This document shows positions 1-45,196 of a stretch of DNA of 45,196 bases, piece after piece. Origin of the DNA: a bacterium (GTDB lineage Bacteria; Desulfobacterota_D; UBA1144). The DNA is taken from contig JABILG010000011.1 of NCBI GenBank assembly GCA_018654605.1, positions 1 through 45,196 of the forward strand. Direction: 5' to 3'. The position numbers and the translations under genes are program-made. Numbering within the stretch: position 1 is the first letter of the stretch; each line of letters begins with the position of its first letter. The notes below the pieces were generated by a model. It searched no databases and was not told the DNA's origin. It saw only the letters and a program-made list of their open reading frames with translations.

Positions 1-7
1 AATTGAA

Positions 8-158
<151 letters not shown>

Positions 159-170
159 ATGCTTTCTTTT

Positions 171-253
171 TGGGGATAGATGGATTCGAACCACCGTACG
201 CTTGCGCGGTCAGATTTACAGTCTGATGCATTTGTCCACTCTGCCATATCCCC
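171..253 (-). tRNA. tRNA-Tyr (anticodon GUA)
   Basis: This is an 83-nt class II tRNA. The acceptor stem GGGGATA pairs with TATCCCC, the anticodon stem CAGA/UCUG encloses CUGUAAA (anticodon GUA), and a long variable arm (CCGCGCAAGCGU region) is present, as expected for bacterial tRNA-Tyr. The discriminator base is A. It is the second gene of the cluster. Confidence 0.95.
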
Positions 254-260
254 ATTTATA

Positions 261-332
261 AGCTGGCGAAGGGATTTGAACCCCCGACCGGCTGATTACA
301 AATCAGCTGCTCTACCCCTGAGCTACACCAGC
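261..332 (-). tRNA. tRNA-Thr (anticodon UGU)
   Basis: This 72-nt cloverleaf is the first gene of the Thr-Tyr-Gly-Thr cluster. The acceptor stem GCTGGTG pairs with the 3' CGCCAGC, and the anticodon loop UUUGUAA gives UGU. A strong sigma70-type promoter lies immediately upstream. The two Thr isoacceptors (UGU, GGU) bracket the cluster, as in the thrU-tyrU-glyT-thrT arrangement known from E. coli. Confidence 0.95.
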
Positions 333-349
333 ATAAAATATAAAGCCCT

Positions 350-378
350 ATATTAACATGATAGATTATTTGTTTCAA
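350..378 (-). promoter_or_regulatory. Promoter of the tRNA Thr-Tyr-Gly-Thr cluster
   Basis: On the minus strand a -35 TTGAAA (373-378) and a -10 TAATAT (350-355) are separated by exactly 17 bp. The bases after the -10 read AGGGC, a GC-rich discriminator of the type found at stable-RNA promoters that respond to ppGpp. The tRNA begins about 17 nt after the -10, so the leader is short. The spacing and hexamers are seen directly; stringent control is inferred. Confidence 0.7.
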
Positions 379-393
379 TTTTCTTAAGAATTA

Positions 394-831
394 CTAATTA
401 GACATTATAGTTGCAGTTATATCTGCTTGAACTACTAGCTTGTCATTATTGAATGCTTTAGCCGATAGCTTGAATATATTTAGCTTGCTTTTTACTAATA
501 TTGTTTCAATTCTCAACTTATCTCCTGGGAAGGTCGGAGCTTTAAATTTAACATTATTTATTCCTACCAAAGCAGGAGTTAGGCCAAGAAGCTTGCTCTC
601 AAATGATTTATATATAAGAACACCTCCTGCTTGAGCCATTGCTTCAACAATGATTACACCTGGAACGACAGGATTATCGGGAAAGTGCCCCTCGAAGAAG
701 AAAGAGTCCTCATGAAATGTGACATTAGCAGTAATAGATTCTTCAGGAATCAGCTCAACTACTTCATCTACAAAAAGAAAAGGCTCTCTGTGTGGAATAT
801 ATTTCTTAATTTGATCTTTATCAAGAATCAT
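394..831 (-). CDS. fabZ: 3-hydroxyacyl-[ACP] dehydratase FabZ
   Basis: FabZ dehydrates 3-hydroxyacyl-ACP to trans-2-enoyl-ACP in type II fatty-acid synthesis in the cytoplasm. The 145-residue protein is full length for the family. It carries the hot-dog-fold signature: PHREPFLFVDEV near residue 13, catalytic His49 in GHFPDNP and catalytic Glu63 in PGVIIVEAMAQ. Its start lies 4 nt after the ompH stop, so it is cotranscribed with bamA-ompH. In most relatives lpxD sits between ompH and fabZ and lpxA follows; both are absent here, and downstream come only the tRNAs. Recognition is secure from motifs and context. Confidence 0.96.
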   Translation of the reverse strand: MILDKDQIKKYIPHREPFLFVDEVVELIPEESITANVTFHEDSFFFEGHFPDNPVVPGVIIVEAMAQAGGVLIYKSFESKLLGLTPALVGINNVKFKAPTFPGDKLRIETILVKSKLNIFKLSAKAFNNDKLVVQADITATIMSN

Positions 832-835
832 AATC

Positions 836-1372
836 TTATCTATTCATTCTATCTAAGACTTTTGAAGTTATATCCATTGACTCACTTACGTACATCAAAC
901 CAGGAGAAGCTTTAGATATTACTATATCATAACCTAATTGTTCAGCTACGGACTTAACTTCTTTCATGAGCACGCTTAAGATATCTCTTTGGAATTTTCC
1001 GTCAGCAATTTTAACTTCAGCTTGAAAATCTTCACTTTTTCGCTGAAGTTCCTTCATTTTATATGAAAGCTCTTCTGCTTTTTGATCTCTTACTTTGTCA
1101 TCTAGAACTAACTTCTGTTCATTGAACTTGTCTCTCATAGCTCTAACTTGGTCTTCTAGCTTAGCAAGAAGTGCTTGCTTCTTCTCTATACTTTTCTTTG
1201 CACCTTTAATATAATCTTTACCTAAGCTTGATTCCATCAAAACCCTTTGAAAGTCTACAACGGCAATTTTAACACTATCACTATGTGAAGCTCCAGATTC
1301 CTGATGGCCTTCACTAAAGGAATTTGGTGAAGATAATAATAAAACTAATAAAATAATTAAAAATTTATTCAT
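836..1372 (-). CDS. ompH: Periplasmic chaperone OmpH/Skp
   Basis: Skp-family chaperones hold unfolded outer-membrane proteins in the periplasm on their way to the BAM complex. The 178-residue protein starts with a signal peptide (MNKFLIILLVLLLSS, cleavage probably near residue 20). The mature part opens with VKIAVVDFQRVLMESSLGKDY, the conserved beta-strand region. It continues with a long charged alpha-helical stretch (about residues 60-130, rich in K/E/Q) forming the tentacle arms, and ends with a second core segment (AEQLGYDIVISKASPGLMYV). It lies 26 nt downstream of bamA and immediately upstream of fabZ, the usual neighbourhood. Confidence 0.92.
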   Translation of the reverse strand: MNKFLIILLVLLLSSPNSFSEGHQESGASHSDSVKIAVVDFQRVLMESSLGKDYIKGAKKSIEKKQALLAKLEDQVRAMRDKFNEQKLVLDDKVRDQKAEELSYKMKELQRKSEDFQAEVKIADGKFQRDILSVLMKEVKSVAEQLGYDIVISKASPGLMYVSESMDITSKVLDRMNR

Positions 1373-1398
1373 GATATTTCTCCGTACTCTGAATTATA

Positions 1399-3723
1399 CT
1401 AAAAAAGTGATCCGATAGAAAATTGAACTTCATATTTACTTTCACCAGACTTTCTTTTCCCTAAAGGAAACCCAAAGTCAAGTTTCAGTGGACCCATAGG
1501 TGATAACCATCTAAAGCCAAAACCCATATCTTTTTTCATATCGTTTGGATTATAATCTATATTTTCCGTTTCGTCATATGTATTTCCAGCATCAACAAAA
1601 AGTATTCCCCTCAATCCAGTTTCCAAAGCTATAGGAAAGAGATACTCCAAAGTGTTAAAAACATACTTATTCCCACCTATTCTGACAAAGTTGCCTGTGG
1701 AAAGTAGTCTTCTGGGAGACACTCTAGAAGCTTTAAATCCTCGAAGATTATTAGGGCCTCCGAGATAATATCTTTCTCCAACGATAATCCTATTTCCAAT
1801 CTCTCTAAAATCTACAAAACCGCCGTCAATCTTATATGCTAAAGTATGATTTCTTTTTATTGAATAGTACTTCTTAAAACTTGAACTATATTTTGTATAA
1901 TATAAATCTGCACCAAAAACTTCATTAGACTCTTCTACATTGAAATTCGCACTAATGCCTTTACTAGGATTAACAAAGTTATCTCTAGTGTCATATGTAA
2001 CTCCTAATGCCAGAGAACTTATTTCATCAGTACCTTCCTCAAAAACCTCACTAGCAGCCAATTTTAATCGATCGATTCTTATACTTTCATACCTATATCG
2101 TAAATTTATAAAACTCCAATTACTAATTGCCTTACCAAATCTTAGCTTTCCACCATATGAATTACGGTCAAAGTCTACATACTGATATTCACTGTTAAAA
2201 ACTTGAAATCCAAAAGTATAGCTTGTATCTAGAAAGTAGGGGTCACTATAGTCAACAGAGAAGTTTTTACTTAAACCCCCCACTGTAGCCGAAGTGCTTA
2301 ACTGTTTTCCATACCCAAAAAGATTAGATTCTTGAATCTGTATTCCAAGTAATAATTTTTCTGACGAGCTATAGCCACCAGCAATACTAAAGAAGCCCGT
2401 AGCTTTTTCTACTACATCTACATTTAAATCTAAGTATTTTTCTTTATTTTCTACTGGTACTTCTGAAATCTCCACTGTTTCAAAGAAACCACGTCGATTA
2501 ATGCGTTGCTTTGAGGCTTTTATTTTTGATGCTGAATAGTCATCATTCTCGTTTACTAAAACCTGCCTTCTTATTACCTTGTCTCTTGTTCTAGTGTTTC
2601 CAGAAATATTTATCAAATTAACCTTAAACTTCTCACCTTTTTCTATCACGAATTCGATTTTAACCTTATCGTTTGATTTATCTTTCATTATATTGGGACT
2701 AATGTTAGCAAAAGCGTATGACTTGTCGCCATAAATCGTATTTAGCTTCTCGATGTCTTCTGTTAATTTGCCAGTACTAAAAAAATCATCTTTCTTTAAT
2801 TGCAAAGAGTCCTTTAAAACTTTTTCGTCTTCAATTAGATCACCTTTAATTGCAATAGACTTTGTGCGATATCTAATTCCCTGGCTTACCTTAAAAACTA
2901 CTCTATATCCATCCTTACCTTCATCATAAGTAACTTTTGGCTTATCAGTCCTTATGTCTAAGAAACCCTTATTTAAAAAGAACTGTTTAACATTTTGCTC
3001 ATCCATATCTACAAGTTCAAGGCTCAATCTTCCTCTGCCTGTTATTGGTGACCAAACCCATCTAACTTTAGTTTCGATTGACTTTAGGAGCTCCTTTTTA
3101 AAAGCCTCATCAACTCCAATGAAGTCAATTCCTTTTACATACCCTCTTTTACCTTCCTTAATTGAAATAACATATTCAATTTTACTTTCACCTATTGGAA
3201 AGATAGCATCTTCAACAACAACGTTGTTAAATCCTTTATAGAAATAAAACTGTTCAACTATCTTCTTTGATATATCTAATTGTCTTCTACTTATAATTTT
3301 CCCAATAGAAAGGTTCAAAGGCTCAGATAAATCTTTAACTGAGACTTCATCGTTGCCTTTTATTGTAAAACTTGCTAGTATAGGGTTTTCTTCAAACCTT
3401 ATTATAAGGACTAGCTCTTTATCAATCTTTTTAATTACGGCATCAATTCTATAAAAATAATTAGTCCCATATAAGGCCTTGATGCCTTCCTTAAGATCTT
3501 CATTCTTAAAAACATCTCCCGATTTAAGCGAAAAAACTTCTTGAATCTTATCTAATAATATTATTTTATTTCCATAGAACTCTACTTTATCTAAAGTAGA
3601 ACCTTCATACGAAATATTTTGCTCAGAATTGAAACTTACTGAATTCACAGACTCGCTTCTTGAAGGACCAAGAGGCGTTAAAAAAACGAAGGAAATTATA
3701 ATAAAATATAAAATTTTTCTCAT
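1399..3723 (-). CDS. bamA: Outer-membrane protein assembly factor BamA
   Basis: BamA is the Omp85-family core of the outer-membrane beta-barrel assembly machine. The start chosen is the ATG at 3723, which is preceded by AGGAG and overlaps the lolD terminator region; an in-frame GTG at 3735 lies inside the lolD coding end and is less likely. The 774-residue protein has a signal peptide (RKILYFIIISFVFLTP), five POTRA-like repeats over about residues 40-420, and a C-terminal 16-strand barrel. The barrel contains the loop-6 motif LRGF within YLGGPNNLRGFKASR and ends in a terminal Phe (SIGSLF). It sits between lolD and ompH in an envelope-biogenesis operon. Confidence 0.96.
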   Translation of the reverse strand: MRKILYFIIISFVFLTPLGPSRSESVNSVSFNSEQNISYEGSTLDKVEFYGNKIILLDKIQEVFSLKSGDVFKNEDLKEGIKALYGTNYFYRIDAVIKKIDKELVLIIRFEENPILASFTIKGNDEVSVKDLSEPLNLSIGKIISRRQLDISKKIVEQFYFYKGFNNVVVEDAIFPIGESKIEYVISIKEGKRGYVKGIDFIGVDEAFKKELLKSIETKVRWVWSPITGRGRLSLELVDMDEQNVKQFFLNKGFLDIRTDKPKVTYDEGKDGYRVVFKVSQGIRYRTKSIAIKGDLIEDEKVLKDSLQLKKDDFFSTGKLTEDIEKLNTIYGDKSYAFANISPNIMKDKSNDKVKIEFVIEKGEKFKVNLINISGNTRTRDKVIRRQVLVNENDDYSASKIKASKQRINRRGFFETVEISEVPVENKEKYLDLNVDVVEKATGFFSIAGGYSSSEKLLLGIQIQESNLFGYGKQLSTSATVGGLSKNFSVDYSDPYFLDTSYTFGFQVFNSEYQYVDFDRNSYGGKLRFGKAISNWSFINLRYRYESIRIDRLKLAASEVFEEGTDEISSLALGVTYDTRDNFVNPSKGISANFNVEESNEVFGADLYYTKYSSSFKKYYSIKRNHTLAYKIDGGFVDFREIGNRIIVGERYYLGGPNNLRGFKASRVSPRRLLSTGNFVRIGGNKYVFNTLEYLFPIALETGLRGILFVDAGNTYDETENIDYNPNDMKKDMGFGFRWLSPMGPLKLDFGFPLGKRKSGESKYEVQFSIGSLF

Positions 3724-3724
3724 G

Positions 3725-4378
3725 TTACTCCTCACTCAGATTTCCATCTTCGATTCTCAAAATTAAATTAGTCTTATTGTAAATATTATCATCATGAGTA
3801 GCGATTATTATAGTTGTTTTATTTTGCTCATTCAAATTACATAATATATCGATCATATTTAAAGCATTTTCTTTATCTAGATTTGAAGTTGGCTCATCAG
3901 CTACTAATACTGTAGGATTCAATATCAAAGCTCTTGCTAAAAGAACTCTTTGTTTTTCACCTGAGGATAAAGAGCTAACCTCGTTTTTCATGATATTATC
4001 AATTTTAAGCTTCTCTATTAGACTATCATAATAATCATTATTCAAATTTAAATCAGAAATAATAGTTGGCAAAAGAATATTGTCTTTAATATCAAGATTT
4101 GGTAAAAGATGAGAAAATGTAGACATTATACCAACACTTTTTCTGAAACTTCTTATTTTGCTAGTGCTATTTAAGATATCCTCAATATTCTCTTCATTAA
4201 ACCTGTATGTTCCTGATGATTTCATTGATATTGATAATATTATATTTAATAAAGTAGTTTTTCCTGAACCTGAAGGTCCTACTACAGAGACAAAGTCTCC
4301 TTTATTTATATTAATATTTAGGTTCTTCAATATCTCTTTATCGTCAATTACTTTAAATAAGTTTCTTATTTTAATCAT
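3725..4378 (-). CDS. lolD: Lipoprotein-releasing ABC transporter ATPase LolD
   Basis: This ATPase powers LolCDE extraction of lipoproteins from the inner membrane. Visible motifs in 217 residues are Walker A GPSGSGKT (34-41), signature LSSGEKQR (137-144), Walker B VLVADEPT (about 157-164), D-loop SNLD and an H-loop His in ATHDD. The region matching the LolD Q-loop reads GIMSTFSHLLP, so the usual Gln is Thr87 (codon ACA). It lies 5 nt after lolC and its stop is 1 nt from the bamA start. It belongs to the MacB/LolD/FtsE ABC subfamily; lolC next door makes LolD the best name. Confidence 0.92.
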   Translation of the reverse strand: MIKIRNLFKVIDDKEILKNLNININKGDFVSVVGPSGSGKTTLLNIILSISMKSSGTYRFNEENIEDILNSTSKIRSFRKSVGIMSTFSHLLPNLDIKDNILLPTIISDLNLNNDYYDSLIEKLKIDNIMKNEVSSLSSGEKQRVLLARALILNPTVLVADEPTSNLDKENALNMIDILCNLNEQNKTTIIIATHDDNIYNKTNLILRIEDGNLSEE

Positions 4379-4383
4379 AACTT

Positions 4384-5544
4384 TTAATATTTTCTCCTAA
4401 TTAAGGATTCTAAATCTTTATTTAAAATTAAATAGGACGGAATAAAAGAAGAAAGCAGTACCGCAATTAAAGAAAATAAACTAATGTATATGAAGTACTC
4501 AATTGAATAGAGAATTGGAAATCCTTCAATCTGATAAAAAGAAATATCAATAGCAAGGCTATCTACTACTCCAGTGTTGATTATTATATAAATTGTAATC
4601 CCCGATAGGATGCAGCCTATGAGAGTCCCAACTAAACCTAAGAATAATCCAACGAGAGTAAAAACTGTAACAAGATTCTTTTTAGATGCGCCAAGAAGAG
4701 TTAAGGTTCCAATTTCATTTTTCTTCTCAACAATAAAGCTAACGATATTGGAATAAATATTTGTAGCTGAAAGTATTATTAAGAACATTAAGAACATTGA
4801 AATTGATAATCTTTCTAGTTTCATTAAACTAAAAAAGCTACTATTCATTGTTTGCCAATCTATCACCTTAAATTTAAGGCTTGGGTAGGCAAGGACTATT
4901 TGTTTAGATATTTCTTTAGACCTATAAGGTTCCTCAAGATTTATCTCTATAAAGGTTCCCCTTGTTAATCCTAATAGATCTTTATGTTTATTGTTTATAT
5001 AAATTCTATCAATTTGGCCCAACTTAGAATCGTCAATAGCTGCAATATAAAGTTTAACTTTCTTAATATCTAGCTTCTTATTTGAAAAGTTAGCCGCCAT
5101 AATTTCTATTTTTGAATTCTTTTGTAGTCCAAATTTAATTGCAAAATCTTTACCTATAAGAATTGGGTAATAATCTTTCCTAATTCTTGCTATGTTCATC
5201 AAAGGGTCCGCAGAATCTTCGAACCCTTTAACTTGTATCAGGTTAAAATTATTTCTTGCTAAAAGTGCAGCATAATCTTCAGATGTTCTTTCTGTAGACT
5301 TTATACCTTCAATATTTTTAAGATTTAAATCTTCTTCTGTCTTAATTATTATATGAGGGAAACTTCTTAGAATTTTATCCTTAACCTTTACCTCAAATCC
5401 TTTCATAACTGAAAGCACTATTATCAGAGAAAAGACAGATACTGCAATGGAAAATATAGATATTCTGCCTGGAACTGAATTATTTCTTTCTTTAAAAAAA
5501 TTTTTAATATAATTTAGGGTTATAAGTAAAATAAATTTATTCAT
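4384..5544 (-). CDS. lolC: Lipoprotein-releasing permease LolC/LolE
   Basis: This is the membrane subunit of the lipoprotein-releasing ABC transporter. In 386 residues there is an N-terminal membrane segment (about 27-47, ISIFSIAVSVFSLIIVLSVM), a large periplasmic domain (about 50-245), then three C-terminal helices with the FtsX-like fold. The LMKLERLSISMFLMFLI and KKNEIGTLTLLGASKKNLV stretches are typical of LolC/E, the latter being the cytoplasmic coupling helix. The start codon overlaps the lysS stop by 8 nt, indicating translational coupling. Only one permease gene is present, so the complex may be homodimeric, as in other bacteria lacking separate LolC and LolE. Confidence 0.92.
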   Translation of the reverse strand: MNKFILLITLNYIKNFFKERNNSVPGRISIFSIAVSVFSLIIVLSVMKGFEVKVKDKILRSFPHIIIKTEEDLNLKNIEGIKSTERTSEDYAALLARNNFNLIQVKGFEDSADPLMNIARIRKDYYPILIGKDFAIKFGLQKNSKIEIMAANFSNKKLDIKKVKLYIAAIDDSKLGQIDRIYINNKHKDLLGLTRGTFIEINLEEPYRSKEISKQIVLAYPSLKFKVIDWQTMNSSFFSLMKLERLSISMFLMFLIILSATNIYSNIVSFIVEKKNEIGTLTLLGASKKNLVTVFTLVGLFLGLVGTLIGCILSGITIYIIINTGVVDSLAIDISFYQIEGFPILYSIEYFIYISLFSLIAVLLSSFIPSYLILNKDLESLIRRKY

Positions 5545-7006
5545 TTCTCATATGTGGAAAAAGTATGACTTCTCGAATAGACGCACTATCAGTCAAGAGC
5601 ATTACAAGCCTGTCGATTCCCAACCCAGCGCCTGCTGTAGGCGGCATTCCGTAACCTAAAGCGTTGATATAATCCTCATCCATATCATTCGCTTCATCAT
5701 CACCCCTAGATTTTAATTCTAGTTGCTTGTTAAATCTTTCCAATTGGTCTTCGGGGTCATTAAGCTCGGAGAAAGCATTAGCAATCTCTTTTTCATTAAT
5801 AAAAAGCTCGAACCTGTCAGCGATCATAGGATTATCATTGCTTCTTCTTGCTAGAGGTGAAACGTCTATAGGAAAACCGAAAACAAAAACTGGATCCAAG
5901 ACTCCTTTTAAATATTTTTGCTCAAAAATCTCAACTATAGCTTTTCCTGGGACATTAAAATGATTAATCTTCATCTTGTCTGCTTCAGAAAGAATTTTAT
6001 CCGGATTATTTAGGACATCATACCCCATAGATTCTGATAACCACTCAATCATATTGACTCTTTTCCATGGTCCATTAAAATTGATTTCATTATCTTGATA
6101 AATAATCCTTTCATTTTTTGAGAACAACCTTACACAACTTATAATCAGCTCCTCTAAAAGATCCATCATTTTTTCATAATCTGAGTAGGCCTCATATAGC
6201 TCAATCATCGTAAACTCTGGATTATGCTGAGTGGATATACCTTCATTTCTAAAATTTCGTCCTATTTCAAAAACTTTCTCCATTCCGCCAACCACAAGTC
6301 TTTTCAAATGCAGCTCGGGAGCAATCCTCAATGTAAGATCCATATCCAAGGTATTGTGATGAGTCTTAAATGGCCTGGCGGCCGCACCCCCTGCGATTGT
6401 ATGAAGGATTGGTGTCTCAACCTCTAAAAAGTTCTTCATAATAAGAAAATTTCTTATCTCGGCAACAATCTTTGAACGAGACAAAAATATCCCTTTAACG
6501 TTATTATTTGCAATTAGATCAACGTATCTCTGACGATATCTAGTCTCAACATTTGTAAGACCATGCCATTTCTCAGGCAAGGTATTTATTGATTTTGTTA
6601 AAAGTTGAAGATGATTAGCCTCTAAAGATAATTCCTCTGTCCTAGTAAAAAAAGCGTGTCCTTGAATTCCAACAAAATCTCCAACATCAACATATTTTTT
6701 AAAGAAATCCATTTTCTCCTTGCCAACAGAATCGTTAGATATAAAAATTTGGATTTTATGCATATTATCAATAATCTTAATAAATGCAGATTTACCAAAA
6801 CTTCTTATTGCGGTAACTCTTCCAGCAATTTTGAAAATTAAGTTATCTGGCTTAAATGAGCTAGGACTTGTTCCTGAGTACTTTGAAAGGATATCCTCAA
6901 CTGAATTTTCTCTGTCGTATTTATTAGAAAAAGGATCTATCCCCATGTCTCTAAGAGATCTAATCTTTTCTTTTCTTTTTTCTATGTATTGATTGTCATT
7001 ACTCAT
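5537..7006 (-). CDS. lysS: Lysyl-tRNA synthetase, class II
   Basis: LysRS charges tRNA-Lys with lysine. The 489-residue protein has an N-terminal OB-fold anticodon-binding domain (about 50-150, IAGRVTAIRSFGKSAFIKI). The class II catalytic core follows: motif 1 near TRYRQRYVDLI, motif 2 in IGRNFRNEGISTQHNPEFTM, and motif 3 GAGLGIDRLVMLL at the C terminus. The length is typical. The start overlaps the upstream MFS gene by 8 nt with GGAA placed as a ribosome site inside the MFS end, so the genes are coupled. Placement just before lolC-lolD-bamA is a known deltaproteobacterial-type order. Confidence 0.97.
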   Translation of the reverse strand: MSNDNQYIEKRKEKIRSLRDMGIDPFSNKYDRENSVEDILSKYSGTSPSSFKPDNLIFKIAGRVTAIRSFGKSAFIKIIDNMHKIQIFISNDSVGKEKMDFFKKYVDVGDFVGIQGHAFFTRTEELSLEANHLQLLTKSINTLPEKWHGLTNVETRYRQRYVDLIANNNVKGIFLSRSKIVAEIRNFLIMKNFLEVETPILHTIAGGAAARPFKTHHNTLDMDLTLRIAPELHLKRLVVGGMEKVFEIGRNFRNEGISTQHNPEFTMIELYEAYSDYEKMMDLLEELIISCVRLFSKNERIIYQDNEINFNGPWKRVNMIEWLSESMGYDVLNNPDKILSEADKMKINHFNVPGKAIVEIFEQKYLKGVLDPVFVFGFPIDVSPLARRSNDNPMIADRFELFINEKEIANAFSELNDPEDQLERFNKQLELKSRGDDEANDMDEDYINALGYGMPPTAGAGLGIDRLVMLLTDSASIREVILFPHMRNE

Positions 7007-8147
7007 AAGATATTTCCTTTTCTAATAGTTTCATAAAATAGTAGAAACCTAAAGTTACTATTATACTACAAGATAGAAACATAACTTTAAAACTATAAGT
7101 TTCTGCAATTAATCCATATATTACAGAAAATATCATCCCACCAGAAGTAAAAGAAACGCTGCAAATGGAGAAGGCTTTTGATTTATTACTTATATCGCTA
7201 AACCTCAAAGCCAAAGTATAAATTGATGGATACACTAACGCATGAGAGACTCCAAAAAGAAGCCCGGCAATCATAACTCCTATAAAATTAGAGGATACCC
7301 CTAGGACCCCTATTGAAATTCCGTAAAAGATTAACGCGGGCTTGCAAAAAGTAACTTGTCCATATTTATCAGGTAACCATCCAAAGAATATTCTCATTAT
7401 TAAAGCAATAATTGTATAGGATAGGAAGAAAATAGTTATAGGCACGACGCTAATAGACTTACTAAATACAGCAGTAAAATTTAAACAAGTTAAAAAAGAC
7501 CCGCCAACTAAAAACATTATTAAGCAAATTAATTTTAATTTTTTATTTTCCAGTAGCTCTAAAAAATTTTTTTCATTACTTATCTGACTCGATTTAGAAT
7601 AATCAACTCTAATAATAAAAATAATTATCACTGATATTAAACTTGCTAGAGCTGTAGATATAAAAAAAGATTCATATGACAGCAAGTTTATTATTTCAAT
7701 TGAGACAGTAGGGGCTAGAGCATGGTTAATAATTGCAAAAATTCCAAAGAACCCTAAGGCTTGAGTTTGATTCTGCTCTAGTGTGTTCTCTGCAATTAAT
7801 GTACCCGCTGAAACAAAGAACAAGGAAAAAGCGCATCCTTGTAAAAACCTAAGAATTAAATATGAATAATATATAGAATCAAAATATATAAAAAGTAAAT
7901 TAGTTAACGCTAAAAGCAGCGCTCCTGACATTAAAAGATATTTTTTTTTATATTTGTCGCCCAATATCCCTGAAATTGGAGTTACTAAGAGTGTGCTAAT
8001 ACCTGCCATCGACATTATCAGTCCTATATCAAACTCTGAACCACCTAGTGAGATTATTCTTATAGGTAAGACTAAAAAAGCATGATAAGCATAAAAGAAG
8101 AAGAATGCAGAAAGAGTTATCAGTATAATATTTTTTGAAAATTTCAA
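6999..8147 (-). CDS. Major facilitator superfamily transporter
   Basis: This 382-residue protein has about twelve hydrophobic helices in two six-helix halves. The loop between helices 2 and 3 reads ISGILGDKYKKKYLLMSG, the MFS motif A (G-x-L-x-D-x-x-x-x-k). A degenerate copy follows in the second half (FFGWLPDKYGQVTF). The overall look is of a drug/sugar-efflux (DHA1/YajR-like) permease, but the substrate cannot be read from the sequence. It starts 5 nt after pyrC and overlaps lysS by 8 nt, so it rides in the housekeeping operon. Confidence 0.85.
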   Translation of the reverse strand: MKFSKNIILITLSAFFFFYAYHAFLVLPIRIISLGGSEFDIGLIMSMAGISTLLVTPISGILGDKYKKKYLLMSGALLLALTNLLFIYFDSIYYSYLILRFLQGCAFSLFFVSAGTLIAENTLEQNQTQALGFFGIFAIINHALAPTVSIEIINLLSYESFFISTALASLISVIIIFIIRVDYSKSSQISNEKNFLELLENKKLKLICLIMFLVGGSFLTCLNFTAVFSKSISVVPITIFFLSYTIIALIMRIFFGWLPDKYGQVTFCKPALIFYGISIGVLGVSSNFIGVMIAGLLFGVSHALVYPSIYTLALRFSDISNKSKAFSICSVSFTSGGMIFSVIYGLIAETYSFKVMFLSCSIIVTLGFYYFMKLLEKEISYE

Positions 8148-8152
8148 TTTAT

Positions 8153-9436
8153 TTAAATAGAACTATATACAGTCTTACCTTTAAGAATTGTTCTAATCAC
8201 TTTTCCTTTTAATTTGATTCCATCAAATGGAGTATTTTTACTTTTAGAATACATCATTTTCTTGTCTATAATTATTTTCCTGTTCATATCAAAGATAACT
8301 AAATCTGCATGAAGACCTTTTCTAAGGCTTCCTCGATTAATATTAATTATTTTAGATGGCTTCGTTGACATAAGTGAGATTAAATTACTCAAAGAAATCT
8401 TCTTATCATGGACCAACTTTAAAGATAGTGGTAGTGCTGTCTCTAGCCCAGTTATACCAAATGGTGCATTTTTAAATCCGGCCTTCTTTTCTTCAGCACT
8501 ATGAGGTGCATGGTCTGTTGCTATAACATCAATTGTACCATCTATAAGGCCTCTTTTTATGGCCACAACATCTCTTTTAGCTCTCAAAGGAGGGTTCATT
8601 TTATAATTCGAATCACAATCTTTAATATCATTCTCAGAAATAGTAAAATGGTGAGGTGTTGCTTCACATGTAACATTCACACCCCTAGATTTAGCTTCTT
8701 TAATTATTTCAACTGAATTCTCCGTAGATACGTGGCATACATGTAAATGAGCATTTGTATATTCCGCTATAGCTATATCTTTTATAATTCCTAGTTCTTC
8801 AGAAATATTGGGTATCCCTTTTAATCCATACTTCCTAGAAAAACTACCTTCGTTTGCTACACCATCGACAGAAAACGAACAATCTTCACAATGTGAAACA
8901 ACAGGGAAAGAATTTTTCTTTGCCAATATCATGGCGTCGAACAATAACCTAGAGTTAGAGACTGGAAACCCATCGTCAGAAATTGCTACACAGCCAGCTT
9001 TAATATTTTCAATAATCTTTGCTAACTTAAGATTGTTCAAAGACTTAGTAATTGCACCAATCGGAAAGATGTTCACCAAACCTACTTTTTTAGACTTATC
9101 AAGTATATATTTGGTAATTCTAGGTTGGTCATTAGCAGGTGATGTGTTGGGCATACATGCAATTGAAGTAAAACCACCCGCTACTGCTGCATGAGAGCCT
9201 GTATCAATTGTTTCCTTGTGTTTAAACCCGGGGTCTCTTAAATGAACATGGATATCAACTAGACCTGGCGCAACAACAAGACCTTTAGCATCTATCACCT
9301 GGTCAAATATTTTCTCATTAATATTTTTTTTTGTATGAAGATTTGAGATAATCCCGTTATGAATTTCGACATTCATAATTTTATTAATCTTTTGTGATGG
9401 ATCAACTAGCAAACCATTTTTTATCAATATCTTCAT
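8153..9436 (-). CDS. pyrC: Dihydroorotase, class I
   Basis: PyrC cyclises carbamoyl-aspartate to dihydroorotate in pyrimidine biosynthesis. The 427 residues match the class I (PyrC/AllB-type) amidohydrolases. Zn ligands are His63/His65 in VDIHVHLRDPG, and later His residues occur in VVSHCED and LHVCHVST. The catalytic/metal Asp is in ATDHAPHSAEEK. All ligands are present, so this is an active enzyme rather than the inactive PyrX-type partner that some bacteria fuse to ATCase. The ATG directly follows the pyrB stop (0-nt gap). Confidence 0.95.
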   Translation of the reverse strand: MKILIKNGLLVDPSQKINKIMNVEIHNGIISNLHTKKNINEKIFDQVIDAKGLVVAPGLVDIHVHLRDPGFKHKETIDTGSHAAVAGGFTSIACMPNTSPANDQPRITKYILDKSKKVGLVNIFPIGAITKSLNNLKLAKIIENIKAGCVAISDDGFPVSNSRLLFDAMILAKKNSFPVVSHCEDCSFSVDGVANEGSFSRKYGLKGIPNISEELGIIKDIAIAEYTNAHLHVCHVSTENSVEIIKEAKSRGVNVTCEATPHHFTISENDIKDCDSNYKMNPPLRAKRDVVAIKRGLIDGTIDVIATDHAPHSAEEKKAGFKNAPFGITGLETALPLSLKLVHDKKISLSNLISLMSTKPSKIININRGSLRKGLHADLVIFDMNRKIIIDKKMMYSKSKNTPFDGIKLKGKVIRTILKGKTVYSSI

Positions 9437-10291
9437 TTATTTCATAACTCTTTCTAGTAGAATTTGCCTACACCACAGACCATATCTTATCTGCTCAAAA
9501 TACTTGGCTCTTCTATCTTTATCAAATTCAACAGGGATTTCATTAACTCTAGGAAAGGGGTGCATCACTATCGAACTTTCAGGCAAAGATTCAAGTTGTT
9601 TTAATGTTAAAGAGTAATCATGAACACTTCCTCTTTCTTTTTGAACTCTTGTTACATAGAGTACATCTGTTTCTTTTAGGACTTCATTGATATCACTAGT
9701 CTCATAGGAGCTTTTAGGCAGGTCCAATGATAAGCTTAAATTTTTAGGGCTCACGAAATTAAAATGATTATTATCAAATCTATTCAATAATTTAACTAAG
9801 CTTTTAACTGTCCTTCCATTCTTTAAATCTCCAACTAATGTAACTCTTAAATTTGAGAGTTTCTTATTGAAAAAATTATAGATTGTAAAACCATCTATGA
9901 TAGTCTGGGTAGGATGCTCGGAGTTACCATCACCAGCATTGATTATTGGAACAGAACTTACTTTTGCAGCAATATCTGCAGCGCCATTATCAGGATGCCT
10001 TACCACTATAGCATTGCTCATGGCTGACATAGTCATAACGGTATCTTCAAAAGACTCCCCTTTTGCAACACTAGAAAACTGAACATTATTAATCGGAATT
10101 ACGCTACCACCACAGCTGCTCATGGCACTATAAAAAGAAGAAGAAGTTCTAGTGGAGGGTTCATAAAATAGATTAGTTAGAACCTTTCCCTTTAAAGAAT
10201 TATTACTCTTCCCTTTTCTTTTACTTGCATCTGACCACAAGGAATATAAGAAATCATCAGTTAGGTCGTTAACACTTAAGATATGTAGCAT
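9437..10291 (-). CDS. pyrB: Aspartate carbamoyltransferase catalytic chain
   Basis: PyrB condenses carbamoyl phosphate and aspartate, the committed step of pyrimidine synthesis. In 284 residues, slightly short of the usual ~305, all core motifs are present. These are the carbamoyl-phosphate loop FYEPSTRTSSSF, the 80s-loop region SVAKGESFEDT, HPTQT, and the C-terminal aspartate-binding segment MHPFPRVNEI. The shortness comes from compact loops, since the N terminus (LHILSVNDL) aligns with the family start. No pyrI regulatory chain is seen nearby. It is followed with no gap by pyrC. Confidence 0.94.
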   Translation of the reverse strand: MLHILSVNDLTDDFLYSLWSDASKRKGKSNNSLKGKVLTNLFYEPSTRTSSSFYSAMSSCGGSVIPINNVQFSSVAKGESFEDTVMTMSAMSNAIVVRHPDNGAADIAAKVSSVPIINAGDGNSEHPTQTIIDGFTIYNFFNKKLSNLRVTLVGDLKNGRTVKSLVKLLNRFDNNHFNFVSPKNLSLSLDLPKSSYETSDINEVLKETDVLYVTRVQKERGSVHDYSLTLKQLESLPESSIVMHPFPRVNEIPVEFDKDRRAKYFEQIRYGLWCRQILLERVMK

Positions 10292-10296
10292 ATTGG

Positions 10297-11028
10297 TTAT
10301 TTAATTGTATTAAAAAACCTCCTTAATCTAAGAATATCTTTAACATTTTTAAAATTATTATTCCACGAGAAATGTATTAAAAAGGCCTTCCCTATAATAT
10401 TCTCCCTTGGAACAAAGCCCCAAAACCTACTGTCCATACTATTGTCCCTATTGTCACCTAAAACAAAATAGCTTTCAGGAGGTACTACCAAGCCTTCTAT
10501 GTTTCCCAAAAAGTTCCCATCTCCTGAATAAATAACTTCTGTTTCAGACTGATTTAACATATTTACATATACCTGGTGATTAATACCATCTAAGAGATAG
10601 TTTTTTGATGTTTCTTTAGAAATTAGATTTCCATTTACATATAAATCATTTAAATCTATTGAGATAATATCTCCGGGAAGACCCACAACCCTTTTAATGT
10701 AATAAACACTTGATAGTCCTACAAATCCGCCATTTGGACAACTTGTTGAGCTGAGGTCTTTAGGGTACCTAAAGACCACAACATCTCCTCTTTTGATTTC
10801 TTTAAATGCCGGAACTATTTTAGACTTTGAACAGGGCATACCTATCCCATAACTTACTCTATCAACTAGAATCTGGTCACCTACCATTAGTGTCGGATAC
10901 ATTGACTTTGAAGGAATCTTAAATGGTTGAATAAAAATATATCTAATAAACAAAGCGACAATTAAGGCAAAAAGTAGAGATTTAATCGTTGAGAAAAATT
11001 TAGAGGAACTTTTGTTTTCTGAATCCAT
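10297..11028 (-). CDS. lepB: Signal peptidase I
   Basis: LepB removes signal peptides from exported preproteins at the outer face of the inner membrane. The 243-residue protein has one N-terminal anchor (about residues 17-35), then catalytic Ser42 in IPSKSMYPTLMVGD and catalytic Lys112 in YYIKRVVGLPGD. The C-terminal signature FVLGDNRDNSMDSR is followed by WGFVP. Only one membrane anchor is obvious, as in many non-enteric LepB proteins. It lies between rel and pyrB in the same minus-strand run. Confidence 0.95.
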   Translation of the reverse strand: MDSENKSSSKFFSTIKSLLFALIVALFIRYIFIQPFKIPSKSMYPTLMVGDQILVDRVSYGIGMPCSKSKIVPAFKEIKRGDVVVFRYPKDLSSTSCPNGGFVGLSSVYYIKRVVGLPGDIISIDLNDLYVNGNLISKETSKNYLLDGINHQVYVNMLNQSETEVIYSGDGNFLGNIEGLVVPPESYFVLGDNRDNSMDSRFWGFVPRENIIGKAFLIHFSWNNNFKNVKDILRLRRFFNTIK

Positions 11029-11039
11029 AACTGGTTAAG

Positions 11040-13199
11040 CTATATTCTACTATTTTTTTCGAATAAGTTAAATTCTGAATTCGGCGCTAGCAACCTTTCT
11101 ACGCTATAAACATCTGGTATAGAATCTAAACCACGAGTTATTTCATATAAGTGCTTAGCATTTTTAACTAAAATCTCTAAATAAATCGAGGACTTGGAAG
11201 AAGATATTTTTTTTGCATTAATTTTTATTATATTTGATTCATGTTTCGCAATTAGATTAGATACTTCAGACAGTATTCCAGTTTTATCATTACAATAAAG
11301 CCTTAAACTAGTAGTAGATTTAAGGTCATATGTATTATCCCATAGAGCTTCTACAAGCCTTGTAGAGTCAACTTCTAGAATTTGTTTACATGAAATTCTA
11401 TGAATAGATATCCCCTTGCCTAGTGTGATAAAACCAATAATCTCATCCCCATAAATGGGGCCGCAGCAATTTGCCATTCTGACCATAACATTATTTGCCC
11501 CGCCAACAATAATTGCATTATTCGGGTTCAGATAATTTCTTTCTTTTGATTCTAGGTTTGTTTTTACGCCTAAATTAAAACAATTTAGTATCTCAACAAT
11601 ATTAACTTTTGAAAGACTGTAGTTTATATAGAGATTTTCAAGATTTTTTAATTTTTTTTCTACTGAAAAAACTTTAAGCTTTTCAATTACTGTGGGGTCA
11701 GCGATATTTAATCCGTACTTTGCCAACTTTTTACTCAAGATTTCTTTACCAATCTTTTCAGAATCTTTTGAAACAATACTCTTTATCGAACTTCTTATTT
11801 TAGATTTGGCTTTTGAAGATACCACATATTTTAACCAATCTTTGGAGGGTTCTCGGTTCTTGTTCACTATAATCTCTATAGCATCCCCGCTTTTTAACTT
11901 ATATGAGAATGGAACTATGGCTCCGTTCACTCTAGCTCCAGAGCACTTGTTGCCTAAGTCTGTATGAATTGCATATGCAAAATCAATTACACACGAATCA
12001 ATTGGTAGTTCTTTCAGTTCACCTTTAGGGGTAAATACATAAACAAAATCGGTAATCAACTCATCTTTAATTGCATCAATAAATTCTCTAGGGTCACTTA
12101 AGGTTTGGGTTTCAAAAATATTTTTTACACTTTCCGGTAAATCGATTAACTTCTTTCTTTCTTTAGTATCAATTTTATATTTCCAATGAGCTGCAACACC
12201 ATACTCTGCAATCTCATGCATTTCCTCAGTTCTAATCTGAACTTCAACCTTGTCCCCAAAGGGGCCTATGACGACAGTATGTAAAGATTGATAACCATTA
12301 CTTTTTGGCAAAGCAATATAATCTTTAAATCTTCCTGGTATAGGTTTCCAAGTTGAATGGACAGCCCCTAATGCTGCGTAACAAGAAGCTATATCATTTG
12401 AGATAATTCTAAATGCTTTAATATCAAGAACTTTATCTGGGTCCAAATTCTTCTTAATCATTTTTTTGTAAATACTATAAAAATTTTTAAATCTTGTGTT
12501 CACTGATGCATCCAAATTAAACTTATCTAATTCAGATTGAAGCAAGCTTTTAATCTCAGATGAATACTTCTCCCATTCATCCTTTTTAGAATTAAACATT
12601 CTCGAAATCTCGTCATATTCATTAGGTTTTAAGACTTCAAAGCATCTATCTTCAAGTTCTGTCCTGATCCAGTAAATTCCTAGCCTATCAGCTAATGGAG
12701 CATATAAATCAACAGTTTCTTTAGCAAAAATTCTTTTTCTTTCCTCAGGAAGATGCGAAATAGTTCTTATATTGTGAAGTCTATCGGCCAATTTGACCAA
12801 GATTACCCTAATATCTTTTCCTGTTGCTAATATCAGCTTTCTAAAATCCTCAGCCTGTTTTTCAAAGGTAGAGCTAATCTTTAACTTACTAATCTTGGTT
12901 ACACCATCGACAAGAGCGCACACTTCTTCACCAAATATTCTAGTTATATCATCTTTTGTAGCGAGTGTATCTTCTATTGTATCATGTAGGAGACCTGTAA
13001 TTATAGACTCCTTATCGAGTCTAATATCAGCTAGAATCGAAGTTACTTCCATGGGATGTATTAGGTATGGTTCACCAGAATATCTTTTTTGTCCTCCATG
13101 TACCTTGGCAGAATAAGCATAAGCTTTTGTCACCTCTGCAATATCTTCAGTGGTTAAATAAGGATGAACTTTTTCTAGAATATCATTAAATCTAATCAT
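11040..13199 (-). CDS. (p)ppGpp synthetase/hydrolase, Rel/SpoT family
   Basis: This is the long RSH alarmone enzyme that makes and probably degrades (p)ppGpp. The domain order in 719 residues is as follows. The HD hydrolase (about 25-180) has GQKRYSGEPYLIHPMEV and the His-Asp pair in TGLLHDTIEDT. The synthetase domain (about 235-350) has GRFKDYIALPKSNGYQSLHT. TGS (about 390-450) has DFVYVFTPKGELKELP, a Zn-finger/helical stretch with ANCCGPIYGDEI follows, and a C-terminal ACT domain (about 640-710) closes the protein. The intact HD motif argues for a bifunctional enzyme. The ATG abuts the gmk stop. The usual rpoZ between gmk and spoT is absent. Confidence 0.93.
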   Translation of the reverse strand: MIRFNDILEKVHPYLTTEDIAEVTKAYAYSAKVHGGQKRYSGEPYLIHPMEVTSILADIRLDKESIITGLLHDTIEDTLATKDDITRIFGEEVCALVDGVTKISKLKISSTFEKQAEDFRKLILATGKDIRVILVKLADRLHNIRTISHLPEERKRIFAKETVDLYAPLADRLGIYWIRTELEDRCFEVLKPNEYDEISRMFNSKKDEWEKYSSEIKSLLQSELDKFNLDASVNTRFKNFYSIYKKMIKKNLDPDKVLDIKAFRIISNDIASCYAALGAVHSTWKPIPGRFKDYIALPKSNGYQSLHTVVIGPFGDKVEVQIRTEEMHEIAEYGVAAHWKYKIDTKERKKLIDLPESVKNIFETQTLSDPREFIDAIKDELITDFVYVFTPKGELKELPIDSCVIDFAYAIHTDLGNKCSGARVNGAIVPFSYKLKSGDAIEIIVNKNREPSKDWLKYVVSSKAKSKIRSSIKSIVSKDSEKIGKEILSKKLAKYGLNIADPTVIEKLKVFSVEKKLKNLENLYINYSLSKVNIVEILNCFNLGVKTNLESKERNYLNPNNAIIVGGANNVMVRMANCCGPIYGDEIIGFITLGKGISIHRISCKQILEVDSTRLVEALWDNTYDLKSTTSLRLYCNDKTGILSEVSNLIAKHESNIIKINAKKISSSKSSIYLEILVKNAKHLYEITRGLDSIPDVYSVERLLAPNSEFNLFEKNSRI

Positions 13200-13763
13200 T
13201 TACATGCTCGATAATATTCTCTCAATCTCACTATAACAGTCATCAAAGTTATCGTTCACAATAAGATGATCAAAATGAATTGATTTCATTATTTCATTCT
13301 TTGCTTCTATTATCCTTTTTTCAATCTGATCTGTTTTCATATCACCTCTATCTGTCAATCTATCTTTTAAAGTTTCAATAGAAGGTGGTCTTATAAAAAA
13401 GGATATAGAATCAAAGTGATTAGTGTTGATAATATTATATGCACCTTTAACATCTATATCGAGAAGTATGCTATGTCTAAACTTTAAAGAATCTTCTATT
13501 GGTTTTAAGGGTGTACCATAATAATTTCCATGAACCTCCTCATACTCAAGAAAAGCGTTTTTGTTGATTAAATCTTCAAATTCTCTTCTTGAAATAAATA
13601 CGTAATGATCATTGTTTAATTCACTAGGTCTTTTTTCTCTAGTTGTATAAGAGACAGAAAAATCTAGATTTTTAGAACTTGCAAGTAATTTAGAAGTTAT
13701 AGTAGATTTACCTACTCCAGAAGGGCCAGAAATAATTATTAAGTAATTACCTTTGATTAACAT
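13200..13763 (-). CDS. gmk: Guanylate kinase
   Basis: Gmk phosphorylates GMP to GDP. The 187-residue protein has the P-loop SGPSGVGKSTI (12-22), the GMP-binding segment SYTTREKRPSELNNDHYVF, and EYEEVHGNYYGTP, all diagnostic of the family. The C-terminal lid region DRLTDRGDMKTDQIEKR is intact. It abuts the rel/spoT start with no gap, linking guanine-nucleotide supply and alarmone synthesis. Upstream (13764-13801) is a 38-bp AT-rich gap with no clear promoter. Confidence 0.95.
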   Translation of the reverse strand: MLIKGNYLIIISGPSGVGKSTITSKLLASSKNLDFSVSYTTREKRPSELNNDHYVFISRREFEDLINKNAFLEYEEVHGNYYGTPLKPIEDSLKFRHSILLDIDVKGAYNIINTNHFDSISFFIRPPSIETLKDRLTDRGDMKTDQIEKRIIEAKNEIMKSIHFDHLIVNDNFDDCYSEIERILSSM

Positions 13764-13801
13764 AGTAATATTATTCTAATGTAAAATATAAAATAATGGA
13801 A

Positions 13802-14227
13802 TTATAGATTACCAGCCCTTAGTGTACCTTCACATTCAGAGCAACTAAAGCTGTTGCCAGTACAAGTAGAAAGTCTCTTTTCCAGAAGGTCTAATATTAA
13901 ATCATCTACACCAAGTGGTTTTGCAACATGATAATTTGTACCAGGAAATTTCTTAGAAGCCTCAAGTGCCAAACAAGGAATATCTTGTTGCCAATGTCTT
14001 CCGGGTCCAAGAAAGAAGGGGCATATTACGATGAAATCAGCCCCCTTTTTGACACAATTGCCATAAGCTGTTTCAATGGAAGGTTCAGCAAGCTCCATAT
14101 GAGCTGGTTCAATGATACTATATTTTAAGGAAAATCGCTCATAGAAAAGATTCGTAACATCTAAGAGCATTTGGTTGCTTTCAATTTTTTTTGATCCATG
14201 ATCAACAATAACAATTCCCTTATTCAT
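13802..14227 (-). CDS. Small CbiX/SirB-type chelatase with C-terminal Cys cluster
   Basis: This protein belongs to the class II chelatases that insert Co or Fe into sirohydrochlorin. At 141 residues it is a single-domain (small) form. His10 in VIVDHGSKK and His78 in PFFLGPGRHWQQD match the metal-binding histidines. The C-terminal 20 residues hold Cys122, Cys129 and Cys132 in a CX6CX2C arrangement. Plant SirB ferrochelatases are reported to bind a [2Fe-2S] cluster through a C-terminal Cys-rich segment, so a similar cluster is a fair inference. The substrate (siroheme versus cobalamin route) cannot be decided, since no other tetrapyrrole gene is nearby. It lies just downstream of tRNA-Leu. Confidence 0.85.
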   Translation of the reverse strand: MNKGIVIVDHGSKKIESNQMLLDVTNLFYERFSLKYSIIEPAHMELAEPSIETAYGNCVKKGADFIVICPFFLGPGRHWQQDIPCLALEASKKFPGTNYHVAKPLGVDDLILDLLEKRLSTCTGNSFSCSECEGTLRAGNL

Positions 14228-14255
14228 AATAAATTATAACTGAAAAATTTAAAAT

Positions 14256-14337
14256 TGCCGAAGGCGGGACTCGAACCCGCACATCCGAAGACACCACCCC
14301 CTCAAGATGGCGCGTCTACCAATTCCGCCACTTCGGC
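14256..14337 (-). tRNA. tRNA-Leu (anticodon GAG)
   Basis: This is an 82-nt class II tRNA. The acceptor stem GCCGAAG pairs with CTTCGGC, the discriminator is A, the anticodon stem CCAUC/GGUGG holds the loop UUGAGGG (anticodon GAG), and a long variable arm is present. It starts only 8 nt after the apgM stop and ends 28 nt before cbiX. It is therefore either excised from an mRNA-tRNA transcript or driven by a promoter inside apgM. Confidence 0.95.
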
Positions 14338-14345
14338 AAAGAAAA

Positions 14346-15569
14346 TTAAGCTCCGAACTTACTAAGCATTTCTGCATGAGCAAGAATAAAATTCATTAAA
14401 TTTTTACCTTCAAATAAGCCCATCATTCCCTTTATACATTCTTTTTCTGTAAATCTTTTGGAAGTTCCATAAAAGCTGTTCTTAGAATTTATAATTACTG
14501 GAACAGGGTGCCAGCTATGGCTTTTCATTTTTGACGGTGTAGAGTGGTCGCCGGTAATACAAACTACATCAAATCTTAATTTTAAAACTTTTTCTAATTG
14601 TTTATCAAAGTTTTCAATCACTTTTATTTTTTCTCTAAAATTTCCATCTTCCCCAAAGCTATCAGTTTTCTTAATGTGAAAATAGAAAAAATCATAATTA
14701 TCGAACTCTTCTTTTAAGGTTTGTACTTGTGACTCAATACTAGACCCCTTAACCCTAAGAGGGGTCATTCCAACCAGCTTAGAAATACCTTTATACATGG
14801 GGTAAGTCACTATTGATGCTGCCCTTAATCCATAAAGTGATTGAATAGTTGGAATTTTAGGAAAGACAGAAAATCCTCTTAGTAAAACATAATTTGCTCT
14901 TTTTTCATTCTTAAGAGCAATTCTTATTAACGATATCAACTTTGTAATTATCTTAGAAACTTTAAGAGACTTCTTGTTAATATTTTTAGGTGCTAAAGGT
15001 GGTACTCCTACCTCCTCAGGGTCTGTATCGACAATCATAGACTCAGTGCTTTCAAGTTTTCTCTTAAATTTTAATTTACAAACGAATCTATGTTCAAGGC
15101 CAGGAATAAATTCCACGCCAACTCCATCAATGTTTTTAATTTTAGATTGCAATATTTTTATTACTCTTTTATTAGTTTCGGTTGTAATTCTTCCAGCTCG
15201 TCTATCAGTAATGATGATTTTAGCTCCATTTCCTTTTGCAGTTGAGAAATTACCTCGTATAAGTAAATCTTTGTCCGTGACATGCACATCTAGTCCTAAT
15301 GCTTCAAGGATTCCTCTACCGATGTTGTAACTTAAAGGATCATATCCAAACAAGGACAAATGAGCTGCGCCACTCCCAGGGGTAAGACCACTTAGAATTG
15401 GAATATGAGCTCCGGTCTCTGATTTTTTAACTAACTTATCTAAAGATGGGGTCTTGGCAGATTCAAGTTCTGTAAGCTTAGGATAAGGAATTCCACCGAC
15501 TCCATCTAAAACGAAAAGAACAATTTTCGATTTTTTATCTTTTGTTAAGTTACTCCTAAGCTCATGCAT
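14346..15569 (-). CDS. apgM: 2,3-bisphosphoglycerate-independent phosphoglycerate mutase, archaeal type
   Basis: ApgM interconverts 3- and 2-phosphoglycerate in glycolysis through a phosphoserine intermediate. The 407-residue protein fits the ApgM branch of the alkaline-phosphatase superfamily, not the ~510-residue GpmI. Metal-binding Asp is in FVLDGVGGIPYP, catalytic Ser66 in TPGSGAAHLSLFGYDP, the metal site in VCITGDHSTPSKMKSHSWHP, and FYFHIKKTDSFGEDG is the conserved mid-region. ApgM is known from archaea, deltaproteobacteria and some other bacteria. It is followed by tRNA-Leu after 8 nt and preceded by the PhnP-like gene. Confidence 0.93.
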   Translation of the reverse strand: MHELRSNLTKDKKSKIVLFVLDGVGGIPYPKLTELESAKTPSLDKLVKKSETGAHIPILSGLTPGSGAAHLSLFGYDPLSYNIGRGILEALGLDVHVTDKDLLIRGNFSTAKGNGAKIIITDRRAGRITTETNKRVIKILQSKIKNIDGVGVEFIPGLEHRFVCKLKFKRKLESTESMIVDTDPEEVGVPPLAPKNINKKSLKVSKIITKLISLIRIALKNEKRANYVLLRGFSVFPKIPTIQSLYGLRAASIVTYPMYKGISKLVGMTPLRVKGSSIESQVQTLKEEFDNYDFFYFHIKKTDSFGEDGNFREKIKVIENFDKQLEKVLKLRFDVVCITGDHSTPSKMKSHSWHPVPVIINSKNSFYGTSKRFTEKECIKGMMGLFEGKNLMNFILAHAEMLSKFGA

Positions 15570-15583
15570 AACAAAACCTAAAT

Positions 15584-16330
15584 CTATAAATTTACTACTA
15601 AACCATCATAACCTGGTTCTATTCCTTTTGGAAGGTACCCAAGCAGCTCGCTATATTTTAAATCTGAACCCATATGCGTAAGTATTGTCCTTTTTGCGCC
15701 CACTTTTTTTGCAATTAATATGGCTTCGTCGACTGATAGATGAGCATCGTGTTTCGAATATCTCAGTGCATCAATAACAAGGAGGTCTAGGTTCTCAATC
15801 TTAGACAGTGTTTCATCAGGGATAAAACTACAGTCTGTAATATAAGCAAAATTGTTAATTTTATAACCTAATATATCCCAATTTTTATGTTTAATTGGTA
15901 GAGGAACTATCTCCACACCTTGTTCGATGAATGAGCTAGTAATTTCCCTTAAGTCTAGTCGAGGTCTACCTGAAATGTTCTTTTTGTTGAAAATATAGGA
16001 AAAATTCTTCTTTATCTCTTCTATCGTGAATTTATTAGCAAAACAGTTAATTTTATCTTTTTTTATGTAGCTAAAGATTCTTAAGTCATCAATTCCATGG
16101 GTATGGTCTGCATGAGAATGCGTATATAAAACAAAATCTATATTTCTAACATTGTTTGCTAGAGCCTGTTGCCTAAAGTCTGGAGTTGTGTCTATCAATA
16201 TATTTACTTCTTCAATTGTGACAAAAAGAGAACTACGGGTTCTCCAATCTTTTTGATGAACTCCTTTGATATCTCTCCCTAAAACAGGAGACCCCACTGA
16301 GGAGCCACAGCCCAACATTAACACTCTCAT
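15584..16330 (-). CDS. PhnP-like metallo-beta-lactamase-fold phosphodiesterase
   Basis: This is a 248-residue MBL-fold hydrolase. The metal motif HxHxDH is in YTHSHADHTHGIDDLR, a later His/Asp pair is in AYITDCSFIP, and a C-terminal His is in RTILTHMGSDL. The opening LGCGSSVGSPVLG and the Zn-site arrangement match PhnP/YcbX-type cyclic phosphate phosphodiesterases, which hydrolyse cyclic ribose phosphates. No phn genes are nearby, so a carbon-phosphorus lyase role is not supported and the substrate is open. It is the first gene of the long minus-strand run. A promoter-like TTGAAT/TATATT ends 6 nt before the ATG. Confidence 0.85.
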   Translation of the reverse strand: MRVLMLGCGSSVGSPVLGRDIKGVHQKDWRTRSSLFVTIEEVNILIDTTPDFRQQALANNVRNIDFVLYTHSHADHTHGIDDLRIFSYIKKDKINCFANKFTIEEIKKNFSYIFNKKNISGRPRLDLREITSSFIEQGVEIVPLPIKHKNWDILGYKINNFAYITDCSFIPDETLSKIENLDLLVIDALRYSKHDAHLSVDEAILIAKKVGAKRTILTHMGSDLKYSELLGYLPKGIEPGYDGLVVNL

Positions 16331-16336
16331 TTAAAA

Positions 16337-16364
16337 AATATATCATCACTCATTAGTAATTCAA
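16337..16364 (-). promoter_or_regulatory. Promoter for the PhnP-like gene and the minus-strand run
   Basis: On the minus strand a -35 TTGAAT (16359-16364) and a -10 TATATT (16337-16342) are spaced by 16 bp. Only 6 nt separate the -10 from the ATG at 16330, so the transcript should start at or next to the start codon. No Shine-Dalgarno is present, consistent with a leaderless message. On the other strand ligA also lacks a Shine-Dalgarno. Confidence 0.5.
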
Positions 16365-16393
16365 AAAGGCTTATATATATTGTATTCTTATAA

Positions 16394-19113
<2,720 letters not shown>

Positions 19114-19117
<4 letters not shown>

Positions 19118-19827
19118 CTTAGGAACCTACTAAGTAAGATTGCAGTTGCCACATTAACATTAAGAGAGTTCGTTAAACCTTTCCTTTTTATTCGTACCAA
19201 TATATCACAATTTTTACTAATTAACGGACTCAGACCTTTCTCCTCGGATCCCATTACAATAGCGATTTTTTCATCAATAAATTTATCATATTTTGCATCT
19301 TTATAATCATCGCCATCAAGGTGCGCCCCAAGTATCCAATAATCTTTACCTTTAAGCTCATCAATAGCATTTCCAAGATTAGATACTTGGTAAAAATTTA
19401 CAGAGAAAATTGATCCAGAAGAAGATTTTACAGAGCCAGGTGAAACAGAAGCGGTTCTGTTACTTGGAAGAATAATCGTAGATACTCCAAAAAAAACAGC
19501 GGTTCTTGCAATTGCACCTATGTTTTGTGGGTCCTGTATATGGTCCAATATAACCACTTTACCTAAATCGTTAATATTCTGCTTTAATTCGCTCAACCCC
19601 ATAATAGGATTTACTTTAATTTCTGCAGCAACCGATTGATGGTTATTAGTTTTTGATAGATTTTCAAATTCTCTATCTGAGAGATATTCAATACTTATGT
19701 CTTTTATCATCCCGAGTTGCTTCTTAGAAAATTTATTAATACTTCTTTTAGATACATATAATTTTACAATCTTTTCTGAATATAAGTTGATACAATCTAA
19801 AACAGGATTGACACCGTATATAATCAT
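19114..19827 (-). CDS. rlmB: SpoU/TrmH-family rRNA 2'-O-methyltransferase (RlmB-like)
   Basis: This 237-residue SPOUT-fold enzyme probably methylates 23S rRNA at the RlmB site (G2251). An N-terminal substrate-binding domain (about 1-75) starts with IIYGVNPVLDCI, the typical RlmB opening. The knotted catalytic domain shows motif 1 ILDHIQDPQNIGAIARTA, motif 2 AIVMGSEEKGLSPLI and motif 3 SLNVNVATAILL, with Asn/Arg/Ser of the active site. It overlaps the M23 gene upstream and uppP downstream by 4 nt each. The family is certain; the exact target nucleotide is inferred. Confidence 0.88.
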
Positions 19828-21227
19828 TCAGCCTTAAGCCTCCCTTCACTATTTGAATTAATCTTTTTTGAGTTAATAAAATTCTTATACACACTTAACA
19901 CTTTCTGGTTGAAATATTTTTTATCCCAAATCTCATTTGAATCAAAAGGTACACCTTGAATATATGAGCCAAAATGCAAATGATCTCCAAAAGCAAGACC
20001 TGACTGTCCTGTTTTGCCGATTACTACTTTACTAGAAACTGTGTCCCCAACCCTAACTGATATTTCACTTAAATGGCTATATAGAGAATAAAAACCTAGC
20101 CCGTGGTTAATTACTATTGTTTTTCCATATATCCCTAGACCATCATTACTCAAGAAGGACACAACGCCCTCCGACGATGCATAAACTTTAGCATTCTCGA
20201 TAGATGACAAATCGTATCCCCAGTGATAAGTACTCATCAATGAACTTTCCATATCATCAAAGAAGTAATTTCTTTTATCACTAAACCTTGAAAAAACTTT
20301 TGAATTTCTCAATTGGAAGAATTTACCCAAAGTGATAGGTTCTTTGGTTATTTTTTTAGTTTGAGAAGATATCTCTAAATTATTCTTTTTTCGTAATTCT
20401 AGATTTAATTCCAAAAAATTATCGACAGAAACAGTTTCTATGTTTGTATTAAAAATCTCATTATATTTATTCCTTACGAAATCTAAATCAATAACAATAT
20501 CCGAGGTTTTCCATTTTTTATTTCTCAGTGTCTTTACTTTTTTAAAGAGGACTAGTGAGTTACCAGACAGGTCTTCAGCAATAATTTTAATTTTTCCATT
20601 TTTGCAGGGCTTGTTTCCGCAAGTAAAATAAACTAAATTTGAGATGCTGTCCTTATTAATCCTGGTTATGGGGTAAAATTTATTATCTAATCCTGTATCA
20701 ACATATGAACTGTACGTATCACTGCTAGTTTCGTAGGTTACATAACCTATTCCACCAAGATACAAATATGAATCTGTTTTTACTGACTTTATACTAGGTG
20801 GTTCAAAGTCTATGCTAATCTTAATTTTCTTATTAATATCAGAATCAAAAAATTTATTACTGTAGTTAATTGAATAATAGATATATAAAGATTCTAATTT
20901 ATTCTTCTTTATAAACTTAACGGCTTCGTCTTCGGGACTTAAAGGAATAGAAATAAATTTTTCTTTAAAATCTTTATCTAAGCTACTCTCTTCGTAAATT
21001 GGATAAATAAGATTCTCTTCTGTACCTAAAGAAACCTTAATTAAAGAAACTCTAGTATTGCCTGAATTAACTTTGGCCCTTAAACCTGAGTAAGAAATTG
21101 TATTCTTTGATAATAATTCAAGGCTAGGGGTGTGAGCAAACATAACATATAAGGCATGCAGGGCGTAAATAAAAATCAATAGTAATATTGCAGCTGTTAA
21201 TTTGAATTTCTTTTTCTTTCCAAACAT
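19824..21227 (-). CDS. Membrane-anchored M23 (LytM) metallopeptidase
   Basis: This is a peptidoglycan endopeptidase or divisome/envelope-associated LytM factor. The 467-residue protein has a short basic cytoplasmic start, one membrane segment (about 10-30, LTAAILLLIFIYALHALYVM) and a long periplasmic region of about 280 residues. The C-terminal M23 domain (about 315-440) follows. Zn ligands are visible as HWGYDLSS (H-x-x-x-D) and GDHLHFG (H-x-H), with the SLYSHLSE strand between. All catalytic positions are intact, so it should be an active hydrolase. It abuts cdsA upstream and overlaps the rlmB-like gene downstream. Confidence 0.9.
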   Translation of the reverse strand: MFGKKKKFKLTAAILLLIFIYALHALYVMFAHTPSLELLSKNTISYSGLRAKVNSGNTRVSLIKVSLGTEENLIYPIYEESSLDKDFKEKFISIPLSPEDEAVKFIKKNKLESLYIYYSINYSNKFFDSDINKKIKISIDFEPPSIKSVKTDSYLYLGGIGYVTYETSSDTYSSYVDTGLDNKFYPITRINKDSISNLVYFTCGNKPCKNGKIKIIAEDLSGNSLVLFKKVKTLRNKKWKTSDIVIDLDFVRNKYNEIFNTNIETVSVDNFLELNLELRKKNNLEISSQTKKITKEPITLGKFFQLRNSKVFSRFSDKRNYFFDDMESSLMSTYHWGYDLSSIENAKVYASSEGVVSFLSNDGLGIYGKTIVINHGLGFYSLYSHLSEISVRVGDTVSSKVVIGKTGQSGLAFGDHLHFGSYIQGVPFDSNEIWDKKYFNQKVLSVYKNFINSKKINSNSEGRLKAE

Positions 21228-21228
21228 A

Positions 21229-22017
21229 TTAATATCCTAGATAAATAGCAACTAAATAAAAAAAAGGTAAGATTAATATTAAGCTATCAATCCTATCCAA
21301 GACTCCTCCATGGCCAGGCAACAGATCGCCAGTATCCTTTACACCGGATTTCCTTTTTATAAGAGACTCTACTAAGTCGCCAATAATTCCTAAAAAAGAA
21401 ATAATCATTCCAATAAACATTGATTCAAATAATGTAGTCATAAGATTCAGATAGTCAAAAAGAAATATTGTGATTAAAATTGACGATATAATTCCTGCAA
21501 TAGAGCCTTCATAAGTCTTATTAGGGCTGACTCTAGGGAAAGCTTTAGTAACACCAAAAAATTTTCCAACTATATATGCAGATATATCATTAATAGATGA
21601 AACAATTAGTACGCAAGACAATAGAACTAATCCATTATCAAGATTCCTAATTAAAACTGAAAAACTAATTCCGAAACCAATATATAAGATAATAAACATA
21701 TAAGAGTCCCAAAAACTTTGAATTTGAACCCTTTTGAAGAAAATCCTGATTAACCAGATCGTGAAAATCAAAGTAGACAAATAAAGAAATAGCTGAGGAT
21801 TAACATAAGACGAAATACATAGGGTTAACAGTATCAAATAAGAAACTATGGACATTCTTTTGGAACGTGATTTTAATATCTTCTCATGTTCCCAGAAGGC
21901 TAAAGAAATCACTATCAGCACAAATCCAGTAAAGATTATCCCTCCCATAAAAACTGAATAAATCACTATCGGTAGAAGTACCAAGCATGTTAGAAATCTC
22001 TTTAAAAGGTTACTCAT
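21229..22017 (-). CDS. cdsA: Phosphatidate cytidylyltransferase
   Basis: CdsA makes CDP-diacylglycerol, the precursor of all phospholipids, in the inner membrane. The 262-residue protein has about seven to eight helices and carries the complete family signature near its C terminus: SLIKRKSGVKDTGDLLPGHG followed by GVLDRID. The cytoplasmic motif SPNKTYEGSIAG is also present. It is the first gene of the cdsA-M23-rlmB-uppP transcription unit and is divergent from pdaD across 123 bp. Confidence 0.95.
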   Translation of the reverse strand: MSNLLKRFLTCLVLLPIVIYSVFMGGIIFTGFVLIVISLAFWEHEKILKSRSKRMSIVSYLILLTLCISSYVNPQLFLYLSTLIFTIWLIRIFFKRVQIQSFWDSYMFIILYIGFGISFSVLIRNLDNGLVLLSCVLIVSSINDISAYIVGKFFGVTKAFPRVSPNKTYEGSIAGIISSILITIFLFDYLNLMTTLFESMFIGMIISFLGIIGDLVESLIKRKSGVKDTGDLLPGHGGVLDRIDSLILILPFFYLVAIYLGY

Positions 22018-22091
22018 TTATCTAATTAATAATACATTATCAATATAATTTCAATTTTTTTAAGAAGAATTCAATTTACTAAATAAAATAT

Positions 22092-22122
22092 TTGGCTAAA
22101 ATTTAAATTTAGAAATTATACT
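22092..22122 (+). promoter_or_regulatory. Possible pdaD promoter
   Basis: TTGGCT (22092-22097) and TATACT (22117-22122) are separated by a long 19-bp spacer on the plus strand. The pdaD ATG follows 18 nt after the -10, with AGAGGG as the ribosome site. The wide spacing makes this a weak call. The rest of the 123-bp cdsA/pdaD gap is AT-rich without a clear hairpin. Confidence 0.3.
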
Positions 22123-22140
22123 TAAATAGAGAGGGTATCT

Positions 22141-22683
22141 ATGGTTCCAAAATACGCTTTTTTCACTAAAGGCAAAGGTCAAAGTAAAGAGAAGTTGACA
22201 AGTTTCGAGATGGCTCTTAGAAATGCAAAAATAGCAGAATTTAATTTAGTTAAAGTTTCCAGCATTATGCCCCCATATTGCAAAATAGTCACTAGAGCTA
22301 AAGGTCTTAAGATGCTTTCTGCGGGACAAATTGTATATGTGGTTTTAAGTGATGCATCAACCTCTGAGCCAAAAAGGAGAATTACTTCATCGGTTGGCAT
22401 TGCAATGCCTGAGGATAGAAGTAAGCACGGCTATCTATCTGAACACCACAGCTATGGTGAGAGTAAAAAAAGATCAGGTGAATATGCTGAGGATTTAGCT
22501 GCATATATGCTTGCGACTACTATTGGTGCACCTTTTGATTCAAACAAAAACTATAACGAGCAAAAAGATATTTGGAAAATAAGTGGGAACACCGTAAGGA
22601 CTCAGGCAATAACTAGTGTTGCCAATGGACCTGAGGATGGCAGCTGGGTCACTGTCGTAACTGGAATAGTATTTATCATTTAA
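22141..22683 (+). CDS. pdaD: Pyruvoyl-dependent arginine decarboxylase
   Basis: PdaD decarboxylates arginine to agmatine, the entry to polyamine synthesis, using a self-generated pyruvoyl group instead of PLP. The 180-residue proenzyme matches the family length. The self-cleavage site is Ser40-Ser41 in VKVSSIMPPYC, where Ser41 becomes the pyruvoyl of the alpha chain. Other conserved segments are PKYAFFTKGKG, the SSVGIAMPED strand, and the Glu-bearing HHSYGESKKRSGEYAEDLA. The family is best known from archaea, Chlamydia and scattered bacteria. It stands alone, with no agmatinase or agmatine deiminase in the window. A good ribosome site (AGAGGG) precedes the ATG. Its 3' end overlaps recN by 8 nt. 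Confidence 0.93.
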   Translation: MVPKYAFFTKGKGQSKEKLTSFEMALRNAKIAEFNLVKVSSIMPPYCKIVTRAKGLKMLSAGQIVYVVLSDASTSEPKRRITSSVGIAMPEDRSKHGYLSEHHSYGESKKRSGEYAEDLAAYMLATTIGAPFDSNKNYNEQKDIWKISGNTVRTQAITSVANGPEDGSWVTVVTGIVFII

Positions 22684-24310
22684 TCATCTTATTAGCCAAA
22701 ATTAAAGCTTCTTCTTCTATCTTTCTTCCGCTTATCATCCTGGCAATTTCATTCACTCGTTCTTCCTTTGTAAGACTTTTTACATCTATATGAGTTACCC
22801 CTTTGTTTAATTTCTTTGAAATCAATAGATGAGTATCTGCAAAAGATGCAACCTGGGGTAAGTGGCTAATACATAGCACCTGTGAAGACTTAGACAACCT
22901 CGCAATTTTTTCACCCAATTTTTCGGCAACAGCTCCACCTAGTCCAACATCCGGTTCATCAAATAAAACAATCTTACTTTCAAAAACTTTGGAGATTTCT
23001 AAAGAAATTACTAGCATCATTCTTGATAGTTCACCTCCTGAAGCAACAGACTTTAATGGCTCTGGAGAGAAATCTGGATTCGCTGAGAAAAGAAATTCAA
23101 TATCATCAACACCATTATTAGAAATTTCTATCTCCCGAAAACTAACAATCCAATTTGAATTTGGTATACCCAAATCAACAAGTCCTTTCCTAATTAATTT
23201 ACTTAAAAGAAGAGAGCCTTTTTTACGTTTTTTTGAAATGATAAAAGCTTCATCTAAGCAAATAGTTTTTAAAAGACTATTCTCTTTCTGAGTTTTAGAA
23301 ATCATATCATCAATACCAGCCTCGCGAGAAAACATCCCCTTTATATCATCTCTTTTTTTAATTAATTCATCTGTAGTCAGCTTATACTTTCTTCTAAGAT
23401 CTTTTAATAAGAATAATTGCTCTTGTTTATTGCTAAATAATTCATCAACAGAAGCTTCATTAGCCAGCATAGACACTTGATAAGACAATTCACTTATATT
23501 GGAGGATAGTTCCTCAACAATCTTATTTATGTTTTCATCAAGAAAGCTTGTTTTCGCTATTTTGGTTTGAATCTGATTAATCGTATTTGTTCCATCACTA
23601 TCGATATATGAAATTAATCCTGCGATGGCCTCTTTATTTTCATTAATCATCCTTTGGTTCTTTACTTCTTCTATAAATTCCAACTCCTGGTCTACATTTT
23701 TAATATCTATTTTACTAAGCTCATTGAATTGAAAATTTAGGAATTCTCTTTTTTCATCAATTTCTTTTTTTTCAGCGATTATCTTATTAAGCCGCTTTAA
23801 TGATTCCACATATTTAATATAATTAGATTTATAAGACAAAAGTAAATCTTCAATATTAACAAACTTGTCTAAAACATAAAGTTGATAGCTCTTATCTATC
23901 AAAAAAGATTGTGCTCCTTGCACAAAAAAAGAAAAATAATTTTCAAATATCTGAGTCACTATATCTGCTTTCACTTTTACATTATTAATATAATATTTAG
24001 TTATTTTATTGGAACTAATTTTCCTCACGATTTTAAATAAATCATTGCATTCAATCTTGAGATTGTTTTCTAGAAAAATCTTTTTCATATTTTTACTTTT
24101 TAATCTAACTAGAACTGATATTACTGTCTCATCATCTTTATTCTTAATTAGTTCGAGGGGAAATTTCTTGGCTGGAAAAAAAACCAGGGTACTAAGCATT
24201 AAAGACTTTCCAGCCCCAGTTTCTCCTGTTGCTATATTAAGCCCATTACTGAAATTCACTTCAATACTACCTAGAATAGATAAATTTGTAACTTCTAGCT
24301 TCTCAAGCAT
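22676..24310 (-). CDS. recN: DNA repair protein RecN
   Basis: RecN is an SMC-like ATPase acting on double-strand breaks. The 544-residue protein has an N-terminal ATPase half with Walker A TGETGAGKSLM (about 30-40), two long charged coiled-coil stretches (about 150-370) and a C-terminal half. The latter has the ABC signature SVASGGELSRMML and Walker B IVLFDEPDVGLGG. The length is typical. The start overlaps the proA end by 8 nt, so the two are cotranscribed. Confidence 0.94.
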   Translation of the reverse strand: MLEKLEVTNLSILGSIEVNFSNGLNIATGETGAGKSLMLSTLVFFPAKKFPLELIKNKDDETVISVLVRLKSKNMKKIFLENNLKIECNDLFKIVRKISSNKITKYYINNVKVKADIVTQIFENYFSFFVQGAQSFLIDKSYQLYVLDKFVNIEDLLLSYKSNYIKYVESLKRLNKIIAEKKEIDEKREFLNFQFNELSKIDIKNVDQELEFIEEVKNQRMINENKEAIAGLISYIDSDGTNTINQIQTKIAKTSFLDENINKIVEELSSNISELSYQVSMLANEASVDELFSNKQEQLFLLKDLRRKYKLTTDELIKKRDDIKGMFSREAGIDDMISKTQKENSLLKTICLDEAFIISKKRKKGSLLLSKLIRKGLVDLGIPNSNWIVSFREIEISNNGVDDIEFLFSANPDFSPEPLKSVASGGELSRMMLVISLEISKVFESKIVLFDEPDVGLGGAVAEKLGEKIARLSKSSQVLCISHLPQVASFADTHLLISKKLNKGVTHIDVKSLTKEERVNEIARMISGRKIEEEALILANKMIK

Positions 24311-25577
24311 TTTGCTTAATTTGCCCTTCTCCTAAGATAACAAACTTTTTAGTTGTTAGCTCGTTAAGTCCCATAGGGCCAAAAGCATGAAGCTTTGTCG
24401 TACTTATTCCGATTTCAGCTCCTAAGCCTAACTCGTTTCCATCATTAAACCGTGTCGAGGCATTGTGCATAATGGCTGAGGAATTTACAGAGTTAATAAA
24501 GTACTCAGCACTTTCCTTATTGTCAGTAACTATTGATTCAGTATGAAGGGACCCATATTTCTCAATATGGTTTATAGCATCATCAATATTGTTAACAATT
24601 TTAATGTTCATTTCTAAGTCTAGGTATTCTCTACACCAGTCGTCCTCAGCTACTTGTATTATATTTTCATTATTAGCTATTTCTTTAATCTTGTTATCCG
24701 CATGAACCTTTACTTTTTTAGATTCAAGCATTTTAAATAACTTTGGAAGAGTTTCTGAGGCTACTTTCTCATGAACCAAAAGAGTTTCCATTGAATTGCA
24801 GACCCCGGGCCTTTGAACCTTAGAATTGACTGCTATTTCAATTGCTTTCTGAATATCTGCAAACTCATCTATATATACATGACAAACCCCTTTGTAATGT
24901 TTTATCACAGGTATTCTTGAGAAGTTAGATATAAACCTTATAAGGCTTTCACCCCCCCTTGGTATTACCAAGTCTATATATTCATCCAAAGTAAGAATAA
25001 ATTTCAAAGCCTCTCTATCAGTAATAGGTATCATGTTAATTGAATTGGAATCAAAACCACTTTCAGTTAAAGCATTCTTAATTATTTCTATAATACAAAG
25101 ATTAGTATTAAAGCATTCAGAGCCGCCCCTGAGTATTGTTGCGTTTCCTGACTTGAGGCATAAGACTGCTGCATCAGAAGTAACATTCGGTCTAGACTCA
25201 TAAATTATAGATATAACACCTAATGGAATCGACTGCTTATATACACTTAATCCATTTGGTCTTTTAGAAAGAACTTCTCTCTTTCCAACAGGATCATCTA
25301 GCAGAATAACGTCTTCAATATTTTGCTTCATTTGATTAATCTTCTTTTCATCTAGAGTCATTCTTTCAATAAAAGCGTTATTAAGATTTTTCTTTTCAAT
25401 TGATAACAAATCGACCTTGTTCGCCTCTAGTATCTTGCTCCTTGAGTCCTCGAGACCAGATATGATTTTCTTTAAAATATTATTTTTTTCTTCAGTCGAA
25501 GCCTTTGCTATTTGATATGAAGCCAATCTCGTCGATTTAGCTAAAGCTTCAATTTGTCTCATAATTTTATCATCCAT
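24303..25577 (-). CDS. proA: Gamma-glutamyl phosphate reductase
   Basis: ProA reduces gamma-glutamyl phosphate to glutamate semialdehyde, the second step of proline synthesis. The 424-residue protein is full length for the aldehyde-dehydrogenase-fold family. Its catalytic Cys is in VQRPGVCNSMETLLV, with YESRPNVTSDAAVLCLKSGN in the N-terminal half and GLGAEIGISTTKLHAFGPMG near the end. The partner kinase gene proB is not in the window. A strong promoter lies about 20 nt upstream of the ATG, and recN follows in the same unit. Confidence 0.96.
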   Translation of the reverse strand: MDDKIMRQIEALAKSTRLASYQIAKASTEEKNNILKKIISGLEDSRSKILEANKVDLLSIEKKNLNNAFIERMTLDEKKINQMKQNIEDVILLDDPVGKREVLSKRPNGLSVYKQSIPLGVISIIYESRPNVTSDAAVLCLKSGNATILRGGSECFNTNLCIIEIIKNALTESGFDSNSINMIPITDREALKFILTLDEYIDLVIPRGGESLIRFISNFSRIPVIKHYKGVCHVYIDEFADIQKAIEIAVNSKVQRPGVCNSMETLLVHEKVASETLPKLFKMLESKKVKVHADNKIKEIANNENIIQVAEDDWCREYLDLEMNIKIVNNIDDAINHIEKYGSLHTESIVTDNKESAEYFINSVNSSAIMHNASTRFNDGNELGLGAEIGISTTKLHAFGPMGLNELTTKKFVILGEGQIKQNA

Positions 25578-25597
25578 GATTTATCGCCCTTTTTTCT

Positions 25598-25626
25598 ATA
25601 ATAAATCAACCTATTTACAAGGTCAA
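25598..25626 (-). promoter_or_regulatory. Promoter of proA-recN
   Basis: On the minus strand TTGACC (25621-25626) and TATTAT (25598-25603) are separated by 17 bp, and the proA ATG begins 20 nt after the -10. This is one of the best sigma70-type matches in the window. Its -35 lies only 6 bp from the -35 of the opposing ndk promoter, so the two are arranged back to back. Confidence 0.6.
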
Positions 25627-25632
25627 AGTTTC

Positions 25633-25662
25633 TTGAGTATATTAAAGATGCATAACTATAGT
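25633..25662 (+). promoter_or_regulatory. Promoter of ndk
   Basis: On the plus strand TTGAGT (25633-25638) and TATAGT (25657-25662) are separated by 18 bp. The ndk ATG lies 19 nt after the -10, with AAAGGAG as an excellent Shine-Dalgarno sequence. It is back to back with the proA promoter. Confidence 0.55.
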
Positions 25663-25681
25663 TCTATAAAGGAGAAACAAA

Positions 25682-26080
25682 ATGGAAGAAACACTATCTA
25701 TCATAAAACCTGACGGAGTAAACAAGAAGCTGATCGGAACAATTTTAAAAAAGTTTGAAGATAATGGTTTTGAAATAATAAACATTAAGCGTTTAACATT
25801 GACTAACGAGCAAGCCGGGGAATTCTATTCCATTCATAAAGAGCGTCCTTTTTTCAAGGAACTAGTAAGTTTTATGACTTCTGGTCCTTGCGTGCCTTTC
25901 GTGATAAAAGGAGAAAATGCAATATTGAGAGTAAGAGAGATAATGGGTGCTACCGACCCATCTGAAGCAGCAGAAGGAACAATAAGAGCTGATTACGCAG
26001 ACTCAATTGATAAGAATATAATTCATGGTTCTGACTCTAAGGAATCAGCAGAAATAGAGATTCCGTTTTTCTTCGGTTAA
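25682..26080 (+). CDS. ndk: Nucleoside diphosphate kinase
   Basis: Ndk equilibrates nucleoside di- and triphosphates through a phosphohistidine. The 132-residue protein is slightly short of the usual ~140 but complete. It shows the start [10 protein letters not shown], the Kpn-type segment [17 protein letters not shown], catalytic His115 in [12 protein letters not shown], and the ending EIPFFF. A strong AAAGGAG ribosome site precedes the ATG. The stop shares the tetramer TTAA with the lipB stop on the opposite strand. Confidence 0.97.
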
Positions 26081-26694
26081 GGAAAATAGAGTTCTAATTC
26101 ATCGACAAAAAAACTACTTAATTCTCGAATTAGCATGCTTCTTTCTATTTTGTCCAATATTTCCAAATTCCCCACCTTTATACTTGAATCACCACATGGA
26201 TTAATCAATTCAAATTTACTTAAATCGCACTTTATATTCAATGAGATTCCATGCAAAGTGATGCCCTTTTTAACTGCAACTCCAAAAAATGATATTTTAT
26301 TATCATCAACCCATAAACCGGGTCCTTTTTTGCTCCTATGTGCAGAAATATCTTTTGATTGTAAAAATTTAATTAAAAAATTATGCATTAAATCAATAAA
26401 ATCATGAAGAGAAATCCCTAGTCTTTTTATATTAAGGACTGGATAAAACACTTGCTGTCCATGACCATGGAAAGTTATATCGCCACCACGAGAAGAGCGA
26501 ACAAATGGTAGGTTTTTGTAGTTCTTGTTTTTAGTAAATCTACCAACGGTATATACGTCATTATATTCAAGAAAAAGTAAGTGGCCTAAGGAGTTGTCAC
26601 ATAAAATATCAAAGTGGCTACGATTTAAAAGTATATCAAAATCTTCATAATTTTGTGGTGTATCGAAATACTTTATTAAGATTTTATTTATCAC
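26077..26694 (-). CDS. lipB: Octanoyl-[ACP]:protein N-octanoyltransferase LipB
   Basis: LipB transfers octanoate from ACP to lipoyl domains, the first step of lipoate synthesis. The 205-residue protein carries [19 protein letters not shown] (substrate pocket), the catalytic Lys in [18 protein letters not shown]-like [12 protein letters not shown], and the catalytic Cys in [10 protein letters not shown]. The start codon is GTG at 26694; a TATAAT ends 8 nt upstream and there is no Shine-Dalgarno. The lipA partner is not in the window. Divergent from holA, convergent with ndk. Confidence 0.94.
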
Positions 26695-26716
26695 TTTGGG
26701 TTATTATAACTATAAT
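26688..26716 (+). promoter_or_regulatory. Promoter of holA, interleaved with the lipB promoter
   Basis: On the plus strand TTATCA (26688-26693) and TATAAT (26711-26716) are spaced by 17 bp. The -35 lies over the first codons of lipB. Transcription would begin around 26723, which fits translation from the ATG at 26727 better than from the ATG at 26718. Confidence 0.4.
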
Positions 26717-26731
26717 AATGAAGAGTATGAA
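26703..26731 (-). promoter_or_regulatory. Promoter of lipB, interleaved with the holA promoter
   Basis: On the minus strand TTCATA (26726-26731) and TATAAT (26703-26708) are spaced by 17 bp, ending 8 nt before the GTG start. The plus-strand holA -10 lies only 2 bp away, so the two promoter regions overlap completely in the short divergent gap. Confidence 0.45.
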
Positions 26732-27683
26732 TATCAGCATAGAAAAGTTTATAGAACACAAAGAGGCAATTACACTTAAAATAGTTGATTCCACAAGTTA
26801 TTCGCTACATGCTATTAAAGAAGCTCTTAACTTAAAATCAGATGATGCTCTAGACAACATAACCTTCTTCGACTTTAACAAGAATAAAGATGTACTAAAT
26901 TTAATTAGTACATTTAACACCTATCCCTATTCTTCCGAATTCAGATATGTAATTGTAAGTGGGATTAAAGAAAAAGATTCTGAAATAATAGAGCAAATAC
27001 AAGAGTATCTATTAGATCCGATGAAAACTACAAAACATATTTTTATCCTTGAAAATAAAAAAATAGATATTGAATGTGATTTTGAAGATTCTGAGGATGA
27101 TTCAATAAAAGGAACAATAAATTTCATCAAGAATCAACTTAAATCTAGAAGTGTAGAATTAAAAGAAAAGAACATAATAAAGTTAGCTGAGAAATCTAAG
27201 AATAAATTAACAATCATCTCTTTTATCGAAAAAATTCAGACCTTAAACAAAGCTAATTCTTTAAATCAGAATCTAGTTGATGATTTACTCGAAGACCAAA
27301 GAAGTGACTCCTTTAAAGAGAGCTATGATTTAATGAATTATATCAATGATAAAAATCTAAAAGCTTGTTTGCTTGAGATTCAAAAAACTAATTTTAAAGA
27401 AAATATATTTCTTGAAATATCAAGAATAACTTGGAGATTTAGAACTTACTTGAAAATTAAAAGCTTAAAGGGTGCATCCTATTCTAGCGAAGAAATAATG
27501 AAGTCAACAAAGGTGTCTAAATATCAGTATAAATATTTTGATCAAGAGACTAATCGTAAGAATAGTAACGAGATACTAGAAGGACTACGGGCACTAAGAG
27601 AAGTTGACGTTTTATTGAAAACTACAAATCTAGACTATGACAATATCTTGTTAAATTTATTTAAAAAACTATGTAAAAATTAA
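26718..27683 (+). CDS. holA: DNA polymerase III delta subunit
   Basis: HolA is the clamp-loader subunit that opens the beta clamp. About 320 residues follow the first plausible ATG at 26718; an in-frame ATG at 26727 (MNISIEKF) may be the true start, since the promoter -10 ends at 26716. The N-terminal part has the weakly conserved AAA+-like fold (YVIVSGIKEKDSE, HIFILENKKID). The C-terminal domain shows the recognisable ISRITWRFRTYLKIKSL and ILEGLRALREVDVLLKTT pattern ending the family. The neighbour rpsT is a common holA partner in deltaproteobacterial-type genomes. The family is divergent, so sequence support is moderate but context is good. Confidence 0.82.
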   Translation: MKSMNISIEKFIEHKEAITLKIVDSTSYSLHAIKEALNLKSDDALDNITFFDFNKNKDVLNLISTFNTYPYSSEFRYVIVSGIKEKDSEIIEQIQEYLLDPMKTTKHIFILENKKIDIECDFEDSEDDSIKGTINFIKNQLKSRSVELKEKNIIKLAEKSKNKLTIISFIEKIQTLNKANSLNQNLVDDLLEDQRSDSFKESYDLMNYINDKNLKACLLEIQKTNFKENIFLEISRITWRFRTYLKIKSLKGASYSSEEIMKSTKVSKYQYKYFDQETNRKNSNEILEGLRALREVDVLLKTTNLDYDNILLNLFKKLCKN

Positions 27684-27931
27684 GATAATTTTGAAATTCT
27701 TGAAATATTTCTAGAAGCGTTTCTTTTGTGAATTATTCCTTTCGATGCCGCCTTATGAAAAGCTGAAACAACACTACGTAATAACTCATCTTTATTATCT
27801 GACCCCTCAGCCAGTGATGCTTTATAAGCCTTAAGTTTTGTTTTAATACTAGAAAGAGCAGACTTATTTCTCAGTCTTCTTTTGACATCTTGTCTAACTC
27901 TCTTCTTAGCTGATTTACTTTTATTCGCCAT
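27680..27931 (-). CDS. rpsT: 30S ribosomal protein S20
   Basis: S20 binds 16S rRNA in the small subunit. The 83-residue, very basic, all-helical protein begins MANKSKSAKKRVRQDVKRR and ends with the conserved GIIHKRNASRNISRISKL, matching S20 throughout. A ribosome site AAGGA precedes the ATG and a consensus TTGACA lies upstream. Its stop shares TTAA with the holA stop on the other strand. Confidence 0.96.
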   Translation of the reverse strand: MANKSKSAKKRVRQDVKRRLRNKSALSSIKTKLKAYKASLAEGSDNKDELLRSVVSAFHKAASKGIIHKRNASRNISRISKLS

Positions 27932-27944
27932 AATTTATTCCTTT

Positions 27945-27972
27945 ATTTTCCTAGTTTTATCATTTTTGTCAA
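27945..27972 (-). promoter_or_regulatory. Promoter of rpsT
   Basis: A perfect -35 TTGACA (27967-27972, minus strand) is followed after 16 bp by GAAAAT (27945-27950), a weaker -10. The ATG at 27931 lies 13 nt beyond, with AAGGA as ribosome site. The exact -10 assignment is uncertain. Confidence 0.45.
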
Positions 27973-27979
27973 ACTTTTA

Positions 27980-28007
27980 TTTAAATTACGAAAAAATAAA
28001 GTATTAT
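27980..28007 (+). promoter_or_regulatory. Promoter of the transaldolase gene
   Basis: On the plus strand TTTAAA (27980-27985) and TATTAT (28002-28007) are spaced by 16 bp. Exactly 6 nt separate the -10 from the ATG at 28014 and there is no Shine-Dalgarno, the same geometry as at several other transcription-unit heads here. Confidence 0.4.
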
Positions 28008-28013
28008 TAGTAA

Positions 28014-28658
28014 ATGAAATTCTTTCTAGATAGTGCAAATTTAAACGAAATTAGAGAGGCAGAGGAATTAGGACTTCTTGATGGAGTTACTACGAATCCT
28101 TCTTTGGTAGCAAAGGAAAACAAACAAAAGGACTTTAGAACAACTATTAAAGAAATATGCAAGATAGTAAAAGGTCCTGTAAGCGCAGAAGTAATTTCTA
28201 CAGATTTTAAATCTATGAAAAAAGAGGCTTTAGAGCTTTCAAAGATAGATAAAAATGTTGTCATAAAGCTTCCCATGACTGTTGATGGAATAAAAACAAC
28301 TAAGTTTCTTTCAAAAAAGAAAATCCCAGTTAACGTAACCCTGATTTTTAGTGCTCCACAAGCTCTGATTGCTGCAAAGGCAGGAGCGGCTTATGTAAGC
28401 CCTTTTGTAGGAAGACTTGATGATATATCTTCTAACGGGATGAATTTAATTACAGATATTTCTGATATTTTCTTAAATTATGGTTTTGCCACAGAAATCC
28501 TTGTAGCAAGCATCAGGAACCCTATTCATATTGTTGAATCTGCAAAAATAGGAGCCGATGTAGCCACACTTCCCTTTAAAGTTCTTCTTCAACTCTTTAA
28601 ACATCCCTTAACAGATATTGGTTTAGAAAATTTCTTAAAAGATTGGAATAAGAAATAA
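28014..28658 (+). CDS. Small transaldolase / fructose-6-phosphate aldolase family
   Basis: This 214-residue class I aldolase belongs to the short TalC/Fsa family. It shows [32 protein letters not shown], Schiff-base Lys85 in [12 protein letters not shown], and [11 protein letters not shown]. The [10 protein letters not shown] signature fits transaldolases of this family rather than E. coli Fsa (which has VAPYVNRID). It should exchange sedoheptulose-7-phosphate and glyceraldehyde-3-phosphate in the pentose phosphate pathway. This may matter for the sedoheptulokinase-like kinase in the glycan locus. The gene ends 2 nt from the convergent tlyA. Confidence 0.9.
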
Positions 28659-28660
28659 GG

Positions 28661-29389
28661 CTAATTCTTAGCACAAATTAAATATTCAACATTTCCCTTT
28701 GCCCCTTTAATTGGAGATTCAATGGGGATTGCTACATTCTTATAAAAACCTTGAATAAAAATTTGAACTTTTTCTATAGCTAAATCACGATAAGATTGCT
28801 CTTTTACAATTCCATTCCTGCCTATCTTTTCTTGGCTTAGTTCAAATTGAGGCTTAATTAAACCTAAAAAGATATTTTCTTTATTGCTAAATTCATTAAA
28901 AAAATCTTCAAACTTTGTAATAGAGATGAAAGAAACATCCATAACTATAATATCAATCTCATCATCAATTAGCTCTTTCTTAAGATATCTTGCATTCAAT
29001 CTTTCATAATTTATGACTTTAGGATTATTTCTTAAGTTATAGTCCAATTGACCATAACCAACATCCACACAATAAACTTTAGAGGCACCTTTTTTCAGTA
29101 AGCAATCAGTAAAACCACCTGTAGAAGCCCCAATATCAAGACAGACTTTACCTTCAGGGTTTACATCGAAAAATTTAATAGCTTTCTCTAATTTAAGTCC
29201 TCCTCTACTAACGAAATTATTTTTTAAAAGTTTAATTTCTATTACTGATTTATCATCAATTAACTTTGATGGAACAAGAACTTTTTCACTGTTGACAAAA
29301 ACCTCACCCGAAAGTACATGAACCTGGGCATTGTTCCTAGAAGGAAATATATTCCTTTCAGCTAATAATAAATCAAGTCTTTTTCTCAT
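28661..29389 (-). CDS. tlyA: TlyA-family rRNA 2'-O-methyltransferase
   Basis: TlyA proteins are ribosomal RNA 2'-O-methyltransferases, some of which are described as hemolysins. The 242-residue protein has an N-terminal S4 RNA-binding domain (about 1-65, KRLDLLLAERNIFPSRNNAQ). An FtsJ/RrmJ-type Rossmann domain follows, with the SAM site CLDIGASTGGFTDCLLKKGA and DVGYGQLDYNLR, then DIIVMDVSFIS and LIKPQFE. The S4 domain is complete, as in longer TlyA forms. It is divergent from mutT (51 bp gap) and convergent with the transaldolase. Confidence 0.92.
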   Translation of the reverse strand: MRKRLDLLLAERNIFPSRNNAQVHVLSGEVFVNSEKVLVPSKLIDDKSVIEIKLLKNNFVSRGGLKLEKAIKFFDVNPEGKVCLDIGASTGGFTDCLLKKGASKVYCVDVGYGQLDYNLRNNPKVINYERLNARYLKKELIDDEIDIIVMDVSFISITKFEDFFNEFSNKENIFLGLIKPQFELSQEKIGRNGIVKEQSYRDLAIEKVQIFIQGFYKNVAIPIESPIKGAKGNVEYLICAKN

Positions 29390-29440
29390 AATCTTAACTA
29401 TTTACCAATAAAGTTAATATTAAGTATTCTAAACTTAATT

Positions 29441-29854
29441 ATGAAGGAAATAATTGTAAACAGGAAAAAAAACATTAAGGTCTGTTGCTGTGTTATTCAG
29501 TTTCAAAAGAAAATACTGATTCTAAGAAGAAAACATCCTGGACCAAGGGATGGATTATGGGAGTTCCCTGGTGGCAAACAAGAAAATGAAACATCTGTTG
29601 AATGCGCAAGAAGAGAGGTCTATGAGGAGATTGAATTTAAAATAAACAATATAGAATCTCTATGTAAAGTAACCAAAGAATATAAAGATATAAATATTGA
29701 ATTAGAAAGTTTTATTACTTTTACTGATTTTATCTTCAAACCCGTTCTCAAAGTTCATGATGCTTATAAGTGGGCATCTTTATCCGAATTGACCAACTAT
29801 GACTTTCCTTCAGCAAATCAGGAAATTATTGATATACTTACTAACAATGGATAG
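29441..29854 (+). CDS. mutT: MutT-type NUDIX hydrolase
   Basis: This is a NUDIX pyrophosphohydrolase probably cleaning 8-oxo-dGTP from the nucleotide pool. In 137 residues the opening ILRRKHPGPRDGLWEFPGGK and the Nudix box G-x5-E-x7-R-E-x2-E-E (GGKQENETSVECARREVYEE) are complete. WEFPGGK and the length match MutT more than other Nudix subfamilies. The 3' end overlaps the next gene by 8 nt in the sequence ATGGATAG, so translation of the two is coupled. Confidence 0.85.
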   Translation: MKEIIVNRKKNIKVCCCVIQFQKKILILRRKHPGPRDGLWEFPGGKQENETSVECARREVYEEIEFKINNIESLCKVTKEYKDINIELESFITFTDFIFKPVLKVHDAYKWASLSELTNYDFPSANQEIIDILTNNG

Positions 29855-30317
29855 AAAAATTTTTCCAGACGTGCTTGAAAATGTATCAATCGATCATTCC
29901 ATCTTGTATTCAGAGAATCCTTCAATTTTATATTTTTCAATGAACCAACTTGAAATCTACCTAGAATCATATGCATTTGACAACCTTATCGCAGCAGTTT
30001 CTACTTGCCCTCAAATTTATTTAGAAAAGGGCTTAGACCTAAATGAAACCTTTCACAAAATTAGTCCATCAGAAATAGACTTATCAACAGAAGAGTCTAA
30101 ATACGTTGTAGATAGAATTGTATCGCCGGCAAGTATAGCTTGGACTACTCAACAATATTTGCTTCATTTGATTCAAAATACAAATAATCTAAAGAAGCAG
30201 TCAGAATTACTACATAGAAAAAACCTCTTAGAAAGCTCCTTAATTCAACCAGCAAGAGCTGTATCAAAGAGGAAATTTGAGGAATTTCTTTATGGTGTTC
30301 GAAAAAAAAGAAAATAA
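29847..30317 (+). CDS. Uncharacterised 156-residue protein coupled to mutT
   Basis: I do not recognise this family. The ATG at 29847 overlaps the mutT stop by 8 nt; a longer in-frame start at 29799 would lie deep inside mutT and is less likely. The protein is soluble, has no signal peptide or membrane segment, and looks mostly helical. A central stretch contains SPASIAWTTQQYLLHLIQ, and the C terminus is strongly basic (KRKFEEFLYGVRKKRK). Only two Cys/His-type residues cluster, so no metal site is evident. Translational coupling suggests a related housekeeping role, but none is assigned. Confidence 0.75.
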   Translation: MDRKIFPDVLENVSIDHSILYSENPSILYFSMNQLEIYLESYAFDNLIAAVSTCPQIYLEKGLDLNETFHKISPSEIDLSTEESKYVVDRIVSPASIAWTTQQYLLHLIQNTNNLKKQSELLHRKNLLESSLIQPARAVSKRKFEEFLYGVRKKRK

Positions 30318-30411
30318 GAAATATTAGTCTTTCTAATTATATTAGTTATTATTCTCACTAAAGTTGGCGTGGAATTGCCATTAATATCTTATATCTATAG
30401 GGAGGAATATT

Positions 30412-31170
30412 ATGAATTTTAAAAATAAAGTAATTATTGTAACAGGGGGAGGAACTGGGATTGGAAGAAGTACTTGCATTGAGCTCGCGAAGACAGGTAT
30501 CAAACAGGTTATAGGTAATAGAAACGTAGAAAAGGGGAATGAAGTGGTAGAGATAATAAGAAAGAATGGTGGAGAAGCCGAATTCATCCAAACTGATGTA
30601 TCTAAAGCTGAAGACGTTAAGAATCTTGTAGAGTTTACTTTGAATAAGTATGGTCAATTCCAGTATGCGTTCAACAATTCAGGGCTACTTGGTGATGTCG
30701 AGCCTATTGCTACACAAAAGCCTGAAGATTCATCATATATTGTAGATGTAAATATTAAGGGGGTTATTTATTGCTTACACTACCAAATAGAAGAAATGTT
30801 AAAGTACGCTTCAACTGAAAACCCATGTAGCATAGTTAATAATAGTTCTATTCTTTCTCATGCAGCATATGGTGGACTAACAGTCTATTCTGCAACAAAA
30901 CATGCTGTAAGTGGTCTAACAAAGGGGGCGGCTTTGGAGCTTGCCCAATCAAACATTAGAGTTAATGCTGTGGGACCAGGTCCCATTAGAACACCTATGC
31001 TAGAAAATCCTACTGATGGTCATCCAGAACAATTTGGTGGAATGGTTCCAATGAACAGGATTGGTGAGCCAAGCGAGATTAGCGATGCAGTTCAGTGGCT
31101 TTTGTCAGAGGAATCAAGTTACGTAACTGGTCACACACTTATGATTGACGGTGGTTTTTGTGCACAATAA
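30412..31170 (+). CDS. Short-chain dehydrogenase/reductase (SDR)
   Basis: This is a classical SDR of 252 residues. It has the dinucleotide motif VTGGGTGIGRST (7-18), the NNSG-type strand FNNSGLLGD, a catalytic Ser in NNSSILSH, Tyr and Lys in YSATK (about 157-161), and the C-terminal GEPSEISDAVQWLLSEESSYVTGHTLMIDGGF. It resembles glucose-1-dehydrogenase/3-oxoacyl-ACP-reductase-like SDRs of unknown substrate. A very strong ribosome site (GGGAGGAA) precedes the ATG. The 94-bp upstream gap contains no terminator and no clear promoter. The MFS gene follows in the same direction after 102 bp. Confidence 0.88.
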   Translation: MNFKNKVIIVTGGGTGIGRSTCIELAKTGIKQVIGNRNVEKGNEVVEIIRKNGGEAEFIQTDVSKAEDVKNLVEFTLNKYGQFQYAFNNSGLLGDVEPIATQKPEDSSYIVDVNIKGVIYCLHYQIEEMLKYASTENPCSIVNNSSILSHAAYGGLTVYSATKHAVSGLTKGAALELAQSNIRVNAVGPGPIRTPMLENPTDGHPEQFGGMVPMNRIGEPSEISDAVQWLLSEESSYVTGHTLMIDGGFCAQ

Positions 31171-31272
31171 AGATTTGTCTAATCAAGGACTAATAAGATA
31201 AGCTTAATTTGATTGTATGCAAAGTATTAGAAGCTCTGAACAAATATATAGTTTCTTGGTTATTGTATTCAA

Positions 31273-32430
31273 ATGAATTTTTTACTTCTATATGTATTCT
31301 TAGATGTAGTGGCTTTTAGTTCTGTAATAATCTCAGTCCTTCCTTTTCATGCAAAAATGCTGGGAGCCGGTCCGTTTTTGGTAACAATCTACATATCGAC
31401 TTTTTCATTTATACAGTTTTTTGCTTCTCCATTCCTCGGAAGATTGTCTGACAAGCTAGGGAGAAAACCTCTTCTTGTTTCATCATCCGTCGCCGATATG
31501 ATCTCTCATACAATTATGGCCTTTGCTAGCACATTGCCTATGCTATTTATTTCTCGATTGGTAGCTGGGTTATTTTCTTGTAATATCTCCGTTGGTTCAG
31601 CACTTGTCTCAGATTTAACCTCTACAAAAGAAAGGACAAAACAGGTAGGGAGGTTTAATTCAGCATATAGTTTAGGATTTGCGATTGGTCCTCTTATTGG
31701 GGGCTATTTAGCAGGAACAGATAGCTTGAATCCAACCTATTTCAACTCCTCAATCTTCGCGGCTTTAATTAACATTGTTAATATCTTTATATTAATATTC
31801 TTCTTGAAATCACCAGATAACAAAAAGACTAATATTAACTATCCCTCTGAGAAAAAAAACACCATTCTCTCTTTGTTGAGAATAAAGAACCTTACTTATC
31901 TGTTTGTCCTATATTTTCTAGTTAATTTCGTCTTTTCTGGATTAAATGGAATCTTCGCGTTATGGTCCGAAGCAAAATTTCAGTGGGGGCCTCAGCAAAT
32001 AGGCATAATGATGTCTTTTGTTGGCATACTACTTGCTTTCCACCAAGCTGTAACAATTAACCTTTTTATTAAGAAATTGAACGAAAAGAAAACCATCTTT
32101 ATTTCGATACTTTCTATTTTTATCGGCATTTACACATTAACTATATCTTACAATTATCTGTTTTTATCTATAGCTATATTCTTCTGCACTATGGGTATAG
32201 GGATACTTAACCCTACAATTAATAGCTTAATAACTATGAGCTCAAAGGAGAACCAGACTGGTTCTGCCTTGAGTATAAATCAATCTGGTCTAAGTATAGC
32301 AAGATTCACCGGTCAGCCCTTTTCTGGATTTTTCTTTCAAAGTTTTACTATTAATACTCCCTTATATATAGGACTGTTTATCCTCCTACTAATTAAAGTA
32401 ATTTATTTCAAGAGACTGATAAAAAATTAA
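31273..32430 (+). CDS. MFS drug-efflux-type transporter
   Basis: This 385-residue protein has about twelve helices. The first-half motif A reads FLGRLSDKLGRKPLLVSS, and helix 5 carries the antiporter-type SLGFAIGPLIGGYLAG (motif C), placing it in the TetA/DHA1 proton-antiporter group. The substrate is unknown. It has no Shine-Dalgarno; the 102-bp gap to the SDR contains no obvious terminator, so the two may be cotranscribed. Its stop shares TTAA with the TPR gene on the other strand. Confidence 0.85.
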   Translation: MNFLLLYVFLDVVAFSSVIISVLPFHAKMLGAGPFLVTIYISTFSFIQFFASPFLGRLSDKLGRKPLLVSSSVADMISHTIMAFASTLPMLFISRLVAGLFSCNISVGSALVSDLTSTKERTKQVGRFNSAYSLGFAIGPLIGGYLAGTDSLNPTYFNSSIFAALINIVNIFILIFFLKSPDNKKTNINYPSEKKNTILSLLRIKNLTYLFVLYFLVNFVFSGLNGIFALWSEAKFQWGPQQIGIMMSFVGILLAFHQAVTINLFIKKLNEKKTIFISILSIFIGIYTLTISYNYLFLSIAIFFCTMGIGILNPTINSLITMSSKENQTGSALSINQSGLSIARFTGQPFSGFFFQSFTINTPLYIGLFILLLIKVIYFKRLIKN

Positions 32431-33122
32431 GTGTCTTCGGAAGCAATTGAATCGACAACTCTATAACTAGAAACTATTCCGGCAACATTCTGAAAAAATC
32501 CAAAATGCTCTTCTTTAAGTATGTTCATCAACTTGTCGCCCTCTTCATGCATATTGTTCTGAAAGCATGTTGAAGCAGCAATTGGATAAAGCTGATAGAA
32601 GTCTGGCTTTGCCCTTAAAGCTCTTCCAAAAGCCCGTATGGCGTTAGTAAGCTCCCCTAGTCCTTTATAGGAAAGCCCCAGCAAGTAGTTTTTTTCAAAC
32701 CTATATGCTTTATCTTCAAGCTTGGAAAATATTTCTACCGAAGTTCTAAAGAAACCCTGCTCAAGGCATTTTGAACCTATTTGGACAATAGTATCTTTAT
32801 TTAAAGGGAGTGCCTTTGAAATCTTAGTGTAGAGATCCTGCGCTTCAGCATCTCTGCCTAAACTAAAAAGACAGCTGGCCTCAATAAGCATCTTGTCAAA
32901 ACCATGAGGACTTTCATATAAAATCTCAGACAAACAAAGCAAGGACTCACTGTATCTTTTAGAATTCATAAGAGTTATAGATTTGTTTACTAAGGCATCA
33001 GAATCATCGGGATTCTTACTTAAAAGTTCATCATAGATTTCAATTGCTCTTTTGTGATTCCCAGCCCTTGTTTCTTCAAATGCATCCCTTAATGAATTGT
33101 TTAATTTTCCTTGTTCTTCCAT
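32427..33122 (-). CDS. Tetratricopeptide-repeat protein
   Basis: This 231-residue protein consists of TPR-like helix pairs, the clearest being HKRAIEIYDELLSKNPDDSD (about 18-37) and the repeats ending KALPLNKDT and RALRAKPDFYQLYP. There is no signal peptide or membrane helix, so it is a cytoplasmic scaffold-type protein. It stands alone, convergent with the MFS gene and codirectional with the GT-C-like gene 40 bp upstream. The binding partner is not evident. Confidence 0.8.
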   Translation of the reverse strand: MEEQGKLNNSLRDAFEETRAGNHKRAIEIYDELLSKNPDDSDALVNKSITLMNSKRYSESLLCLSEILYESPHGFDKMLIEASCLFSLGRDAEAQDLYTKISKALPLNKDTIVQIGSKCLEQGFFRTSVEIFSKLEDKAYRFEKNYLLGLSYKGLGELTNAIRAFGRALRAKPDFYQLYPIAASTCFQNNMHEEGDKLMNILKEEHFGFFQNVAGIVSSYRVVDSIASEDT

Positions 33123-33161
33123 ATATTAAAAATAACATATTTACTGAATCTTTTATGAAGC

Positions 33162-35108
33162 CTAAAAATTATGAAATTGATTAAGGTATATTATGTCAAA
33201 CTTATCATCTGAAAAAATAGAAAACGATTTATTGTCATCCAATATTGAACTCCAAAACTCGAAATATTCTTTTCTTGGGTAGCCCCATGGAGTAACTTTG
33301 GATTTAGGAAAGATTAGCAAGAAACCTTCCTCTACCTTTAATTTTAAGAAAAGTTTATATTCTTTAGCATTGTAAGCATTTGATGTAAAAAGAAAATAAT
33401 CAATTGGTGCGATATCGAGTTCAAAATATTGTATATAAGAACCTGCACCATAGATTATCACCTTATCTTTCGCTGCTAATATTTTTTTTAGATGATTAAT
33501 TTGTTTAACATCAGTATTAATTTTTCTTGCTTTAAAAGCTGAGTTGGATGCCAAGAATCTATATTGATTATTAATTATAGTTGGCACTCCATACTTGTTA
33601 AAAGCAAGTGGAAAAAGTAAAAGGATAATTGGCATTACCTTTATTATTTTAAATTTTGAAAATCTCTGACTAAAGGATTTGAAAAACTTCGAATTTAAGT
33701 CTATATAAATAAAAAAAAGTATTAAGAAAGAAGTGCTAACACTAATAAATGAGAGAATAGTATTTTTATAGAAACAAAAAGTAAAATTAACAATTGTTAA
33801 GAATATTAGGAAGACATATGTATTTAATTTCTCTTTTCTTATTCCTGAGATTTTAAGCGCAATATTTGAGGATAGTAGTCCCATGAACAATAGCGCTAGC
33901 CAAATTATAGAAAATTTTTGAATTTTATTTGATTGAATGGAATATTTAAGAAACTGCTTGGTCCCAATATTCTCTCCAAAGGAATAGACATAAATATAAA
34001 TGAGACTAAAGACTGTTATAAAGATTACTAATTTAATTAAGTTTTGCTTAATCCAGGAAACAAAAGCGCTTAATATATTCATTTTCGCCTCGAACAAAGA
34101 GATTACAAAAAGAGTGACGAAATAAGCTATAGAATACAGAATTCCCATGTTGAATGAAAAAATCAGTACTATTATCAATGTTGCAAATAATCTCTTTGAT
34201 TTAATGCCACAAATAGCCGCGACTAAAGCTAACAGTAACCATAAGTCAGCTCTTAACGGAGAATATTGAACAAATACGGACCCGAACTTCATATCAATTA
34301 AATAAAATCTTAAAAATACTATCGTAAAAGAAGCTAGTATTAAGATATATTTGCTTCTTATTAACAAATCTAATAATTTATAGAGTCCTATTAGGTAGAT
34401 AAAAAGAACTAAATTCAAAAAGACATAAAAATTATAAATTTCAAAACCTATCATGTCCCAAAGCGCGATAAGTAAGGGTATTAGCAGGTCATATTGAAAA
34501 TAAACTGAACTAATATCAACTTTATTTAGTATCCCCAATGCAGGAATAGCAAAGAACTCCAGATCATATTGTTGCAAAAAGCCAACAGGCAAGATGGAAC
34601 AGAAGAAAATAAGAACGATGTAAGAGTACAGCCTTCTTTTGGAATCATCTCTAACGATAGCTATATAAAATAAGCAAGTATAAAAGAAAAAAAATAGCCA
34701 AGAATTAAAATTATATAATTGATATTCTTGAAATTGCCAATAAAAATTAGAGGCTTTTAAATTACTACTTATCCAAATTGTAAGAAAAATTAAAATAAAA
34801 GAAAACAAAATATAATTTTGTAAAACATTATTCACTTTTATTAACGAAAGATCTCTTTTTCTTGTTAGGTATAAATTTAATAATATATATAAAAAAGCCA
34901 AGATAGTAAGAAGGAAGGACTCTATTCCAGTATTAGCTAAAGACCAATAATTATTAAAAGATGGAAAAAAGTCTGGATGAGGGACTTTATACATTGGAAT
35001 ATTAACTAAGAAAGGGAAAAAACCAAAAAGTACATAAATAGGTAAAATAAATATGATTGGATAATAGGCATGAGCATTAAGATTCTCGCTACTATTATCA
35101 CTATTCAT
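33162..35108 (-). CDS. Polytopic membrane protein, probable GT-C-type glycosyltransferase
   Basis: This 648-residue protein has about a dozen or more membrane helices and a C-terminal soluble part (about 515-648). The layout matches polyprenyl-phosphate-sugar-dependent GT-C transferases and Gtr-type serotype-modifying enzymes. No family motif is decisive; an acidic segment after the early helices (QQYDLEFFAIP) could be the catalytic loop. Context supports the call: a Dpm1-like GT2 and a GtrA flippase lie within 6 kb. A TATAAT (35115-35120, minus strand) ends 6 nt before the ATG, suggesting a leaderless message. A different polytopic function is possible. Confidence 0.6.
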   Translation of the reverse strand: MNSDNSSENLNAHAYYPIIFILPIYVLFGFFPFLVNIPMYKVPHPDFFPSFNNYWSLANTGIESFLLTILAFLYILLNLYLTRKRDLSLIKVNNVLQNYILFSFILIFLTIWISSNLKASNFYWQFQEYQLYNFNSWLFFFFYTCLFYIAIVRDDSKRRLYSYIVLIFFCSILPVGFLQQYDLEFFAIPALGILNKVDISSVYFQYDLLIPLLIALWDMIGFEIYNFYVFLNLVLFIYLIGLYKLLDLLIRSKYILILASFTIVFLRFYLIDMKFGSVFVQYSPLRADLWLLLALVAAICGIKSKRLFATLIIVLIFSFNMGILYSIAYFVTLFVISLFEAKMNILSAFVSWIKQNLIKLVIFITVFSLIYIYVYSFGENIGTKQFLKYSIQSNKIQKFSIIWLALLFMGLLSSNIALKISGIRKEKLNTYVFLIFLTIVNFTFCFYKNTILSFISVSTSFLILFFIYIDLNSKFFKSFSQRFSKFKIIKVMPIILLLFPLAFNKYGVPTIINNQYRFLASNSAFKARKINTDVKQINHLKKILAAKDKVIIYGAGSYIQYFELDIAPIDYFLFTSNAYNAKEYKLFLKLKVEEGFLLIFPKSKVTPWGYPRKEYFEFWSSILDDNKSFSIFSDDKFDIIYLNQFHNF

Positions 35109-35218
35109 CTCACAATTATAGTCATATTATCAAAAAAAGTACCTAAAAAAATAATTGTAGTTTGTTTTTTTGTATCTCAGGGTTAAAATACAAAATATTA
35201 ATTTTGGTTAGGGATTTA

Positions 35219-35974
35219 ATGAAAAAGAAAATAATTATATTGTCTGGCGGTTTTGATCCTATACATTCTGGTCATATATCTATGTTTGAAGAAGCACGAG
35301 AACTTGGAAGCATTGTAGTGTTGCTAAATTCTGACGAATGGCTTATAAGAAAGAAAGGTAGCTTTTTTATGGACTGGGAAGATAGAGAATCAGTTGCAAA
35401 GAATATTTCTGGAGTTATAGATGTTCTTCATTTTAATGATGACGATGGAACGGCGGTTCAAGGTATCGTCGACGTAGCTAAAAAATATCCTAATCATGAT
35501 ATTTCATTTGCAAATGGCGGAGATAGAAACAAGCAAACAACTCCTGAAACTAAATTCTGCTCTAAAAATGGAATCAACGAAGTATTTAATGTTGGTGGAG
35601 GAAAGACTCAATCTTCTAGCAACATCTTAGACAAATGGAGGGACTCACCTATGCCCCGTCCTTGGGGAGAATGGCATTCATACAAAGAATTTGATATAGA
35701 TAATGCTAAAGCAAAATTAAAATCTTTAATTGTAAAACCTGGCCAAAAACTATCTTATCAAAAGCATAATCAAAGAAGTGAACATTGGTTTATAATAAAA
35801 GGTAATGCAACTATTGTTTTAAATGATAAAGAGTATACCGTTAAAACCTTTAAACATTTTGATATAGCAGTAAACGAATGGCATCAACTTGTAAATAACG
35901 GCTCCGAAGAACTCATAGTGGTTGAGGTTCAATACGGTAAAGCATGTGTTGAAGAGGATATAGAAAGAAAATAA
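35219..35974 (+). CDS. Nucleotidyltransferase fused to a mannose-6-phosphate-isomerase-type cupin
   Basis: Two catalytic-looking domains share one 251-residue chain. Residues 1-125 are a cytidylyltransferase-like (HIGH-superfamily) domain with SGGFDPIHSGHISM, where His16-x-x-His19 forms the HxGH nucleotide-binding motif, as in RfaE/HldE and TagD. Residues 147-245 are a cupin resembling the C-terminal domain of type II phosphomannose isomerases (RPWGEWHSYKEF, LSYQKHNQRSEHWFIIKG, EWHQLVNNGSEEL, VEVQYGKACVEEDI), with His183, His189 and His222 as likely metal ligands. The ATG at 35219 follows a TTAGGGA ribosome site; a longer TTG start at 35162 is rejected. It should isomerise and activate a sugar phosphate, but the sugar is unknown. 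GT2 follows 1 nt later. Confidence 0.85.
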   Translation: MKKKIIILSGGFDPIHSGHISMFEEARELGSIVVLLNSDEWLIRKKGSFFMDWEDRESVAKNISGVIDVLHFNDDDGTAVQGIVDVAKKYPNHDISFANGGDRNKQTTPETKFCSKNGINEVFNVGGGKTQSSSNILDKWRDSPMPRPWGEWHSYKEFDIDNAKAKLKSLIVKPGQKLSYQKHNQRSEHWFIIKGNATIVLNDKEYTVKTFKHFDIAVNEWHQLVNNGSEELIVVEVQYGKACVEEDIERK

Positions 35975-35975
35975 A

Positions 35976-36662
35976 TTGAAATCCTTAAATATTGTCATAC
36001 CTTGCTTAAAAGAAGCAGAGAATCTTAAATTCCTGCTTCCTCAAATTATCGAAATTTTAGATTCTACTAACGTTGAATATGAAATCATTATTGTTGATAG
36101 CTGTACACCTATGGATGATACCCCAGATGTATGCTCAACATTTCAGAATGTTACTTATGTAAACACCCTAGGTGTAGATAATTATGGAAGTGCTGTCAAA
36201 ACAGGAATTAAGACAATATCTAAAGAGTTCACATTGTTTATGGATGCAGATGGATCTCATAACCCTAAATTAATACCTAAGATAATGGAAAGAATCGGGG
36301 AAAACGGTATCTGCATAGCGTCTAGGTATTGTTTGGGCGGAAAAACAAACGATAAAGTCACCTCGATTTTCTTATCAAAACTTTTAAACTTTGTTTATTC
36401 ACTCATTTTAAGAATTAATTGTTCAGATTGGTCAGGCAGTTTTAAAATGTACGAGACTAAGCTGTTAAAAGGAATTAATCTCAAATCTGAAAATTTTGAT
36501 ATAATCCCCGAAATTGTATTTAAAACGACAAAATTAAACAATATAAAAGAAATAAGAGAAGTTCCGTACACCTTTGATACTAGGGTTCATGGTAAGACTA
36601 AAAGGAAACTAAAAACTTACTTAGATTTTTTTGTAACACTGCTTAAATTAAGATTCAGCTAA
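35976..36662 (+). CDS. Dpm1-like family 2 glycosyltransferase
   Basis: This 228-residue GT2 enzyme starts NIVIPCLKEAENL and has the metal-binding D90-A-D92 in LFMDADGSHNPKL. SRYCLGGKT and a GSFKMY-type acceptor motif (DWSGSFKMYETKLL) match dolichyl/polyprenyl-phosphate sugar synthases. It lacks C-terminal membrane helices, like Dpm1 itself. It likely loads a sugar onto a polyprenyl phosphate at the inner membrane for the GtrA/GT-C proteins. The start codon is TTG, 1 nt after the previous stop, with no ATG available before the conserved fold begins, so initiation depends on coupling. The end abuts gmd on the other strand. Confidence 0.85.
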   Translation: MKSLNIVIPCLKEAENLKFLLPQIIEILDSTNVEYEIIIVDSCTPMDDTPDVCSTFQNVTYVNTLGVDNYGSAVKTGIKTISKEFTLFMDADGSHNPKLIPKIMERIGENGICIASRYCLGGKTNDKVTSIFLSKLLNFVYSLILRINCSDWSGSFKMYETKLLKGINLKSENFDIIPEIVFKTTKLNNIKEIREVPYTFDTRVHGKTKRKLKTYLDFFVTLLKLRFS

Positions 36663-37673
36663 TCAATCTAAGTTAAGCTCATATTTAATCATCATTTCAG
36701 CTAACGACTCAAATTTAGTTTTAGGTTTCCAACCTAATTCTTTACTTGCTTTAGAGCAATCGCCAAGAAGCAAATCAACTTCAGCAGGCCTATAAAATTC
36801 CTTACTGCAGACAACTATCTTCTTCCCGCTATCCTTTGCAATAGCTACAGTATCTACTCCTTCTCCTATCCACTCAAAAGCAATCCCTGCATGATTTAAA
36901 GTAACCTCAACAAACTCTCTAACAGAATGGGTCTCGCCCGTTGAAACAACATAATCATCAGCTTTATCTGCTTGAAGCATTAGATGCATAGCCTCTACGT
37001 AATCACCTGCAAAACCCCAGTCTCTTTTGGCTTCTAAGTTACCAAGCACTAATTGGTCTTGCTTCCCCTTCTTAATTCTAGCTATAGCTTTAGATATCTT
37101 CTTTGTAACGAATTCATTTCCTCTCAAAGGTGATTCATGATTAAACAGTATTCCACAACAACCAAATATATTATATGATTCTCGATAATTCATAGTAATA
37201 AAATGCGAATAAACCTTGGCTACTCCATATGGGGACCTAGGGTAAAAAGGAGTCTCTTCATTTTGAGGAGTTTCCATGACCTTCCCGAACATTTCTGATG
37301 ATGATGCTTGATAAAACTTAGTTTCTGGGGAGATTGATCTTAAAGCCTCTAGTACTCTTAAAGTTCCCAACCCGGTTACTTCTGCTGTATACAAAGGAGT
37401 ATCGAAACTGGCACCAACGAAACTTTGCGCCCCAAGATTGTAAACTTCATCAGGGCTTACTGATTCTATAACATTTCTTATGTTGGTCTCTTCTAATAAT
37501 TCGAACTCTTTAATCTTAACATCCTTCTCAACACCTAAGATTTCAAGTCTTTCAGTATTATAATTAGAATTCCTTCTTGCAGCACCATAAACTTCGTATC
37601 CTTCTTTCAATAAGTGCTGCGCTAGATATGCTCCATCTTGTCCAGTAATACCTGTTATTAAAGCTTTTTTCAT
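36663..37673 (-). CDS. gmd: GDP-mannose 4,6-dehydratase
   Basis: Gmd converts GDP-mannose to GDP-4-keto-6-deoxymannose, the precursor of fucose, rhamnose, perosamine and other deoxy sugars. The 336-residue extended SDR has ALITGITGQDGAYLAQHLL with the NAD(P) glycine motif (about 7-14). The catalytic Ser126-Glu127 is in QASSSEMFGK, and Tyr149/Lys153 are in YPRSPYGVAKVYSH. SPLRGNEFVTKK and the C-terminal RPAEVDLLLGD are typical of Gmd. It is somewhat shorter than E. coli Gmd (~373). A good Shine-Dalgarno (AAAGGAG) and a TATAAT promoter precede it. No Fcl/Rmd/Per partner is certain in the window. Confidence 0.93.
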   Translation of the reverse strand: MKKALITGITGQDGAYLAQHLLKEGYEVYGAARRNSNYNTERLEILGVEKDVKIKEFELLEETNIRNVIESVSPDEVYNLGAQSFVGASFDTPLYTAEVTGLGTLRVLEALRSISPETKFYQASSSEMFGKVMETPQNEETPFYPRSPYGVAKVYSHFITMNYRESYNIFGCCGILFNHESPLRGNEFVTKKISKAIARIKKGKQDQLVLGNLEAKRDWGFAGDYVEAMHLMLQADKADDYVVSTGETHSVREFVEVTLNHAGIAFEWIGEGVDTVAIAKDSGKKIVVCSKEFYRPAEVDLLLGDCSKASKELGWKPKTKFESLAEMMIKYELNLD

Positions 37674-37695
37674 TTGGAATTCTCCTTTCCCTGAT

Positions 37696-37723
37696 ATTAT
37701 AAAGTAATAATAAAAGATTTAAA
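37696..37723 (-). promoter_or_regulatory. Promoter of gmd
   Basis: On the minus strand TTTAAA (37718-37723) and TATAAT (37696-37701) are spaced by 16 bp, with the ATG 22 nt after the -10 and AAAGGAG between. It would let gmd be expressed apart from the porin gene 67 bp upstream. Confidence 0.45.
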
Positions 37724-37740
37724 CTTAATCAATTTATACA

Positions 37741-38571
37741 TTAAAATGAGTAAAATTTATACATTGCATTAAACATTAAAGAAAATTGATTCTTAGACCC
37801 CTGCCTTTTAACAAGTTGACTATTCCCTGCATCGCCCATTAGACGATTATATCCTATATTAAGCAAACCAGTAATATTCTCACTTAAAGGAAAGACGACA
37901 TTGTTTGATAATGAAGCTTTGTATATCCCGGACTCTGGTTTATAAAATTTATACATCGCATTAGGGTCATTAAAAGCAGGGTATGGGGTCCCATACCATT
38001 CGTTCAAATAGTCACCATTTGCATAATTAAATGAAATTGAAGTCTTATTAATCAAGGGTTGATCAAAGTTTACCCATTCTATTATTTTATGATTTAATGA
38101 AAATTCGCTATCATATGAGCCACTATAAAAATCCTTCGTATCAGTGACTATTGAATATCCAAGAGAAAGTCTATATGGAAGAGAGTACTCCAAATCTAAA
38201 CCAACTTGAAAATGTGGGTCTATTTCTTCAAGACCTACTAAAGAATTGTCATCTCCATTCTGCCTTCCAAAATCATACTCACCAAATATACCTACATCGA
38301 ATTTCTGACTATCATAAAGACTTAGATTTGCATATGGTCCATAAAAATTAAATTCATTTAGAATCATTTTGCTTTTGTCCTCATATGTTAAACCGAACAT
38401 AGGAATCCACATGAACCTTCTTGAACTGGAACCATCATATGTAGGCTTTGATATAAAACCTCCGCCTGCATAAATAGATGTTTTAGGTTTAACGTCATCA
38501 CTTCCTTTTGAATAAGTCTCAAAAGTTGAGCTTATTAGTACTATTAGTAAAAAAACTATAAATTTATTCAT
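37741..38571 (-). CDS. MipA/OmpV-family outer-membrane protein
   Basis: This 276-residue beta-barrel protein has a signal peptide (MNKFIVFLLIVLISSTFETYS). The mature start TSIYAGGGFISKPTYDGSSS matches the MipA/OmpV family opening (glycine-rich strand followed by P-x-Y-x-G-S). Strands alternate hydrophobic and polar residues, and the chain ends in aromatic Phe (NAMYKFYSF), the BamA recognition signal. MipA is linked to murein synthesis scaffolding and OmpV-type porins to transport; the role here is not clear. The promoter carries two palindromes, so the gene is probably regulated by an outside repressor or activator. Confidence 0.8.
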   Translation of the reverse strand: MNKFIVFLLIVLISSTFETYSKGSDDVKPKTSIYAGGGFISKPTYDGSSSRRFMWIPMFGLTYEDKSKMILNEFNFYGPYANLSLYDSQKFDVGIFGEYDFGRQNGDDNSLVGLEEIDPHFQVGLDLEYSLPYRLSLGYSIVTDTKDFYSGSYDSEFSLNHKIIEWVNFDQPLINKTSISFNYANGDYLNEWYGTPYPAFNDPNAMYKFYKPESGIYKASLSNNVVFPLSENITGLLNIGYNRLMGDAGNSQLVKRQGSKNQFSLMFNAMYKFYSF

Positions 38572-38591
38572 GACTACCTTCCTTTTTTTTA

Positions 38592-38621
38592 ATTATAAAT
38601 CAATTTGAATAGATTATTCAA
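38592..38621 (-). promoter_or_regulatory. Promoter of the MipA/OmpV-like gene
   Basis: On the minus strand TTGAAT (38616-38621) and a perfect TATAAT (38592-38597) are spaced by 18 bp. The ATG lies 20 nt past the -10 with AAGGAAGG as ribosome site. The -35 is embedded in a palindrome, and a second palindrome adjoins it upstream. Confidence 0.6.
38605..38621. promoter_or_regulatory. Palindrome overlapping the porin promoter -35 (possible operator)
   Basis: The 17-bp sequence TTGAATA-GAT-TATTCAA is a perfect inverted repeat with 7-bp arms and a 3-bp centre. One arm contains the -35 hexamer and the other lies in the promoter spacer, so a protein bound here would block RNA polymerase. The binding protein is unknown. 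Confidence 0.5.
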
Positions 38622-38622
38622 G

Positions 38623-38638
38623 ATGAGAAATGTCTCAT
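38623..38638. promoter_or_regulatory. Second palindrome upstream of the porin promoter
   Basis: ATGAGA-AATG-TCTCAT is a perfect inverted repeat (6-bp arms, 4-bp centre), 1 bp from the -35 palindrome. No T-run follows on either strand, so it is not a terminator. A regulatory protein site or RNA hairpin is possible. Confidence 0.4.
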
Positions 38639-38673
38639 ATTGAGCATTAAAGTCAAGAGATTTGGGCGGATTA

Positions 38674-39057
38674 TTATTTATAGACAAAATATTTCATTAA
38701 TAGATACCTTAGTATCGCAGTAGGTACAAGCAATAGTGCCTGAATAAAATATAGGTTGTAATTAAGTTCATCGCAATAATAAAGCACTCCCACTCCAAGA
38801 AAATAATTAAGTGCATAAACTGCAGTAAATTTAGGTAAATTTGAATAAGACTTATTATTAAAGACGATTCTACCAAAAGTAGAGAAGTTAAACAAGAGAC
38901 CAGCAATTGTTGATATTAAAGCAGCTATCGAAAAATGGATACCTATCCACAAAAAGAAAGCAAAGATCGAATAACCAAACAAGGTATTCAACAAGCCTAC
39001 ACAAAGAAATAAAAGAAAATTCTTATTTTTATTAAACAAATCTAGAAGCTTTTCCAC
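38674..39057 (-). CDS. GtrA-family membrane protein
   Basis: GtrA-like proteins flip polyprenyl-phosphate-linked sugars across the inner membrane. This 127-residue protein has four membrane helices with the family pattern: LLFLCVGLLNTLFGYSIFAFF (helix 1), short loops, then FSTFGRIVFNNK between helices 2 and 3 and LRYLLMKYFVY at the end. It is full length. It lies 36 nt downstream of the ThDP enzyme in the same direction and upstream of the regulated porin. The natural partners would be the Dpm1-like GT2 and the GT-C-like protein. Confidence 0.88.
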   Translation of the reverse strand: MEKLLDLFNKNKNFLLFLCVGLLNTLFGYSIFAFFLWIGIHFSIAALISTIAGLLFNFSTFGRIVFNNKSYSNLPKFTAVYALNYFLGVGVLYYCDELNYNLYFIQALLLVPTAILRYLLMKYFVYK

Positions 39058-39093
39058 TATGTAAATCTTACCAAAGAAAGCGAATAAAAAAAA

Positions 39094-40854
39094 TTATTTT
39101 AAAAATTTAAGACAAACTTCTTCTTCCTCTTTTGTTAAATCTGGATACATTTTATGGAGTGGATTTGACTCCATAGAGCCTGTTCTTGTTACCCTGCTCT
39201 GTATCTTGGGAAAGTAGGTTTGATTTGGATCAACCGGAACTACGAATACAGATGGACCAATAGAATTAAAATATCTTAAAAAAGTTTTATCCGTATCAAA
39301 ATCTTTTTTTAACTTATAAGATTTAAGTCCCCACGCAAAAAACAACTTTTCCCAATTAGGAAATCCTAAGCCGCTTTCAATATCACAACCCATATATTCG
39401 CCATCAAAATAATTCTTTTGAGTCATCCTAATTGAGGCATATCCAGAATCATCAAATATAAAAGTTTTTATATTAAGGTTATTAATCATCATCGTGCCAA
39501 TTTCTTGAAGATTTTGTGAAAAACCTCCGTCTCCTTCTAAATGGATTATTCTTTTATTATTATTAGCGAATGATGCTCCAATTGCAGCCGAAAGACCATA
39601 TCCCATGGCTGCCAGACCTTTATTGGATACAATCTTTTGACCAAATTTTGGAGTAAAAGCTTGCTTAAAGGCTGTAAAAACCCCTCCACTGCTACATGGT
39701 ACAAGGACATCCTTTGGCCTTGAAATATAAGATAGCTTTTGCATTAAAAGGTAAGGTGATACATATTTATTGCTGGTTTTATTCCTCTTATCTATAAGAG
39801 GAAAATCCTTTTTTACTTTTTTGCTAAATTTAATCCATTCGGAATTAGAGCCAAGGTTCTGACGTAGTATCCGAGGTAGAAAATTGTTGACATCAAATGA
39901 ATAAGGCCATTTAACTTTTGGGTGACCTTTCTTAAGCTCTCTCATGTCTATATCGACCTGAATTATATCCCCTATAGGAATAAATTCCTTCCAATTGAAA
40001 CCTGTCTGCTGCAAACCAAGTCTTGTACCCAATGCTAAAAGCAAGTCCGACTGCTGAATAATAATATTTGCATGTCTTTGACCCCAAGTGTTAGGCATAC
40101 CAAAATAATTTTTACTTAGAGGCGAAATCCTATCCATCCCATTCCAAGTTGTAAAAATAGGAATGTCTAATTTAGAAAATTGTTTTCTCAGATCATAAGC
40201 AACATCTCGACTCACACCCCCTCCAATTAACATTGAAGGTCTTTTAGATTTTCTTAGCAGAGCAGAGATTTGATTAACCTGAGTTTTAGTAGCTATATTT
40301 AATATTTGCTTCTTTATTTTTGTAGATGTTTTAACATCCTTGAATTTAGAGGCTTGAACATCTAAGGGTATCTCAATAAAGATTGGACCTTTTCTTTCAA
40401 CAATATCTATATTTAAAATTGATTTTAATTTTTCAAAACCTATTGGCTTTTCTATTCTAAGGGCTTTTGAAGTTATAGGTGTTACTATCGATACCCCATC
40501 TATTTCTTGAATTCCTCTTTGGATAACTTCACCGTTTGCTAGGTCATCTGTCTTAACTTGTCCACCAATAATTAACAGATCTCTGCTTTCTAAGTAAGCT
40601 CCACTAATTGCGGTAACAATATTAGTCAATCCTGGTCCAGCAGTGACTAAAGCTATAGCTTTTTTATTCTTATCCGATATTTCATTAAAATATTCGGCTG
40701 CTATACCTGCAGCAACTTCGTGTATAACTGGTATGCATTTGAAATTATTTCTAAAACTGTCTAGCAAGTGCATTATGTTGCCACCAGAAACAAAGAAACA
40801 GTGTGTATAGTTTAATTTCTTTAGCCAAAGAGCCAATTGATCACTATATTTCAT
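39094..40854 (-). CDS. Thiamine-diphosphate enzyme, acetolactate-synthase-like (possibly YerE-type)
   Basis: This 586-residue ThDP-dependent enzyme has the three-domain ALS/POX fold. The catalytic Glu46 is in VIHEVAAGIAAEYF, ALVTAGPGLTNIVTAISGAY is the N-terminal signature, and the ThDP/Mg motif is in HLEGDGGFSQNLQEIGTM followed by INNLN. The start used is the ATG at 40854; an in-frame TTG at 40866 is less likely. ALS-like ThDP enzymes in O-antigen loci, such as YerE, attach two-carbon branches to keto sugars, which would fit here. The other options are a cyclitol-dione hydrolase (IolD-like) or a plain decarboxylase. No regulatory ALS small subunit is nearby, arguing against branched-chain amino-acid synthesis. 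Confidence 0.85.
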   Translation of the reverse strand: MKYSDQLALWLKKLNYTHCFFVSGGNIMHLLDSFRNNFKCIPVIHEVAAGIAAEYFNEISDKNKKAIALVTAGPGLTNIVTAISGAYLESRDLLIIGGQVKTDDLANGEVIQRGIQEIDGVSIVTPITSKALRIEKPIGFEKLKSILNIDIVERKGPIFIEIPLDVQASKFKDVKTSTKIKKQILNIATKTQVNQISALLRKSKRPSMLIGGGVSRDVAYDLRKQFSKLDIPIFTTWNGMDRISPLSKNYFGMPNTWGQRHANIIIQQSDLLLALGTRLGLQQTGFNWKEFIPIGDIIQVDIDMRELKKGHPKVKWPYSFDVNNFLPRILRQNLGSNSEWIKFSKKVKKDFPLIDKRNKTSNKYVSPYLLMQKLSYISRPKDVLVPCSSGGVFTAFKQAFTPKFGQKIVSNKGLAAMGYGLSAAIGASFANNNKRIIHLEGDGGFSQNLQEIGTMMINNLNIKTFIFDDSGYASIRMTQKNYFDGEYMGCDIESGLGFPNWEKLFFAWGLKSYKLKKDFDTDKTFLRYFNSIGPSVFVVPVDPNQTYFPKIQSRVTRTGSMESNPLHKMYPDLTKEEEEVCLKFLK

Positions 40855-40895
40855 GTTCAAAAACAATTATACACAAATTAATTTCTTTTACTTGG

Positions 40896-40924
40896 TTGTA
40901 TATTATTTTTAAAAATATTAAAAT
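40896..40924 (+). promoter_or_regulatory. Promoter of the NeuB-like gene
   Basis: On the plus strand TTGTAT (40896-40901) and TAAAAT (40919-40924) are spaced by 17 bp. Six bases separate the -10 from the ATG at 40931 and there is no Shine-Dalgarno, again the leaderless geometry. The 76-bp gap is shared with the divergent ThDP gene, for which a TATAAT is visible 11 nt before its ATG. Confidence 0.4.
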
Positions 40925-40930
40925 ATCCCT

Positions 40931-42079
40931 ATGAATATTAAAGAAAACCAGATTTTTAATAACCTATTTGTCCTTGAAATAGCAAATAACCATTGGGGCT
41001 CCTTAGAAAGAGGAATCAAAATAATAAATACATATGGAAGAATTGTTAAAGAAAATGGAGTCAGAGCAGCGATAAAGTTGCAATTTAGGGATCCCAAAAC
41101 TTTTATTCACAAAGATTACCAAGATTCTGAAGATATAAGATATATAAAAAAAACCAAGCAAACTTACATGTCCGAGAAAAATCTAAAAAAGCTTATCAAT
41201 CAAATTAAAAGAGTTGGAGCTTTGACTATGTCCACTCCTTTTGATGAAGAGTCAGTTCAAACAATTAAAGATTTTGATCTTGATTTAGTAAAGATTGCCA
41301 GCTCTGATATAACTGACTGGCCTTTAATAGAAAAAATTGGAGGTCTTAAAAAGCCTACTATTGTTTCCACTGGTGGAGCTCAAGAAGTTGACTTAGATAA
41401 TATAGTTAATTTCTTTTTCAATAGAAAGATTCCGCTAGCTCTTAATCATTGCATTTCTCTTTATCCAACAGAAGATTCCGAATTAGCTCTTAATCAAATT
41501 AAATACCTCCGGGATAGATATCCAGAAAATATTATTGGGTTTTCTTCTCATGAATATAACGATTGGTCATCCTCAATGCTTCTGTCGTATGCTATGGGAG
41601 CAAGAACTTGGGAGAGGCATGTAGATATAGACGAAGGAGATTTTGAGGTTTCAAACTATTGCTCATTACCTGAGCAAGTAGACCATTGGTTCAAATCTTA
41701 CTATAAGGCTAAGGAGATGTTAGAGGCACCAGAATATTCCAGAAGATCCATATCTAAAAGAGAAAAAGAATATCTTGACTCATTGACTAGAGGGATTTAC
41801 GCAAAGAAGAATATTAAAAAAGGCTATAAATTTACTCAAAAATCTTTTGAAAATGATTTTTACTTATCAATTCCATTAAACAAGGGTCAAATTTCATGTA
41901 ATGAAATAATAAATGATGTCACTCTTACTAGTGATATTAAAAAAGATGATATTCTTTCGATAAATCATATTGATGGGCCATATAACGAAAATAAAAAACT
42001 TAAAGCTAGAATTGAAAAAAGAGGGTATGAAAAGTCAAAGGTAGTAAACCTAGAAACCTCTATTAATAAAATCTCTTAG
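40931..42079 (+). CDS. NeuB-family synthase (sialic-acid-synthase-like)
   Basis: NeuB enzymes condense phosphoenolpyruvate with an amino sugar to give nonulosonic acids. The 382-residue protein has an N-terminal TIM barrel (about 15-285) with LEIANNHWGS, IKLQF, STPFDEESV, ALNHCISLYPT, and metal His residues in GFSSHEYND and WERHVDID. A C-terminal SAF-like domain (about 295-355, RGIYAKKNIKKGYKFT) follows. Several usual NeuB strings are altered (EIANNHWGS for EIGxNHNGS, GFSSHE for GYSDHT). The substrate may therefore not be an N-acetylmannosamine. No CMP-sialic acid synthetase (NeuA) is present. It overlaps the FGGY gene by 30 nt tail to tail. Confidence 0.85.
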   Translation: MNIKENQIFNNLFVLEIANNHWGSLERGIKIINTYGRIVKENGVRAAIKLQFRDPKTFIHKDYQDSEDIRYIKKTKQTYMSEKNLKKLINQIKRVGALTMSTPFDEESVQTIKDFDLDLVKIASSDITDWPLIEKIGGLKKPTIVSTGGAQEVDLDNIVNFFFNRKIPLALNHCISLYPTEDSELALNQIKYLRDRYPENIIGFSSHEYNDWSSSMLLSYAMGARTWERHVDIDEGDFEVSNYCSLPEQVDHWFKSYYKAKEMLEAPEYSRRSISKREKEYLDSLTRGIYAKKNIKKGYKFTQKSFENDFYLSIPLNKGQISCNEIINDVTLTSDIKKDDILSINHIDGPYNENKKLKARIEKRGYEKSKVVNLETSINKIS

Positions 42080-43342
42080 TCCTATTAAAGTTAAGTCATG
42101 CTCATTTTTTTTAATTCTTACTTTCCTTTTCATTTTCTTTTCTATAATATCCGCAATAACTGGAACTTTATTAGGAATTCCACCACCCAATATGATTCTA
42201 GAGTTTTTACTTATTGAATCTTCCAGATAAGACAAATATTGGTTACAAAAAGATATCATCAAGGATGCAAGAAGGACTTTGGGTGTGATTCTAGAATTGC
42301 TAGAGGTTAAATCATCAATTTGTTCAAAATATTCACTTTCAGAATCTAAGTATAAATCAAACTTAATATCTATATTAAATCCTTCTAAATCTTCATAAGT
42401 TAATTGAGATAGCTCTTTCCAGAAATTATTATTTGAATTCAAAGTATCATAGAATTTGCACCATGAATTTAAGAATCTTCCTGCGGGTATATGTGTTACA
42501 CATTTTAATTTTTCATTATTAAAAAAGGGCCTTTCTTCTAATCCAAAGGTAGAATTATTTCTAGAATTAGAAATAATTTGTGATCCAGTTCCAATATTTA
42601 TAAGTATTTCATTTTGGGCTAGATTTGATCCAAGAAAAGCTGCTTGCAAGTCTCCAAAACCCAAATATAGGTTATATTGATTACTTTTATAAGCAATAAA
42701 GCCTAGGGGCTTTTGATAGTCATCGATCGGACTCGGAAAAGAAATTGGCAAATCAATTCCTGTTATATCCAACGTGTCTTCTTTTGCACCTAAATCTGTA
42801 TAAAAACCACTTGAGTGCAGAAGTGTTTTACACGCCAAATTATAATGGTCCCCTAGTTCGCGGCATATAAGCTGAGGTAAAGTCAAAAAGGTACTATTAG
42901 TTCCTAATTCATTATTTAAAGACCTTGCTAAGATGTTAACTACTGGAAGTCCAGCCCTTGAAATCATTCTTGTTTTGCTGTAAAACCCACGATTATTAAG
43001 TATCTCTAACGCACTATCTGTTGATTTTTCTTTAAATCTCCAGCTATAATAAAATGTGCTATTAAAACTATCTTGTTCAAGCAAGCAAAAACCATGCATT
43101 TCAGAGCACAAATAGATTTTGAGATCACAATCTTTTCTTAAAATAGAGATTTTATCTGAGTAATAGTCTAAATGTAAGATTAAGGATTTGGAGAAAAAAG
43201 AACCAGGAATTTTGCTGTAGTTTCCATATTTTATAAATGATCCTGCAGATTCAAATAAAGCAATAGGTTGATCATCGATAGAATTATAAAGTATCGATTT
43301 AATTCTAGAAGCACCATAATCGATTAATAAAACTTGTGACAT
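42050..43342 (-). CDS. FGGY carbohydrate kinase, sedoheptulokinase-like
   Basis: This 430-residue FGGY-family kinase has the N-terminal ATP site LLIDYGASRIKSILYN, CSEMHGFCLLE (80-90), catalytic Asp231 in LGFGDLQAAFLG, INIGTGSQIISNS (phosphate loop), and the C-terminal ATP motif ILGGGIPNKVP. The SEMHG and GDLQ segments resemble sedoheptulokinase (SHPK/CARKL-type) more than glycerol or xylulose kinases, but this is by-eye resemblance. It overlaps the cyclase gene upstream by 1 nt, so kinase and cyclase are coupled. A product of sedoheptulose-7-phosphate would suit a sugar-phosphate cyclase or a heptose branch. Confidence 0.8.
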   Translation of the reverse strand: MSQVLLIDYGASRIKSILYNSIDDQPIALFESAGSFIKYGNYSKIPGSFFSKSLILHLDYYSDKISILRKDCDLKIYLCSEMHGFCLLEQDSFNSTFYYSWRFKEKSTDSALEILNNRGFYSKTRMISRAGLPVVNILARSLNNELGTNSTFLTLPQLICRELGDHYNLACKTLLHSSGFYTDLGAKEDTLDITGIDLPISFPSPIDDYQKPLGFIAYKSNQYNLYLGFGDLQAAFLGSNLAQNEILINIGTGSQIISNSRNNSTFGLEERPFFNNEKLKCVTHIPAGRFLNSWCKFYDTLNSNNNFWKELSQLTYEDLEGFNIDIKFDLYLDSESEYFEQIDDLTSSNSRITPKVLLASLMISFCNQYLSYLEDSISKNSRIILGGGIPNKVPVIADIIEKKMKRKVRIKKNEHDLTLIGLRDFINRGF

Positions 43343-44490
43343 TACAACTCTTTCAAAAGTAATTGAACGGAATGATTTATAATTTTAGTTGAAGTTTGAC
43401 TTAAGTTTAGTTTACAAAAATTTATATAGCCTATTTTTGTTGGAACAGCTATTTTGAGGATTTTGCCTTGTGCCTTTTTATCGTTAATTAAATAATCATT
43501 AACAGTGGATAAGTTAATATTAGATAGTTTTTTTATAAATCTAGGCAACAATAACTTTTTCGCTAAATCTAATATATGTTTATCTGAGTCTTTGCTTAAG
43601 CCAAATTTCTTTAAAGAAATCTTATTCTCGATTAACAAGCCAATAGTTATGGCGGTACCATGAGGAATATAAAATTTAGACATGGGTTCGATTGCATTCC
43701 CGAGGCTATGTCCATAATTTAAAGATCTCCTTTCATTGTTCTCAAACTCGTCATTCTCGATAACAGATTTCTTTATTAAAAGAGATGTTAATATAATTCT
43801 AGTTAATGCAGAACGATCCATTTGAATGGCTTTGTCTATGTTAGTAGAGAAACTTTCTAAAGACTTTCTTCCACCAATAATGGACAATTTTAATGATTCA
43901 CCTAACCCAGATAAGACATCCTTTTTAGGAAGAGTAGTAAGAAATTCTGTATTCAGTATTACTTTGTGTGGAGAAGAAAAAAGAGCATATAGATTTTTAA
44001 TATTCTTATAATTTAAAGCTGTCTTACCACCAATACAGCTATCTGTCATAGATAAAAGAGTTGTAGGAAAATATATCCACTTAATCCCTCTCTTGTAAAT
44101 TGAACATGAAAATGCTCCGATATCTTGCACTATTCCTCCACCTACTACAATCACAGTAGAAGATTTTGTTATATTATTTTTTTCTAAAAAAGTTGTAAAT
44201 TTAATACATTCATTAATATTTTTTTTATTTTCTTTAGCAACGAACTTATAAATTAATAGACTCTTTTTTTTAATCTTAGAACCATAAATCTTATATATAT
44301 TGGAGTCTATCAATAAAACCGGGGTCTGTGAAATAGAAATTATCTTATTAATACTTTTTTCGACTGATTCACCAATAAGACTTAATTCATAGTCCTTAGG
44401 CGAAGAATGAATTTTAAGCTTTTTTATTACTTTTTTAGTATTATCAATCTCAAAATTAAACTTATTTCCGTCAATAAAAAAAGATTGCAT
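43342..44490 (-). CDS. 3-dehydroquinate-synthase-like sugar-phosphate cyclase
   Basis: This is a member of the DHQS/EEVS/DOIS sugar-phosphate cyclase family, 382 residues. NAD and active-site strings are VVGGGIVQDIGAF, TTLLSMTDSCIGGKT (Lys156), KNLYALFSSP, Glu198/Lys201 in SGLGESLK, and Zn ligands His261 and His277. It retains Lys240, Arg254 and Asn258, which in true DHQS contact the substrate carboxylate and phosphate. The normally invariant second His of GHxxGHAxE is Asn265 (GHSLGNAIE). Coupled to the FGGY kinase and adjacent to the SDR, it probably serves the glycan locus rather than the shikimate pathway, although a plain AroB role cannot be excluded. Confidence 0.82.
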   Translation of the reverse strand: MQSFFIDGNKFNFEIDNTKKVIKKLKIHSSPKDYELSLIGESVEKSINKIISISQTPVLLIDSNIYKIYGSKIKKKSLLIYKFVAKENKKNINECIKFTTFLEKNNITKSSTVIVVGGGIVQDIGAFSCSIYKRGIKWIYFPTTLLSMTDSCIGGKTALNYKNIKNLYALFSSPHKVILNTEFLTTLPKKDVLSGLGESLKLSIIGGRKSLESFSTNIDKAIQMDRSALTRIILTSLLIKKSVIENDEFENNERRSLNYGHSLGNAIEPMSKFYIPHGTAITIGLLIENKISLKKFGLSKDSDKHILDLAKKLLLPRFIKKLSNINLSTVNDYLINDKKAQGKILKIAVPTKIGYINFCKLNLSQTSTKIINHSVQLLLKEL

Positions 44491-45171
44491 TTAATCTTCC
44501 CAGAACCCACCAGCAGTAAGACCACCATCTATTACCAACTCTTGACCAGTTATATAAGATGACTTTGAAGACAATAAGAACATTACTGCTTCGGCAATAT
44601 CTTTCGACTTCCCCAGCCTTCCTGCGGGTATCTTCTTAATTATCTTACTTAAAGAATTATTTGAATTATTATTTCTTGTCATCTTTGTATCTATAAACCC
44701 AGGAGCAATGCTGTTTACTCGTATTCGATAAGTTCCGAGTTCTATGGCAAGATTTTTCATAGCACCATTTAGAAAATGTTTAGAGCTCGAATATAGGAAT
44801 CTTTTATCCCTTCCAAAAGAACCAAATAGAGATGAAATAATAATAATTGAGGAATTACTATTTGTTGGCATTTTGCTTATTAGGTTTTTTAAAATAAAGA
44901 CAAATGACTTAAAATTTACATCATAAGAATAATCAAAGTCTTTGTCTTTTAAATTTAAAAACTTTTTAGGAGTATTTGTTGCAGCTACAAAAATTATTGA
45001 ATTAAATTTTTTATTATTTTTTAATAAGAAATTATCTACCGATTCCTTAGATGACAAATCTAAAGTACTAGATGTAGTGCCAGTAACAACATAACCTTCT
45101 TTCTTTAAATAGGTCTTAATTGTGGCCCCAATATCACTTTTTTCCCCAATTAATAATGCACTTTTAGCCAT
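44491..45171 (-). CDS. Short-chain dehydrogenase/reductase of the glycan locus
   Basis: This SDR of about 226 residues starts at the ATG at 45171; a TTG at 45177 is an alternative. It has the N-terminal LLIGEKSDIGATI (a weaker G-x3-G-x-G than usual), a catalytic Ser in IIIISSLFGSFG, Tyr and Lys in YSSSKHF, and the C-terminal SAPGFIDTKM and GQELVIDGGL. It abuts the cyclase gene with no gap, forming SDR-cyclase-kinase as one transcription unit. It could reduce or oxidise the cyclised product or the keto sugar. The upstream end of the unit lies at the window edge, so further genes may precede it. Confidence 0.85.
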   Translation of the reverse strand: MAKSALLIGEKSDIGATIKTYLKKEGYVVTGTTSSTLDLSSKESVDNFLLKNNKKFNSIIFVAATNTPKKFLNLKDKDFDYSYDVNFKSFVFILKNLISKMPTNSNSSIIIISSLFGSFGRDKRFLYSSSKHFLNGAMKNLAIELGTYRIRVNSIAPGFIDTKMTRNNNSNNSLSKIIKKIPAGRLGKSKDIAEAVMFLLSSKSSYITGQELVIDGGLTAGGFWED

Positions 45172-45196
45172 GCTCAAAACTCACTATATCTTAAAT

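Follow-up and report, generated by a model that had tools for sequence, protein, structure and literature searches.

The locus described here raises the question of what product could call for a sugar kinase of the FGGY family, a DHQS-like cyclase, an SDR reductase, a NeuB-like PEP-condensing synthase and a ThDP enzyme, all encoded side by side in surface-glycan DNA. It lies at one end of the window, a 45,196-nucleotide stretch that is the entire contig C18 of a draft genome (1.02 Mb, 92% complete) of the Desulfobacterota_D lineage UBA1144; the contig end falls just past the SDR gene. The initial annotation placed these genes within 10 kb, together with a nucleotidyltransferase-cupin fusion, gmd, GT2 and GtrA, and saw in them a coherent sugar pathway matching none that could be named; all are intact open reading frames and lie where it put them (Table 1), and no library names the whole set. 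The most likely answer is that five of the genes build an unusual branched, and probably ring-bearing, surface sugar.

Table 1. Genes of the locus, with coordinates in the window and the basis or status of each assignment.
Feature	Coordinates	Strand	Basis or remark
Nucleotidyltransferase-cupin fusion	35219-35974	+	Family assignment; adjoins the conserved module, not in it
GT2 glycosyltransferase, polyprenyl-phosphate type	35976-36662	+	Similarity
gmd, GDP-mannose 4,6-dehydratase	36663-37673	-	TIGR01472 above cut-off; adjoins the conserved module, not in it
MipA	37741-38571	-	Missing from the initial annotation
GtrA-like flippase	38674-39057	-	Family match
YerE/JanthE-like ThDP carboligase	39094-40854	-	GDG motif, catalytic Glu
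NeuB-subfamily PEP-condensing synthase	40931-42079	+	SAF-like C-terminus; metal and active-site residues conserved
Divergent FGGY-type sugar kinase	42050-43342	-	Profile and fold; translationally coupled to cyclase
DHQS-like sugar phosphate cyclase	43342-44490	-	KIN clade, sister of TIGR04425; not AroB
SDR reductase of the module	44491-45171	-	ATG at 45171; alternative start TTG at 45177 possible

The SDR, DHQS-like cyclase, FGGY kinase, NeuB-like synthase and ThDP enzyme constitute a module that is found repeatedly in phyla distant from one another. Among 80 loci picked through the NeuB-like protein alone, this ThDP gene is present in 73, and CDP-dehydratase-type, DegT and NTP-transferase genes are found in 65, 57 and 50 respectively; most of these loci have genes for CDP-4-keto-6-deoxyhexose. 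In nearly all cyclase loci the SDR gene immediately precedes the cyclase, and the kinase is found solely beside the cyclase, in the order SDR-cyclase-kinase; it is present in 10 of the 11 loci with both cyclase and NeuB and in none of the 69 NeuB loci without cyclase, and NeuB and ThDP genes occur together without cyclase in 63 loci. Seven loci with cyclase and ThDP genes have an HpcH-type aldolase in place of both NeuB and the kinase (kinase in 0/7); this split tracks two cyclase clades and thus does not represent many independent events. The cyclase is paired with several separate ThDP lineages, the kinase-type cyclase accompanies NeuB and ThDP in distant phyla, and within the host's family the cyclase and the NeuB are confined to the same four genomes. 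The co-occurrence on which the initial annotation had staked its proposal is therefore seen, in that relatives keep the set and do not scatter it, and the kinase-cyclase coupling that it noted is evident in the stop-to-start joins along SDR-cyclase-kinase (TAAATG, TAATG). A HAD phosphatase gene accompanies about half of the NeuB loci and was not found in the window locus; the cassette was absent from the viral contigs and plasmids searched.

The gene set proposed at the outset was wider than this five-gene core, and only the core travels together. We dropped gmd, MipA and the nucleotidyltransferase-cupin fusion as pathway parts because they are missing from almost every other locus; the fusion, which had been credited with HIGH/HldE-type activation, is carried only by a same-genus locus (L026) among 94 loci searched. 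A few of the cassettes (L069, L101 and L063) have a GT2 homologue, and the GtrA-like protein is probably a flippase for lipid-linked sugar.

Although it belongs to the ThDP family as annotated, the ThDP enzyme is less like acetolactate synthase than had been thought: its best solved match is the YerE-like enzyme JanthE (8rph), with 262 bits versus 199 for the top acetolactate synthase. RfbF and RfbG are both above cut-off in the host genome, on another contig, and in two relatives (G002 and G003) RfbF is on the cassette contig itself, at a distance of about 20 kb from the cassette. This favours CDP-4-keto-6-deoxyglucose as the activated sugar. The host RfbH-like protein is below cut-off (311 of 423 bits), and gmd could supply a different 4-keto sugar. 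The NeuB-like synthases form a subfamily with 51-80% identity across the 80 loci, and the SDR sequence contains Ser-Tyr-Lys and GxxxDIG motifs.

The cyclase is distinct from the shikimate DHQS. A second DHQS-family copy at C2:20561-21631, 31% identical to the cyclase, is taken as the AroB of this genome, which removes the concern that the cyclase might be its sole shikimate DHQS. With AroB the cyclase shares its fold and, H275 aside, its metal and substrate residues, but it falls in a separate clade, scores 260 bits against the AroB profile (cut-off 305) and is unlinked to shikimate genes. In the tree, the kinase-associated (KIN) cyclases are the sister clade of TIGR04425, an AroB-related putative sugar phosphate phospholyase (cyclizing), with which they share the SDR-cyclase pairing and the QD, DSC and NYGH substitutions relative to AroB; the KIN clade, however, comes with kinase and NeuB, not with an aldolase or SIS isomerase. 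The cyclase scores 289 bits against TIGR04425, where the cut-off is 400 and true members reach 420-473, and every kinase-clade cyclase tested is below that cut-off; it is thus outside TIGR04425 as NCBI draws that family, and a TIGR04425 search at 1e-90 across the phylum returned no matches because the KIN clade scores lower. Among solved cyclases the best match by sequence is DHQS (140 bits, with 81 for DOIS and 72 for the EEVS ValA), and the nearest fold is also that of DHQS; neither the 2-epi-5-epi-valiolone synthase ValA nor the DOI synthase BtrC is the closest of the solved cyclases. The DHQS catalytic residues are retained, including K250, R264 and N268, with the exception of H275, which is an N in this genus; K250 and R264 are the residues that hold the carboxylate in DHQS. 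DHQS-family genes on Streptomyces plasmids were uninformative, and a literature search yielded no publication on TIGR04425 or on a gene combination of this kind.

The kinase by itself gives no Pfam, NCBIfam or PDB sequence match, but is placed in the FGGY family by profile (8e-17) and by fold (Foldseek, 3gbt, E 3e-17), with FGGY_N detected in 5 of 11 members of the kinase group. The FGGY family includes sedoheptulokinase, which the protein had been said to resemble; the family assignment stands, whereas its nearest solved relatives are a gluconate/xylulose kinase (3gbt) and glycerol kinases, so the resemblance is not specifically to sedoheptulokinase.

The computation shows that these genes co-occur and adjoin one another, which families they belong to, and that CDP-sugar genes are present. 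That the five genes form one pathway to a higher surface sugar, branched and bearing a carbocycle, is a reading to which we give a little less than an even chance, and we infer its substrates, order and product as follows. The NeuB-like enzyme, judging by its family and active site, would condense PEP with an aldose to a 2-keto-3-deoxy acid, which the HpcH-type aldolase would make where it takes NeuB's place. The ThDP enzyme would decarboxylate this acid and is predicted to attach the acyl anion at the C4 ketone of the CDP-4-keto-6-deoxyhexose from RfbF/RfbG, giving, by analogy with the known chemistry of YerE, ErwE and JanthE, a tertiary alcohol that bears a long polyhydroxy-ketone chain as its branch. 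Before or after this step the kinase, assigned the role because of its strict linkage to the cyclase, would phosphorylate the terminal hydroxyl of the branch; the cyclase, given its DHQS fold and conserved residues, would then eliminate that phosphate and close the chain onto its ketone to form a cyclohexane-type ring, whose ketone the SDR would reduce. GT2 and GtrA may afterwards move the sugar on a polyprenyl carrier. The branching step, mentioned only in passing in the initial annotation, is the centre of this pathway. We thus refine the earlier proposal, in which cyclisation or extension was to act on a heptose or ulosonic phosphate: the ulosonic acid would be the YerE-type donor, and the phosphorylated chain would be cyclised later.

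Some observations count against this pathway. A cyclase acting after the ThDP enzyme would meet a sugar where DAHP has its carboxylate, yet K250 and R264 are unchanged, and the substituted H275 belongs to the catalytic site. We also counted against it the low RfbH-like score, the alternative 4-keto source in gmd, the clade-bound aldolase split and the missing HAD phosphatase.

The retained DHQS residue set (K250, R264 and N268 included) and the closeness of the cyclase to DHQS in fold and sequence, as opposed to DOIS or EEVS, speak for a scheme in which the free ulosonic acid is the substrate of kinase and cyclase. The resulting carbocyclic acid would resemble dehydroquinate; the SDR would reduce it and it would be joined to the glycan, with the ThDP enzyme separately adding a small donor such as pyruvate to the CDP sugar or to a cyclic ketone. 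The tie between kinase and NeuB, which are lost together where the aldolase is present, also fits, but this scheme uses up the keto acid that is NeuB's contribution in the 63 loci with NeuB and ThDP but no cyclase, and it leaves the carbocycle and the CDP sugar unconnected; we regard it as unlikely, though likelier than the other rivals. Surface-glycan islands collect cassettes, and two unrelated pathways might simply be co-located, with NeuB and ThDP making a plain branched sugar and SDR, cyclase and kinase making something else. SDR-cyclase pairs do occur without ThDP, NeuB or HpcH (L133-L136), and SDR-cyclase-kinase without NeuB (L153); the recurrence of the kinase-type cyclase with NeuB and several ThDP lineages in distant phyla, and the absence of the kinase from NeuB loci without cyclase, make coincidence improbable. 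We find it harder still to credit that sedoheptulose 7-phosphate, or some other ketose phosphate, is the kinase product, which the cyclase converts to a C7 cyclitol ketone as ThDP acceptor with the NeuB product as donor. Sedoheptulokinase is after all an FGGY kinase, and JanthE accepts cyclic ketones (PMC12247030), but there would be no account of why the kinase is absent wherever HpcH replaces NeuB, the closest known cyclase is DHQS and not EEVS, and the nearest kinase structure is a gluconate/xylulose kinase. An ordinary nonulosonic acid locus (sialic, legionaminic or pseudaminic type) is very improbable: a PEP-condensing NeuB-family enzyme with conserved metal ligands is present, as in NeuB/PseI systems, but it belongs to a distinct subfamily (about 26% identical to ordinary plasmid NeuB/PseI) with a ThDP partner, no NeuA-type CMP-transferase, NeuC-type or LegC/PseC gene was found among the window genes scanned, and PF02348 has just two weak matches elsewhere in the genome.

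The branched pathway that we prefer is closest to YerE-type synthesis (yersiniose A, erwiniose and caryophyllose; YerE, ErwE, MMAR_2332 and JanthE), sharing a YerE-like ThDP carboligase and CDP-4-keto-6-deoxyhexose genes in the same genome, which adjoin the ThDP gene in most homologous loci. It differs by adding a NeuB-type synthase as the probable donor source, an FGGY kinase, a DHQS-like cyclase and an SDR, and we found no paper describing these. The module would be a new extension of YerE-type branched-sugar synthesis, by a route for which we found no description. Physiological substrates of JanthE-like carboligases had not been identified (PMC12188165), and the pathway suggests roles for them, as well as for a cyclase clade that is sister to a family NCBI labels only 'putative'. 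It also proposes NeuB or HpcH as the origin of long keto-acid donors in branched sugars; ErwE is known to take long-chain hydroxy keto acids as donors, and prefers the kind that HpcH makes, 4-hydroxy-2-oxo acids (PMC12247030).

It is possible, though we would put it forward only tentatively, that DHQS-type phosphate elimination closes a ring in the side chain of a branched sugar while this is linked to a nucleotide, and that this is a portable capability, present in Prochlorococcus, Proteobacteria and other phyla, that yields carbocycle-bearing surface sugars, perhaps including the bradyrhizose class; if true, this would be a new use of that chemistry. The module supplies a gene signature for carbocyclic glycans, and bradyrhizose is known chemically while its genes were still listed as unknown in 2016. 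This ten-carbon bicyclic sugar of the photosynthetic Bradyrhizobium O-antigen is assumed to be made by an operon of 11 genes that includes a glucose 4,6-dehydratase (PMC4743980); the link stays a lead because that paper gives no list of the operon's genes. The cyclase, sought in 399 Afipia-family genomes, was found in the query genome only. Bradyrhizose is carbocyclic like the product predicted here, and the Afipia cassette (L066) resembles the operon in size and in carrying a gene of the glucose 4,6-dehydratase type.

The window comprises the entire contig C18, 45,196 bases long, from the host's draft genome (1.02 Mb, 92% complete), and the genes that the initial annotation had assigned to a sugar pathway have intact open reading frames within it. 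The SDR, cyclase and kinase genes lie on the minus strand with stop-to-start coupling, and the NeuB-like gene is on the opposite strand, convergent with them and overlapping by 30 bases; we note that the counterparts of this kinase/NeuB overlap (42050-42079) in the related genome G002 do not overlap. The SDR gene is close to the contig end, the window stopping shortly past it, and the remainder, where scanned, is chiefly housekeeping (OMP assembly, tRNA synthetase, DNA ligase, RelA/SpoT, CdsA, BacA).

Positions of the module genes and the nucleotidyltransferase-cupin (NT-cupin) gene in the window
Feature	Position	Strand	Remark
SDR	44491-45171	-	module gene
Cyclase	43342-44490	-	module gene
Kinase	42050-43342	-	module gene
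ThDP gene	39094-40854		next after NeuB-like gene
NT-cupin fusion	35219-35974		HldE/G3P-cytidylyltransferase-like domain + ManC-type cupin; among loci seen, only in the window's own genus

The cyclase scores 289 bits against TIGR04425, a family of AroB-related putative sugar phosphate phospholyases (cut-off 400), and 260 bits against AroB, the shikimate DHQS (cut-off 305); the closest solved folds to its AlphaFold model (pLDDT 91) are those of DHQS. It retains DHQS residues D146, K152, K161, N162, E194 and K197, as well as K250, E260, R264, N268, H271, H287 and K356 (A. nidulans numbering, placed by motif); cyclase-DHQS alignments are consistent with this mapping. Active-site H275 is replaced by asparagine in this genus only (three genomes) and is a histidine in every other module cyclase. 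A second DHQS in the host genome (C2:20561-21631) is taken as its AroB.

The kinase sequence on its own has no match in family libraries; its family profile matches gluconate/xylulose kinase 3gbt (8e-17), as does the structural model (pLDDT 85) along its length (3e-17), and five of the 11 family members match FGGY_N. The metal ligands and lysines of the NeuB-like protein are conserved in 85/85 aligned sequences, and its subfamily shares only about 26% identity with ordinary plasmid-borne NeuB/PseI. The nearest match of the ThDP protein is JanthE (8rph), which is YerE-like and couples alpha-keto acids with ketones (PMC12188165, PMC12247030); its physiological substrates were not identified at the time of publication (PMC12188165).

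The block is retained in G003 with SDR, cyclase, kinase and NeuB at 96-99%, in G002 at 60-79%, and, in a different gene order, in G009 (another genus) at 36-55%. Because NeuB is present in exactly those four of 14 family genomes with the module cyclase, the gene set is patchy and looks transferred. The cassette ThDP genes of the window's genus and of G009 come from two deep clades of the ThDP tree. Between two genera of the family, the window ThDP gene and L025:4318-5763 represent a non-orthologous swap within a conserved cassette.

When 84,980 species genomes were queried with only the NeuB protein, the 80 best loci came from Proteobacteria, Bacteroidetes, Cyanobacteria, Actinobacteria and others. 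Within 10 kb of NeuB, 73 of these 80 carry a ThDP gene, 65 CDP-glucose-dehydratase-type genes, 57 a DegT aminotransferase/RfbH type, 50 an NTP-transferase and 40 a HAD phosphatase. The cyclase occurs in 11 and the kinase in 10, the kinase only where the cyclase is present; the sole cyclase locus lacking it is a cut contig of 5 kb. Strong gmd matches were seen at only two loci besides the window's, and the NT-cupin and MipA genes were limited to the window's genus, apart from weak partial matches. Two loci (L088, L091) are in records titled Bifidobacterium breve MAGs, names that look wrong; the L091 ThDP gene is closely related to those of Actinomycetota MAGs (L071, L076).

A cyclase profile search of 399 Proteobacteria and 244 Cyanobacteria yielded 14 genomes, and the SDR is directly upstream of the cyclase in all fetched regions except the orphan L132. 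Seven loci (L137, L147-L152) have the order HpcH-type aldolase (called by PF03328 in three, by profile in the others), SDR, cyclase, with a ThDP gene close by and neither NeuB nor kinase. The kinase thus accompanies 10/11 cyclase loci with NeuB and 0/7 with HpcH (Fisher p = 2.5e-4, uncorrected for descent). The cyclase tree has three parts: AroB, a TIGR04425 side that holds the HpcH and SIS types, and a kinase side. Few independent events therefore underlie the contrast; in the ThDP tree the cyclase is paired with several separate lineages. A separate, different pathway is represented by L133, L135 and L136, which combine a TIGR04425-type cyclase, SDR and Gfo/Idh oxidoreductase without ThDP, NeuB or HpcH, and include a SIS (GmhA-like) isomerase (L133, L136) and/or a 2-hydroxyacid dehydrogenase (L135, L136). 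L153 (G1064:C8) has SDR-cyclase-kinase, its cyclase in two pieces in the assembly, with NeuB and ThDP both absent within 10 kb.

HpcH aldolases and NeuB alike yield 2-keto-3-deoxy acids, and a DHQS-type cyclase needs an omega-phosphorylated 3-deoxy-2-keto chain. An HpcH aldolase can take a phosphorylated aldehyde as its substrate, which NeuB as a rule does not; both routes can therefore supply such a chain, directly or via the kinase. The most economical linear order would be NeuB, ThDP enzyme (with the kinase earlier or later), cyclase and SDR. In the main rival order the cyclase would act on free ulosonate phosphate, which its unchanged DHQS residues favor. The acceptor for the ThDP step is most likely CDP-4-keto-6-deoxyglucose, because RfbF and RfbG genes occur in the host and its relatives: both are over cut-off on host contig C13, RfbF is about 20 kb from the cassette on the same contig in G002 and G003 with an RfbG-type gene adjoining, and G009 has a true RfbH together with RfbF/RfbG-type genes. 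The deoxy position of caryophyllose adjoins the branch point and would be consistent with an aldol origin from PEP or pyruvate. For ErwE, which builds erwiniose, the preferred substrates are long, hydroxylated alpha-keto acids; those of MMAR_2332 (caryophyllose) are similar (PMC12247030).

YerE-like branching is already known, with 'more than 200' such enzymes noted in silico (PMC12247030); in the literature searched, outside which most subscription papers lie, we found neither NeuB described as the source of the donor nor a kinase-cyclase-SDR module. The nearest known product class is bradyrhizose. This bicyclic sugar has ten carbons, and its hydroxyls 4, 5 and 9 can take part in ring closure (PMC9912281); as of 2016 the genes for it were unknown (PMC4743980). 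A direct link to the module was sought and not found, the cyclase occurring only in the query genome of 399 Afipia-family genomes.

The orphan L132 (G067:C24:18537-19643) is a kinase-clade cyclase in a Coxiellaceae draft genome, lacking SDR, kinase, NeuB and ThDP. Chorismate synthase is present in this genome and no further AroB was detected there; because its motif RAALNLGHT is closer to the AroB type, this cyclase may have replaced AroB in the shikimate pathway.

Follow-up and report, generated by a model that had tools for sequence, protein, structure and literature searches.

We describe a 251-residue bacterial protein in which a nucleotidyltransferase of the HIGH superfamily and a cupin of the type-II phosphomannose isomerase (PMI) family are joined in one chain. 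The window, a stretch of 45,196 nucleotides, is part of the genome of a marine Candidatus Dadabacteria bacterium. The fusion is confirmed as real, far beyond chance. With modest confidence, we propose that it is a bifunctional enzyme making GDP-mannose, in which a domain with the fold of HldC and glycerol-3-phosphate cytidylyltransferase (GCT) replaces the ManC domain; both the nucleotide and the sugar are assigned from context. Whether a HIGH-superfamily GDP-mannose pyrophosphorylase has non-orthologously replaced the ManC domain on the PMI cupin that ManC carries, in Dadabacteria and another small-genome lineage and with relatives in marine viruses, we judge to be evenly balanced. GDP-mannose is a central activated sugar whose synthesis is usually recognized by ManC-type genes. 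If the proposal is true, an unrelated second fold would carry out the final step, and the pathway may exist in genomes in which it has been scored as absent. The protein would then be the first GDP-sugar synthase of the HIGH superfamily as far as known, and the PMI cupin would have been fused independently to two unrelated nucleotidyltransferases. The proposal also offers a function that can be tested for phage genes at present labeled as heptose or glycerol-phosphate enzymes.

Architecture and conservation of the fusion

The gene occupies 35219..35974 on the forward strand, with an ATG start codon at 35219 and a stop codon at 35972-35974 (251 codons), as defined by the open reading frame and its translation, Pfam and NCBIfam matches, orthologues and an AF2 model (mean pLDDT 89.5 over the whole fusion). 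Residues 1-143 (35219..35647, forward strand) form the nucleotidyltransferase domain and residues 147-250 (35657..35968, forward strand) the cupin. Pfam CTP_transf_like (PF01467) matches residues 8-91 with 33.5 bits against a cut-off of 21, and this half also carries the HxGH motif and a C-terminal SSS-type motif; MannoseP_isomer (PF01050) matches residues 147-250 with 78.1 bits against a cut-off of 23.6, and the metal and catalytic residues of that family are present. The original prediction of a one-chain fusion of these two domains is confirmed by the single 251-residue frame and by both Pfam scores, and the motifs on which it drew are in place: DPIHSGHISM with H16 and H19, RPWGEW at 147-152 and SEHWFIIKG at 187-195. 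The best partial NCBIfam matches are TIGR01479 at the cupin end and rfaE_dom_II over the whole N-terminal domain, both far under cut-off.

Proteins of the ManC/AlgA/WbpW/PslB group (TIGR01479) share with the fusion the family of the C-terminal PMI cupin, all motif residues of that cupin, an association with phosphomannomutase and Gmd, and the overall reaction proposed here. In contrast, the N-terminus of ManC/AlgA is a GT-A-fold pyrophosphorylase of ~350 residues in a protein of ~470, whereas that of the fusion is a HIGH-superfamily nucleotidyltransferase of ~143 residues in a protein of 251. The fusion scores 77 bits to TIGR01479 (cut-off 373) in a match covering only positions 359-460, and membership in ManC/AlgA was rejected: the cupin agrees, but the N-terminus belongs to PF01467 and not to the GT-A-fold PF00483. 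The earlier claim that a nucleotidyltransferase of a fold other than that of ManC is joined to a type-II PMI cupin is thus supported. No description of a fusion with this architecture was found in open-licence papers. The protein belongs to PF01467 and PF01050 but to neither ManC/AlgA nor HldC/HldE, and it would act as a functional analogue of ManC/AlgA/WbpW.

The fusion gene is carried by 7 of the 14 species of the order. Six of these copies are full length, and the seventh (G004) runs off its contig. Full-length, uninterrupted frames in five further Dadabacteria genomes encode proteins 71-93% identical to that of the window, and conservation among the Dadabacteria copies takes in the initial methionine, the linker and each of the two halves, so the frame contains no frameshift. 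Full-length fusions at 39-45% identity were found in more than 20 marine viral contigs of IMG/VR, and one at 40% identity in a distantly related 0.6-Mb genome (G276). In the collections of phages and plasmids, no complete fusion was found in isolated or named phages or in plasmids, with no match covering 80% of the query. A frameshift or assembly error uniting two genes, the artefact against which the original prediction had cautioned, was rejected and has a negligible probability: independent Dadabacteria genomes, viral contigs and G276 share the same uninterrupted frame, and no point in favor of an artefact was found.

Catalytic signatures of the two halves

The cupins of 28 fusions were aligned with those of 13 ManC-type proteins. 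Without exception, the 28 fusions and the 13 ManC proteins share residues S179, Q181, H183, R186, E188, W190, H222, E236, G240, E245 and D247. The first five of these lie in cupin motif 1 (35753..35782, forward strand), and H222 (35882..35884, forward strand) is the metal-ligand position of cupin motif 2; positions 185 and 189, usually histidine in ManC, vary among the fusions. According to PMC9602691, from which the roles of the motif 1 residues are also taken, the conserved set includes the phosphate-binding, ring-opening and zinc-binding residues named for PMIs, together with the counterpart of the catalytic R408 of P. aeruginosa. That paper presents the type-II enzyme of cyanophage S-SCSM1, a phage-encoded PMI cupin whose S/Q/H/R residues match those of the fusion; in the passages searched, no nucleotidyltransferase fused to it is described. 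The AF2 model matches the Thermococcus phosphomannose isomerase (7zvy) with a TM score of 0.78 by target. Because the PMI residues are conserved and the fold matches a phosphomannose isomerase, the cupin likely catalyzes phosphomannose isomerization, as judged from alignment and model. A cupin devoid of metal ligands, the second finding that would have told against the original prediction, is not what the alignment contains, as these positions are kept.

It could be argued that the cupin merely binds or regulates and that the nucleotidyltransferase alone is catalytic, or that the sugar is not the same for the viral as for the bacterial proteins. Stand-alone nucleotidyltransferases of the same clade exist with no cupin, and the genomic context of the viral genes differs, both of which fit such a reading. 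However, S179, Q181, H183, R186, E188, H222 and E236 are invariant across the 28 fusions as in the ManC cupins, and the invariance of these seven isomerase residues suggests selection for catalysis; we consider the alternative improbable. Both catalytic signatures are invariant in an intact two-domain protein, which would favor a bifunctional GDP-mannose enzyme.

In the nucleotidyltransferase half, the HxGH active-site motif (H16-S-G-H19; 35264..35275, forward strand), a KKG stretch, an F-x-NGGDR motif and the C-terminal SSS signature (S132-S134; 35612..35620, forward strand) are invariant or nearly so. H16, G18 and H19 are invariant in all fusions and in the cyanophage stand-alone relatives, and the SSS motif is invariant in the 28-row alignment. 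A fold search with the whole protein was dominated by the cupin, so this domain was modeled alone (pLDDT 89.9, pTM 0.86). Its best PDB folds are Burkholderia HldC (5xf2) and glycerol-3-phosphate cytidylyltransferase (1coz). HldC activates manno-heptose-1-phosphate, a manno-configured sugar-1-phosphate, with ATP; as the closest solved fold, it counts in favor of the GDP-mannose reading.

The resemblance to HldC and HldE domain II (RfaE) extends to the fold (TM 0.75 by query), the HxGH motif and the overall domain length, and activation of a manno-configured sugar-1-phosphate is what we infer for the fusion as well. In contrast, HldE domain II is fused to a PfkB kinase and the domain studied here to a PMI cupin. 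The tree places the fusion domains together with some stand-alone relatives in a clade separated from HldE domain II with 100/100 support; with this and a score of 50.2 bits to TIGR02199 (cut-off 181.5), membership in HldC/HldE domain II was rejected. TagD/GCT proteins share the HIGH superfamily and the fold, but the fusion scores only 34.5 bits to that family (cut-off 165.4) and is linked to sugar-phosphate rather than teichoic-acid genes.

These comparisons bear on a heptose version of the pathway, in which the cupin would isomerize sedoheptulose-7-phosphate, the HldC-like domain would activate manno-heptose-1-phosphate and Gmd would act on GDP-heptose. Among curated profiles, rfaE_dom_II indeed comes closest across the full domain, the closest fold is HldC, and the phage relatives are annotated as heptose enzymes. 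Against this stand the low rfaE_dom_II score and the separate clade given above, the absence of HldE from the window's genome in a PF01467 search, and the retention of all PMI residues in the cupin. The product of the neighboring gmd gene, moreover, fits GDP-mannose dehydratase over GDP-heptose dehydratase by 477 to 112 bits. We therefore think that a heptose pathway is unlikely to be correct.

The nucleotide used by the domain cannot be read from its fold. In NCBIfam, the domain matches only adenylyl- or cytidylyltransferases, and the nearest solved folds, HldC and glycerol-3-phosphate cytidylyltransferase, use ATP or CTP. This favors a reading in which the domain uses CTP or ATP to make CDP- or ADP-mannose or a similar product, while the GDP-mannose for Gmd comes from an unrecognized or unassembled enzyme. 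To our knowledge, no member of the HIGH superfamily makes a GDP-sugar, the known members using ATP or CTP, and a search of open-licence papers found nothing relevant on a HIGH-type GDP-mannose pyrophosphorylase or any other GDP-sugar maker of the superfamily.

Genomic context and the GDP-mannose pathway

One base past the stop codon of the fusion begins a GT2 glycosyltransferase gene (35976..36662, forward strand; PF00535) whose product resembles dolichol/polyprenol-phosphate mannose (DPM) synthases; its best PDB match is the Pyrococcus DPM synthase 5mlz (E=1.6e-19), the next family following at 1.6e-7. It is followed on the reverse strand by gmd, encoding GDP-mannose 4,6-dehydratase (36663..37673; TIGR01472, 475 bits, cut-off 415), with the Aquifex GDP-mannose dehydratase 2z1m as its best solved match (E=2e-142). 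Each of the six intact Dadabacteria loci has the fusion, the DPM-synthase-like GT2 and gmd side by side, and UBA1144 carries the trio on one strand. Within the order, gmd is present in exactly the six genomes with intact fusion loci and in none of the seven members without the fusion; because the genes are linked in one locus, this co-occurrence counts as one association and not as independent events. Independent support for the linkage is provided by G276, in which a large glycosyltransferase cluster includes the fusion, a GT4 glycosyltransferase and gmd in that order. The Gmd of G276 (345 residues, 47% identical to that of the window) matches PF16363 with E=1e-115 and scores 394.8 bits to TIGR01472, slightly under the 415 cut-off.

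A TIGR01479 search confined to the order found no ManC nucleotidyltransferase domain; its matches are the cupin of the fusion and one further cupin-only match in one genome. The window's genome encodes four PF00483 proteins: RfbF (glucose-1-phosphate cytidylyltransferase), GlmU and two short proteins of the LicC/inositol-phosphate type. These genomes are metagenome-assembled, that of the window being 92% complete, and a ManC could be unassembled. A profile search of the window's genome recovered only one MannoseP_isomer cupin, that of the fusion, and PF01238, a weak probe that matched only 2 of 14 control genomes, revealed no type-I PMI C-terminal domain in the order. The steps from fructose-6-phosphate to Gmd are all covered if, and apparently only if, the N-terminal domain of the fusion makes GDP-mannose.

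As proposed, the cupin would convert fructose-6-phosphate to mannose-6-phosphate by metal-bound enediol chemistry, an activity its residues suggest. A separate AlgC-like phosphomannomutase/phosphoglucomutase (PMM/PGM), the gene for which is present elsewhere in the genome, would convert this to mannose-1-phosphate. The HIGH domain, taking the place of the GT-A-fold pyrophosphorylase domain that ManC carries, would then turn mannose-1-phosphate and GTP into GDP-mannose and pyrophosphate, most likely by transfer of GMP; this step is drawn from context and is the weakest of the scheme. Surface glycan synthesis would draw on this GDP-mannose through the neighboring Gmd and polyprenol-phosphate mannose synthase-like GT2. 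The original idea of isomerization and activation in one protein probably holds as a pairing of the two activities. It does not hold as a continuous route through the protein alone, since phosphomannomutase must act in between.

The use of CTP or ATP by the domain gains further room from the two short PF00483 proteins, which have no assigned substrate. However, it would leave the co-inherited Gmd and DPM-synthase-like GT2 with no visible source of GDP-mannose in six genomes, and the same linkage recurs in the distant G276; we regard it as a possible but clearly less probable explanation. The CDP- or ADP-linked sugar that the different fold had been taken to imply likewise finds no support in the context, where both conserved neighbors use GDP-mannose and the search of the order yielded no ManC. 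For the GDP-mannose reading itself, it counts as an adverse point that genomic context is a measure of association and not of specificity.

Other genes of the window and genome are recorded here as observations. One of the short LicC/inositol-phosphate-type PF00483 genes (L040/L041) precedes an apparent CDP-alcohol phosphotransferase gene. Diverging from the fusion gene, 33162-35108 encodes a membrane-protein-like product of 648 residues with no Pfam or NCBIfam match that is kept within the genus; our guess is a GT-C-type transferase using a polyprenol-phosphate sugar. A cluster adjoining the locus (39094-45177) encodes a TPP-dependent acetolactate-synthase-like enzyme, a NeuB-like synthase, an AroB-related putative sugar-phosphate cyclase (TIGR04425 match under cut-off), an SDR and, at 42050-43342, a protein with no family matches. 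This unusual combination is kept in one congener (L033/L048).

Viral fusions and stand-alone relatives

The viral fusions occur in at least three genomic settings. In one, the neighbors are UDP-glucose-dehydrogenase-like and UDP-glucuronate-decarboxylase-like genes; in another, they are GTP cyclohydrolase I and a class-I aldolase-like gene. No gmd was found near the viral fusions, the sole candidate being a 25% match in 1 of 19 records. The viral neighbors look like they point to UDP-sugars, and host pathways may supply the viral enzymes, or their sugar may be a different one. Viral fusions away from gmd, and stand-alone members of the clade in non-mannose contexts, are counted against the GDP-mannose reading. 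Because the viral fusions have no gmd nearby and the stand-alone relatives lie in unrelated contexts, we restrict the claim of GDP-mannose synthesis to those bacterial fusions that are linked to gmd. Viral contigs L088, L093-L100 and L105, which carry the fusion, share a conserved block comprising GTP cyclohydrolase I, a radical-SAM-like protein and a 501-residue protein with no family match, to which some of them add the class-I aldolase-like gene.

Stand-alone nucleotidyltransferases of cyanophages (phrog_7878; S-SSM7, P-TIM68) belong to the same clade, with ~40% identity to the domain of the window. They differ from the fusion in having no cupin and in lying between gp43 and uvsX, inside the replication module of the phage (L146:4995-5459, L147:4992-5453, L149:4992-5453). 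In the tree they nest among the viral fusions, and thus they have probably lost the cupin. Their annotations as heptose kinase/adenylyltransferase or glycerol-3-phosphate cytidylyltransferase are probably erroneous.

In other bacteria, stand-alone nucleotidyltransferases of the clade are found in unrelated, non-mannose contexts. Three of these, from larger genomes (L160, L162 and L187), adjoin by eye a Gfo/Idh-type oxidoreductase, a TIM-barrel isomerase-like protein and an aminotransferase, which suggests another sugar or a polyol as their substrate.
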